This document shows positions 1-64,000 of a stretch of 64,000 nucleotides of DNA, one piece after another (position 1 is the stretch's first letter; the number at the start of each line of letters is the position of its first letter). The notes under the pieces were generated by a model, which saw nothing but the letters and a program-made list of their open reading frames with translations, made no database searches and had not been told where the DNA came from. The DNA is taken from positions 78,397,004 to 78,461,003 of the forward strand of contig CM051024.1 of NCBI GenBank assembly GCA_027627225.1, read 5' to 3'. Origin of the DNA: Congeria kusceri (taxonomy: Eukaryota; Mollusca; Bivalvia; Myida; Dreissenidae). Made by a program: the position numbers and the translations under genes.

Positions 1-3
1 CGG

Positions 4-104
4 TATCATAGGCAGTTGAGGGGTATGGTAAATAGTAATGAAGAGTAATGTCAACCTCAGACTCGGGGTGCAATATGTACTATACCCCTCAACTGCCTAT
101 GATA
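4..104. repeat. 23 bp inverted repeat (hairpin)
   Basis: Positions 4-26 and 82-104 are perfect reverse complements (core CAGTTGAGGGGTAT) separated by 55 bases. This could be one end of a foldback element or a small MITE. No target duplication can be checked because the window begins at the left arm. Confidence 0.8.
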
Positions 105-3100
105 TTTATGTACTATAAACTGTTGATGGTATTAAGTATGTAATCTTTATTATACTATTTACATTTTTATCATAACTTCTGATATCGCCAGATGGATTCG
201 GAAATGCAATGACGTCGAGGAAATGTGTACTGGGGGTAGGTGCTTCCCTGAAAATAACAATATATAATATATATTGTGTATTTTACAAATAATTTTGGTA
301 CCAAACAAACAATCAATGAATGCTATCAATAAATGGAACATTTAAAATATTCTATGTTATTCAGCATTTACTGGTATATACATGGCACTTTGGATCAAAT
401 AATGTTTTATAAGTAGATTATAAATGTTACTATGAATTTGTATGCATGTTTGTTTGTTGTTGTTTTTTTTGTTGTAATATCATTAAAGTACACACTCAGA
501 TAAAAGTGTTGAGAACACAGTAAGGTACTGATCTCTAGTCTTGCCCACATTTCTTTTTCGTGCGGTTGGTAATTCCTGTCATAAGATTTTTAAAAATGTA
601 TTAATCCTTCATATAAGTACATATTGCCTAACATGCATTGCCTTTGTATGTTCAAATAAATTAGTACTTAGTAAATAATCTTTTGTTTATTATGATAATG
701 TTAGACCCTAAACACTTACAAATTGCTGAATTCATTTTAGCTTCGCTGAAAATATGTTGTTTGTAATAGTTATACACTCAATTTGAAATATTCAATGGAA
801 AAAAACATGACTTGCCCTCTCGGACACTCAAACTTTGACTTGGCTGAAAGTATTTGACTTGGCTGAACTATTTTTAAGTGCCGGGCTTTGTAAAAGTGGG
901 ATATTTGTGATACAAAGGTGTTATTATCATTTATAAATATTAATATTGTCTTATTGTCATTTTAAATTAAATATTTATTGTGAATCACCCATCTAAATTT
1001 CAAAACAATAGAGTGAACCCGGATCACAGGGATAAATAAATTTGTGTATTAAATATTAATTTTATTTAACTGTAAATACTGTTTATAACTAGATCCAACT
1101 TTTCTTTAAAACTTGAGATATTTTTTATAATTTTATCACAATTAACATGTAAACATAACTTACAAATGACAAAATGATTATCTGTTTATTTAGCCGAGCC
1201 ATCTATAAAGTCAACTTTCTAATAACATCAAATGGGCGGATGTGCTTTATGTAAAATGCCAAAAACAAAAAATGGTACATGTAAAATTAATAGACTAATT
1301 TTGTATTACCTTCAGTGAACCGGTGTCTCATAAGATCATGGTTGGTCAAATCATCAACCACACCACATGCATAGACCCATTAAATCAGCCAAGGTAAGGT
1401 TTTCTTCCAAGGAAAATTTTCTTTCCCTCTCCTTTTGTCTTAGACGGCGATGCCATGTTATTGTATTGACTTGTCCGTTGTCGTCTGCATACATGTCATG
1501 TACAATATCTAATTTTAGCAGCGGGGATTTCCGATCGCGACAAAGGTGAATGATTACAAAATGACATAGTTATGAAATAAATGCAATTAAATTCATTATT
1601 CCATAAATATCACTATGCAACCATTCATTTTCTTTCCATTTCGATGCAAATATACTGATGTTTATCGGAAAAAGGGATCAATACATGTTCCTACATTCGG
1701 AATTTCCTTACCTTAGCCAGGCAGAAAAATATCACATTTAAATAGTATGCACATTTCCAATAAACGTTTATATTGCGAAACACAAAGTGCACTGTGTAAT
1801 GTACAACATTAACAATGTGTTTCTGACACATTAAATCCACAATACTCTCGCATATCGATACGAAACACGATCGCACATAATTATGGTAGCCATTTTGGTT
1901 TTTGGTAATTGTTATATGCGCATAGGGGGAACTATACAGTTTATCGGGCTTCGGACTCGGCCTGGTGTGGTCTGGGTTCGAGCCGTCTTGCACACACTGA
2001 TAATGTCAACACCTGAAAACAAACCAAACATCATTTAAATATTGTTGTGGCTGTGGCTTCACAAAAATGTAGGGAAAAGAATTATGCACACAGTTCCACT
2101 ATAATTTTAACATGCATGATCAGCCAATATTGGGGTTCAAATGTCACCAGTTTTCGCGACCATTTCGGTGATTTTCAACATCAATTTGCAACTTTCCTGC
2201 GAATGCGAGCACCTCAAACACTGCATGCCTGTCTGCGTAACTTACCAGGTACTTGATTGCAACTGAGCAAACTGGGGGTCAACCATTCAGCTTTTCCAAT
2301 AAATTCCAATGTATGTACGCCCTTTCAAATATCCTGCCAAAGTGGCGTTCAGAGCTAGGAATCCTCATTTACGAATTTTATGTGCAAGGTGGCTCAACAC
2401 ATACACTGGCTTTACATAGGTCATATTTTAGAATTCACTAAGCATGCAATTAAAAACTCCAACCCTTAAATCTGATACTTACAACTTCTAAAACACTCAA
2501 AATGCTGCTCAGTTCACTGTATCCCTATTTATTAGAATGTTCTCCCCTGCCAATTCGAAGTTTTGGCTGAAACTGTATAGTGCCGCCATAGCCAAAAACT
2601 CAGTCGATTTCATCAAGAATAGAAATTGTTCATGAACGAAAATCGTTTTATTTTCAGGTCACAATACACTAAATACATAAGTCATGTAAGGCTGTACTCT
2701 CTAAATAAATCAACAAGTTTAACTCGAAGACATGTTTTTAGGTTTAGACACTTGCTTTGATATTCCTTTTTGGAGATGTTGGTAGGGTAAGAATTGGTAT
2801 GCACAAATAAAGCACTGAGATGTTTTAAGATTGGAGACTACAGTATGACACTTGCGCTGAGGCGGGTTACATTCAACTAGAAAGTAGCCGCTAAAATGAT
2901 GGTGATAAAACAGTCAACTTTGTTTAGTGTCGAGTTCTTTCTTACATAATAAATGACATACCCTTTGTATTGCTTAAATCAATTCATCTATGCTCTTTAA
3001 GAAAAGGTATGGTTATGAGGGTTCCTATGTGCAAAATGTTGCATTTATTTTTTGTTAAAGTTATAGCTTTTACATTAAATTTGATAGGGATTGGAATTAG

Positions 3101-3270
3101 TATATTGTAACCTAAATTCAGAGAGACAGGTTTTTCGCTAAGAAAAATCTAAGAAAATTCTAAGACGAAAAACATAGAAAAATTCTATTCTAAGTGACTT
3201 TTTTTAAAGAATTAGACAATTCTATAAAAAAAATCTTAGAAATGTTCAGAATACCGCCTCAGAGACATTA
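105..3270. other. AT-rich non-coding stretch
   Basis: Only short open frames of 60-100 codons occur, with no recognisable domain and no splice-site-bounded exon that I can defend. A GGTTCGAGCC box near 1973 resembles a pol III B box, but no matching A box was seen. Confidence 0.5.
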
Positions 3271-3279
3271 TCAGGATAG

Positions 3280-3560
3280 AAGCACTTATTACCAGCCGTT
3301 AGTACTTTATTTGATACTTAATTTCAATACAAATATAAACACAGTGAAACTTCAGATGCATAATCGGGTGAGAGTTAACAGCACAAGGTCCTTTTTCAGG
3401 CGAATAACCGACAAACACACGTAACACATACAAAACATAAATATGAAAAAGAACTGGGGTTTATCGATTCGGAACGTTCAATGCAATGCATTGAGTTTAA
3501 AACCGACTTACGGGCGCCCGAACCTCACACTTGGCCAAGAATTATTCATAATGCATGAAC
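3280..3560 (+). repeat. Fragment of the TACCGTAAAA TIR family
   Basis: The stretch shares ordered similarity with 39240-39490: a block around AAATATAAACA-AGTGAAACT, then a block around GAGCGCCCGAA / GGGCGCCCGAA. It lies about 1 kb left of a complete short copy, so it is probably a separate or displaced internal piece of the same family. There is no coding content. Confidence 0.55.
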
Positions 3561-4545
3561 ATGTAAATAAAGATTAGCCTCATAACATAGCAATACAAAT
3601 TAAACAATAATAAAAGAGAATTCTTATTCAGCTTTATTAAAATTTTATTACTCTATGGTTGGATGTATACCAGGGCAGGAGAATTGCAACTTTTTGAGGC
3701 ACGACAAGCCATCGTTCCACAAATTGTAGTAGAAAAGAACGCAACGTTCCTTTAACAGTGTTTTGGTTTCATGTTCTCAAACACCAATTGATCAGAATTG
3801 ATCAAATCTGTTTCTCCGTCGTGTCACTTATTAGTTTTTATGATAACATATTAAAAGCCAGTTTATTGGAACACAATCCATGCCATGTTGTATTTTACAA
3901 AATCCAATAATTGATACTGAATAATTCATATACGACTGAAATGATTTTAACTAGGAACAAAACCAATAAAATAAAATGATATGGTAAGCGTATATAGCTC
4001 CTAGAGTGATCAATGAGGTATTTCGTGTAAAAGGATTTCCATACTAGGTATTTGTTAGCAAGAGAATTCATTTTGTCATTTTGATATATTTTTTGCAGTA
4101 CAACTTAAAAATCCACAATTTGAGAGCCGATGGTAATAAGCTACTCGAATTATGGTGTTGTTTTGAATATCCTGTAGGTGGAGCTTAGCTTTAAAAAATA
4201 AAATAAAAATGTTTTTGAATGTCTTACCCCCCAAATCTGTTTTTCATAATATAGAAACACTGCATACACAGTTTGAGCAATACATTCTTATATTTAGGGG
4301 TACCTGGAAGATTATCAAAGTTTTAAAAATGCAACAAATTACACGACTTTTACAAGTCTCGAAACTTATTTTAAACAATACAGTTTTTATTTTGAACACA
4401 TTAATAGTGAATTCTTGTTCAGTTTCTGAAAACTACTAGAAATAATTAAATAAGAATGCGGTCTATTTGTTGCGATACTTTATTGTCATCTACCAACAAT
4501 GAACAAGATCTGAAAAGATACAAGACACATATGGAACTAAAGTAT

Positions 4546-5306
4546 TAAAGTAAAATATCTATATTTTTGGACACTTAAAAATCATTAAAAATGTTCTTGT
4601 CCGATAATTTGGATACACAAAAATATTCCCAAATTACAGGTGTCGGAAATTTTTTAGACACTACGACAATATTGCAATTACGTTCGGAAATGTCAGGTGT
4701 ATAACGTTTTCTGCCGAATAAACACGGATAGTATCGATTAATGATTTCGCGTGCTTGTTTAATACCACGCCGTATAGTATTATTTATTTTTAGCAATGTT
4801 TGCAATAAATTTTAAATCGTTTCATATGTATGATTTTGTTTTACAAAAAAAATGCGACAAGACTGCATTTTGTCGACCGAGTTCAAATATGATTAAATTA
4901 AGCAGAATTTATTGGTAAATAATTAAGACTGGTTTAGACTGGTTCCTTAATAGGATAATTTGAACAGCATATTTAATATACGATATTAATACCGGTATAA
5001 ACAATCGGGTAAACCCATTATTTATGGCACATGGCTCTTAACCCGATAACGCTAATGTAACGGTCCACCTCCACTCATTCATCTGCCAGGTATAATGACC
5101 TTCATCCAGTTGTAAAAACACACGTGCGATGTGTCATCGGATTAACGCAAACAGGTTAGAATTCTGCTAAAATACCACTGTCATCAAATGTCCGAAATTA
5201 AGATTCATGAATAATGGTTTAAATCAGGATGTCCAAAAATATATAGCGACAAAAAAGAGGGTGTCCGAAAATTTACAGTGTCTAAAAATATATATATTTT
5301 ACGGTA
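4546..5306 (+). mobile_element. Short non-autonomous TIR element (761 bp)
   Basis: The left end (TAAAGTAAAATATCTAT, then TTTTGGACAC) and the right end (GTGTCTAAAAATATAT, then ATTTTACGGTA) are inverted repeats of each other. The left half matches the inverted sequence at 53270-53508 and the right half matches inverted 46671-46985. The two halves join near 4960-4990, where the large copy at 46671-53508 holds its CCCATATGGG arrays. This is therefore an internal-deletion derivative of that element. It carries no gene. A flanking TA may be the target duplication or part of the TIR. Confidence 0.75.
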
Positions 5307-5528
5307 CACAAGGTAGCTCACTCGCCATTTCTATCGTAACAGAAGTCAATTAACTAGTAGAAATACCAGACCCGAAAGCATGCACTATCATGACTGTGAT
5401 AATTTCGGGAACCAAAACTTTTTAATATTGATAAAAGTATCCATTTATGTGTGTTTCACAACACAAAAGATTCATATAACCAATGGTTCCAAGTTAGACT
5501 ATCTCATAATATTTAAGCTACAAATAAC

Positions 5529-5753
5529 TTGCTCAATAAAATGAAGATCTGTGGTTCTGACAAATGTATTTTCTGTAAGACAGAAACGGAAACACATGTT
5601 CTCTTAATGTGGAGTTGCAATATTACACGAATGTTGTTGAATGACATCACATCTGTTGTCAAATACATTGAAATTGATTTAGTTTTTGATTGTAAAACCA
5701 TTTTATTGAGATCAAGCAGTAAATTGTCTACAAAATATATTTGTTTGCATTGA
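5529..5753 (+). pseudogene. LINE pol C-terminal zinc-finger fragment
   Basis: A 74-codon frame contains C-x2-C, then E-T-E-T-H-V-L-L, then a Cys (KCIFCKTETETHVLLMWSC). This is the pattern of the zinc-binding tail that ends many non-LTR retrotransposon polyproteins. No reverse transcriptase precedes it, so it is a 5'-truncated LINE remnant. The ATG is chance; the fragment begins wherever truncation left it. The exact LINE clade is not determinable from this piece. Confidence 0.65.
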
Positions 5754-6454
5754 AATAAAGCGATTTATTAACCTCTGTAAACGTAAATGGTAAATCCAAC
5801 AATTCACGACCTTAAAAATAGTTGCAAAATAGCCTTTGCAATTATTTAACACACACAACTACCAGATAAATATAATAGTATAGCAATATTCAAGTGAAAA
5901 TCAGTGAAATGGAACATTCAGTAAATCTCAAGTTACATACATTAGCATTTGATGTAGAGTACGTATTTCTTAATAGGACTGAAATGTATTCTTCGTTTGA
6001 AACCGCCAGATTTTTTGCTAAAAAGCATGTAAATTACATATGAAACTATTACTAAGTGCTAATTACAATTTATATGATGATATGTTATGTATGTTGTCGT
6101 TCTAGTGGCATTATTTTATGTGTTTTTCATACGTACATTTCCATTTGATGAGGTATACGCATATAAAAGCGGAGACTTAAAAGCAATGAAATGTATTCAT
6201 CGTTTGAAACTACTAAGTGCTAATAACCATTAATCTGATGAAAATTGTATGTACGTTGTCGTTCCAGATGCATTATTTTATTTTTTTTTCATTCGGGTGT
6301 ACATTCAATTTTGCCTTAGATACACCCTTCAAAATAATATTAATATTTAGATCGACTCTTAAAATTTAAGTCAGGTAATTTTAGTAATTTTACTCTACTG
6401 CTTACAGACATATATCATTATTAATATATGGATATTGACATTGAAATTGTAATT

Positions 6455-7510
6455 GAACAATTCCCCAGCAAGAAAGCCCATATGGGCCCAAAATAGGATA
6501 TACCTGGGGAAATATATCGTATGGGCCCCATATGGGTCCCATATAATATTTTTCAGCCCATATCGGGCCAATATTGGACCAAGCAACAAGCCCACATGCA
6601 TTCCCAGCAGGTATGCCCATATGGGTCCTAGTAAGTCATCGCATTTGGGCCGGAAAAGGGCTTTATTTCTGTCTAATGTACCACATGGGCCGCATGTGAG
6701 ACTTATTTTTGTGGTCTTTGTGGTCTTGCCCATATCAGAACTAGTTGGGTCCTAGGCAAGCAAGCCCATGTGGGTCCCAGTGAGAAAGCCCAAACTGGGC
6801 GTACAACAAGAAGGCCCATATGGGTCCTAGCAAGAAAGCCCATATAGGTCCACAGGCAAGCAAGCACATATGGGTCCAAGCAAGAAAGCCTATATGGGTC
6901 CCGAACATTAAGGTTCATATGAATCAACAACAGAAAGCCCAAATGGGTGCAAGCAAAAGAGCCCTCATGGAGTTCCAAAGAATCCAGCCCATATGGTCCC
7001 CAGCAAGAAGGCTCATATGGGTCCCCAACAAAACAAGCCTATATGGGTCACACAGAGCAACCCCACATGGGTCCCCAGCAATCAAACCCGTATGGATCCC
7101 ATTCAAGCAACCCTATATGGGTCCCATCAAAAAAGCCCATTTGGGTCCCCAGCAATTAAGCACATATAGGTCACGGCACGCCAGCCCATGTGGGCCCGAT
7201 ATGGGATATGCCTGGGCTTATTAACTACATTGGCCCCATGTAGGTCCCACATACATGTCATGCCCGTATTAGTCTCAGATGGGTCCCAGGCCAACAAGCT
7301 CAAATGTTTCCCAGCAAGAAAGCCCACATGGGGTCACACAAGCAAACCCATACGAGTGCCATTTCGGTTCCCCAAAAGCAAGCCATATGGGTCTCGACAA
7401 GAACAAGCAGGTCTAGATGGGTCACCAATAGCAAGCCCATATGGGTCTCATCAAGATATACCATATGGGTTTCTAACTAGCAAGACCATATGGGCCCCGT
7501 ATCGGTCTGT
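6455..7510 (+). repeat. CCCATATGGG tandem array A
   Basis: The palindrome CCCATATGGG and close variants recur roughly every 20-45 bases, separated by spacers such as TCCCAGCAAGAAAG or TCCCAACAAGCAAG. Open frames here (Pro/Gly/Lys/Ser-rich peptides in several frames on both strands) come from the periodic sequence and are not genes. The array matches 50695-52095 in inverted orientation. Confidence 0.85.
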
Positions 7511-8989
7511 TTGCATCTCTGACCAGTACGGCAGTTGTTTACGGCGGCCATATTGACTTTAAATGTTTTTCGTCAACTTAAGCATTTTCTGGTTTAAAAG
7601 GCAGTGATTGCAGAACTGTATACATGGAATCCAGTATTTTTGTGCCTGTAGAAAAGACAGTCGCTTAGCAATGAAGTTCATTAGCCTTACAACGCTAAAT
7701 GAAACAAAAACAATGCATACTATAATTACTGATGTTATTGACATTTGATATTTATATCCAGTGGTTGCTAATTTGAGCACATGCAATTGTAATTGCTAAA
7801 ATGATTGCAATCATAGTATAAATGTTGTATTATATCGACTTGAAATTGATAAGTGTATGTTGTTTATTTTAATTCACATATTCCCGATGAAGGCTCGTAA
7901 ATTAACATGTTTAAAACATATTTGACAATTTTCTTTAAAATGGAGAAGTTAAGCAAAACTAGAACATTTGAATATTTAAAGATTGAAAACAAATTATCTT
8001 AATCATGCTTCACGTTGTTTTTTAAAACATATGTGCCGTATTTATCACAGTTTGAATTGTTGTTTAATAAAGGCTCTGTATTAAATGTGGGACATGTTTT
8101 AACCATTTTTTGCACGTTAGAAGTATTTAGATATGGCTTTAATAAATTAACATTTATAACACTTCAACTCTTTGCATACTTGAATTTGTTTGTGAGCCTT
8201 AATCTTGCAAGCATTCTAATATGTCTTCTGACAACGGTATTTCCAATTAAATGTATTAAACTAACAAGCTTACCTTATTGGAAATAATAATTGCACAACT
8301 GCTTGATAAAATAGTCATGCAAAAACGTCTCTGCTGGGTTAATTGGTCCATACTATAAATTACTGTTACATTAAGTATGGTATTTCTACTTGTGAAATTA
8401 CAATAGTGTAGTTATTTTAAATAAATGTCTCACATTTGATTCCATTAATACCAGTAAATGCATGTTTACTTTTGTCTATGATGAAATCCTCAAATTATAC
8501 CTGTGTGCTAGAAGAACTTTTTGATTAACACTTTCAAATCATATTTATAGTGCTCTCTTAGCATGATGGCGTACACATATACTATATGTGAAAGTAATGG
8601 CATCTGTGCGCTATAGAATCATTTCAAGTGGTAGGTTTGGCCATACTGTGTGTGTTGCTTTTAAGCATGTATGAATTTACTCATGGTGTTCTATTCTTTC
8701 ATTGGTGCTTATAGTGCCACTTATGTGCATTTTACAATCATGATTTTTTTTAGACTAGTCAATCAGGTTAATCTTAATAGTATGGTCCATTGTTGTAACA
8801 CAATGAAAAATATACATTTGTTTATTAATAGTAAGTGTTATTTTTATTCTGCAAATGGCAATCCAAGTAAAGTAAGAAAATATTAAATGTGTTGTTGTAT
8901 GCAAGAATGAACTAAATTTAAAAAAAAAAATTATCTATATGCCCCGCAGTTTGTGAGTTACATTATTGGAATAGTTTCCGTTTATGGCA

Positions 8990-9640
8990 TTTTGCAATGC
9001 ATCATATATGTCTAAGAGAGAGGATATTCATATGAACGAAACCCACATGGGACCCATGCAAACTGAGGTTTTAAAGCCCAAATGGGTCCCATATAGGTGG
9101 CCCTTAGAGGACCAATATCGAAATCAGGATAGGTCCTATTTGGGCAACCTATATGGGATTTCAAACTCCTTTTGCATGGGTCCTATATGTGTAGCCCAAA
9201 ACGGGGCCCATCTTGGATCCACACAGGGCCCCCATTGGACCCATATTGCAGCCCATATGGGACCCACGCAACAACAGTTTGCAAAATTCCACATGGCACT
9301 TTATCGAAGCCCATATTGGACGAATATGTGTATCTCATATAGGACCCACATTGGGTCTACAAGGGACCCAAATAGGTCCCATATAGCAACCCATCTGGAA
9401 CCCATATAAACAGTTTGAAAAATCCAATTTGACCACATATGGGGTGCCCATACCGGACCTATATCGAATCCCATATTGGACCTATATAGGTATCCCATGT
9501 GCGATCTACTTTGGGTCCACATGGGATACACATAGGTCCCATATCGCAACCCATCTGGGAATCAAACAAAAACAGTTTGCAAAATCCCATTTTGCCCCAT
9601 GTGGCTAGCCAATACAGGACCCATATGGGTCCCATATGTC
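8990..9640 (+). repeat. CCCATATGGG tandem array B
   Basis: The array is built from GGGACCCATATTGGA, CCCATATGGG and AACAGTTTGCAAAATCCCA blocks. It matches the 162 bp tandem repeat at 46985-47830 in reverse complement (TTTTGCAAACTG there is CAGTTTGCAAAA here). The overlapping open frames on both strands are repeat artefacts. Confidence 0.85.
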
Positions 9641-10713
9641 CATGCTGGCTGGGTCTCTGGCTTGAAGGACAGAAATTTAGACTTTTGGTTATCGCGTGAC
9701 TTGTATTTGTTTGATGTTTCGGCTCTATTACAGACTAAAATGTTCAGAGTAAAGTGTTTTGTCGATACATTTTCCTTAAAAATGTAGATTTCAAGTGCTT
9801 AATAAAGCATGTTAGAATATTCAAAATACACCAATTTTTCAATTTTTTTTTCAAAAGTCATAATTATAGATGTGTGGGGTTTGGGGATGGCTGCATACCC
9901 GAAACAATATTATGAATCCACATGGATTTAGGACTTATAATAAATAATAATAGCAATAATTAAAATCTATAATCGAGAGCCAATTACAAACACAATTATA
10001 AAATAACCAATATATATTTCCAAGGCAACATCTGTTCATGAACTGAGCTCAAACTCAGAGAGAACACTTATATATTACAAGTTTTTATACACGGCGCACT
10101 TTAGAATGAATCGTGAAGGCCCCTGGTAAGTTGGTAATCAAATTAACAAGTGCCAGTTTTACTAATGTGAAAAATATTGCCCTGACAAATAGAAATATTT
10201 AGGGATGGAAGCGAATACTGAAATCAATATTCGAATATTCGTTTTAGGTATTCGAATATATTCGAATATTCGTTTTTTAATACTACTATATACGGCACAC
10301 TGTCCGAATATTTACCTATCCGAAATATGTAATCGACATGTACGTATTTGTTTTACCTTGTTTCAGTGGTAAATGAGCGATTTAACTTATGTGTTATGCA
10401 AATATTAAGAAATGTTAGATATTGTTAAATGTACACACATTTCTCATTACATTGTCTAATGACCGCGTAATGTACTTGACAGCACGTGATGGTGGCATTG
10501 TTTATTTATCAAGACTCTTGTATAATATACGGTGTTGTTATATTGGAGAATAATTTACAAGTGATGATTAAGATTGACCAGATCATGCTAATTTTGTTAA
10601 AGAAATTGATTGGATGATAATGGATTCATTTTCATTGGTTTAATTAGAGAGTAATTGTAATTTACTGTAAACAAGTTAACCGTATAGATGTCACTTAAGG
10701 ACAAAAAACAAAA

Positions 10714-11037
10714 ATGTACGCCTTGTGCAAACTGTCAAACCGTTATCACAACATGGCCCAGTTTTTGATATTTGTGGATAATATCACTCGAGCAAATAGA
10801 AAATGCAGATTTTGTAATATAAACGTTGTAGAAAGTGAATATCACTTCATATTGACTTGCCCAGTATATAAAGATATTAGAAATACGTGTTTAAAACCGT
10901 TTTTCCAAAGATGGCCAACATTGAACAAATTTGACAATTTAATGCGAACTCAAAATAAAAACGAAATTATTAATCTTGCTAAATATATTTACACTGCAAA
11001 CGAACTGAGAAATAGTTTAGACACTACATATGTTTAA
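10714..11037 (+). pseudogene. LINE pol C-terminal zinc-finger region
   Basis: The 107-codon frame holds CRFCN (C-x2-C), then E-S-E-Y-H-F-I-L-T-C-P-V-Y, the CCHC-like tail found after the reverse transcriptase in many non-LTR elements. It resembles the frame at 37504-37752 (CRCGETEDTYHYFFNCPVY), which closes a longer LINE. There is no RT upstream, so it is a remnant of 5' truncation. Its reading frame is intact to a natural stop, suggesting a fairly recent insertion. Confidence 0.75.
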
Positions 11038-11505
11038 ATAAAACAATCAAATATGTTTAAATGTACAAGATGAATACATACAATAAGTGCTACTTAGAAT
11101 TTATTATACTGCATAAAATTTTCTACAAAACAAGTTCGTTATTAATTTTGGAATGTTATCGAGTGTACTAGATACTAGATGACAAATTATAATCAATACG
11201 AACAATAAATATGCTAATGTATTTTGGCATTATAATTAACCTAAATACAAACGTATTACTAATTTGATTTATCGTCTTCAAACTCCTGTCTTTGTCTAAG
11301 TACAAAACATACTCAAATAACATATTTCACTCTTCTTTTGACAACTGATATGTAAACCAAAGTATGTTAATACAATTTCAGATTTATATAACACTTTCAG
11401 CTCCTGCTATTAACTAATTGTATTTAATGTGTCGTTTACATATTGCGTCCACTATGTTTTAATACATTTGGCTAAAAGCAATGTATATGCTTATATGCTA
11501 ATAAA

Positions 11506-11534
11506 TGTTGTTGTTGTTGTTGTTGTTGTTGTTG
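11506..11534 (+). repeat. (TTG)n LINE tail
   Basis: About nine to ten TTG/TGT units directly follow CTAATAAA and form the 3' terminus of the LINE fragment. Confidence 0.85.
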
Positions 11535-11863
11535 GATACAATGCGTCATATTCGCGTCTCCTACAAACCGTTAATTCGCGGCCCTTGTAAAGACGTGCCC
11601 CCCCCCCTGCCAATTATCAATGGTCGTTAATTGGACATGTTTGGCATGTGTGGTAGAAACGTTACACTGCCCCCGCCCACCTGCTAGGCAGGAAAAACGG
11701 CTCGAATTCATGTTAAAACTTTGCAATCAAACTGGAAAAAACTGGATTTTTTAAAAGAAAGTTTGTTTTTTAAATAAATTTGAAAATCGAATAATCGTAT
11801 TCGTTTTTTATATTCGAATATTATCCGATATTCGAATATTCGAATATTTGGTCCCATCCCAGC

Positions 11864-12550
11864 AAATATTGTTATAATAATCATGTTGGGCACTAGATTA
11901 TTTTCCTTTGACAGAGAGCAAATGAGGTAATATAAACTTTTAATGTAACAGTTCATGCGTTATATACTTACATTTAACATTCACTTCACGCATTTAATTT
12001 AATGGCCAAAAATAAAGATATAGTTCGTGTGGCAAAATTTAACAGAACAGGGCCCAGTTTTTCGGCAAATTTAGCTAACAGCCTGTTAACTTTAGATATA
12101 AATAACATTTATATTAGACGCAACATGTTAATCAAACATTTTAAAACACTTTCAGAATAACAATTTGTATATAATAAACTCACATTTTAATATTGTTATG
12201 TTTAATTAACATAAGCATTTTAATCCAAATTTTAACGGCCGTTAGCTTAATTGGCCGTTAAAGTTTTGAGCAACTCACCCAAGATAGTTAGTTGATCGAC
12301 ACTATCTGGGATTAGAAAATGTTATGACAGTTTTCTAAAAATCGATACGTTAGCTAAAACGTTTTTGAAAACACAGTTTAATATCTATGATCGACGTGCC
12401 CCCACTAATTGGGGATTGACATGTGCAGCACCGTATGTAAAAATGTCTTCTTAAACAATCATTAAGAAAGACTAATAGTCCAGATGCCAGAGTGGGTAAC
12501 CTAACTTTGGAGTACGCACAAAATGTTTTGGTATCAAAATGTTCAGGAAG
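11864..12550. other. Non-coding flank with inverted ends
   Basis: There is no gene. GGGCCCAGTTTTTCGGC near 12050 and palindromic TAACGGCCGTTA near 12232, followed by a second GGCCGTTAA, suggest the ends of another small MITE, but I cannot define its borders. Confidence 0.35.
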
Positions 12551-12555
12551 ATGTC
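12551..12555. repeat. Left target-site duplication ATGTC
   Basis: ATGTC directly precedes the 5' LTR and is repeated at 19331-19335. Confidence 0.92.
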
Positions 12556-13374
12556 TGTCAAGTTCCCTGTGTGTTAATATTTCTTCCTGTAGCCAGTCTA
12601 ACTATATTGATTTTTGTCTGGAATATTTCACTAAATGTTAACCTCTAAATTGCCTGGTGAACTTTGTATGGTCTGGGAACTATAATGGGTGTTGACAGTG
12701 CACCGCGGGCTTGTTGATAGTGGCGTTCAGGGCAGAGTGCTGTTGTTGCTTGTAAAGCAGGACGTATATCGAAACCCAGAAGCGGGTCGTAGGTTATGTT
12801 AAATCCGAAAGTGGATTATTATAACTTCTTTACGGTTGTGTAGTCCGAAGGGGACATTTGGGAAGGAAGTTTGATGGTGTGGTTGGGATGGTGAGCGTCC
12901 ATTGAAGGGGTCTGTGGTCGAAGGCTGTAGATCGAAGTTCATAAGTCTGAGGTCGAAGGTTGAAGATCGAAGTTCGAAAGTCAAAGGTCGTTACTCGTAT
13001 GTCGTATGGGCAGGAGAACATATCGTTGAAACATACAAACGCAAGGAAAGTGACTAATATAAGAAATCTATGTGACTTCAAGGGTGTATACATATCTTCA
13101 AATCATATACCAAAAGATTCAATTGAGAGAATAAATAAAGTGTGAAATAGCAAAACCCCGGCTGGACTAACAGTGTGACATTTTATGAAATGTTATATCC
13201 ATGTTTTATATTTAAAGCATGCATGTGGTTTAATTATATGCCATGCATGTACTTTATGTAATCCTTGCTGATATATCTTAGATTTTTAGTAAACATCTTT
13301 AACATTTATATTTGTGTTATTACTACAACATTTTCAGAGACGGGGACTCGACTCGAAATTGTCAATTCGTGACA
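12556..13374 (+). repeat. 5' LTR (819 bp)
   Basis: It runs from TGTCAAGTTCCC to AATTCGTGACA and is near-identical to 18484-19330. It has an extra segment after GCACCGCGGGC that the 3' LTR lacks, and lacks two insertions found in the 3' LTR (near 18790-18820 and 19008-19028). GAGAATAAATAAAG at about 13128 is a likely polyadenylation signal. A block near 12905-12990 repeats GGTCGAAGG / AGATCGAAGTTC in tandem and could hold promoter elements. Confidence 0.93.
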
Positions 13375-13380
13375 ATTATA

Positions 13381-13398
13381 TGGCGATCCCGGCAGGAC
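13381..13398 (+). promoter_or_regulatory. Putative primer-binding site
   Basis: TGGCGATCCCGGCAGGAC lies seven bases downstream of the 5' LTR. It begins with the TGG expected for pairing to a tRNA 3' CCA end. I cannot assign the tRNA species without a search. Confidence 0.65.
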
Positions 13399-14024
13399 CA
13401 AACACAAAATTTTGATTTGGTTGCCCTGTTCTGTTCATGTTGTGGTATACTTTAAAAGCAATGGATTTGTTATTATAACATGTTAAACCTTGCTGTTTGT
13501 TTATGTGTGCAGTATTGGGTTACCATGTGAATATTTTGTTGGGTTTAAATTGTAAAGTGAGAACAGCTGATTAACCGCACTATCAATTTAGATAATAAAT
13601 CAAGCTCACGCTATAGTCTAGGCGTGTGATAATTGTCTGCTTTATCAGAGAGATTAATACTCTGTGACTGAACAATACACCGGAGAGCTAATAAGCGTGC
13701 CCTGTTAATGTTCATTATAGACTGGCGGACCGCAGTGGGCTGCGTTAAATTATTGCTGATATCTTAGAGATTTAAACTGGTTAAAGGGAGAGCAGTAAAT
13801 TAATTAAGATTTTTTTTTTTTATCAGCGTGTATTTTTGCACCAATATTTTTGTTTTAGTTTATGAAATAAGTCGTCATAAGTCTGCTAAAATGCGCAAAG
13901 ATAATTAGGTAAAATTATTTACTGTATTTTAGACCCCTTCATTGAGTAAGATAGAAATAACTGAGTACCAAAACTTTAATATCGTAAGTTTTTGTATAGT
14001 CAGTATTTGATCGCGCACTGTGAG
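13399..14024 (+). other. 5' untranslated leader of the LTR element
   Basis: There is no coding potential between the primer-binding site and the first gag ATG at 14025. The stretch is AT-rich with a T run at 13809-13820. Confidence 0.6.
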
Positions 14025-15130
14025 ATGGATATCGATCTAAAGTCGATCATCGAGGCAGGTAAGTTGCTATGACTTTGAGGTGATAAATTGTTAGAGTATG
14101 TTGAAAAAGAAAAGGCCTCCATAGTAGAGCGATATGAGAGACAAAAGGAACGTGAAATGCGTAAGTATGAAATGGAACATGCAGTTGAAATGGAGAAAAT
14201 TAAGAAGGCCGAACACCTGTCAAGTCCATCACATCAAGGTAATAGTCATAAGATCACTGCGAAATTACCTAAATTACCAAATTTTGACGAAGGTAAGGAT
14301 GATATTGATTCCTTTTTGCAACGCTTTGAGCATTTTGCCATAGCGGCAGGGTGGGAAGTGTCGTCGTGGGCGACGACATTAAGCGCCCATTTGAAAGGAA
14401 CTGCGTTGGCAGTATATAGTCGAATGACTACTGAAGATGCCTTGGATTAAAAAAGGTAAAGGTGACATTGTTCAAGCGTTTTCAAATGACTGAAGAGGGC
14501 TTCCGACAGAAATTTAGAGATTCAAAACCTCTTCCTAGTGAAACTACTTCCCAGTATGTGGTGAGACTGAAAAGCTACCTTGACAGGTGGGTTGAGTTAT
14601 CGAAGACACCCCTTACCTATGAGGGCATTAGGGACCTGTTTGTCAGAGAACAATTATTAGAACAGGTAAGTTAACCCCTGGCGTTGTACCTTCGGGACGG
14701 GAACCCGAAATCTGTGGAAGAGCTGGGAATGCTTGCAGACACGTACAACGAAGCTCATCAAGCCAATGTAGTAAACCATTATAACCGCGGAAGCCGTGAG
14801 GAAGTAAAACAATGCTACATTTACAGATCTACAAAACATCTTGCACGGGATTGCCCGTCTTCAAAGAAGGAAAAAGGTCGATGATAATGAATGCGATAGC
14901 CACACAAAGTGTGCGAGGCAGGGGCGGTTATAACAGAGGTTGGCGAGGTGGACTTGGAAGCCAGAGAGGACAGTACAGCCAAAACACAAGTTCAGGTGAA
15001 GGAACGCAACCTGGAGGCCGGGGACAGAAAGGCACGAATGCAGTTGGCTCAGCGTGCCTAGGGAAACTAGATGTGTGTTGCCGTGAAGACGGTGAAGTGA
15101 CGCTACAATGTGGTCATAGGCTGCCTGTTA
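14025..15130 (+). pseudogene. gag: Gag, SCAN-like capsid and defective zinc knuckle
   Basis: The ATG at 14025 starts MDIDLKSII and hits a stop within 20 codons; the frame resumes at 14088 as a charged coiled-coil region (ERYERQKEREMRKYEME). A capsid domain follows: KLPKLPNFDEGKDDIDSFL, then, after another stop and shift, FRQKFRDSK, RLKSYLDRWVEL, FVREQLLEQV and LADTYNEAHQ. This leucine-rich pattern matches the SCAN fold, which is thought to derive from Gmr1-like Gag. The nucleocapsid has a knuckle reading CYIYRSTKHLARDC, where the second Cys is Tyr, then an RGG-rich stretch (GRGGYNRGWRGG). At least two stops and frame changes make it non-functional. Gag packages element RNA in cytoplasmic particles. 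Confidence 0.85.
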
Positions 15131-15176
15131 TGAGGCGGCATGGGACCAGAATTCTACATATTCTAATGAGAAGAAT

Positions 15177-15539
15177 ATGCCTATTTGCGATGGTGTCGTT
15201 GGTGAACAGAAAGTAACCGTCTTGCGGGATACTGGATGCAGTAGCGTCGTAGTTAAAGCCAAGTATGTTCAACCACAGGATTATACTGGAGCAAAGAAGG
15301 GATGTGTCTTGATCGATGGAACAGTGCGACTTTTCCCAGTGGCAGTCATCCAGATTAGAATGCCATATTATTCAGGGACAGTCGAAGCATTGGTAATGGA
15401 GAATCCAGTGTACGATCTGATATTGGGGAATATCGAAGGAATAAGAGAGAACAAAGAGCCGCTGGCATGGCAAAAGAGACTGTTAAAGTCCATGGAGATC
15501 CTACCTTCACTAAATATGACAAGAATGCTGAATTACTAG
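15177..15539 (+). pseudogene. Retroelement aspartic protease
   Basis: The 120-codon frame contains VTVLRDTGCSSVVV, the DTG active-site loop of a retropepsin, and near its middle YDLILGN, corresponding to the conserved ILG strand before the end of the domain. The protease would act as a homodimer and cut Gag-Pol. It lies directly after Gag and before the integrase. The N terminus here is simply an ATG in an open frame; in the intact element it would be part of a polyprotein. The frame runs out at 15539 and the linker to integrase continues in another frame (15467-15832). Confidence 0.85.
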
Positions 15540-15765
15540 AGGAGAGAAATCAAATAGAAGAGGCAAACGCGGTTCAGACAAGAGCACAGAAAAAGGCAGA
15601 ACGACAAAAGACAAAACCATTGAAGGTACCGTCCAGTATGCTTAATATCAACAGGGAACAGATTGAAGAAGAATTGCAAAAGGATGAAACTTTAGAAAAG
15701 GTGCGATGTGAGGTGGACAGTGGCGCAGGAGAAGAGGCTATCGTAATGGACGTGAGGCATGGTTC

Positions 15766-17009
15766 ATGGCGGAGAAGAAGCTCATCTATCGCATATACAA
15801 GAAGGAGGACGACAGTACAATACAGCATCTAGTAGTACCAAAGCTGTATCGGAATCACGTTTTGCAGGTGGGTCACGATAACCTAATGGCTGGACATTTG
15901 GGAACTAAAAAGGCAACGGACAGAATTCTGGCAGAATTTTACTGGCCTGGAATATGCTGAGACATCAAGCGATACTGTCAGTCGTGTAGTGTATGTCAAC
16001 GAACATTTCCAAAAGGGAAAGTCGTACAACTACCAGTGGGGGACATACCACTTATTGACACACCGTTTTCTCGGGTGGCAATCGATTTGGAAGGACCGTT
16101 ACATCCACCGAGCGAGAGAGGTCATTGTTTTATACTTACTGTGGTGGATTACGCATCTAGGTATCCCGAAGCACTGCCTCTGAAAAAGATAGACACAGAA
16201 ACTGTCGCAGAGGCCTTGTTAGAGATTTTCAGTAGGGTTGGACTACCGAAGGAAATACTCACTGACCAGGGAAGCCAATTCACTTCAAATCTCATGAATG
16301 AGATACGCAGACTACTGTCAATTAGAAATTGACAACAACACCATACCATCCCCAGTGCAACGGATTGGTCGAGAGATTCAATGGGAAACTGACGACTATG
16401 TTGCGAAAGATGACGAAAGAAGAACCAAGGCAGTGGGACAGGTTTATCCCAGCACTCCTTTTTGCATATAGAGACACAGAGCAAGAGAGCCTCGGATTTT
16501 CACCGGTTGAACTAATCTATGGACGTTCTGTTCGGGGTCCACTGACAGTTCTAAAGGAAATATGGACTGACGAAGAATCAGGGTCGAATACCAAGACTAC
16601 ATTCGAATATGTGTTGGAGCAGAAAGAACGATTGGAAAAGACTATGAAGGTGGCGCAAGAGAATTTGACCAAGGCAAGCAAACGGTACAGACTGTATGAC
16701 AATAGAGGAAAGAAGATGCGAACATTTGACGTTGGAGACTTAGCATTGGTTTTATTACCGACAGACAGCAACAAACTACTAATGCAGTGGAAAGGGCCAT
16801 ACAGAGTAGAAGAAAAATCCAATGAGAGAGACTATGTGATCAATGTTGATGGCAATAAGAAAAAGTTCCATGCAAACATGCTAAAGAAGTATACAGAACG
16901 GCAAGATGAAGGAACTATAGAGAAAGTGGTGTCTGAAAAGGCATGTTTGTCCATTGCTGAAGATGACCAGGAAGAGACGTTTGTTGGTGGCAGGGTCTAT
17001 GAATGTTGA
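15766..17009 (+). pseudogene. Integrase with HHCC, DDE and GPY/F modules
   Basis: An HHCC zinc domain is visible: GHDNLMAGHLGTKKAT, FYWPG, then CQSCSVCQ after an in-frame stop at 15958. The core follows with all three acidic residues: AIDLEGP (first Asp), LTDQGSQFTS (second Asp) and, after a frame change near 16325, NGLVERFNGKL (Glu). The C-terminal part (16329-17009) has WKGPYRVEEK, the GPY/F module of many Ty3/gypsy integrases; no chromodomain was recognised. The whole integrase lies upstream of the reverse transcriptase, unlike most Ty3/gypsy elements. The stop and the frameshift make it inactive as a single protein. Confidence 0.9.
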
Positions 17010-17800
17010 GTTACCAAGACTGACCAGTTCGGAAACAATAGAAGATGTTGACATAAACCCAGACCTAACTGAAGACCAAAAAGGGAAATTAAGGTCATTG
17101 ATCAAAGGGTGTGGTGATGTCATAACTGATATCCCAGGAAAGACAGATGCTGGAACACATAAAATCAAACTGACAACTGATGTGCCGATCAGATCGAAAG
17201 CATATCCAGTGCCGCAAGCAGTTAAGACGGAGATAAAGAAAGAAATAGGCAAAATGCTGGCAGCAGACATCATTACACCGTCTGATTCAGCCTACGCATC
17301 TGGAGTAGTGATGGTGAAAAAGCCTGATGGGAGCAACAGATTTTGTTGTGACTATCGGAAGATTAATAAAATCACTGTATGTGATGCAGAACCGATTGGA
17401 AATCAGGATGAAATTTTCAATAAGCTAGGAAAAGTAAAGTACTTCACGAAAATGGATCTAGCTAAAGGGTATTGGCAAATGGAAATGGATGAACAATCTT
17501 GAAAGTATACCGCATTTACAACAGACTTTGGATTGTTCGAATTTCGCCGGATGCCATTTGGTTTGGTTAACTCAGGGGCATCGTTTACTAGGATGATGAG
17601 AAAAGTGTTACAAGACCTTGATGCAGTGGAAGCTCTGTTGAAGATATCATTGAGTACACAGAAGACTTTGAAACACATTTGATACAGCTGAAGGAACTGC
17701 TAGAACGTTTGAGAAAGGCCAAGTTGACAGTGAAACCCTCAAAGTGTAAGCTTGGCTACTCGACAATTGACTTCTTAGGACAACAGTAGGCGACGGAAAA
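16954..17800 (+). pseudogene. Reverse transcriptase (broken)
   Basis: This frame overlaps the end of the integrase frame. It shows the RT approach region (IKLTTDVPIRSKAYPVP, VKKPDGSNRFCCDYRKIN), then FTKMDLAKGYWQM with the first catalytic Asp. A TGA follows at about 17500, after which RRMPFGLVNSGASF continues the domain. The YxDD box expected near 17634 reads SVED instead, with a probable frame slip just before it, so the catalytic pair is damaged. Downstream, EDFETHLIQLKELLERL and KPSKCKLGYSTIDFLG close the domain. RT would copy element RNA to DNA in the particle. This copy cannot do so. Confidence 0.9.
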
Positions 17801-17833
17801 CTCGAGCCCGACAGAGGTAAGCTTAAAACCATC

Positions 17834-18445
17834 ATGCAGTGTGCTAGACCGGCAACAAATAAACAGGTAAGATCATTCTTAGGTTTAGTTGGGTATTACC
17901 GGAAATTCATTCCAAACTTCAGTGTCGTGGCAGCCCCATTGACTGATGCCACGAGACAAGTTAAGCCAAATACGATTGAATGGAGTGCAGCTTTGGAAAA
18001 TTCGTACAAAAGTCTTGCAAAAGCGTTGTCGAAGTCACCGATATTGCGTTTACCAGATCCAGACCAGGAGTACATACTGAGGACAGACGCATCAGATGTA
18101 GGAGTAGGAGCGGTTCTCATGCAAGTGCATGACGATGACACATTCCCGGTCATGTATGCTAGCAGGAAGCTCAAGCCCAATGAGGTAAACTATTCCACGA
18201 TAGAAAAGGAGTGTTTAGCTTTGGTGTGGTGGATCCAGAAGTTCGAGGTATACTTGTATGGTAGGGAGTTTGTACTGGAAACAGACCATCAACCATTGGC
18301 GTTCTTAAGTAAAGCACAATTGTCAAATGCACGCTTGATGCGTTGGGCATTAGCTCTACAACCATATCATTACAGGGTGAAATACATTAAGGGGTCGGAA
18401 CATGTTGGGGCAGACTTTCTCAGTCGTCACCCACCAGATAATTAG
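17834..18445 (+). pseudogene. RT connection and RNase H
   Basis: The 203-codon open frame starts with the connection segment SFLGLVGYYRKFIPNFS and continues into RNase H. Acidic positions are present in ILRTDASDVGVGAVL (Asp), STIEKECLALVW (Glu), LETDHQPL (Asp) and GADFLSRHP (Asp). The domain therefore looks intact although the upstream RT is broken. The stop at 18443 lies about 25 bases before the polypurine tract. RNase H removes the RNA strand after first-strand synthesis. The ATG is only an internal Met of what would be a Pol polyprotein. Confidence 0.9.
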
Positions 18446-18469
18446 AATGAAACATGGTAGTTTCATCTT

Positions 18470-18483
18470 GAACAGGGGGGTAA
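18470..18483 (+). promoter_or_regulatory. Polypurine tract
   Basis: GAACAGGGGGGTAA lies directly before the TGTCA of the 3' LTR and is the expected plus-strand primer site. Confidence 0.8.
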
Positions 18484-19330
18484 TGTCAAGTTCCCTGTGT
18501 GTTAATATTTCTTCCTGTAGCCAGTCTAACTATTTTGATTTTTGTCTGGAATATTTCACTAAATGTGAACCCCTAAATTGCCTGGTGAACTTTGTATGGT
18601 CTGGGAACTATAATGGGTATTGACAGTGCACCGCGGGCAGAGTGCTGTTGTTGCTTGGTAAAGCAGGACGTATATCGAAAACCCGAAGTGGGTCGTAGGT
18701 TATGTTAAATCCGAAGTGGATTGTTATAACTGCTTTACGGTTGTGTAGTCCCAAGGGGACATTTGTGAAGGAAGTTTGATGGTGTGGTGTAAATGTGTAG
18801 GATTAAAACGGAAAAGAGTATTGGGATGGTGTGCGTCCATTGAAGGGGTCTGAGGTCGAAGGCTGTAGATCGAAGTTCATAAGTCTGAGGTCGAAGGTTG
18901 AAGATCGAAGTTCGAAAGTCAAAGGTCGTTACTCGTATGTCGTATGGGCAGGATAACATATCGTTGGAACATACAAACGCAAGGAAATTGGCTAATATAG
19001 GAAATCTAAAGGCTGATAAAAAAAAACAATGTGACTTCAAGGGTGTATACATATCTTCAAATCATATACCAAGAGATTCAATTGAGAGAATAAATAAAGT
19101 GTGAAATAGCAAAACCCCGGCCGGACTAACAGTGTGACATTTTATGAAATGTTATATCCATGTTTTATATTTAAAGCATGCATGTGGTTTAATTATATGC
19201 CATGCATGTACTTGTAATCCTTGCTGATATATCTTAGATTTTTAGTAAACATCTTTAACATTTATATTTGTGTTAATACTACAACATTTTCAGAGACGGG
19301 GACTCGAATCGAAATTGTCACTTCGTGACA
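18484..19330 (+). repeat. 3' LTR (847 bp)
   Basis: It runs from TGTCAAGTTCCC to CACTTCGTGACA. Compared with the 5' LTR it has insertions near 18790-18820 (around GTGTAAATGTGTAGG) and near 19008-19028 (an A-rich run). These differences show time since insertion or a patchwork origin of the copy. Confidence 0.93.
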
Positions 19331-19335
19331 ATGTC
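19331..19335. repeat. Right target-site duplication ATGTC
   Basis: ATGTC directly follows the 3' LTR and matches 12551-12555. Confidence 0.92.
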
Positions 19336-20015
19336 CTCTCTCAGAATCTGCTGTATGTCACTTTGTCATCCTTGGGCATTTTGAAATAATGCAAGATGGC
19401 CTCAAAGATATCAATATCATTGTGTGTTATATTATTTATTTAATACAAATATAGTAAAAACATTCTTAGTTTAGCTTATTTCTATCATATAATATCATGT
19501 ATAGAGCAGTAGGAAGCCAATATTTCGTTGGCATAGTCCCTTTTTAAGTCTCTGGCTGTTTCATGTATACAACTGTGTACGTTTGTTGTCATCAAATATT
19601 TAAACAAGTCAATATTGTGTTTAGTAGTTTACACTTTTAACAACCGAAATCATCACGTTTCATAAAGACAATTGAACTAAAAGGTTTCACTTTGGAGTTT
19701 TGTTAATACCGACTCTGAACTACAATATAGTTTGAAATAGTTGAAATTAATAAAGCGAAGAACTAAATTATTATTTGGATAATTTACTTGCATGTCGCAA
19801 TGTACATCTATTAGAGATTCTTAAGAGGCACGGGAACTGGAAAGATGTCATAAAGATAAGAGCTTATCGATAATAAACCATCGTTTCACTCGGAGCATTT
19901 CCGATTAGTTCCAGTAAGCAGCCATCCCGGACAGGTTCATTGATTGTCATCAACCGACCTAACAGGGGTAAGGGGAAACGTGATATTGCTCAGTATGGCG
20001 GCATTATTGGTATAC
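19336..20015. other. Non-coding flank
   Basis: AT-rich sequence with no gene. A frame reading across the empty LTR target (about 12440-12555 joined to 19336 onward) is open for roughly 70 codons, but I recognise nothing in it. Confidence 0.45.
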
Positions 20016-20019
20016 ACAT

Positions 20020-20180
20020 TTTGATTCGCTGTTAAGAACTTAGCAATAATTCGTGATTGGCTGTTAAGAACTTAGAAGGAATTCGTGATTGACTGTTAAA
20101 CGCATAGGAAGAATTCGATTTTTGTAAAGAACTATAGGGAAATATCAGATTAACTGAAAAAGTTGCAGGAGATAATTATA
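20020..20180. repeat. Degenerate ~32 bp minisatellite
   Basis: About five units of the pattern GATTNNCTGTTAAGAACTTAG then GGAATTCG are visible, decaying rightwards. Related units (TTGCAGGAACAATTCG, CATAGGAAGAATC) reappear at 20870-20965 beyond the microsatellite. Confidence 0.65.
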
Positions 20181-20219
20181 TCTAGAAATCATTAAAAATT
20201 ATTATAAATAATGTAGAAC

Positions 20220-20564
20220 AATACTACTACTAATAATAATAATACTAATAATAATACTAATAATACAAATACTTCTACTACTACTACTAATAATAATAAT
20301 TGTTTTATTAATAAAAAAAAAAAAATAATAATAATACTCATAATAGTAACAATAATAATAATCATAAAAGTAAATGGAAAATAATAAGATGAAATGCTAT
20401 CGGTTTTTTTCTTTTTAGTAGTAGTTTTATTGTTAATGAATAGAATGTTAACAAAATAAACTACACAAAATTGTATAGTTATACTACTTCTACAACTAAT
20501 AGTACTAATTTTAATAACAATACTATTTATACTACTACTACTACTACTATTACTATTACTACTA

Positions 20565-20603
<39 letters not shown>

Positions 20604-20798
20604 GTTGTACTACTACTACTACTACTACTACTACTATTACTATTACTACTACTACCACTACTACTACTACTACTACTGCTACTACTACTACTAGTACTAC
20701 TACTACTACTACTACTACTATTACTACTACTTCTACTACTACTACTACTATTACTACAACTACCACACCTACTACTCCTAACAATATTTATAATGATA

Positions 20799-20841
<43 letters not shown>

Positions 20842-20865
20842 CTACTACTAATAATAATAACATTG
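20220..20865. repeat. Compound (TAA/TAC)n microsatellite
   Basis: It is dominated by TAATAA, TACTAC and TATTAC triplets. Long Thr-, Val- or Ser-rich open frames on both strands (for example 20192-20944 minus) are low-complexity artefacts. Confidence 0.95.
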
Positions 20866-20869
20866 GGGC

Positions 20870-20965
20870 TTGCAGGAATATTCCGAAATTCATAGGAAGA
20901 ATCAAAATTGCAGGAACAATTCGAAAATCATAGAAAGAAATCAAACATGGTAGAAAGAATCCAAT
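20870..20965. repeat. Minisatellite continuation
   Basis: Three to four degenerate ~30 bp units with CAGGAA-ATTCGAAAATCATAG-AAGAATC. They match the style of the 20020-20180 array and indicate that the triplet tract expanded inside it. Confidence 0.5.
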
Positions 20966-21078
20966 TTACGAGGCCAAAAGCGTTAACATTCACAAATTCT
21001 TCCTAAATGAGAATTAATTTTTCCTAAAGAACAATTATGTATTCCTAAAGAAGATATAATTCTTCCTTGGGAAGAAAT

Positions 21079-21103
21079 AATTATTTCTTAGGAAGAAATA
21101 ATT
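21079..21103. repeat. 11 bp hairpin
   Basis: AATTATTTCTT and AAGAAATAATT are perfect inverted arms with a 3-base loop. Several other TTCTTCC / GGAAGAA pairs lie nearby (21055-21115). Confidence 0.7.
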
Positions 21104-21506
21104 GTTCCCACGGAAGGATTTGTGACTTTAGAACCTCATGGTACGCCATAGCTAAATGCTATGTTAATGAAGTTAATATTTTGTTTGGATTTATTGCTGA
21201 TATCGTGAGTCGTTGATAGTTCCTTTGCAAGGTTCACTGTACACTATGGGGGTAAGTCTCTGAACATCTGGAAATATGAAACGAAATCTCCCGATTAAGT
21301 ATTTATATTTGATATAGTAGTAATGTCTTGCTTAAGATTTAAAGATTAATTAAAATATTCTTTTTACATAATATAGGACAATATATTGGAGGCGTACATA
21401 GATGATAATAAGTGTTTCTCTCCTGATGATGTCTCTGGAGTTTCATTATTCCTATATTATATCACAAATATATAAATTAATAGACAGATTTATTTCAACA
21501 AATAGG

Positions 21507-21581
21507 GAATATTATATGAGTGTTGGATAAAGATCAAGAACATGATAAACTTCATGTTTATTCAACACTCACATTATATTC
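21507..21581. repeat. 25 bp imperfect inverted repeat
   Basis: The arms 21507-21531 and 21557-21581 both read GAATAT-AT-TGAGTGTTG-ATAAA on their respective strands with about four mismatches and a 25-base loop. It may be a small foldback element. Confidence 0.65.
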
Positions 21582-22053
21582 AATTTATCATATTTTTCTG
21601 TCACTTGTAAAAGAATAAGTGCAATATTCTGCATTAAATAAGATGTTTTAGGAATTCGTCTTTTTAATGGTGACATCGTTTCTATTATTATTTGCAGAAA
21701 CACGATTGTATCCATCTTCGTGCACTTCGAAGAGAATGTCTTGTGTCATGTGAATATAAATTTTTATCCTATTACTACATGTAAATCGATAGAATAACAA
21801 CCCATCGTATTAACATGTGCTATATACTATCGATATTTTAAGATTGTTGCCGTGTTTTAAACTGATGTTTACGAAAGCCGGTGATTGCACTGCCGATGAG
21901 TTCATAACTACTATTCTTCTATGCTAGTTTTTTTTTATACCAAAATAGTGCAATAGTGGCAATATCAAAATGTATTTCACCAATAAAGTTTAATATTCCA
22001 CTGAAAAGCATAAACTAAAATTCTATTACCACGAATTGCATTTAAATACGATC

Positions 22054-22312
<259 letters not shown>

Positions 22313-22516
22313 AACAACCTGCTCTTCTAGGGATATCAGAAATGCACCTGATTTGTCTATTAGAGTTCCCTCTTTTTCATTAGCCGCTACGATGCTATAT
22401 ACTGTATAGTGATTGGTTTCGACCCAAAACAGAGCTGCAACGAATCGATCAATCGATTGCGAATGTCTTGCTTCGACTGACGATACTAAACCAGCCAATT
22501 TCGATTCGATTCTCAT
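22313..22516 (-). CDS. Possible small exon/ORF, unrecognised
   Basis: The minus-strand frame starting at the ATG at 22516 encodes about 65 non-repetitive residues (starts MRIESKLAGLVSSVEARHS, later FWVETNHYTVYSIVAANEKEG) before running into the triplet repeat as poly-Val. A possible donor, AGCAG|GTTGTT, occurs where the repeat begins. I recognise no domain. It may be a genuine terminal exon or a chance frame. Confidence 0.25.
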
Positions 22517-22519
22517 TTT

Positions 22520-23372
22520 ATATATTTATAGATGATTTGTCATGAAACTATTTATTATAATTATGGTTTTGCGTAGATGATCATGTAAATTGATCATGAC
22601 ACCATGGTTGCTGGACTAGTTATCTTAAACCTTATCACTATTTTCCACGGTTCTTATTTATATAAATATATTTGGCACATGTGTTCACATTATCCGATAC
22701 AATGACATTATTAATACACACGTCGGACCACGTTATTCCACGACTATGATAAAGTGCAGCCCTACATGAATGGTACAAGATGCAACAATACATTACAACT
22801 GAATGTTTAAACGATAGATGACACATATCCAGTTGCACCAGTGTTAGAGAAATTCACGTGTAGTTATTATAACAGAGATGGTTCGTAACTCATTGCCATA
22901 ATATTTAATTATTACGCATACAAATGTAAAACCTATAAACAGAACACAAACGTTTAATCACAACCTGATTAAATCTAGTGTCACCGGCTTGGAATATATC
23001 GATTGAACGAGTCAAATTCCCACCACTGGCACATAATTCATATGTTGTTATTCAATGTACTTAAAAGATTGTACTCCCATGTTTGCTCGCATGAAATTCA
23101 TATCACAAATAGTTTAGTTCACTTAATATAGTGCGTTCTTTGTCTGGCTCGTGTGAAATGTATTAATATATTTGTAAAGACTTATTTCGATCTTATTTAA
23201 TTCTTGAATCTTTCACATTTTTAACATTTTGAAATGTAGATCTGACAGTAAATCCCTATCTAGCTCTGACCCGGCCCAGTCCGTCTCCGAGAAGAGAATA
23301 GTCCTCTCCGAGCGTCTGCTATCATATTTTAGTAATAACATTGTATTCATGTTTCGGTATCTTTATTTTTAG
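22520..23372. other. Non-coding, possible upstream intron
   Basis: No gene seen. The last part ends in a good acceptor (CTTTATTTTTAG) for the exon at 23373. Confidence 0.45.
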
Positions 23373-23569
23373 ACTTATTCGGGAACATGTCAGACATAAA
23401 CGCGCTTCCAAAGGACGTTGATCCCGTGTTTATAACTGGGGTTTCGTCTAATCACTTTCAAGAGTCCCTAGAGATGTTCAAGAACTTCAACTTGGTTGTG
23501 AAGAAAATGAAACCAAGCCTGAGGATGATCTTTTACGACTTGGGGTTGCAGGCTGGAGAACCAGAAAAA
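23373..23569 (+). CDS. Internal exon of a host-like gene (DUF1647-like)
   Basis: The exon is bounded by an acceptor TATTTTTAG at 23372 and a donor AAA|GTGAGC at 23570. It is open throughout in one frame, starting in phase with L-F-G-N-M. The product contains DPVFITGVSSNHFQESLEMF and then MIFYDLGLQAGE. As I recall, the pattern V-T-x-V-S-S-N-H followed by I-F-Y-D-L-G-L is typical of invertebrate proteins carrying DUF1647, often membrane-anchored and possibly glycosyltransferase-like. The exon ends in phase 0. I found no partner exon in the window: the next conserved block (a W-K-P type motif) is absent downstream. It may be a real gene whose other exons lie outside, or an isolated duplicate. 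The exon call is firmer than the family name. Confidence 0.6.
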
Positions 23570-24500
23570 GTGAGCCAATCGTCAAACATTACATTAAAAC
23601 ATTTTAAACGATATATGTTTGTACAACAACTAAGTTTTAATCGTTCATTTTTAGCTTTGGGCACATTTTCGGTGGCTTCAAGTGTTGTATATAATGTATT
23701 TAAGGTATAATAGTTATCTCAAAATATGTATAAACATGCCACAATGTCTACACACGTTTCCAGGAATATGAACGAAATTAACTACTTTGCACTTTATTTC
23801 GCAATAATTTAAAGACGATCATTCTTAAATCGTACAGAACAGATCAGAACAGTTATTTTGTTCTTTTGTTTCATCAGTTTGTATACCATTTTTTAACATC
23901 GTTTACAATTGTTATTTTGCACAGTTCTTGATTGGTGTTATGGCCACACAAAAATGGATTCGTGTGTCCTAGCTTCCGTTGATGCAATGGAATTACAATT
24001 TGACCATTTCTTGGTTGATGCAACGTTTTATGTCAGGGATTCATTTAAAAATATATAATGTGCATTTACCTTTTTCGTTAATGAAAATTACACTATTTTT
24101 TTCCTAAGAGACTTAGACTTGTGTTCGTTGTTACCACGCAAAGAGTTAAACATAGTCTTGTTTCTGCCAGATAAAACTGTAATAGTAGTTTATATTTGTA
24201 GTATAAAACCTAGGCTATAGTTATTCTAAATTTTGTTTTATATACTTGCCGCATCTGGTTTTTGACCTGATAAAATCTCTGACACGTTAATCAAAATGAA
24301 TATAGCCAATTGTTTATTATTTCATATTTACTTTGGGACCGTTTATTTTTGTTGTTGATGTTACTCATCTTCTTACCTAATTGTAAATAAAATCCGTCTG
24401 TCAGTGTAAATACAGACTGTTTCCAATTGAAAGGTTTCGAGAGAATGTGAAACTACAGAGCAATCACTAAAAAGCAGTGTTCTCAGATGGGTTAAGGTGT
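23570..24500. other. Non-coding, AT-rich
   Basis: Likely intron of the 23373-23569 gene or intergenic. No further exon was identified. Confidence 0.4.
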
Positions 24501-24502
24501 AT

Positions 24503-25600
24503 CGGATCCAGGTAATTCTCCCATTACAGACTCTAATAACTGCCCGAAACAACGACACAAAAGGCGAAGCTCTAGGAAGAGAAATGTTATCTTCCCTGAC
24601 CAAGCAAAAGCTGAGAAAAAGAGTAAGCAACCGTCAGAGTCGGATACTGACAGTACTGATAGTACAACCTGTGACTGGACTGATATCGTTATACCAACGA
24701 AGAACTATTACGCTCCACTGTTTGAACCGCTAATGTCTAATCTGCCCAACTACAGTCCCAACACTACGGTGATCATTGCTAACCCAGTCAATATAAGTTC
24801 ACCTGATCGAGCATCAACAGGACAGGCTCAGTATCAAGTTAATGAGTCGGGTCATAATTACATAATGAGCTCACTTCCTCTGACCCCGGCAATTATGACA
24901 ACCCAACCCACCCTCCAGTCAACCCCTGTTCAAGGGCATGGATATGCAACATCACTTCTAACGGACTTTGACATACACAGGATAGTTCAAACACTCCGTG
25001 TTTCATTGAGAGAAGAAATCCAGTCAATGGTTTCAGCAGCAGTTGCTGAAAAAGTAGCTTCACTTTAGAATGAACTTACACAGTTGAAGAATACGGTATC
25101 CGACCTAAATACTCAGTTAGCAGGTCTTCAATTTGAATTAGACAATGCAAACCAATATAGTACACGTCACTGTGTACTCATTAGCAATGTGAATGAGCAA
25201 CATGAAGAATCCACTGATGATATAATCTTACAGATTGCCAAAGACACTGGCTTTACTATCAATATCCAAGATATAGACAGGTCTCACAGAAATGGAACCA
25301 TTAACAGGAATGATGGTAAACCAAGAGACATAAGTTGTAAGTTTACTAACTGCAAAGCCAAATCCAACTTCATGAAATCCAGAAAACAACTTAGACTCAA
25401 CAAAACATAAATCTTCATCATTGAACAATTAACACCAATGAGGAGAGAGATAGCCTTCCAATGCCGACAGCTGAGAAAGGACTCTCAGTCTCCTTTGACA
25501 GACACATGGTCATATATTGGGAACATTTTTCATCAAAGTCAAGTATCAGGATAAACTGTCTCCAGGAACTCTCCAAACCCAAATAGACAACAACCTTTTT
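24503..25600 (+). pseudogene. LINE ORF1-like protein remnant
   Basis: An open frame from 24503 encodes a basic, Ser/Asp-rich N terminus (RHKRRSSRKRN, then SESDTDSTDSTTCDWTD), then a Pro/Thr-rich linker. One TAG follows at 25066. After it comes a coiled coil (ELTQLKNTVSDLNTQLAGLQ) and an RRM-like block (CVLISNVNEQ, IDRSHRNG, KPRDISCKFTN). A stop at 25408 and later frames (TPMRREIAFQCRQLRK; KVKYQDKLSPGTLQ) give the C-terminal domain. This architecture is that of ORF1p from L1/CR1-type LINEs, an RNA-binding chaperone. No ORF2 follows; AT-rich sequence begins at once. That is unusual because LINE truncation normally removes the 5' end. Confidence 0.7.
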
Positions 25601-25752
25601 TCATTTTCCACACAAGCACTGTGCACTCTTACTCTGAACAGAGATTCATCATGTGTTCATTCACATGCCTTACTTTATATATCTACTCATATTACAATCA
25701 TGATATAATCAACATATACTATCTATGTTTTAATTGTATTTTTTATGTTAAG

Positions 25753-25889
25753 ATCAAAAGCCATTTCCTATATTGTCATTGACCCCAATACATCTACTAT
25801 AATATTTACTTTGTTAACTTGTATTTTCATGCGTTCGATCAAAAGCCATTAATTAATTATAGTGTCATTAATCCCCAATACATCTACTA
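25753..25889. repeat. Direct duplication, period about 85 bp
   Basis: GATCAAAAGCCATT ... CCCCAATACATCTACT occurs at 25753-25799 and again at 25838-25889 with small differences. Confidence 0.75.
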
Positions 25890-26542
25890 AATGTTGTATG
25901 TTTCGTCTTAACAAGTAAATAATAAATAATACCATAATTCACATTCTACTTTGTATGCACATTTTCTATTGTTGCTGGTATGTCATTATTAATTTTATTT
26001 TTACCAATACAAACTACAGGTCAATACATTTAGATTAGTGATCATATGGAAATATTCATATCCATTATTCACAATGTTAATAAAATGTATAGGACACTAA
26101 GGGCATTAGTGACCTAGGAATTATCTATCAATATTGCTTTGGCCAAACATTGTTGTTATTAAATGTTGTTACAATTTGTGAATTACTGCTCTTATATATA
26201 TTTCCATGAAAATACATTATATCAAGTTTATGTGAGTGATTGAATAATCTTTGACATGTAGTCAAATGGGTAGTTATTTTACCAACTATTCTTTGTATGT
26301 GTTTGATTAATTCCCAACCATATATGCAATTTGCTATGTAGATTACAAACTCTGGATAGTAACACCTGCATATTTTGCTTAAATACTTTCAAATTAAGAC
26401 AAGATATAAAACTATAAGCTTTAAGCAAATAAATAAATAAATAAAATGATTGTAAACGGTAATATATGTCAATATTATTATTATTATCTTTATTTTCACT
26501 AATCATATGTCATGGTTAGAATTATCTATGGTAAAATTTTAG

Positions 26543-26773
26543 CAGGGGTGTGGAAATATAAAAATTATTCACTTGTCCATGGACAAGTTCATTGCATAAA
26601 TTTGCTTGTCCGCAAACAATTGTCACTTGTCTAAATAAAAATATAGATTTCTATTCCTGACGTTTATAATATAATTTATAATTATAAACAAATTGCAACT
26701 TAATAATTCTGTAAAAATATAGTATTATAATATATTAATTGACTTCAAACTTTTACATCATTTTCACACCCTG
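26543..26773. mobile_element. MITE with CAGGG-TGTG ends (231 bp)
   Basis: The left end CAGGGGTGTGGAAAT is mirrored by ATTTTCACACCCTG at the right. A perfect 18 bp palindrome ACTTGTCCATGGACAAGT lies at 26571-26588. CAGGG-type ends are common in hAT-derived MITEs, but no clear 8 bp target duplication is visible. Confidence 0.55.
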
Positions 26774-26825
26774 AAATTGTACTTGTCAATGGACAACGTG
26801 ACTGGAAAAAATTACGTGTTCTATG

Positions 26826-27064
26826 GTTATGATAATGACGTTGATTACGATGATGATTATGATTATGATTACGATGATGATTATGATTATGATTATGATT
26901 ACGATGATGATTATGATTATGATTATGATTACGATTACGATTATGATTATGATTATGATTATGATTATAATTATGATTATGATTATGATTATGACTATGA
27001 CTATGACTATGACTATGACTATGATTATGATGATGATGATGATGATGATTATTATTATTATTAC

Positions 27065-27108
<44 letters not shown>

Positions 27109-27124
27109 TTATTATTATTATTAT
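26826..27124. repeat. (GATTAT)n and (TTA)n microsatellite
   Basis: GATTAT/GATTAC/GATGAT hexamers grade into GATGAT and then TTATTA. The Tyr-Asp and Met-Ile frames here are artefacts. Confidence 0.95.
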
Positions 27125-28482
27125 CCTTGTATATATCCTATTATTGGAAGTACCCCCGTATATCGTTTATTATATTTTGTCTAACGTTAAAATTTTCGGA
27201 AGTTAATAATTTACTAAATATTTTGCTTCGTTATATTGTCCTTATTGTATACTTGGGTGAAATAAATCTCGTGTTCTGTTCTTCTGTTCTGGTTAAATTA
27301 CCCATGTCCGACAAGTCACGCATGGGATTTCGGCACACCTGATATAAGTATTCAACAGTTATACAGTGTTTGTTCATATTACGTCAGGTTGTGTTTCTTA
27401 CAAAAATTACTCTTATATGTTACATTAATGACATTGTTACCATTAAACAATATTACTTTCACAAACACTGGTGCTATATAATGCTATCATAATTTGTCAA
27501 TTACTGCTCTTCTAAAATAATTTCATGTCAGTACATTATACAAATTCTCATATATTATGTGATTGATTAATCAATAAGATGTAAACACGTGACCAACTAC
27601 ACCTCTAAATGGCTTCTGCATGTATTACTTAATAATAATTGTATATAAATAAATATTTTTTGCATAAAAAATACATAATTGTAGGTCATGATTGTAATAC
27701 CTAATGAACTATAAACAAATACATAAATTAATTAATGAATTAATAAACAAATAAAACAATTTTTATAAGAAAACCGCCTCTACTTTTCCAATATGTGTTT
27801 CTACACAATTGTCGTTTTCTACACAATTGTCATTATGTAGATGTAACATGTCATTAATATATAACTTTACCTCTTTGTGTGTGTGTGTGATTAAGAAAAA
27901 AGTGAACACTTCAATTTAGTGAATATTTGTGCTTCATCATGTGTATAGAAGGCATGGTTTTGTGTCTGTTTTTGTTTTTTCTTTTCTTGGCGAACAAAAT
28001 TATTCAATCAATGTGTTACTCTTAGTGCATTGATTAGAAGAGTTAATAAAATACATATACATATAAAAATATCCACATTATATGTAACATTTGTTTAAAC
28101 ATGTATATACTCAGGATTATTCACCTAACATTAATAACAATACATATTTCAAATAATCTTGGAAGTTGTTGCTGTCGTGTTTTCAAGATTGTTTCAATTA
28201 TTAAAATTTAAATAACTACAATCATTGACTCCCTCTCCTTTCTCTTGTGTTAATATAATTATGGTATGGGGGAGTTATCCGCATTTATCCCGTATCTAAT
28301 TTGAATAAAATACACAGTTATATAAATTTATATACATTTCATTGAACTATGTAAATAAATACAGAGATGCAGAAAGTAACTGTAATTTGACCATTGAAAT
28401 AAAATGTTAAAATTTTAAAACACCTTTATCTGCAAAGATGTTTTTTTTCTAGCAACTACAATTATATAAAAAAATGTTTGGC

Positions 28483-28654
28483 TAACATTACAAGTGGATA
28501 TGGTGATGTTATTTATAACAAATACCATAGTTCATTGCATAGTAAATTTAACACCATACATTTATATCTAACATTGCACGCGGATATGGTTATAAATATT
28601 ATCTGTTACCAATACTTTATTCATTGCTTAGTAGAAACCATACATTAATATCTG
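28483..28654. repeat. Tandem duplication, unit about 86 bp
   Basis: Two units begin CTAACATT-CA-G-GGATATGGT and end AACCATACATT-ATAT. The second unit is diverged. Confidence 0.65.
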
Positions 28655-29377
28655 TACATTTTACCTACTATGATATCCAAATAATATTGTCAAACCACTA
28701 TCCTTGTTACATCCAGTTCCTAGTGCTACTGTCATATGTTTGTTTATTGTACTTCTTAGTACACACTATGTTTACTGATTGCTTGTGTATTCATATGCAC
28801 GTATATCCTTCGTAGCTACTCCAGGTTGTTTGTGATGTATACAATTTATACACTTGCAATTGCCACAAAACATCAACTTTCACACTAATTGTATTCGCGT
28901 TGATACGTTGTTGTTGTTTTTTAATTGATTTTCTTTATTTACTTAAAGTTCTCAAATTGCGAAAATGTTTAACAATTATTTCACTTGTGGTATGTTTAAG
29001 CAAACCAATTATTGAGACCATCACTGTTTTTCAATGCTGCCTTGTTCCAAGCATCTTTGCATAACAGCTCCTAACGGCAATATCATAACAAATAAAACAA
29101 TGATTGTTATATATGCCAACATACTTACTATTATCAAAGTGTTGTATACAATACATGTCAAGCTATGTACTTTTATAATAATATGAAATATTCATAACAT
29201 ATCCAGCCAAAATTCTCCATAAATGACATTGGTATTGGTAATATAAAATAAACATACATTTGTGCATCACTGCTTTTACAACATTTCAATGTATATACAT
29301 TACATCATTTTTCATGTATTTGTTTGCTAAATTATTATTTAGATATGCAAATTATTATATGCACTTCTAGTTGCAAC

Positions 29378-29425
29378 ATTACAACTCCCAGCTACATGAT
29401 CCTCCGGGTCGCTGGGAGTTGCAAT
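29378..29425. repeat. 15 bp hairpin
   Basis: The arms 29378-29392 and 29411-29425 share CAACTCCCAGC / GCTGGGAGTTG (11 bp perfect, 15 bp with one mismatch) around an 18-base loop. Confidence 0.75.
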
Positions 29426-29959
29426 TATTTTAAAGATCGTTTTCATACCAACGCGACGCTTAGCAAACAGGCGGAAACTTGGAACAGTAAAATTATCAAA
29501 ATAAAATGTTTCTGGAGCAAATGGACACCAAAATATCATAAAGCTATGATAATAGGATGCTTGTAGAATAATTTAATTAGTCCAAGTTTCAAACACATCT
29601 AAATCCCGAAAATTGTTGATCCTTTGCACTGAAAACCGCTGAGGAGTGCCGATCGAAAACGTCATTTATTAAACCCGAAGAAAACCTGCAACAAACACAG
29701 TGATCGGCCTTTTCGTCGTTTGAGCGGCGTGTTGTACCAAAACAATATTATATCATGCACTTATGAACCGATCCATTTCTTAGGTAGTTATATGTGTGTT
29801 AATGAATTTTATTTGTAAACATATTGTTAAGAATAGTCCAACGGTCTCCTAGTTTTATTTAATATATAAAATATTAACATAAATATATAATTCTATAAAC
29901 GTACCCTCACCGTATGACTGAATGTTGGTGGAACAAACCTAATAGGCATATATATTATA

Positions 29960-30180
29960 TGTTTATTGTTATGTCCCCAAACAGTGGGAGGCATTATATA
30001 TTGCACTTGTCCGTCCGTCCGTACGTACTCATGAAGTTCCCGAAATTGTGTGGACTCAACTTCTCTTTAACTTGTGTGTGGAATTCGCTCGAACATTTAC
30101 AGCTGGAGAACCGTTATGTGTAGTTGACCGTAAAAGGAGGAATTTTGGCTGTGACAAATTTAAGACGAATGTTGACCCCT
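29960..30180. repeat. GTCCGTCC-type dispersed repeat
   Basis: ATGTCCCCAAACAGTGGG then CTTGTCCGTCCGTCCGTAC resembles the segment at 55875-55980. As I recall, repeats with GTCCGTCCGTC cores are very common in molluscan genomes. Confidence 0.5.
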
Positions 30181-30754
30181 TATCATTATTTCCACTATAG
30201 AATATATATGACAATAAATTAGTCTAGGCAAACAAATAGTGCTGGCGACATGCCCTTTGTCTGTGTCCAAACATGTGTCGTACGTGGGGGCATCCGTGTC
30301 TGTGACACGTCTAGTTTCTAGAGCTATTCTGTTATTAATTAAAATAGTATTGGAAAAGTTAATAGGAAACGAGCTTGTAGCTTGACATTTATAGTTGAAC
30401 CAACTGAAGGTGCGTAGTATAAATGTTTGACGACGACTTTTGAGATGATTTAAAGGAGAAAGAGCACTGTGGGGAATCACGTGGTTTTGTTTTGATATGC
30501 GACACGGATACTGGCGGCGTCTAAGTCTCGGTAAGCTCAACATTTTTACTTCTAGTAATTGATTTATAATTTAATCTGGTCGATATGTAGCCTATAATAT
30601 GCGGGTTCTAATTCCGCGTGTACTGATACCTTATTTTCCACACAGAATTGTGCATATCTCTTGCTTTCCCTTTGAATTTGTTTCGATGCGAATGATTTTA
30701 TGTGATAGTTTTCACGGATCTAATCGTTTCTTTCATTACATCTATTAATTTCGA
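30181..30754. other. Intergenic
   Basis: A 127-codon minus-strand frame (30160-30543) has no recognisable motif. A T-arm-like hairpin (GCGGGTTCTAATTCCGC) lies at 30601-30617 without a full tRNA. Confidence 0.4.
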
Positions 30755-31722
30755 CATCCCATACACACTTTACATATATACTACAAGACAAACATTATAC
30801 ATATTATATATATAAAGTTTGGACGTTTAATAAGTTGTATTTTCGCAAAATATCAACAAGAACAAGAAGTGATAAGATTCACGGATTGAAACAAATATGG
30901 TATGTTGCACGTACAAACTTTTGAACATTTTCTTGGATGATACATGTTTGTATTAATTGTACTTTTTTAACACTATTTTCAGAGTTGTGATTGTTCTGGG
31001 TGTGCGGCAAATGTTTTCAACGCCCGCCTGGTCTTTACGACCACAAAAGGAAGCACAAGGGTAGCGCCATACAAATGTTGTGGTCAATTGTTCTTCTGCA
31101 AGGCAAATTTGACATGGCACAGGTGATTATCAATACTTAAAATAAAAGCAATGATATGCAGAAAACAATTTCTGTATTTTTCTTTTCTTTAATAACATAA
31201 ATACTATTTAAACATAAATAAAACATGGATGTACATTCGTATGTATTTATGAATTTCAAATTGCGTTAAAGTATTTACCGAACATTACATACAACGTTAT
31301 TTCAGGCCCATTTTACTCGTTTAACGACCTTTTCAAAATTTAGGCGGAAGCCAAGCTACCGAAAAAGTTATGTTCAAGCAATAGTTAAATTGGAAAATCG
31401 TAAAGTAACTAAATACATTTAAAGAAATGGACAACGTTATGTTGTTTAATTATTTAACTCCATTTATTTTGTATGAAACAAGTCATTCCCAAACTCAGTT
31501 ATTGTATTGCATTTGTTCTTTTGGTACGGGTGATTCATCTACCGCACCAGTCGATCATATTTATACGACATATCTTTTTTTTACATCCGTGATTCATATC
31601 ATTTCTTGTTCTTGTAGATTTTTTGTGAAATTCAACTTTTAAAACGTCCAAACTTTTCATATATAATTTCTATAATGTTTGTCTTATAATGTATATGTAG
31701 AATGTGTAGAATATATAATATA
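30755..31722. mobile_element. Foldback element carrying a zinc-finger exon
   Basis: The sequence from 30755 to about 30895 is the imperfect reverse complement of 31580-31722. Shared blocks include AAGACAAACATTATA, AAAGTTTGGACGTTT, AACAAGAACAAGAA and TCACGGAT. The arms are about 140 bp and the interior about 680 bp. The interior holds a splice-site-bounded fragment of C2H2 zinc fingers at 30983-31122 and nothing else recognisable. No transposase is present. This is the structure expected of a non-autonomous DNA transposon that captured a host exon. Confidence 0.65.
30983..31122 (+). pseudogene. Broken C2H2 zinc-finger exon
   Basis: The segment is flanked by ACTATTTTCAG and a donor CACAG|GTGATT. 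In one frame it reads CGKCFQRPPGLYDHKRKHKG, which gives the second Cys, x12, His-x3-His of a C2H2 finger; the first Cys (TGT at 30992) is out of frame by a 2-base insertion. In another frame it reads YKCCGQLFFCKANLTWHR, a second finger with C-x12-H spacing but two residues missing between the cysteines. Two adjacent fingers in shifted frames suggest a decayed fragment of a C2H2 protein gene. The host source cannot be named. Confidence 0.55.
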
Positions 31723-33778
31723 GTTCAAATATGTGTTTAAAAACAACATTAAGGTACGTCATGCTTTGTTATTCGACAACTCAAATTTTCAAATGATTCT
31801 TGTTTGTTTGTTGTTGTTTTTTTTTAATTAGTTAAGTTAAATAGCGCATATGTCATATCGCCATATCTGGATTAAATTTTTCGCAATATGTTTCCTCACT
31901 ACATATCTAGAATTAGTAATGAAAAACAAAAATCTTCGTCATAAAACAGTAAAAAGAAAATTATGTTGATACGTATTTATGAGAAACGTGTTTTGCGCAA
32001 CCTAATTGTCAATACGTACATTACTCAAATACTTGTGGTTAAGAAGTTTGTGTTTTTTTTTTCCTTACTAGAACACCATACAATCAATGCAAGTCTGCTA
32101 TCACATAAACACCGCTTCTTGCGCAGCTATCAGCAGAATATTTGTGCTTTATGAAAATGAAGATATTAAAATAAGACACTGTTTTACATTGCTTTTGCAC
32201 GGTAAATGTGTGATATGCAGCTGATCAAAGAGATGGTAACGGTTATTTTTTTGTTTAAAATTATTCAATATACCTTGTTTAAAGAATATTTCAATTACTC
32301 AAGTGTCTTCCTTTGCCTGTATACATTACTTTTAAACACTTATTTGAATACTACTCGCCTACTGAAATAACTGTCTCCTCTACTGGTTAGTGAAAGCTGC
32401 GTGTTTAAAACATAGTGTAGTGTAGCCTTTACTTTTATTTCGATTAAATCATCATTCTATACACAGAGGATGATGTCACACGCCAAGCCTCTGTACTTAA
32501 CCGCATTATTTCGCCCCAAACGGCGAAATGTGCTTATGCATGAAATAATCCCGCGTATGAAAGTTGTTTCATGAAATCACTTAATTAATACCATTACTCA
32601 GTCTAATACTCAGTAAATACTGATAGCAGAATATATTTCTTTTAAATAAAATAACAGTAGTTCGTGTTTAACGCTGTTTAGCGTGTTTATTATTAAAAGC
32701 TACTTTCACTTTCGTTTTGTGTGAAAATTCAAGGTCAGATGCCAGTAAATCCAATTCCCATAGGGTCCAATTATAAAACGCCAAACTTTCAGTTTTCAGA
32801 TTGTGCAAGCTTAGTGTCTGTTAAAAGATTAATCTCTCCTCTTCCGAAAATTGCAATAAAAAGATATGGCATGTTACTTCTAAGCAAATGCGTCTCACCT
32901 GAATTCAGACACCGGTAGAAACTAGGGTTTCGGCAGTCATATTTCGACAAAAGCCCCATGCCACAGTAAACACACCCCAAAAGCTCAACTTTCAAGTTAG
33001 CCTTCAAAGAAATGCACAAAAATATTCAAAACACACAGAGGATATTAGAAATAACCACAAAAGGTATGTCTGGCATTGCTAAATGCTTTTCATAGCAGAA
33101 GAAAAAAGGAACTCTAGTAAAACGCAATATTTCGAATGTGAAACTGAGGGACTGAGGGAAGCACATTGATTTACTGGTATCTAACCTCAATGCGATGTTC
33201 AATCAACCATTGCGAGCTATGTTGGAAAAGTAGCACATACCTGTAATGGTTAGTACACAGGTCGTTCAGACCGGTGTAGACACAACTTTAAATCATCATT
33301 TCAAAACATCCGCACTTAACGTGTCACCACCTTTATAGTTTTCATGTAAGTAAAGTTGTTGATGGCATGTAAATAATCATATTTTTACCATGTATGTACA
33401 AAGACATGTTTATTAATAACTTCAATGTAAAACTACAACATACCCAGTGACAAGAAATATTTTTCCATTTATCAATATATACCCAAAATCTTTTTTTCTT
33501 ATACTTCCTGATTGTGTCATGGGTAAACTTCAGATATAAGTTGATAAACACTACATTAAAGATCATTCATTCATTAATAAAATGTTGATATCATATATAG
33601 CAAATCATATTGTTTAAAAACATAATTGTTCCAATCATGAATCTGGGTCATAATTTAAAAGAATTATTTATTTAGTACTGTGTTTCGTCCTACTTAAATT
33701 CTTAAATCTTGCCTGAAATTATACTGTCTGTAATTCTGCATTTTATTCCAATGAAGTTGCAACACTCTTCTTTTGTGA
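31723..33778. other. Intergenic, AT-rich
   Basis: Short frames only (up to 76 codons); none shows a domain. The moderately GC-richer patch 32720-33020 has no defensible reading frame. Confidence 0.45.
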
Positions 33779-33878
33779 GCTATACCAAGCCCACACCAGC
33801 TATACCAAGCCCACACCAGCTATACCAACCGCACACCAGCTATACCAAGCTCACACCAGCTATACCAAGCCCACACCA
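33779..33878. repeat. 20 bp minisatellite, five units
   Basis: Five exact-length units of GCTATACCAAGCCCACACCA are present with one or two substitutions in units 3-5. Confidence 0.95.
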
Positions 33879-33879
33879 A

Positions 33880-34742
33880 ATGGAATTTATTCTACAGACA
33901 TACAATATATCCACATGTTTCAACCATCCAGATGTCATGATATCTTGTAAATGTATACTCAAAGTATTCAATCCCAAATTTATCCTTACAAATAAAACAG
34001 TATTTAATACTTTCAAATATTCCAAACTAGGGCCTAATGTGTACATGGTTACTCTATGATCTGGGTGAACTACTTTTGGTACAAATATAAACATTGCGGA
34101 AATTGTGCTTGATCCACCCAGTCTAAACGCCAACTAAATTAAAGGGGCACTGTTCTCCTATTGCACATTAGCTGTCGACCATGTTACAGTTTGAACCTCC
34201 AATGAAGCCCGTTACTCGTTTAATAAAAGTAAATTACATATTATATTATACATGTATTTATTTCAGGTTAATAAACTAAACTAATGAAGCATTTTAAAAT
34301 CGCTAACAGCATTCACACTATCGGCTGTAATGCTCGTAATATCAGTTAGCCTACACAACGACACGGTCACTTTAACTCCCTCTTCCGATAACACATCGGG
34401 TAGGCTTAATTCATATAAATCAGCTTTTTAAAAAGCTTGTCATCTGTTGCTTTTACAATAACATATGCACTCGCGAACAAAATCTGCAATATTTTATTAT
34501 AGTATTAAGATCATTGAAGTATACTAGAGTTCTTAAACTTCGAATGCTTCTACTTACCCAAGATCTAATCTTATTTCAATTGAGGTTTTAATTCTCCTTT
34601 TACATATCAAATATGATATTTCGTGTTTTTATCATCCATTTTCCGTTCTTTTTAACCCTTTTCTCATTCCACTTCGTATTGCGGGCCAGCCATACGGTAG
34701 TTTCTCCTCATCCCCTTTTCTTTTCCATCCAGGCATTACCTA
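33880..34742. other. Intergenic and LINE 5' region
   Basis: No domain-bearing frame. The last 150 bases (T/C-rich) are probably the 5' UTR of the LINE that follows. Confidence 0.4.
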
Positions 34743-35578
34743 ATGTACTCGGACATAGGTTTGTACATTATGAGAATAGGTCTGTTTTATTCTCTAACTA
34801 TGAAAACTAAAGGTCTAAAACCACTGAATATGTTTGAATTGGTATGTTGCCTGACTATTCTTCTTAGAGGAGGAGGTGTCCACAAAAATCCTGGTCCAGA
34901 TCTACATCTTCAACAACAAAATGCATTCGAAAACAATCTGGAAATTGTCCACTATAACGTCCAGGGGTTCCTCAATAAGAAAGATGTCTTATATGCTGAT
35001 CTTGATGGCTTCGATATCTTGGCTTTTACTGAAACCTGGCTCAGTACAACAGTTGATAACACGGATCTACTTTTCAAATCATATCATAAGCCGTTCAGAA
35101 GGGATAGACCAATTGATCCCCATGGGGGTAGTTTCATATATGTTAGATCTGATATATTTTGTTAGACATTCAAATTGAAGATGTCGAATGTATTTGGGTC
35201 GAACTACGTATCAAGGGTAGGCGACTTCTATTCGATTCTTTCTACAGACCACCTAACTCTACAACCTACAGTATGGAATGCAAAAGTGATTCTATTTCGC
35301 TCGTTGTCGACACTGGCATCGAAAATATTATTATCACAAGTGATTTCAACCATGACTTATATAAACCTCAGTGTTAGAGCAAACTAGATTCCCTTATGTT
35401 ACAGTTTGGCCTTTCTCAATTGATCAATGAACCTACTCATTTCACGGAAACATCTGAAACTATTCTTGACCTATTTATGGTCACATCATCTTTGACAGTG
35501 TTGAACATTGGAGTGGGAGAACCCTTTTTGAGCAACAAGTTCGCTTTCATTGTCCGGTTTATTGTGTTCTTAACTTGA
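34743..35578 (+). pseudogene. LINE N terminus and APE endonuclease
   Basis: The first frame (34743-35165) has a hydrophobic stretch (MFELVCCLTILL) followed by RGGGVHKNPGPD, with NPGP at 34887-34898. The endonuclease starts with IVHYNVQGF (conserved Asn) and FTETWLS (catalytic Glu). After a frame change, SFYRPP and IIITSDFNHDL supply the central Asp/Asn motif (35159-35377). A further frame has INEPTHFTETSETILDLF (35396-35578). The final S-D-H motif is not recognisable. The endonuclease nicks target DNA to prime reverse transcription. At least two frameshifts separate these blocks. Confidence 0.85.
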
Positions 35579-36095
35579 ACAGATGTTCTGGGTCACATTT
35601 TAAGCGTAAAGTATGCAGATATAAAGATGGCGACTACAACCAATTAATTGACTTCGTAAAAACTATGATTGGAATAATTGCTTTGAAGATAATTTTGATA
35701 CATATACTTAAACGAGCATACAAGAAATATAAGGCTACAAATTTAGACAGATACTCGCTATGTTATCGACAGCAGCGTAACAAAGTTACTTCTCTTGTCA
35801 AATCAGCGAAGAAAGTCCACTTTGGTAGCTTGCTAAGACAATCTGTGAACATAATCATTCTCAGTCCGACTTCTGGAAACACTTAAAGAAATTCACAACA
35901 CAATACTCTTTAGCTAACGAGCTGCCTCCTTCAAACCATAATGGCATCATTAATGAGTCACCTATTGATAAAGCAAATATACTAAATTCTTTTTCCAATC
36001 TCAATCTTTAACTGTACCCGATACACATATGCATATTTTAAATTCCCAAATGCCAGACTGTCCTATATTAGAAGATTTTATCATTTCCAGCCAAG

Positions 36096-37229
36096 ATGTC
36101 ATGGATTCCAAAACTGGATTTTAAAACTGGAAAGGCTTCTGGACCGGACCAAAAAAATACTCGAGTTCTTAAAGAAATTGCAGCTGATATAGCTGGTCCA
36201 CTCAAAAACCTTTTCAATTCCTCACTTCGCACTGGGAAGTTACCTCTGAGCTGGAAATCAGCAAATGTTTGTGCAATTCATTATAAGTCCGATCCTCAGA
36301 ATGTGGGTAACTATCGACCAATTTGTCTTTAAAGTGTTGTAAGCAAAGTTCTAGAAAGAATCTTACATAAATATATCTTTAATCATTATAGGCCTACAGA
36401 TTTCATAACATCTTTTCAATCTGGTTTCATACAAAAGGATTCCACTGTCAATCAATTGGTCTCTGTATATCACTCTTTTTTCCAAGGTATTGATTATGGC
36501 TAAGATGTAAGAGCAGTCTTTCGTGACATATCGAAAGCCTTTTATAGAGTATGGCACGATGGATTAATTTATAAGCTTCGACTTAGGGGAATTTCGGGCA
36601 ATCTATTATCTATTATCTATTTATCTGAGTATTCAAGTGACAGAAGGCAGTGTGTTGTACTCTCCGGCTGCAAATCTTACGCCTTTTTGCAGATGATACT
36701 GCGCTATATATAATTGTCGACAATCCGGTTGATGCTGCTACTAATTCCGATCTGGCAAAAATCCATTCCTGGGCTGATAAGTGGTTGGTTACGTTCAATC
36801 CCTCGAAAACAGAGTCTTTAATAATTTCTAGAAAGTGCAACCGTCTAATTCATCCACCTCTCTTCCTTAATGATTGCGAAATCAATGAAGTAACGTCCTA
36901 TTAACATATTAGTCTGATCTTTTCAAATTTATGTTCCTGGCATGACCATATTGAAGTAATTAAGAAAAAAGGCGTGGCAAAGAATAAACTTAATGAGATC
37001 TTTCAAGTTCACACTCGATCGAAAGTCTCTTCTTACTATATACACGGCATTTATTAGACCTATTATTGAGTATTCTGACGTTGTCTGCGACAATATTACT
37101 AGTCAAGAAGAAACCGAACTTGAAAAGATACAACAGGAAGCAGCAAGAATAATAACTGGCGGAACAAGTTTGGCATCACTGCTGAATCTATACGATGAAA
37201 CGCACCTCGAACCCTTGAAAAATATATGA
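36096..37229 (+). pseudogene. LINE reverse transcriptase
   Basis: The first block (36096-36332) reads GKASGPDQ, PLKNLFNSSLRTGKLPLSWK and VGNYRPICL, the start of a non-LTR RT domain. After a stop, a region near 36510-36560 reads FRDISKAFYRVWHDGL: the first Asp of motif A is kept, but the usual Asp after SKAF is Tyr. Motif C is FADDTALY at 36686 onward. Then HSWADKWLVTFNPSKTE and a thumb-like block with FIRPIIEYSDVVCDN (36993-37229) follow. Several stops and shifts interrupt the domain. Confidence 0.88.
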
Positions 37230-37503
37230 AAAAATAACACACAAATTGACTCTTTTCTACAAGATGTTTCATTCTCTTGCACCTTCATATTTGTGTACGT
37301 TGATCCCTTCTAGTGTGGGGGATAGAACTGCCTATGAAGTCCGCAATTGTGGTAATATTCGTAACATCTCATGCTAATCTCAACTCTTCTCTCGGTCCTT
37401 CTTACTGTCAACCATAAAAGCAAACCTAAACAAAGAGAAAAGGAAAGTTCCTCTGCATTACTATGATGGTGATCGAATGTCTAATATTCATCATGCATGA
37501 TTA

Positions 37504-37752
37504 ATGATGCATTGTAGCAGCTTGAATGAGCATTTGTATACAAAGAATATACTGGAAAGTTCATTTTGTCGCTGTGGCGAGACCGAAGATACCTATCACT
37601 ATTTCTTCAATTGCCCTGTTTATCTTGATAAAAGAATTATTCTATTTAACAATCTGTCTGCTTTCCAATCCATCACCTTGCAACTCCTTCTCTTCGGTAT
37701 TAAAGACGAATCATACGAAAAACAAATACATTTAATCAAGTTCAGTCGTTGA
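37504..37752 (+). pseudogene. LINE C-terminal zinc finger
   Basis: The 82-codon frame contains SSFCRCGETEDTYHYFFNCP followed by VYLDKR, the C-x-C ... H-x5-C pattern that ends CR1/L2-type pol proteins. It closes the LINE begun at 34743. The remaining 500 bases to 38282 are 3' UTR. Confidence 0.82.
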
Positions 37753-38831
37753 TTCGAGACAGCCACGGATTTTAATCCAACTTCTATAGGAACAGACCAA
37801 AAGTCTCAACGGTTTCCCTGCCCCGCAAACGTCTGTTGTCTTCTCCCAATTACTTATGTGTTAACACCCAACTCCCTCCATCTCTCGCCAAGTTTAAGTC
37901 GATATCCATTCAGTCTGTGCTCGATAATATTAATGCGTTACGCAACTATGTCATTTACATTATTCTTTGCATTACAATCTGTTTCATTATTTGCAATTCT
38001 GTACTTAAAAGTTATTATGGTAAGTCAGTTAAGATACTGTCCTTATCCATTTGACAATCACGTTGTAGTTTCACAGACACTATAGTTTACACCGTATCAG
38101 CAGCTCATTTACAACGACAGAAGAGATACATAGCATACGCCCAGGCTACCTTCTCATTTATCCTATGATTCACTCTTAAGCATCTTTTCAACATATTATT
38201 ATTTTTGATATTTGGTCAAATGTGTTATGTATGTTGTTGTGTGATGCTTGCATGTATATTTGATTGATTAAATAAATATAGTTTAACTAAAGTTCAATTC
38301 AAAAGAATGAACAGTTTGATACATATTATGTTCTAACTTGTTAATAAATATGATCGTATTACAGTTATGGGAAGCGGTTGAAATCATGTATATTTTTATT
38401 TTTACATTGTATTTTGACATTTGGTGTCATAGTTATCAAACATATTCCAAGTAATATCCATACAGATATGTTGTCCAATGGAATTACACTTTTTATTATC
38501 GGTCACATTAGTCTCTAGAACAGTTGCCCGTCGAAATACCAGACTACATTTGTTTCGTATTTACTGGCATCTAAATGTAACTAAAATGTACTTCCGAAAT
38601 CAGCATACTGAAAGAATATCACCTTTCATAAGCGCAACGTATAAACGTACTCTATTGCTGAACAGATATTATGATTTTTTTTTTTTACAAATATCCAAAA
38701 TAAACGCTGAACGATTGGCAGAAGACTAGGATTTATGGATTATATCTTGAAAAGGGTAAGTTTCTTGACTTTATTATTTACCACATTGGTTTAGATAACT
38801 TACTTATCGCCAATCCTTAAACCGACGAACA

Positions 38832-39897
38832 TACCGTAAAATATCTATATTTTCTGACACTTAAAAATAATTAAAAATGTCGAAACACAAAAATATTCCC
38901 AAAATTACAGTTGTCCGAAAATTTATAGACACTATGACAATATTGCAATTACGTTCGGATATGTCTGGTGTATAACGTTTTTTGCCGAATATACACGGAT
39001 AGTATCGATGAATGATTGCGTACTTGTTAAATACTACGCCGTATAGTATTATTAATTTTGAAAATTGTTACAATTTTTGTTTAGTTCAACGGTTTGTTAA
39101 TTTAATCGTAGGAATAAGGTAGTATTTTGATGGTATTACTTTTTTCCGATTTACGTTATTGCAATGTAAATGCTATTACGGATAATTGTGAATAAGGATG
39201 TGTTTATACTATACCAATACTATCTGTATGTTTGATCTGTAAATTAAAATGTATGTACATAAATATAAACAAAGTGAAACTCCAGCTTCATTAGCAGGAG
39301 AGAATAGCGCAATGTTATTTATTGAAGACAAGTGGCCAATGGCCAACACAATACATCACTAAACAACAAACGCGTAACAACAACAACACTCACATATGAA
39401 TAACTGTGGGTTCACCGTCTTGGAACGCCAATTCAGAGCTTTGAGTGTTTGAACTGGTTTATGAGCGCCCGAAATTAACACCTTACACAAATGAAAAATT
39501 TTAGATAAATGCAATTTCACAGCTTTGCTATCGCGTATCTGAAACGACATAAAAAAAACAACTGTGAATAAATTAAGCAGAATTTATTGGTAAATAATTA
39601 AGACTGGTTAAGACCGGTTCTTTAATCGTATAACTTCAACAGCATATTTTACATAAAATGGCTCTTAACCCAATACCGCTAATGTAACGGTCCACCGCCT
39701 CCACTCAGTCATCTGCCAGGTTTTATGTGCGATGTGTCACCGGAGTAACGCAAACAAATTAGAATTCTGCTAAAATACCACTGTCATATCCAATGTCCGA
39801 AAATTAAGATTCATTAATTATGGTTTAAAATCAGGATGTCCGAAAATATATAGTGACAAAAATAATAATTTTGGCTAAAAAAGAGGGTGTCCGAAAA
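38832..39897 (+). mobile_element. Deleted copy of the TACCGTAAAA TIR family
   Basis: The copy starts TACCGTAAAATATCTAT and parallels 4546-4790 almost base for base through AATTACGTTCGGA and GTATAACGTTTT. The middle (39240-39490) matches 3280-3560, and 39475-39640 matches inverted 52100-52260. The right part (39655-39897) matches 5028-5270. It stops at GGTGTCCGAAAATT without the terminal ATTTTACGGTA, so the right end is truncated. There is no gene and no CCCATATGGG array. Confidence 0.75.
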
Positions 39898-42800
39898 TTG
39901 CAACATTTTGATGTGAGGTATGAACTATTGTGTTTATTTAGCGTAAATAGAGCCCAAGCGTCTAAATTCATATCTTGTGTAATCACTGCATTACAAAGTG
40001 CACTAATTAGTATATTTTGTATTGTGATTTGCTATAACTTTGGTCTGAACGCCATATATCTACAAACCAATGATACCTACCCAGTAGGAGAAAGTCCCAC
40101 ATAAACAACAACGGGTACATCTTTCGTATTTTAAATTCATTACGACGATATATACAGTGTAAATATACTTCAATTTTACGCCCTCGTATGGTATGAAGCC
40201 ACTGAGGGTGTATATCCCATACACCCTCAGTTACTAACAGTGTGACGAATATATCTCACTGAATACCTTTCACTGGTTTCTTTTAATTTATATCACTTTA
40301 AAAATAACGAAAGAAAAACTTACAAAATAACACGAAACACTTTTACAATGAAGTCACGAAAATAAACAAAATGACGTCATTAGACAGCATCATTAGACTT
40401 CTATGGGGTATTGAAATATAACCTTTGTGTATGGAAAATACCCCATGGTCATGTGACCTCTCTTAGCCAATATGATCCCGTCATTTATGTAGGAGATGAA
40501 ATATGTGTCAATACTTTAAGAGTAAAAGAAAATAATCCTGGTGAAACTCATATAACATACAACAGACATGTTTTATAATCAATCAATATTTGTGAATCAA
40601 GAACAGAATGGACATATTTCTCGATTAAAATTGTTTGATATCGTAGTGGATCAGATACAATTTTTTTTTTATATCATTTAGATTACTTGACGTATAGTAA
40701 ACCAGTTTAAAGGCAATGTTTTGAAATTGTTCAGATTCTAACTATCATCACAACTTGAATAGCCCTTGCTTTCGCCAGATTCAAATTGGGTCAATTCACA
40801 AACAAGCGTTGATGATCTGATATGAAAAAAATTAATATTTTGGTGTTATCATTATGGTGCTCACTTTGTTGTTATAAGGAGGGAAAACATTTTGAAAGCA
40901 GAATTGACCTTTGCCTTATTCCAGTTAGCTCATCTGGGCTAGTCAACGATTGAATGTTGTACATCTTTGAAAAACAATAGATTTTTGCTACTTTCTAAAA
41001 ACACAATTAGTGAAAAGACCAATAAGAAGCGTTATAGTATAAATCGTAATATTAACTTTTATACACGATGTCAAAGATCTGATCCGACTGCCCGCGGATC
41101 CTTATGAGCAACACCCTGTACATTTTCTGTTCCTAGATCTTTCTCTATAAATGTCAGGGGCGTATTTAGGGCAAAATCGAATGCACGCCCCTGCTTGTAC
41201 ATGAACTATATCGGAAAATAATGTTAAGGGAACTATTCACATATTGACAAATAGAGAAATTCCAAAGGAAAAACAACATAATATATAAAGGGGCGAAAAT
41301 GACACTGCTGACAAAAATATATTCGATATATTATATCGCTCTATGAATAAACATCAGATGAAATAGCGAAAAGTGTAAAAGGTGTTTTTAGACTGGTGGC
41401 GGAAGCCAACGGTCTTTTGAGAGGTTAATTTCCAGAACGGGTATCACAGGGAAATACTATTTTTTGCAGGCTACGTGTCAGTTATCCGAAACCTGAACGG
41501 TTCCTTTTTCTAAACAGTCGCACCTTCCTACCTGTTTTATTATCTTTAAATTATTTAAGGGAATGTATGTCATATGTGCTATATTGTGTATATCATGTTA
41601 CTTCAAACTAATGACACCCCTACTTTCGCTATTTGCATGTTGTGTGTAACCGAAATATTCACCTTAGAGCCCTAGAATAAGACCACTAAATAATGATCTA
41701 CATCTGTTATTTTTTACACTAACTGCTACGCGTCATCAATTATTCTGCATGGCCCGTTGCAGATTGACTTGTCGACTTGCATGTATATAATTCCGTCTGC
41801 ATTGTATAATTATCTTTAAAAAACATATTTGTTTCTTAAAACATATTTGTATTATGATGTATACTATTGAATAGGACGCAACATTATCAAGTTTAAAAGT
41901 GGGAAATTGAACTTACATTCAAACAAATGATTCCATTTTCGCAAAAATGTACTCATAAACCACATGTTTTTAGTTTCTTTTGTCGCCAACAGTCTTTCTA
42001 CGTTGTCAGCGTTTTGATTAAGCAATAATAATGCACTTTGCCAGGAACAACTTAAAATTAAAGCACTTTAAGGATCTATATGAAACCTTATCTTCAATAA
42101 ATATATTTTAAAAGATATTCGGCGTCTTTGATCATTTTTATCAGTCGTATAATAGACTCGATCAGTAGGTCACACGATACTACCATAAAAAATCATGCTT
42201 TATTCCTCCCAACATATCATCATATAAATTAACGTTACCTGTTTGTTGGTTTTGCAAAAGAAAATTAAAACTAGCTCTCTCCTGTTTCCTCAAGGTATAC
42301 AAAAGGTGCTGCATGATCAGTAAAGTTATTTGAATCAAATTTCGATTTGAAAGAACCTTAAACATTTTCATTTGGAGCGAAAACATACAAAATCAGCATC
42401 ATAAACCAAAATATACATAAATATTACACCAAATATTTTGTACATGAAGAATATGAGTTTCACTTTTTGATTATATCAGTAAAGTAATTTTAAATGTAAT
42501 TTACATGAGCAATACATTTGCCGTTTTGCAACGATGAATCCATTTAATTCGTTTTGAGCAAAATAGGCGGATTTAGAGGAGGGCGAAAGCGGCGTACGAC
42601 CCCTCTAAAATTATCAAAACTAGGTTTTTAAACCGAACAATAACTGAAACATCTGCATTTTGTTACAATTAAAATGTTGTTGTTTTTTTTCAATCAGATT
42701 ATTTCAAATATTATTTCAGTTTTGTGGTATTTTGGTTAAATTGTTCCGTTTGGCGATATTTCGTCATTCCGATACATGTATCTTATCATTTAAGAGACAA

Positions 42801-43000
42801 CAGCAGTTAATTAGTTGTCAGTTATTTAATATTTCCGGCCCTCTCACTCAAAATCCTGGTACCGCGCCTGATATTATATTTGAAATAAGGTAATATAACA
42901 TGATTGGTTTGTTCTGTACCAGATTAAAACCATTTAAGACGAGGGGAATTTTCAATCATCAAGCCACATACTAAAGTTTTCACCACGGAAGCTCTGTGAA
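39898..43000. other. Intergenic with small hairpins
   Basis: No gene recognised. Hairpins occur at 40201-40231, 40403-40446 (ATGGGGTATT / AATACCCCAT), 41155-41193 (CAGGGGCGT / ACGCCCCTG) and about 42570-42610 (TTTAGAGG / CCTCTAAA), the last two probably ends of hAT-like MITEs. Confidence 0.45.
40201..40231. repeat. 13 bp perfect hairpin, 5-base loop
   Basis: ACTGAGGGTGTAT and ATACACCCTCAGT flank ATCCC. There is no U tract or gene next to it, so it is unlikely to be a terminator. Confidence 0.85.
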
Positions 43001-43201
43001 TGAGGCGTGTCGTGGGAAACCAGGGTTGAAGGCATGTTCGTAAAGTGTCGTCTAGGATCAGCCTGTATAGTCTTTTCTAAACATAAATCCACTGTAGGCG
43101 GAAAGTGCCGTCCTGGATTAGTGTGTGCGGACTGCACAGGCTGAACCGGGACGACATTTAACGCACATGCATTATGCCCGGTTTTCCCGCGACACGCATC
43201 G
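43001..43201. mobile_element. GAGGCGTGTC MITE, copy 1
   Basis: It begins TGAGGCGTGTCGTGGGAAA and ends CCGGTTTTCCCGCGACACGC. It shares GGAAAGTGCCGTCCTGGATTA and GCACATGCATTA with copy 2. It is diverged, and the central part is shortened. Confidence 0.85.
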
Positions 43202-43744
43202 AATATGGATTCAGCGTGGGTTTTTTATATGAAAAATATATGTTGGTAAAATAAAGACGAACAAGAAAGAACAGATCATTCAAACGCTATGCTAATTTAG
43301 GATTGTATTGTTAAGTTACTAGATACGCGGTTGTAGTTGTTTATATTGATGAATAGGTCGGGTAATATGTAGTACGTTGATAAAACGCATATACAAGATC
43401 ATTAAGTAGACATTAAACCTATACAGGTCGCTGCTTCTGAAATACGATCACAAGATTGCCGTACCTGTTTACCTGAATACGCCACTGGCACCTACTTAGT
43501 CTATGCTCATTGAGCCATTCACCATCGTTTATGGTTTTAGCATATATAAATGTCTTATACGCACGCAAAACAAACTGAATTGCATTCTCAAGTCTATTTA
43601 GTTATAGCGTCATCACCGAAACGGTCATCTCCGCAACACTGATACTATTTGGATAAATGAAACATGAATTGCATTAATGCGCAATTCATTAAATGGATGG
43701 ATGCCTTGAAAAAATGTGAGTTAATCATTAACTGAAAGTAAATA

Positions 43745-43973
43745 TGAGGCGTGTCATGGGAAAACCGGGCTTAATGCATGTCCGCAAAGGCTAATCCAGG
43801 ACGGCACTTTCCGCTTTTATGGTATTTCCTGTTTAAAGGAATTCTCCTTTAAACATAAATCCACTGTAAGCGAAAAGTGCCGTCCTGGATTAGCCTGTGC
43901 AGACTGCACAGGCTAATCCGGGACGACACTTTACGCACATGCATTAAGCCCGGTTTTCCCACGACACGCCTCA
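43745..43973. mobile_element. GAGGCGTGTC MITE, copy 2 (229 bp)
   Basis: The ends TGAGGCGTGTCATGGGAAAA and TTTTCCCACGACACGCCTCA are inverted repeats flanked by TA. Inner arms repeat AATCCAGGACGGCACTTTCC on one side and its complement on the other. At 43887-43919 there is a 33-base palindrome with 16 bp arms (GGATTAGCCTGTGCAG) and one central base. Such elements are non-autonomous. Confidence 0.9.
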
Positions 43974-46670
43974 TATATTTGTTATATTTAACTGTTTCTC
44001 ATACTCATTACCGTAACATTATGCCATTATCAAAACAAGTTGTCATTACAACATCAACATAATTGTGTGCACAAAATGTACGATAGACCCAATACATTCT
44101 TGAGAATATTATTAACAAAATAAACTACTTTAAAAATGCAAAAATATTAAAGATGTAGATAAAGATTATGACTGATAGTTTAACTTTGTTTATAAACTAT
44201 GTGTTAAATTTTCTTTTAAATGAAGTAAAAACGAGAACAAACGTTTTTTTTTTTTTTTATAAATATTTCACACGTGTATAATAGCATGCAATGGAACACT
44301 AATATGTATTAATGTAACATTTAAACGGGACTGTTTCGTGCAAATACAACAGATCTGTAAGTTTATCATCGTTATAGTAATGACTAATTGGGCAGTTATA
44401 GGTGTCAAGGTCACGTTACTTTGGTCATATTGATTGCCTATTTTAAACGTTGCTGAGTATTATACAGGTACACATACAGTACGTGCCACGCGAAACCCGC
44501 AGAATTCGCGCTGTCGTGACGAGCCTTCGATCACTATTCGCGAAGCGACGTCACGGAAGTACGCACGAACGGCCATGTTTAAGTCTTTAAAAGTATCAGA
44601 TAACATAATCACACAACATTATTGCAAATACGGTTGAAACGCTTGCGAATCAGACTTGGCATTTATGTAAATTTTATTAATTTAAATTATTAGCATCTTG
44701 GTCTTTTTTAAGGTTAAAAAGGAGTTTTGTCAAAAGTTCGACAAAATGTCCAAGTCCGGTATCGGTTCACCCGCTGAGTTCGCCGAGCCATAAAACTGAT
44801 AACAATCTGGTCACCGTATACTAGGCGCTTTGGAGCATGGACCTATAGGCCCTGTTTGGAGTTATGGGTTAATTTGAACTGAAGTAAATGAACTGAACTG
44901 GTGATATTTAATTCAATAAAAAATGGTGACAATAAATATACATGTGTAGAATTTAGAAATAATTCAAAAGCTGAAATGAGTAATAATAATTCGTGTTTAT
45001 TAGTTTTAACATGATTGTATTTATATACACCTTAATTTGAATTTTGAGAAATGCTATATTATTTAACATATTTTCACACTTTGTTTTCTTTGCAGACCAA
45101 CGTTAACTCTATTTTAATCTGAGAACCAAAACTGTCGCATGGGTCTTTGTTTTGTTTTCAAGCCTAGGAGGCTCCCTAAATCAGAGTTGTTTATTAGGGT
45201 GACATCCGGAGGCCCGTGTCATTGCTCGGGCAATGGTTTATAACCGAAGTCCCGAGGGTAAACAACATAACACCGTCGTCGGCCCGTGTCATTTCCAAAT
45301 AAACCACACGTTTGCCATTGGGTATACTATGCAAATGTAGGTAAATATTTGCCGTCGGATAGCAAGCTGATTTAAGGCAGCTGATAAGGCTGTATTTTTT
45401 TCTTTAATTATGAGTAAAAGGTAATGTACCTTTAATAAACTTAATTAATTAATCTAGAAATAACCATTATAATAAAACTCACTGTGATAATCAATTTCAG
45501 AATAGTATACTTTGCCTATAATAACTTCAAGAAACAAATTATGGTTTAACACTTTTTTGCAAGCCCTAATTTACAGTCTGATGTAAATGTCTTGTATGTA
45601 TATTTTCTAACCTACATACCATCATATTTTTGTTTTTCAGTAGTGTATATTTCTATTTTCTGCAATTATCCCGTATCAATTCTGAATTAGCTACTTTTAT
45701 ATAAAGAGATAATTTAGTTCGTTCCCTCTTGTCGTGGAAGCATAAATATTTTAACATACATACTGATTTCAGTGAAATATAATATACTCGTCTAAACTAA
45801 CCTTAATTATAGCTAGCAAACAACGGAACATTTTCTGGATTTAAATTAGATGTAGTATTGCTTTTTTATGAAAATGATCATGATTCGATTAAGTGATGTA
45901 ATCCCTCTACGACTGCCCAGATAGTTCCTGATAACAGATGGGGTAAATAAGAAAACCATCTTAATGACACGGTCATAAATTTTATCGAATTAATTTGGCC
46001 ACAGGCGGGTCCACAACTCTTAGAGTCAAGTTAAAGTTAATTTTGATAGCTGAGGAAGTTTCTTCCATAGGTTGTATATAGAACCGGTAGTCTGTAGAAC
46101 AAATTATGTTTTCTTTAGCAGACACCAAATTTAGAAGAGGCTACAATAACCGTTGTGATGGCTTTCGTTTGACATACATTTGTATTTACATTTATTTTGT
46201 TTACTGATGAGTAAACAATAAGTACATTTTATAAATACGTGTTACAATGAAACCATACGTTACAAATAATTATAGACACGTACGTGTATATAACCACCTT
46301 CAATACAACTGAAGTACATGATTATTATAAAATATAATATCAAAACGTCGGTGATTTGCATCTTTATGATGATTATAAAAACGATAAAATTGAATATGCT
46401 GGTGCACGGGTGAGGATGACATATAAGCACATGTAAACAAATAATCTGAATGGATATTCTAAAAGAAGGAATGTTTGAAATAATCACGCCCATGAAGAAT
46501 AAGATAATAATGCGTTTTTATAATCATCTCAAGAACCCCGTATACACATTCACATAACAATCGAAACAATTAATTAACGATTAATTAATAAATCATTTAA
46601 ATTGACATAAGTTAATATTATTGTAAAAGTGGCATCAAATTCAAATGAAGCGAATTAGTGAAAAGTGGCG
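43974..46670. other. Intergenic; CpG-richer patch near 44470-44580
   Basis: A 110-base patch is rich in CG dinucleotides (GCCACGCGAAACC ... GACGTCACGG), unusual here, and could be a promoter of an unseen transcript. The frame 44434-44637 (67 codons) has no known motif. Elsewhere only AT-rich sequence was seen. Confidence 0.35.
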
Positions 46671-46984
46671 TACCGTAAAAGCTCTATGTTTTCGGACACC
46701 CTCTTTTTTTGCCAAGATAATAATTTTTTGTCACTATATATTTTCGGACATTCTGATTTAAAACCATAATTTTTGGACATTTTATATGACAGTGGTATTT
46801 TAGCGGATTTTTAACTGTTTGCGTTAATCCGATGACATATCGCACATGTGTTTTTACGACCGGATGAAGGTCTTAAAACCTTGCAGATGAATGAGGTGCG
46901 GCGGTGGACTGTTACATTAGCGTTAGTGGATAAAGAGACATTTGCCATAAATAATGAGTTTACCCGATTGTGTATACCAGTATA

Positions 46985-47830
46985 AATTTCGTACCCAGCT
47001 AGCATAAATATATGGGACCCATGTGGGTCCAATATGAGCTACCATATGGGGCCTGTATGGGCTAACCATATGGGGCCAAATGGGATTTTGCAAACTGTAT
47101 TTGTATGGGTCCCAGATGGGTTGCGATATGGGACCGACGTGGGATCCATGTGGACCCGAGATGGGTCCTATAAGGGATACCCATATAAGTCCAATAAGGG
47201 CTTCGATATGGGTCCTGTATGGGCAATCCATATGGGGCCAAATGGGATTTTGCAAACTGTATTTGTCTGGGTCCCATATGGGTTGCGATATGGGACGTAT
47301 GTGGGTTCCATGTGGACCCAAGTTGGGTCCTATATGGGGAACCCATATAGGTCCAATATGGGCTTCGATATGGGTCCTGTATGGGCAACACATATGGGGC
47401 CAAGTGGGAGTTTGCAAACTGTTTTTGTATGGGTGCCAGATGGGTTGCGATATGAGACCTATGTGGGTCCCATTTGGACCCAAGGTGGGTCCTATATAGG
47501 CTACCTATATGGGGCTAAAATTGGCTTCGATATGGGTCCTTTATAGGCAGCCCATATGGGGCCATGTCAGATTTTGCAAACTGTTTTCGCATGGGTCCCA
47601 AATGGGTTGCATTATGGGATACATGTGGGTCCTATATGGATCCAAGTTGGGCCCCATTATAGGCTACCCATATGGGACCCATGCAAAAGGTGTTTGAAAA
47701 ATCCCACTTGGCCCCATATGAGCTGCCCTATCAGGACCCATCCAGGTTTCGATATGGGTTCTCTATGAGCATCCTATATGGGACCCAGTTGGGTTTTGCT
47801 AACACTGTTTGCATGGGTCCCATGTAGGTT
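46985..47830. repeat. 162 bp higher-order CCATATGG array
   Basis: The anchor TTTTGCAAACTG recurs at 47086, 47248, 47410 and 47572, an exact 162 bp period. Each unit holds about seven GGGTCC / CCATATGGG sub-blocks. Long frames on both strands are due to 162 being a multiple of three and are not genes. Confidence 0.92.
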
Positions 47831-50690
47831 TCGTTTATGTAAAGGTCCTGTTTGTTATACATACATGATGCATTGCAAAATTCAATAAACAGTAACTATT
47901 CTATAAATGTTACTCACAAGCTGCGGATCATATATGTATAAATTTCATAAGTAAAGTTCATTCTTTAATACAACAACACATTTAATCCTTTCTTACTTTA
48001 ATTGGATTGCCATTTGCAGAATATAACACTTACTAGTAATTAACATATGTATGTTGTCGTTATAGGGTATTCAGTAGATGTGTTAGTTCCTTTATGCATA
48101 ATGTTAATCGGGCAATGCATTTATGTAATACATATGTACAATCAATCACTTGTTTTCTACATGTAAATAGGAACAATAAACAATCACACACTATTCGTGA
48201 TAACATTTTGGCCTGTGTTACAAAAATGGACCATACCATTTAGATCATATTAACTAGAGTAGAAAGATACAATTCTGTAAATAAAGCATGATTGTGAACT
48301 GCACACATGTGGCACAATAAAACAGCAATCAAAGAATAACACATCATGAGTAAATTCAGACACATTTAAAAGCCAAACACAGTGTGGACAAATCTAACAC
48401 TTGATGTGACTCTATAGCACACAGTCTGTACTGGTAGTAAGGTATGATAATGGAATCAAATGCGAGACAACTCCACCAGTAGATATACCAATCTTACAGT
48501 ATTACATAGTATGGACCAATTAACCTAACAAAGACATTTTAGTATGACTATATTATCAGAATGTACAAACAAATTGTGTAAACACGTAAATATAGGCCTC
48601 CGGCCCAGAACACAACATATATAACAGTTATACACACTGAAATATACCACTTTGCGTTCATAATATGGATACTATTTTATGTATCAGGCACAGAATACAG
48701 CATATATAACAGTTTCAATCCTTGTAAATTCCAATAGACAACTTTGTTATCATAGAATCAATACAATGTATTTGTCTGGCCCAGAATACAACATAAGTGT
48801 ATATTATGGTTTGAAATTAATTCAGATATTGTGTCTTCATATTGGCAATATAATTTATATATCCAACCCACAATACAACATAAACAGTTTCAAACAATTC
48901 AGATAGTTGTGTTTTCAAAAGCGCAATATAAAAATGTATCGTTCCGAATCAGAGTACCGCATAATTATCTATCAAGCATAGATTGAGATATATAGTAATA
49001 CAATACATTTACGTTCAAAATAGACTACTGTCAAGCAATTACAAACACATTATTATTTTCAGTAGGTAAGCATGTTATTTTTATACATGTCATTGTTATA
49101 AAACATTTGAGAATGGTCACAAGACAAAGGCTCACAATTTAATTCAAGTATGAAAATAGTTAATTTGTAAGAGCCACATCTCAATAATACTAACTTATCA
49201 TGCATTAATATTCAATATGAAAAGCGATTAAAACTTTATCACATTTAATACCGAGCCTTCATTAAACAACAATTATTCAAAACATAAAGCATGATCAAGA
49301 TAATGCAAATATAAGGAGAACTGATGTGGTAAATCAAATTGTATTTACATTTATTAAAAAGTTCATTTTCTTAAATTTATTTTTTTTAAAGAATATTAGC
49401 ATATAATCTTTTTCAAACATGTTAAATTACAAGCCTGAAAATATTATAGGGAATATGTGAATTAACAAGATCTGCCTCAAGACAGTGCGCTCGACTATTC
49501 ACTACACTTAAAGTCTTTGAAAGTATAATATATTATGTCAGTGACTTTCCATAATGACCATAAAAACGTGTGTGAAATTTCAATTGAATATATGTAGTAG
49601 TTACAGAGATATGCAGGGCTTCCATTAAGGGAAGTTTGGGAGTAATTTACTCTCAGTTTTTGTCACTTCCAAACTTCCAAAATTGCAGCCAAGGACGTTC
49701 CATCATGTAAGGATGAACATGTTAGAAGAAAAATTAAGAACTTTTTCTAAATGTATACCTCTTTCACTGAATAAATTGGCATATAAGCACTTGATGAAAA
49801 AGAACTGGCCTTAAAAAACCTTGAAGTTTATACTAAATATATACCCATTTCTGAAATGCTCAGAACTTCTGTAGCGCAATACTGTCAAAACTTCCAAATA
49901 TTATGAGCAAAACTTCAGAAATTAGAGGCCAGGAAGTTCAAACTTCCAGTTTTGAAAAGTTAATGAAAGCCCTGGATGTGTACTTGCACACACTCTTTAA
50001 CCTGAATATTTCTAAGTACAAAAAAGGGTCATAATTCTGCTAAAATGCTGGTCACAGTAATGGGCATTGGCTAGTGACCTTATAATATGACCCTGTTTAT
50101 TTCTTGTGTAATTAAATATTTTAATATTGATTATAGCGATAAATAAGAACATGATAATTAATGCAAGGCATATAAAAATGAAATTTAGGATATATATTTT
50201 GTGTGTGAGATTGCTTAAGCTAATTCATACATTTATACATCAGAACTCACATCCATGAAATTTATTGTTCCAATTAGTGAAATTATTCCAAAATTCAATT
50301 AATTGCCATATGGTGTACGTTGTTATAAATAATGCAACTTCAACAAAAGCAACTATATTGTTTTTCTACTGATAATCCATGCTTTATTTGCACAAAGATT
50401 ACACGTACAAAACAACACACACACTTTGAAACAGTTGTGATAGTGAAGTTACATTTTGTAAATAGTCGCGAAAATACATGACAATAGAGATATATATACT
50501 TTAATTCTGATTTAAAGTGCAATTATGATGATAAAGTTATGACCAAAAAAAATCCAAGTGCAAAACACAATATTTACTTACTTGATATTTAAGGAATGCA
50601 AGCTGCATTGTGCTCCTCGAAAGAAAATCTGCAATTGACAAGACAAGATGGCGGCCGCGAATAACTGCCTTGAACTGGTCATAGAAGCAC
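47831..50690. other. AT-rich spacer of the large TIR element
   Basis: No gene. The part 47831-49260 matches 7870-9000 inverted. A stretch near 49615-49980 has many AAACTTCC / GGAAGTTT motifs but no frame. The 300 bases before the second array include GGCGGCCGCGAATAACTGCC, which matches 7525-7555 inverted. Confidence 0.5.
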
Positions 50691-50694
50691 AGAC

Positions 50695-52095
50695 TGACAG
50701 ATATGGGCATGTTTGCTGGGTCCCATATGGTCTTGCTAGTTAGGAACCCATATGGTCTCTCTTGCTGGGACCTATATGGGCTTGCTATTGGTGACCCATC
50801 TAGGCCTGCTTTTTGTGGGCCCATATGGGCTTTCTTGCTGGGACCCATATGGGTTTACTTTTGGGTGACGCATATCTAGGCTTTCATGCTGGGACCCATA
50901 TTGGCTTGTGTGCGTGGGTCCTACCTGGGACTGATAAGGGCATAACAATGTATGTGGGACCCTTACGGAACCCATGTGGTTAATGAGCCCAGTTATAGCC
51001 CATATTGGGCCCACATAGGCTGGCTTGCCGGGACCCATACGAGTTTACTTGCCAGGGATCCATATGGGCTCTATTAATGGGACCCGTATTGTGTTGAATG
51101 TTGGTGTCCCATATGGGCTTGCTTGTTGGAAACCCATATGGGGATGCTCTTTGTGACCCATATGGGCTAGTTTGTTGGAGACCCATACGGGCCTTTTTGC
51201 GGGGACCTATATGGGTTTGCTTGTTTGGTACCCATATGGGCTTTCCTGCTGGGACCCATATGATATTGCTGTTGTTGACCCATATGGGCTTGCTTGTTGG
51301 GGACCCATATGGGCTTTCTTTCAGTGACCCACATGGGATAACTTGTTGGGGACCTATTTAGGCTTTTTTTGCTGGACCCATATGGGCTTTCTTGTTGTGC
51401 GCCCAATTGGACTTTCTTGCTGGGACCCATGTGGGTTGTTTTGATGGGACACATATTGGGCTGTTTTGAAGGGACCCATATGGGCTTGCCTGTTGGGAAT
51501 CCATATGGGGATGCTCTTTGTGACCCATATGGGCTGGTTTGTTGGGGACCCATACGGGCCTTCTTGCTGGGACCTATATGGGTTTGCTTGTTTGGTACCA
51601 ATATGGGCTCTCCTGCTGGGACCCATATGATATTGCTGTTGTTGACTCATATGGACTTGCTTGTTTGGGACCCATATGGGCTTTCTTGCCGGGACCCATT
51701 TGGGCTTGGTTGTTTGGGACCTATATAAGCTTTCTTGCTGGGACCAGTATGGGCTTACTAGTTGGGAACCCATATGGGATTTTTTGTTGGTACCTTTATG
51801 GGCTTGCTTGTCTGGGACCCAAGTGGGTCTAACATGGGCAAGGTGATGTATATTGGTCCCATATGGGGCCCAAGTGGAAGATCAACCGAGGTAAAGCCCT
51901 TATCAGGCCCACATGTTATGACTTACCTGGACCCATATGGGCATACTTGCAAGAAATACATGTGGGCTTGCCTGCTCGGTCCGATATGGGCCCGATATAG
52001 GCAGAAAAAATAATATATGGGTCCCACATCGTGCCCATACGTTATATTTGCCCACCTGTAGGCATATTGGGCCTATATGGGCTTGCTTGCTGGGT
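50695..52095. repeat. CCCATATGGG array with 367 bp duplication
   Basis: GGGACCCATATGGGCTTTCTTGC-type units recur about every 40 bases. The landmark ATGCTCTTTGTGACCC occurs at 51144 and 51511, showing a 367 bp higher-order duplication. The peptides predicted here are repeat artefacts. Confidence 0.9.
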
Positions 52096-52346
52096 ATATT
52101 CAATATGCTTTTGAAATTATCGAATTAAGGAACCAGTCTTATCCTGTCTTTATAATTTACCAATACATTCTGCTTAATTTATTCACAATTGGTGTCTAAT
52201 GTCGTTCCAGGTACGCGATAGCAAAGCTGTGAAATTGCATTTACCTAAAAGTTTGAAAGACGACGCAACGCAATGAATTTAGTGAATACTGATTTATTCC
52301 GTTTATTTCATTTCATTTAAGAATTGAAACGCTTTTCACGGAGTGT

Positions 52347-52565
52347 TTAGAGCTTCGCAGCTGGCGAGTCATTTGCGTACTTGGATATGGGATTTTTACA
52401 ATGATAAATGGGACATTCAGCTCCCAGAGGTGACAATTTGATGCAGCAAGCACATTTTTTGTGGTGTTCTTGTGGTATTCTTTTGCAAGCTCCACGGGAT
52501 GACTGCATGCCATGCTCGCTTGGTTTTCCAGTGGCTTCCTTGTCAAAAAAATGTGAGACGTTTGT
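52347..52565 (-). CDS. Possible Cys/His-rich small ORF
   Basis: A 72-codon stop-to-stop frame without an early ATG contains GACKRIPQEHHKKCACCIKL and AECPIYHCKNP, with seven Cys/His-rich positions in pairs. It lies inside the large TIR element. It could be a remnant of a zinc-binding domain from the lost transposase, or chance. I know no family that fits. Confidence 0.25.
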   Translation of the reverse strand, partial: TNVSHFFDKEATGKPSEHGMQSSRGACKRIPQEHHKKCACCIKLSPLGAECPIYHCKNPISKYANDSPAAKL

Positions 52566-53508
52566 TCAACTGGATGTCTGTTATTTGACTGAAACCTGTT
52601 GTTTCTAAAATGTTATTTGCCCTAATCTGTAAAAGTGTGCATTTTTATGTTTGTGTTTGCTAAATTTCATTTTTTTTCCTCTTTTGATAAATATAAATTT
52701 AATTATAAATAATAAATATTTTTATCCAAAAAGTACTTTTTTATATGTGTGTTGAATTTTTCTCGATGTTCTTTCTTTTCTTTCATGCATAATGCTCATC
52801 AAATAGGCAAAAAGAAACAAACAACATACTTTATTATTAATTAATTCATTTATTTATTATTAAATCTTTTTTTTGGGACAATGCCATGTATAACTGTGAA
52901 TAAATCTGTTAATCTCTATTTCTATTTGTGTGTGTGTGTGTTTTTTTGACAAGCACTGCATGTAAACAACAATAAAAAGTAGTCCCTCATGAATATTAAT
53001 TGAGGCAACCAGCTTCATTGAAAAAAAATGCCTGTCGCATGATGCATTTCAGCCAATCAGGACACTGTAAAATGATGAGACCAAAGCAAATTGTAATTAT
53101 TAATTGATAACAAACATAACATAGATTCATCATTCAGAATCATTCAGACAGATCCAGATTCTAATAAAAGTGTACCTGTATGAAAAGCATGATATTCTGA
53201 TTCAAATAAAAGTTCAGCGGTTTTATAAAGCGAAAAAGAGAAAAAAATGCTACGAATACAAGTGAGTGTACAAAGGTGATACTGTTCGGCGTGGTATTTA
53301 ACATGCACACGCAATCATTTATCGATAATATCCATGATTATTCGGATTTTTTTTTATACACCGGACATATCCGAAATTGCAATATATTCATATTGTCTAT
53401 AAATTTTCGAACACCTGTAATTTAGGAATATTTTTGTTTATCCAAATTTTTGGACATGAACATTTTTAATTATTTTCAAGTGTCAAAAAGCATAGAGCTT
53501 TTACGGTA

Positions 53509-55870
53509 TACGTAAAAGGGGTGATTACTTGTAGTGAACAAAAGAACATCATTGTTTAATAATTTTAAGTTGATTTTAATAGTTATTGTCCGAATTGTAA
53601 ATGTAAACTTAAACGTATATACACACTATATAAGTTCATTGTGACTTTTATATGCGTTTTCACAGTGATATTTGATTAATACTGTAAAATAATAGTGCTT
53701 ATTATATAATTATTTATTAATTAACCGTAATATGAAGGATACAAAATTAATATATCTACATTTAACATTCACTGTCCGACACACAATGTAGAATGTTGCG
53801 AAAAGACCGTAAAACACTGTACAACTCTTAATTTTTTAAGAGCAAAAGCACATATACCTGTTAAATCGCCGCGAATCGCGACGAAATTTCGTGAATAGAT
53901 TTTTAAGAAATTGCCCATGTGAGGCCGTTTTCGATGACATAGTCCCTTTAAATAATGCAAACCATCATATTGGAGTCCTTTACTGGAGCACTTAAGCATT
54001 TCATTTTATACATGTGCCAATTAAATAACAATTCATTGTTCAAATATTTTTACCGAACGTTAACATGATTAATCAAGCGCAAACGTGTAAATGCATCCAG
54101 TTTTCCTAGCGAAGAAAATGTCCATCTTGATACACAGTTCATATTGTAGGAAAACCGATCCTAACGCTTTCACATAGATACCTACATTTCAGAACCCCGT
54201 TTAAATGCATTTAACATACCCTTGAAATGCGATTGAATTACATTTATTTTGTAATTGCTTTGATGCTATTTAAAAGTTGATGTTTAGTAAAGATGTAGAT
54301 TTCAAGTTATTAATTGAAAGTTAATATGTATCTTAGTTAGCTAGAAATGTTATACAGTTATGTTTTGTTACCAAAGTGGGTAATTTAATGAGTTAAATAA
54401 AACAAGCTTAATATCCTACCAAACTAGTATATATACAACACCAACAACAACAACAACAACATTTATTTCAGCAATAAAGCTTACAAAAAAGCTTCTAGCC
54501 TACAATAATGAATATATAAATGTTAAATCCCGCTGGTTATGATTGCTTTAATTGTTAGCGAATTTAGGACGAAGTAATATATTAATCGTGCGAATGTCTA
54601 TAAATATTGTGAAATGTTAGTGATTTCATTTTAAGTGTCTCTAGTACTATGGTGATATGCCTTGATCAAATAGAAGCAATAACACTTAAATAAATGCGTA
54701 TGTAATTAATATTAATAATTGGGATTTTTCTCAACTATTAATAATGTTGATAACGTGATAACTAAACAATATGGCATTTACAAAAATGTGTTCACACAAT
54801 ATATCGAATGTAAAGTGCTTTCATCGGCAAACAAAGTATGAAGTACAGACATTTTATGTACCAAAAATAGGGATATTAACTATTTACTATTAACTATTGC
54901 TTTATTTTCTAGTAAATAATATTCGAGAGTCGTAATTCTATATAATTTATAGAATACACTTACACAGCAAGTCGAAGTACCGTATAACTTTAAAAATTGA
55001 AAAGAATGAATTGTTATTTTGAATTTTAAACATTAATCTCTCAATATATATACAAGATATCTGTATACAAATACAAACATTATTAACCAAAAAGGGAATG
55101 TACAACTATTTACAATTAGTACAATAATATGCATGCGTATTACAATGCATATACGAATATAGTTTAGTTTTATAAGTCCGTCTGATCCTGGGCTTTTATA
55201 ACCTCGTTGTTGTGATATTTCCAGAATCGATGTTATCAAAACTTATATTGATAAAGTTCTTACTTCATTGTCTACTGATTTTATTTGCTGCATCTTTTTC
55301 TTGTCCGGCTTTTTTGTTTAGCAAAATATATTGTATTCATGTTGAACACTTTAGCTAGTTTGCAGTTGATGCTTGATTTTCTATTGTTCAATAATGTTGA
55401 TTGCTCATTTGTTACAGTCTGTAAAGTAATCGTAATCGTTGTATAAGTGCATCGCGGTGTTATTCTTTTTATCTACAGGTACTGTGATATAAGCAACATT
55501 TACAAGTTTCACACATTTTATACTAACAAAACCTCTACATGAAACTGTCATAGACTTATGGAAGTTTATAAATTAAAGAAATGGACATTGTTTGTCTCTA
55601 ACTAGCTTTGTGAATACGGGTCCTGTATTACTGCAATGGGATTTAAATTTAACTGTTCATTATTTTCAAAACTATAACGCGTGCACTAATATAATGTAAG
55701 TGTATACGTGTAATGTTGTGTTGCGAACTTGAAGTAAATATCCGCTCTTAAGCTCCCCGAGCACATCGTGCTCAGATTGGTAAAGTGACCTTTCTTGATT
55801 CGTCCGTCGTCAGTGGTCAGTCGACTCTCGTCTGTATGACGTCAACAATTTGACTTTTGTCGCGCATAAT
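53509..55870. other. Intergenic, AT-rich
   Basis: No gene. The block 53770-53960 ending GACATAGTCCCTTTAAAT looks like one end of a dispersed repeat. The frames here are short. Confidence 0.4.
54436..54530 (-). repeat. LINE/SINE 3' end with (CAA)n tail
   Basis: On the minus strand the sequence reads AAGCTTTATTGCTGAAATAAATG then (TTG)n, the same terminal style as the LINE ending at 11534. It is a very short truncated copy in the opposite orientation. Confidence 0.55.
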
Positions 55871-55874
55871 ACTT

Positions 55875-55985
55875 CATTTTTAGGCCCCCAAAGGGAACTT
55901 TTGGGGCATATAGTAATCGCATCGTCCGTCCGTCAGTCCGTCACGTTTCTTGTGCGGCCATAACTCCATTAGTACAGTGGGGTCA
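55875..55985. repeat. GTCCGTCC-type dispersed repeat
   Basis: CCCCAAAGGGAACTTTTGGGG then CGTCCGTCCGTCAGTCCGTC, then GCGGCCATAACTCC. It resembles 29960-30180. Confidence 0.55.
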
Positions 55986-57244
55986 CCGTTTGTGTTTCGC
56001 AAATATGCGATTAATTGCGATTGCGATTAAACCGTTTTAATCCGTTTAAATCCCAAGGTTCGCGATTGTTAGCGACTGTTTGCGATTATGTAGTATTGCG
56101 CATGCGTAGCGCTCAATAGCGGTGAAAAGGCGGAGTTTCCAATGTGTTCTATATTTAGAAACAATTGTTTAGTATTGCGCAAGCGCAGTGTTGAAAAAGG
56201 CGTGGTTTCTAGCGAGAGGTTAATATTGCAGTTTTAAACTTTTGTATTTAAGTAAGCCGGTTTTATAAAAACACTATTAGTGTAAATTATCCTATGAGTA
56301 ATATTTCGTTATTGGGTAATCGCCCTTTACCGGAAGTTATTTTTGTTGTTTAAAAGCCACTGACTGTTATTTCAAGATGCCGCAGGGTTTCCCGCAGGAT
56401 TTCTTGAAGGCTTGTCGGCATCACCCGACAACATCTTCTACTCCCCCCCCACACCTACCCCCCCCCCCCCCCCCAATGCCAAAATCTCCTTTTGACACGA
56501 TTTAATAAAGCAACACAGGGCTATTCTTAGCGTCAAAATGCAAAACAAGCCTTTGATGTCACGCCGACCCTCGTTCGATGAGTAACTGCTCAAAATTATA
56601 AGCAATATTGACAATTACGTAAAAAATATTTAGTGTTTGTGTGCCGTAAATGCGAAAGTGTATGTAAACACGTTTCGATGCGTTATGTTTTATGTTCAAA
56701 TACTTAAAATTGTTTAAGAATATCCATCAGACAGATTTATTCTGTAAGATATCGCGCATAAGTTCAAGAAGTTATGACCTGCACGATATCCGCTGTCGCG
56801 TGAGGATCGTCTGTTTTCGCTGCAATATATTTACAATAAATTGAAATCTTAATTAATAGTTTTTTTTTAATACCCGTCGAACAAATCGCCAATCTATTTA
56901 ACTAACATAGCTACACTCCTTTCCTTGTGTTTTAAACCATCTGGGTAAGCATCTGGACACTGTGCGTATATATGTAATTGGAAGAAATGATAACAACTGA
57001 CAGAGTGTTTAATTGTTTTTTATTTGTGAATAAAAACGATGTGAATGTATGCATATGTGTTTAAAGTTCATGCACAAGTATCTGTTTAACTTTCACGCTT
57101 TATGTTTAAAACATGCAGCATGGAAGTGAAACAAATGTTAAATTCAATTTGCATAACTTAAACATTCAACTTTTTAACAATGTCGAAATAAAAACAAGTA
57201 ATTTTAAACACAATAGCAAAGAACACTAACAATTACTTTATGAA
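55986..57244. other. Non-coding; possible hAT 3' terminal region
   Basis: CAGTGGGGTCACCGTTTGTG at 55975 and GCGATTAATTGCGATT-type repeats could be the terminal part of the hAT element, but the matching end was not found before the window edge. A C8 run (56443-56450) and a C17 run (56458-56474) lie here. Confidence 0.35.
56443..56474. repeat. Poly-C tracts
   Basis: Runs of 8 and 17 cytosines are separated by ACACCTA. Confidence 0.9.
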
Positions 57245-58856
57245 CACAGAAGTTGCGAGACCAGCTGGTTAAGCGTCCAGCGTATACACCGTTTACACCG
57301 TCTGCAGTTTAAACGCCTAGGACCGATTGACTTCCATTGGCGAACGCACCGTCCGAAGTCGAATTCGGACAAGGTCGGTCCTTCCATCGACACCATGAGT
57401 AGCGCGTTGAGGGTGTCGGCATTGAGACGGTTCCGGTGCGCGGTTTAAAGTCTTTTCAATGTCGAAAAACCTCGCTCGCAATCTGCGGTTGATGCCGGGA
57501 TGAGAAGTGCAACGGTTGCAAGTCTGGTGAGGTTTGGCATCACAACTGCCAGCTTGGACACAACGTGCTCTAGCAGCTCTTGCGTGGATGTCCTATTCAT
57601 CTTCTCATCGCCGTACTCAGTTTGCTTCAATAACTGGTACTCTACCCACGTGCCGATTGTGGGTGGCAATGTAGAGGCAAATCGCTCTGCTAACATCTCC
57701 ACCTCGGCACGACCATGGTGATGTCGCAAATCGTCGTCCTCGGGCCACTACCCGCACGTGAAGAGCGCACCAAACGCCTCCAGCTCCTGAATGTAGGGTA
57801 ACCTCTTCTCCAGGTTGCTGACTACGGCGTCAAGGAACGCATCGTACACCTGGGTCTTGAAGAGGTCAACTTCGCCGGAGCTCGGCTCTATAACCTTTTC
57901 CGTCTGGCGAGAGGGCTTGAAGCCGCTCCGGATGTGCAGTGAAGTTCTCCCCTGGGTGCGTCTTCAATGCACTAACTGTAGCAATGGTCCCCTTCCAATC
58001 GCGCGTCTGACGAGTCCTGGAGAGAGCCGCAAGTAGAGGCAGGGCATCCTACATCAGATGCAGGGAGACAACTAACTTGTAGGACTGCATAAAATGGGCA
58101 AGGCCCTGCGCCTGGGCGTCACATCGCTCCATCGCCTCATACTCCAGGCTCTCAAGGAGTGCCGGAAGGCACAATCAGACCGCCCGCACAGCTCGGTCAT
58201 GCGAGAGCCACCGGACGTCTTTCGCCTCTGCCATCTTCAAGAGTGGTTCATTGAGGATGTTCTGGATCTCCCGCAATGTGGCTGTTCGCACTCCGCTGTT
58301 CGCATAGTACATGTAAAGTTGCTCAGTGATGGCCTTGAACTTCTGTAAGTATGGAATTGCCTCAGCCGCCTGTGAGCTGGCTAGTGCCAGCCTGTGAGCA
58401 ACGCAGTGGTTGCGCAACAGATGAGAAACCCGCTCTGCCAACTGTGTACTCACACAGGTCTTCCGTCCTACCATGACCTTAGCACCGTCGCTCCCGAATG
58501 CGCATAGCTTCCCCATAGGCAGCTGGTTATCGGACAAAAACGTCTCAATAGACTCACGGATGGTGTCCGCTTTGCCGTTGGGTATACTACGCAGGGCGGC
58601 GAAGAAAGTCTTCTACGACCATTGTGTATATATCGAATGTAGATGGACAACTGACAGGTGGTCGCAATGTCGGTTGTCTCGTCGACCATCAGACTGTAAT
58701 AGAGAGACGACCTGACTTCGTGGACAATATCGCTCCATATATGATCGCCGAACATCATAGTGCCCTCGTGAATATGGCGGTTAGATATGTAGTTTACGTT
58801 TCCGCCGACCTCCAGCGACCTCAAGACGTCGAGTCCAAGGTCGCGCACACATGCCA
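57245..58856 (-). pseudogene. hAT transposase (ZNF862-like), main part
   Basis: Reading leftward from 58856: MACVRDLGLDVLRSLEVGGN, then SLYYSLMVDETTDIATTCQL with the first catalytic Asp, a frameshift near 58610, FGSDGAKVMVGRK with the second Asp, NHCVAHRLALASSQA, and AKDVRWLSHDRA. A decayed stretch (57730-58170, several stops) follows. The C-terminal dimerisation domain is at 57445-57729 (VALLIPASTADCERGFSTLKRL). After one stop it continues as NRLNADTLNALLMVSMEGP and FDFGRCVRQW to about 57270. hAT enzymes cut and paste DNA using a DDE active site. Order and motifs match proteins labelled ZNF862- or KIAA1586-like. The frameshift and stops make it a pseudogene. Its 5' part is at 62623-62937 and 63684-63790. 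Confidence 0.9.
58854..58856. repeat. Left 3 bp target duplication CCA
   Basis: CCA precedes the TAGTCCAGT terminus and is repeated at 62623-62625 after the opposite end. Joining the flanks through one copy restores the hAT frame (APMM|ACVRDLG). Confidence 0.85.
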
Positions 58857-58910
58857 TAGTCCAGTCATATTAGCCTATAATTTACCCAAACCCAAAACAA
58901 ATTCCTTCAC

Positions 58911-59809
58911 GAGTTATAAATGTATTTCCAACACATATTACATCCCAACAGTACTATACTAAAAGTCCTCAAAGAAATATTTAGGGGAAATAGGAAAAAA
59001 ACGCAGTGGTTTGATAGCACTATATTTTCGATTAAAACGTTTTTATTTATACACGTATATTATTACATTATGAGAAAATCAAGTGGAATCAAGTGTTTTT
59101 AACAACATATCATCACAAAATGAGCTATATATACTAGTCAATGCATAAGGAAATTTAATAGCACATTCGATCCCAAAAATATTGAATGTATTAGTTGGTA
59201 AAATGACTTTCCCAACCCACACAGAAAGGAAATGGTTTTATTACCACATGTATATAATTGTAATGGAAAGTAGTATTTTTCATTCACATTCATTTATAAC
59301 GTACTCTCATAATAGTAACTTCAATGTATAATAAGTGCTTTACAAATTATAGTAAAATATCGTCTTACAAAGTCAAATACTAAACCGTTTACGGGTCAGA
59401 TTTACCCCACCCACTCATATCGTGTATGGGACATGCATTTTACATTATGTAACGAAACTATGTACATGCTTCTTAAAACATACACATATCCTTTCATTCT
59501 CATATAGATATTATTAAATATTAAATATGATTTCTTGAACTTCTAAAATATAATAAAGAATCTACATTCAATACAACTTACATCAAGTAAATTGATAACA
59601 AGTGTATATACATGTCAATGTATAAAATGAGTCCGGATTTCTACAAATACAACTCAAACACAGGACACAAACCATTAAATATTAAACCACTGGCAATGTG
59701 GTACCATTTCATAAAAAACCATGCTCTAAACTTTACACTTTCAATTTAATTTATTGTAATACGTAATATTCTTATGTCTATTATTTCACAGAAAAATATG
59801 ACACTACGT
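58911..59809. other. 3' non-coding part of the nuclease transposon
   Basis: AT-rich with no frame of note. A minus-strand AATAAA near 59750 lies about 55 bases after the stop and could be the polyadenylation signal. Confidence 0.5.
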
Positions 59810-60660
59810 TCACATTTCTAAATCTGCTTCTGTGACCACCACATTAACGCAATCAACACCCTTACATTCGCCACATGCAGCCGTGCAGACTAAGCCATTC
59901 TTTCGACAAGAGCAGCGTTTTATTTCGCAATTGGACTTGCAGCAACACCGTACAGTCTTCAATAGCCTTTCCGGCGCAACTGGTAGATCACATTTTGTTG
60001 GCACAAGTTGACTATCCTTACGATGCCAACCCCATTTCTCTGGGTTTAGTTTGTTTCCAATCCATGTTTGAACCTGAAGGTAAGTTCTGTAACTGTGATA
60101 TTTTGCAGCAGTTGAAGTTGGAGGCAGAGCTTGCACATTTACAAACGTATTTGTAGAGTGTACTTTCTGGAGAAACTTTTGATACCGAAGATCATCAATG
60201 GTTGTACTGGTGGCACCATTGTAGAGAGATACTAACACTGCCTCTCCATGTTTTTCCACATGCTCATGTGACGACGATTGTAAGAAAACTTCCGCATCGT
60301 TTGAATTTATTTCGTTTGAAAGTAATTTCTTCAGTGCAGCTCCCTTGCTAATACCAAACATCCTTGATGTAGTGTCACAACCGGTAATAGCATGTAGAAA
60401 AAGTAGGTGTCGAGAGCAATCGGGACCTATTATATTTTGTACATTAGTTACGTCCCAAATCTTCTTCTTCAGATCTATCTTTTTGTCAGATCTAAAATAT
60501 ATGCTGTATCTTTCTGGCTTGGAATGATAAAACAAAAGAACTAAAATGTCTGTGTCTTCACCCACAACTACAACCTTTCTGTGTAGAGACTCTTCGACGG
60601 CGGTTTGCACAATGAGAAAATCTGCATCTTCATCAGAGCGTTTAACAATGCAGCCTTTAT
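59810..60660 (-). pseudogene. XPG/FEN1-like nuclease with C-terminal CXC domain
   Basis: The open frame extends upstream of its first Met (60610) to about 60660 (IHLTNKGCIVKRSDEDADFL). It then reads VVVVGEDTDILVLLFYH, matching the XPG-I pattern of acidic residues, and LLFLHAITGCDTTSRMFGISKGAALKKL, which aligns with the helix-hairpin-helix of FEN1/XPG nucleases (G-S/C-D-Y/T ... G-I-G). The middle has LPPTSTAAKYHSYRTYLQVQ and WGW. The C terminus is RCCCKSNCEIKRCSCRKNGL then CTAACGECKGVDCVN, a tesmin/TSO1-type CXC zinc domain that binds DNA. The N-terminal nuclease half with its first catalytic Asp is missing, because the frame joins the upstream exon by an internal deletion and a +1 shift near 60670. 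It is very similar in layout to uncharacterised proteins I recall from bivalves and cnidarians. Confidence 0.82.
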
Positions 60661-60674
60661 TCGTTAAATGAATG

Positions 60675-61297
60675 TCAAGTAATGTCCATTAACATTTTCT
60701 TCATGTAGACACTGCTGTATGCTTGCTCTTCACCACATATGTCTTTCATTTTGTCTACAAGATCAGACACAGTTACTTGGATTTCACAATTATCTTCAAG
60801 GAAATGAACGATTTCATGAAAAGCAGCAGTTGCATTTTGTCTGGAAGGCCGACCTCTTTTGACTTCAACATTCAGCTCAGATGATTCAGACTGGAATTGT
60901 TTTGGAATGTTATAACCAGACCTGAAATTTGATGAACAGGTCTGATGGTACCGTGCTTCTACAGCTGGCAAATCTTGGGCATAGTTTAGTCGCCCCAGTA
61001 TCAGGCTTGCCCATTCATCTCGTCTAGTTTTACAAATGTCAGCTATGGTTTTCTGGAAATCCAGTGTGATTACTGGGTGAACATCTGGCCCGCGCTTTCC
61101 AGTGTCATATTTGGCATTCTTACCACAAAACAAACATTTGTTTTTAAAGTCAAACACTTCCTCTGTACTTTTTCTCGTCTTGGGCGATGGCGGGATGAAG
61201 GTTTGTTCAACCTGCTTGCGCTGACTGTTGGGGTGACAGAACTTCTTTCTGCACATCGAATGCACTGCCTGTCCGGGGGAGACTTCAAGGCTCTGGC
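60675..61297 (-). pseudogene. Exon 3 of the nuclease gene: Cys/His N-terminal region
   Basis: An acceptor TACATTTAAG|GC lies at 61298. The exon continues the exon 2 phase (split Gly codon) as QSLEVSPGQAMHSMCRKKFCHPN, then KCLFCGKNAKYDTGKRG, TRRDEWASLILGRLNY, LPAVEARYHQTCSSNFRSG and a linker to YSSVYMKKMLMD. The paired C-x2-C, H-x3-C and R-YH-x2-C motifs suggest zinc binding. The stop at 60675 follows the point where about the middle of the protein has been deleted; the next block resumes one base out of frame. The 61265 ATG is internal. Confidence 0.8.
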
Positions 61298-61776
61298 CTT
61301 AAATGTAAAAACACAATTTTTTTATATTAATTATTATTTTTATTATTCTTTTATTATTACTATTATTTATTATTATTATTTCAATGTGGTCTACAAGTAT
61401 TAAAAAACTCTGAAAACATGAATACATTAACATCACTTTATAAAGCGTAAAGCAGATGTTCATCCAGTCATCACACTGCATATTTATGTATTTTTATTTT
61501 AACAATATAGGAAAATATACTGTAGTCCCTGTTTTTAAAACACACATACCTAAATATGTATAATACTATTTAAAAAGAAAATACCCAATAAAACTTATTA
61601 TACTAATAAAGATCATCAAATCAACTACACATGCAATGACGTACCACTTATAGTACTGGGTAATTTAAAACTACATAATGTTAAATCAAATCATTTAAAC
61701 AATTTGAATAAAAGGCATCTGTTTCAATCAAAATAAAAGAAACATATTAAGTTTTCAGTATTCAATTGTTAACTAC

Positions 61777-61909
61777 CTCTAACTGATGCTGCTGCAATTA
61801 AGCCCGAACATCCTTTTGGTGTAAGTTTTACTGTCTCCAAATTGTTGTCCTCACCACATAGAAAACATACATGTTGAGACGTTTCCTTAGGCACTTTATC
61901 GGATTCAGC
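61777..61909 (-). CDS. Exon 2 of the nuclease gene
   Basis: The exon is bounded by an acceptor TTTTTGTTGTAG and a donor AGAG|GTAGTT. It is 133 nt, open in phase 0 at its start and leaving one base at its end, which the next exon completes as Gly. It encodes SQHVCFLCGEDNN (C-x2-C), TPKGCSGLIAAASVR. Phases agree with both neighbours, which supports a real spliced gene. The introns are about 480 and 400 bp. Confidence 0.8.
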
Positions 61910-62315
61910 CTACAACAAAAAGAGCATAAAAATATATCATTCAACAGTTTTACTTTAAAAAATCGAAATATTTAATGTATTAAGATGAAAAAGTAATATG
62001 ACATTATTAGTTGTTAAGACCCTAATGGCCTTCCGTAGTTTTAATTCCCCGCGAAATATACAGTTGTTACAGTTATTTTGCGCATGTTTTATGGCATTAT
62101 TTGGTGTAATATTGATTTAAATATTGTTTCTGTATTTCTAGTGGTGAAATATTACGTAATTTTAATCAGTAACACAAATTAAACCAGATCTTTCTATAAT
62201 TACCAAAAATCGTCTGCTTGCATCAAAACATAAATATGAGGCACTTTTCTGCGCAGTAAAATAAAATATTTCTGTAAATAACTATCTAAATACAATAAAT
62301 GAAAAGTGATCTTAC

Positions 62316-62410
62316 CATATTGCTGAGTATATCACGAGATTAACCGATAGTTCCTGTTTCTTGACACAAAAAATAATGCCATACATGTAAACATCGTGAC
62401 CGGAAATGAC
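62316..62410 (-). CDS. Exon 1 of the nuclease gene: 5' UTR and start codon
   Basis: ATG at 62318-62316 is followed immediately by a donor, GTAAGATC, so only the initiator Met is coded here and exon 2 opens in phase 0. The upstream 90 bases are taken as 5' UTR; the outer boundary is a guess. CCGGAAATGACATCA at about 62400 combines an ETS-like and a CRE-like site and could be the promoter, close to the TIR side of the transposon. Confidence 0.6.
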
Positions 62411-62622
62411 ATCATGGAGCGAAAAATATAATGTGGTGGACAGTTAATGGCAGAAAATAAAACAAAAAGTATAAAACTTTTAAAAGCTATTATTTACATT
62501 AAAACAGGAAATATTTCTGAGGACTTTTTTTTACAATATCTTTATATTATACACTACTGATAAACATCAAAATCTCTTGTGAAGGAATTTGTTTTACCTA
62601 AATATTTATATTTACTGGACTA

Positions 62623-62937
62623 CCATCATCGGCGCATACTTGGAATGGTGCGGGAGCTCCTCCTTACACAGGAAGTATAAGATGGCCATAGCGGTCTTCG
62701 TGGCCTCCTGGTTTACCTCCTTCTCCCGGTTGAGCGCGCCCTCAATACCGCCTGCAGTCTGCATGGTCGAAATCTCGAACATCTCGGCCTCACGATGCGA
62801 GTCTGAAGCCTTGTGGGCGGCGCAAGCTGTGTGACGTATAGTGTTGCAGTCAACGTCTACCCATGTTGCGCGTCCGATCGGGTCCTTTTTCGGTCTTCGC
62901 TGATGCTTAATGCACAACGTGCACAGCTTTCCGTTGC
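62623..62937 (-). pseudogene. hAT transposase exon with TTF-type zinc finger
   Basis: An acceptor TTAATATGCAG lies at 62938. The exon reads GKLCTLCIKHQRRPKKDPIG (C-x2-C) and later CNTIRHTACAAHKASDSHRE, the Cys/His pattern of the TTF/BED-like finger at the N terminus of ZNF862-type transposases. It then reads EVNQEATKTAMAILYFLCKE and ELPHHSKYAPMM, where the nuclease transposon interrupts it. The sequence continues at 58856 as ACVRDLG. The split Gly codon at its start pairs with the donor at 63683. The finger would bind transposon-end DNA. Confidence 0.85.
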
Positions 62938-63683
62938 CTGCATATTAAAAAATATTTTTTAAATGTACATGCCGGTAATATGTGTGCATAATTTACCTGG
63001 TATTGAAAGTAAAATATGATTTTGTATACTGAGAAATTTGTGAACCACTGTCATTTAGTAACAATTTTCAGTTCATTATATTAATTTATACATGTATGTA
63101 CAAGAACAGTGCTTTGTTAGCATTTCAGATGATATCATGTAGCAAAGGAAATGAAAGTCGTATGGTTTCCCGACACATTTGCGTAGATGTGGATTTTTTT
63201 TGCTTATATTCCAAACATAATTCGTAATAAAGTTTCGTTCACTTATTGAAACTTTTAACGCAAGAACGCACTCAACAGGTGCACTTTCACACATCTCGCT
63301 GTCTGTTTGAGCGTGTGTAAGTCTTCATGCTATAATAAACCTGACAGTTGCTTTAAATGGCAAGGTAAAAATATTATGCGAACTTGTTTGTTGCAAACAC
63401 ATCTGATAATGAATATGACGCACTGTGTTTCTGTATAGCTCACACACATTAACATGACACTGATATTAATGCATTAATATATTACATTCCGTACTCGACT
63501 CAATCTAAATAGATGGAAAGAGTATATCGCATAAAATACTGTTATTGTTTCATTAAACTTCTGAAACATGTAAACCCAATATAAACATAAGAAACAATTC
63601 GAGCGCGTTATTTATGCTAATGATTCATGAGTGTCTGCGTAATATTTGCTAGCTATATGATGCATTTAGTTTTATTCACATAC

Positions 63684-63790
63684 CGTCCATTCTCTCAGTG
63701 AGCCATGGGAATTCCTTCTTCTATTTAGGATCGATGCCAGACTTTCTTTGCTTTTGAGGTGTACCAAGGCTGGACGGAGATGGTGGAACA
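63684..63790 (-). pseudogene. hAT transposase 5' exon
   Basis: It encodes PPSPSSLGTPQKQRKSGIDPK, one stop, then KKEFPWLTERMDG, ending at a donor GTATGTG (63683). FPWL before the TTF finger is a usual feature of this family. No start codon was found in the open frame, so the true start is upstream, in another exon, or lost. Confidence 0.7.
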
Positions 63791-63808
63791 TCCGTCACTG
63801 TATATGTT

Positions 63809-63828
63809 ACTCGCGATATCTCGCGAGT
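63809..63828. repeat. 8 bp hairpin ACTCGCGA
   Basis: ACTCGCGA and TCGCGAGT flank TATC. Related ACTCGTGATATGAGCGAGT follows at 63839-63857. The pair may belong to the hAT subterminal region or to a small insertion. Confidence 0.65.
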
Positions 63829-63859
63829 TCGTGAAAAAACTCGTGATATGAGCGAGTTT

Positions 63860-64000
63860 TCGTTTTGATATCAGACTATTTCGCAATAATTTCGCAGTGT
63901 GAATGACTGTGCTATTGTAAAATTTTGCTATATTTTACTGACAATCGTGTCAAGGACTGTCAACTGGCTTCGGGTACCCCTTTCCTGACACCTGGTGCTC
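63860..64000. other. Non-coding window end
   Basis: No frame or recognisable transposon end. Confidence 0.4.

Follow-up and report, generated by a model that had tools for sequence, protein, structure and literature searches.

The 64,000-nt window analyzed here (C1:78397004-78461003 of G000, the window's own genome, with 1.549 Gb in 1,071 contigs) holds a hAT transposase gene that is split by a 3.77-kb insert with nuclease-like coding sequence. This raises the questions of what kind of element the insert is, how it came to lie there and what its coding sequence once specified. With a probability of roughly 0.85, we regard it as a non-autonomous derivative, formed by internal deletion, of a young family of cut-and-paste transposons, most likely of the AcademX type, whose full-length members (6.5 kb) would encode a protein of ~1,450 residues combining a Cys-rich N-terminus, an RNase-H-like (DDE) core, a FEN1/EXO1/XPG nuclease and a CXC-like tail.

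A transposon inside a hAT transposase gene

The insertion and its surroundings comprise the following features:

58857..62622, no strand: Academ-like (probably AcademX-type) internal-deletion DNA transposon copy, 3,766 bp
58857..58865, plus: left terminal inverted repeat TAGTCCAGT
62614..62622, minus: right terminal inverted repeat ACTGGACTA
58854..58856, no strand: target-site duplication CCA, left copy; a single CCA is present at empty sites
62623..62625, no strand: target-site duplication CCA, right copy
58894..58913, plus: left arm of the subterminal inverted block, 20 nt at 95% complementarity
62576..62595, minus: subterminal inverted block, right arm, pairing with the left arm
57445..58856, minus: decayed downstream part of the host hAT transposase gene, with Dimer_Tnp_hAT
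62623..62944, minus: zinc-finger end (upstream part) of the host hAT transposase gene; PF25431 at 9.6e-4, under its cut-off

An earlier note on this DNA had recognized the terminal repeats TAGTCCAGT and ACTGGACTA and the CCA on either side of the insert, and both are borne out. The second inverted block that it described exists too, though it measures 20 nt at 95% complementarity and not 17 bp, and lies 37 bp in from the left end and 27 bp in from the right. The host gene is identified by the hAT C-terminal dimerization region (PF05699, 3.3e-6 in 57445-57747, above the Pfam cut-off), and joining its two flanks with one CCA does restore an open frame (...SKYAPMM|ACVRDLG...), as had been claimed. 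Hence, the insert is supported as a terminal-inverted-repeat transposon that duplicated its target inside the hAT gene.

Empty sites corroborate this. The right hAT flank has 25 matches in the window's own genome, that is, 24 besides the window's; six loci were opened, namely the window's and five others. In all five of the others, the hAT sequence runs uninterrupted through a single CCA, at 99.84% over 617 bp for L050 and L051 and at 96.3-96.4% for L053-L055. The earlier note had considered that other hAT copies might carry the same segment as a normal intron; this is excluded for the five opened.

Among the six hAT loci opened, the transposon is present only in the window's copy. Copies of the hAT flank at 97-100% recur at C1:78.2-81.0 Mb, with two pairs about 64.3 kb apart, and this part of the contig looks segmentally duplicated.

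A young family with recurrent 3-bp target duplications

A search of the same genome with the leftmost 601 bp of the element returned 41 matches, and the counts derived from it are lower bounds. Of these, 33 rows at 99-100% represent about 32 copies, including the window's (one copy is split over two rows), that share the left end, and the other eight, at 72-84%, are older relatives. The possibility, raised in the earlier note, that no other copy shares the ends is thus contradicted. The DNA of the 31 copies besides the window's was examined. A 3-bp flank duplication was found in 18 of the 21 copies with both ends placed (exactly 3 bp in 17, while L034 matches over 4 bases in a T run), and a matching 3-bp flank is missing in L020, L028 (2 bases) and L030 (altered left end). 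As the expected chance match is ~2% from the base composition of the window, only about 0.4 of 21 copies would match fortuitously, and therefore the duplications are not due to chance. The count takes in the split copy L039+L040 as well as L030, and leaves out L009, L010, L012, L013, L016, L023, L029, L035, L036, L037 and L038, for which an end was not fetched or found, along with the older relatives. Two of the latter, L044 and L045, have both ends, with no matching 3 bp found beside them. L045 (C10:68675000-68682000) includes, at 5717-6247, a miniature relative of 531 bp that has both ends but little sequence between them.

These observations leave next to no room for the notion that the segment is a host gene or intron and not a transposon at all. 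Such a reading could draw on the fact that, among the matches listed, its homologues are filed as ordinary uncharacterized genes in molluscs, corals and others. However, the segment is multi-copy, bounded by terminal inverted repeats, flanked by 3-bp duplications and absent from all five of the other hAT copies opened.

The shared internal deletion

The coding remnants of the window copy are arranged around a deletion:

60681..60683, no strand: deletion junction with 2-bp microhomology; about 2,776 bp missing
59810..60688, minus: C-terminal protein remnant with the nuclease second half (DADFLIV, GEDTDILVLL, GCDTTSR) and the Cys-rich CXC-like tail
60675..61297 (ORF to 61298), minus: probable exon 3, N-terminal Cys-rich remnant that stops shortly past the junction; the splice phase fits
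61777..61909, minus: probable exon 2 (AESDKVPKETSQHVCFLCGEDNN...), between AG and GT
62316..62318, minus: probable start codon (exon 1), with gtaaga directly after it

The two minus-strand ORFs of the window, 60675-61298 and 59810-60688, meet at this junction, and it is the removal of about 2,776 bp that puts them out of frame with each other. Comparison with a full-length copy (C3:9291722-9298250) places the missing segment at positions 1827-4602 of the complete element, with the junction read as 1826 to 4601. The window copy is thus an internal-deletion derivative that retains only the second half of the nuclease; the nuclease-bearing transposon which the earlier note saw in the window has in fact lost the core and the first half of the nuclease, by a deletion that it has in common with 21 other copies. 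The same junction occurs in 22 of the 32 copies, counting the window's, so that while many copies share both ends and 3-bp duplications, the support that the note had asked for, the commonest form keeps only a partial nuclease. Five copies (L009, L013, L015, L016 and L035) retain the middle; three of these (L009, L015 and L016) have one left flank in common and may represent one insertion. Other deletions are seen in L027 and L038, and breaks occur in L023 at 1,805 and in L010 and L012 after 626 bp.

Over the first 1,800 bp, 21 deletion-type copies differ pairwise by 0.47% on average, seven other copies by 0.30% and the two groups from each other by 0.44%; the family is young. As the flanks differ between the deletion-type copies whose flanks were read, the derivative itself has moved repeatedly. 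One could instead take the 3.77-kb form for the complete element, from which a later 2.8-kb insertion gave rise to the 6.5-kb form. The former is the commonest (22/32), but this reading is scarcely credible: the extra segment continues a single 1,288-aa open frame and is aligned in most of the best 120 homologues, the diverged relatives L041-L043 contain it too, and it is the short form that breaks the reading frame.

Internally deleted derivatives mobilized in trans are familiar from the P-element and Ac/Ds types, and the window family resembles them in having intact ends and one shared internal deletion at many sites. Among P-element derivatives, KP offers the model of a truncated product that acts as a repressor, which invites the suggestion that the present derivative spread because its truncated N-terminal product does likewise. 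Indeed, the start codon and exons 2 and 3 of the window have fitting splice signals, and their inferred splicing would give an in-frame product of 252 residues; the N-terminal frame is also free of internal stops and frameshifts in 18 of the 22 deletion-type copies (L018 being aligned over only 572 of 624 bases). Against this, diversity in the 19 deletion-type copies aligned (0.0039-0.0052) is about equal in coding and non-coding sequence, and, with one stop per frame set aside, there are 19 replacement to 6 silent changes in the N frame (sites 484:128) and 32 to 8 in the C frame (sites 682:194), both being weak tests at such low divergence. The remnant frames thus look neutral, unlike the P-element and Ac/Ds case, and give no sign of a selected repressor. 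We accordingly consider this role very improbable, and reject it on what are admittedly weak data, with the coding remnants near neutral.

The protein of the full-length members

The full-length copy on C3 is 6,529 bp long, is flanked by a TTT duplication and has on its minus strand a 1,288-aa open frame, with a 128-aa piece ahead of it in the same frame and two stop codons between them. A second long copy, on C8, is interrupted; no right end was located for it. Neither of the two long copies read (C3 and C8) has an unbroken gene, and the frames of the 84% relatives L041-L043 are broken as well.

The earlier note's XPG-I and H3TH motifs hold up by predicted structure and conserved acids more than by sequence. 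The predicted model of a homologue, P0020, shows a FEN/PIN-like fold with a helical H3TH region, and this model, along with the conserved acids, supports an XPG/FEN1-type nuclease in the family protein. The VIA-align comparison of the whole model covers residues 698-1036 only, and in the structural matches the domain is ~10-17% identical to the FEN1/EXO1/XPG/GEN1 nucleases. Of seven candidate metal-binding acids, six are present in 39/39 sequences and one in 38/39, and in a 61-sequence alignment D863 and D919 reach 90% or more, just short of invariance; the window copy has lost two of the seven. The glutamate of the EAD motif in EXO1 is replaced by an aspartate in the family nuclease, and D727, outside the EXO1 alignment, we take by position only to be the counterpart of an acid in the FEN1 pattern. 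By sequence the resemblance is faint: the match to EXO1 has an E of 0.013, followed by an unrelated TetR chain at 0.058, and Pfam XPG_I matched one of 32 homologues, under its cut-off. Pfam returned no family at E<=1 for the two element ORFs of the window and no usable domain for the 1,288-aa frame, phmmer of the window ORF gave no match in the PDB, and NCBIfam gave nothing useful on four proteins. Unlike the FEN1/EXO1/XPG/GEN1 enzymes, the family nuclease shares its polypeptide with a transposase-like core and a Cys-rich tail.

All 39 of 39 sequences have D74, D77, D228 and E500 in the part that precedes the nuclease. The model has strands at 68-77, 90-99 and 188-195, a helix, a strand at 224-227, helices, a strand at 252-255, a long helical insert and a helix at 495-513, an order that we take to match an RNase H-fold transposase carrying an insertion. 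Together, this predicted topology and the invariant residues suggest that the core is a DDE transposase. Modeled alone from seven sequences, the central domain gave a poor model (pLDDT 62.6), for which Foldseek gave nothing at E<=0.001 and the PDB only chance-level matches; for both reasons we claim no known fold for it. Within the core, PF20231 (DUF6589) matches 13 of 32 homologues at E<=0.05, a weak likeness that passes the curated cut-off in one of six homologues scanned singly (P0039), and the family does not match the 1,288-aa frame itself.

In the Cys-rich tail C1067, C1069, C1073, C1078 and C1080 are invariant. The earlier note took this for an established tesmin CXC domain, and among the matches listed some UniRef names do read 'Tesmin/TSO1-like CXC domain-containing'; yet none of 32 homologues matches the Pfam CXC model at E<=0.05, and the likeness is one of motif. 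As that note also anticipated, many homologues among the best 120 of each search are unnamed, 'uncharacterized' or 'Tesmin/TSO1-like CXC'. Most of the best 120 listed align over 94-100% of residues 200-1288. A search with the core returned 983 proteins, with sponge, sea urchin, sea spider and fishes by source name among the best 120; overall, source names in the best 120 of each listing, where contamination is possible, span sponges, cnidarians, molluscs, echinoderms, arthropods and fishes. No relatives were found in a scan of viral contigs or by tblastn in phage records. One partial homologue (P0183) is filed under the bacterial bivalve symbiont Candidatus Thiodiazotropha and is probably host DNA in the symbiont bin. 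Hundreds of mostly unnamed animal proteins are thereby linked to a transposon whose product includes a FEN1-like nuclease, and so should not be taken for products of host repair genes unchecked.

Relationship to Academ

The earlier note left the choice between an Academ-like element and a separate superfamily; the former is the better filing, given the nuclease and the 3-bp duplications, and the latter is not needed. In the excerpted text of PMC10045372, AcademX, a lineage attributed there to Kojima 2020, has 3-4 bp duplications and a nuclease, and AcademH, of the same superfamily, has 9-10 bp duplications and a helicase instead. Set against these descriptions, as distinct from sequences, our family is probably of the AcademX branch: it is a DNA transposon with a nuclease and 3-bp duplications, and its 1,288-aa frame contains no helicase family by Pfam at E<=10 (the N-terminal piece being scanned only as the window ORF). 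Excerpts of other accounts name a RecQ helicase, and no nuclease, as the extra protein of Academ (PMC3627910) and DEAD/DEAH domains in fungal Academ (PMC6416283), which would fit AcademH and not the present element. A separate, undescribed superfamily using a FEN1-like nuclease outside Academ is unlikely, even though the sole Pfam match of the core is to a domain with no described function (DUF6589), no 'Academ' name appears among the best 120 homologues of each of two listings, and the comparison with Academ is one of descriptions. The agreement of nuclease and duplication length with AcademX as excerpted (PMC10045372) speaks against it, as may the curated mean length of 5,565 bp for Academ in bivalves, where the superfamily has expanded according to the excerpted text of PMC10294476, close to the 6.5 kb found here.

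A model for mobility

Without the core and half of the nuclease, the window copy would have been mobilized in trans by longer relatives, which would have placed it in the hAT gene. In an AcademX-type element, the DDE core would probably cut at the TAGTCCAGT ends, and the transposase would probably join them to the target at a 3-bp stagger. The nuclease would probably trim 5' flaps or strand ends in the course of excision or integration. More speculatively, and with the odds against it, the protein might be a two-nuclease transposase, in which a live FEN1/EXO1-type nuclease is needed alongside the DDE transposase for transposition; it would trim flaps or opened ends and set the 3-bp duplication. 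The locus thus offers a young example of an Academ-like family of the nuclease type, for which empty sites exist and in which a derivative seems to be mobilized in trans.

Other elements in the window

A plus-strand frame at 34701-35165 resembles by eye the start of a LINE endonuclease (HYNVQGFLNKKD...FTETWL), with no Pfam match at E<=0.01. Degenerate tandem arrays of similar CCCATATGGG-like or TGGGTCCC-like units occupy 47009-47673, 51099-51821 and 6746-7194, the first two containing long chance open frames. An LTR-retrotransposon remnant at 15359-18445 (plus strand) has an integrase-like stretch (rve_3, 4.8e-5 at 16326-17009) upstream of a reverse transcriptase (RVT_1, 2.6e-6; both under cut-off) and an RNase H (4.3e-38), and this placement of the integrase ahead of the reverse transcriptase is unusual for Gypsy-like elements and known from the Gmr1 group.
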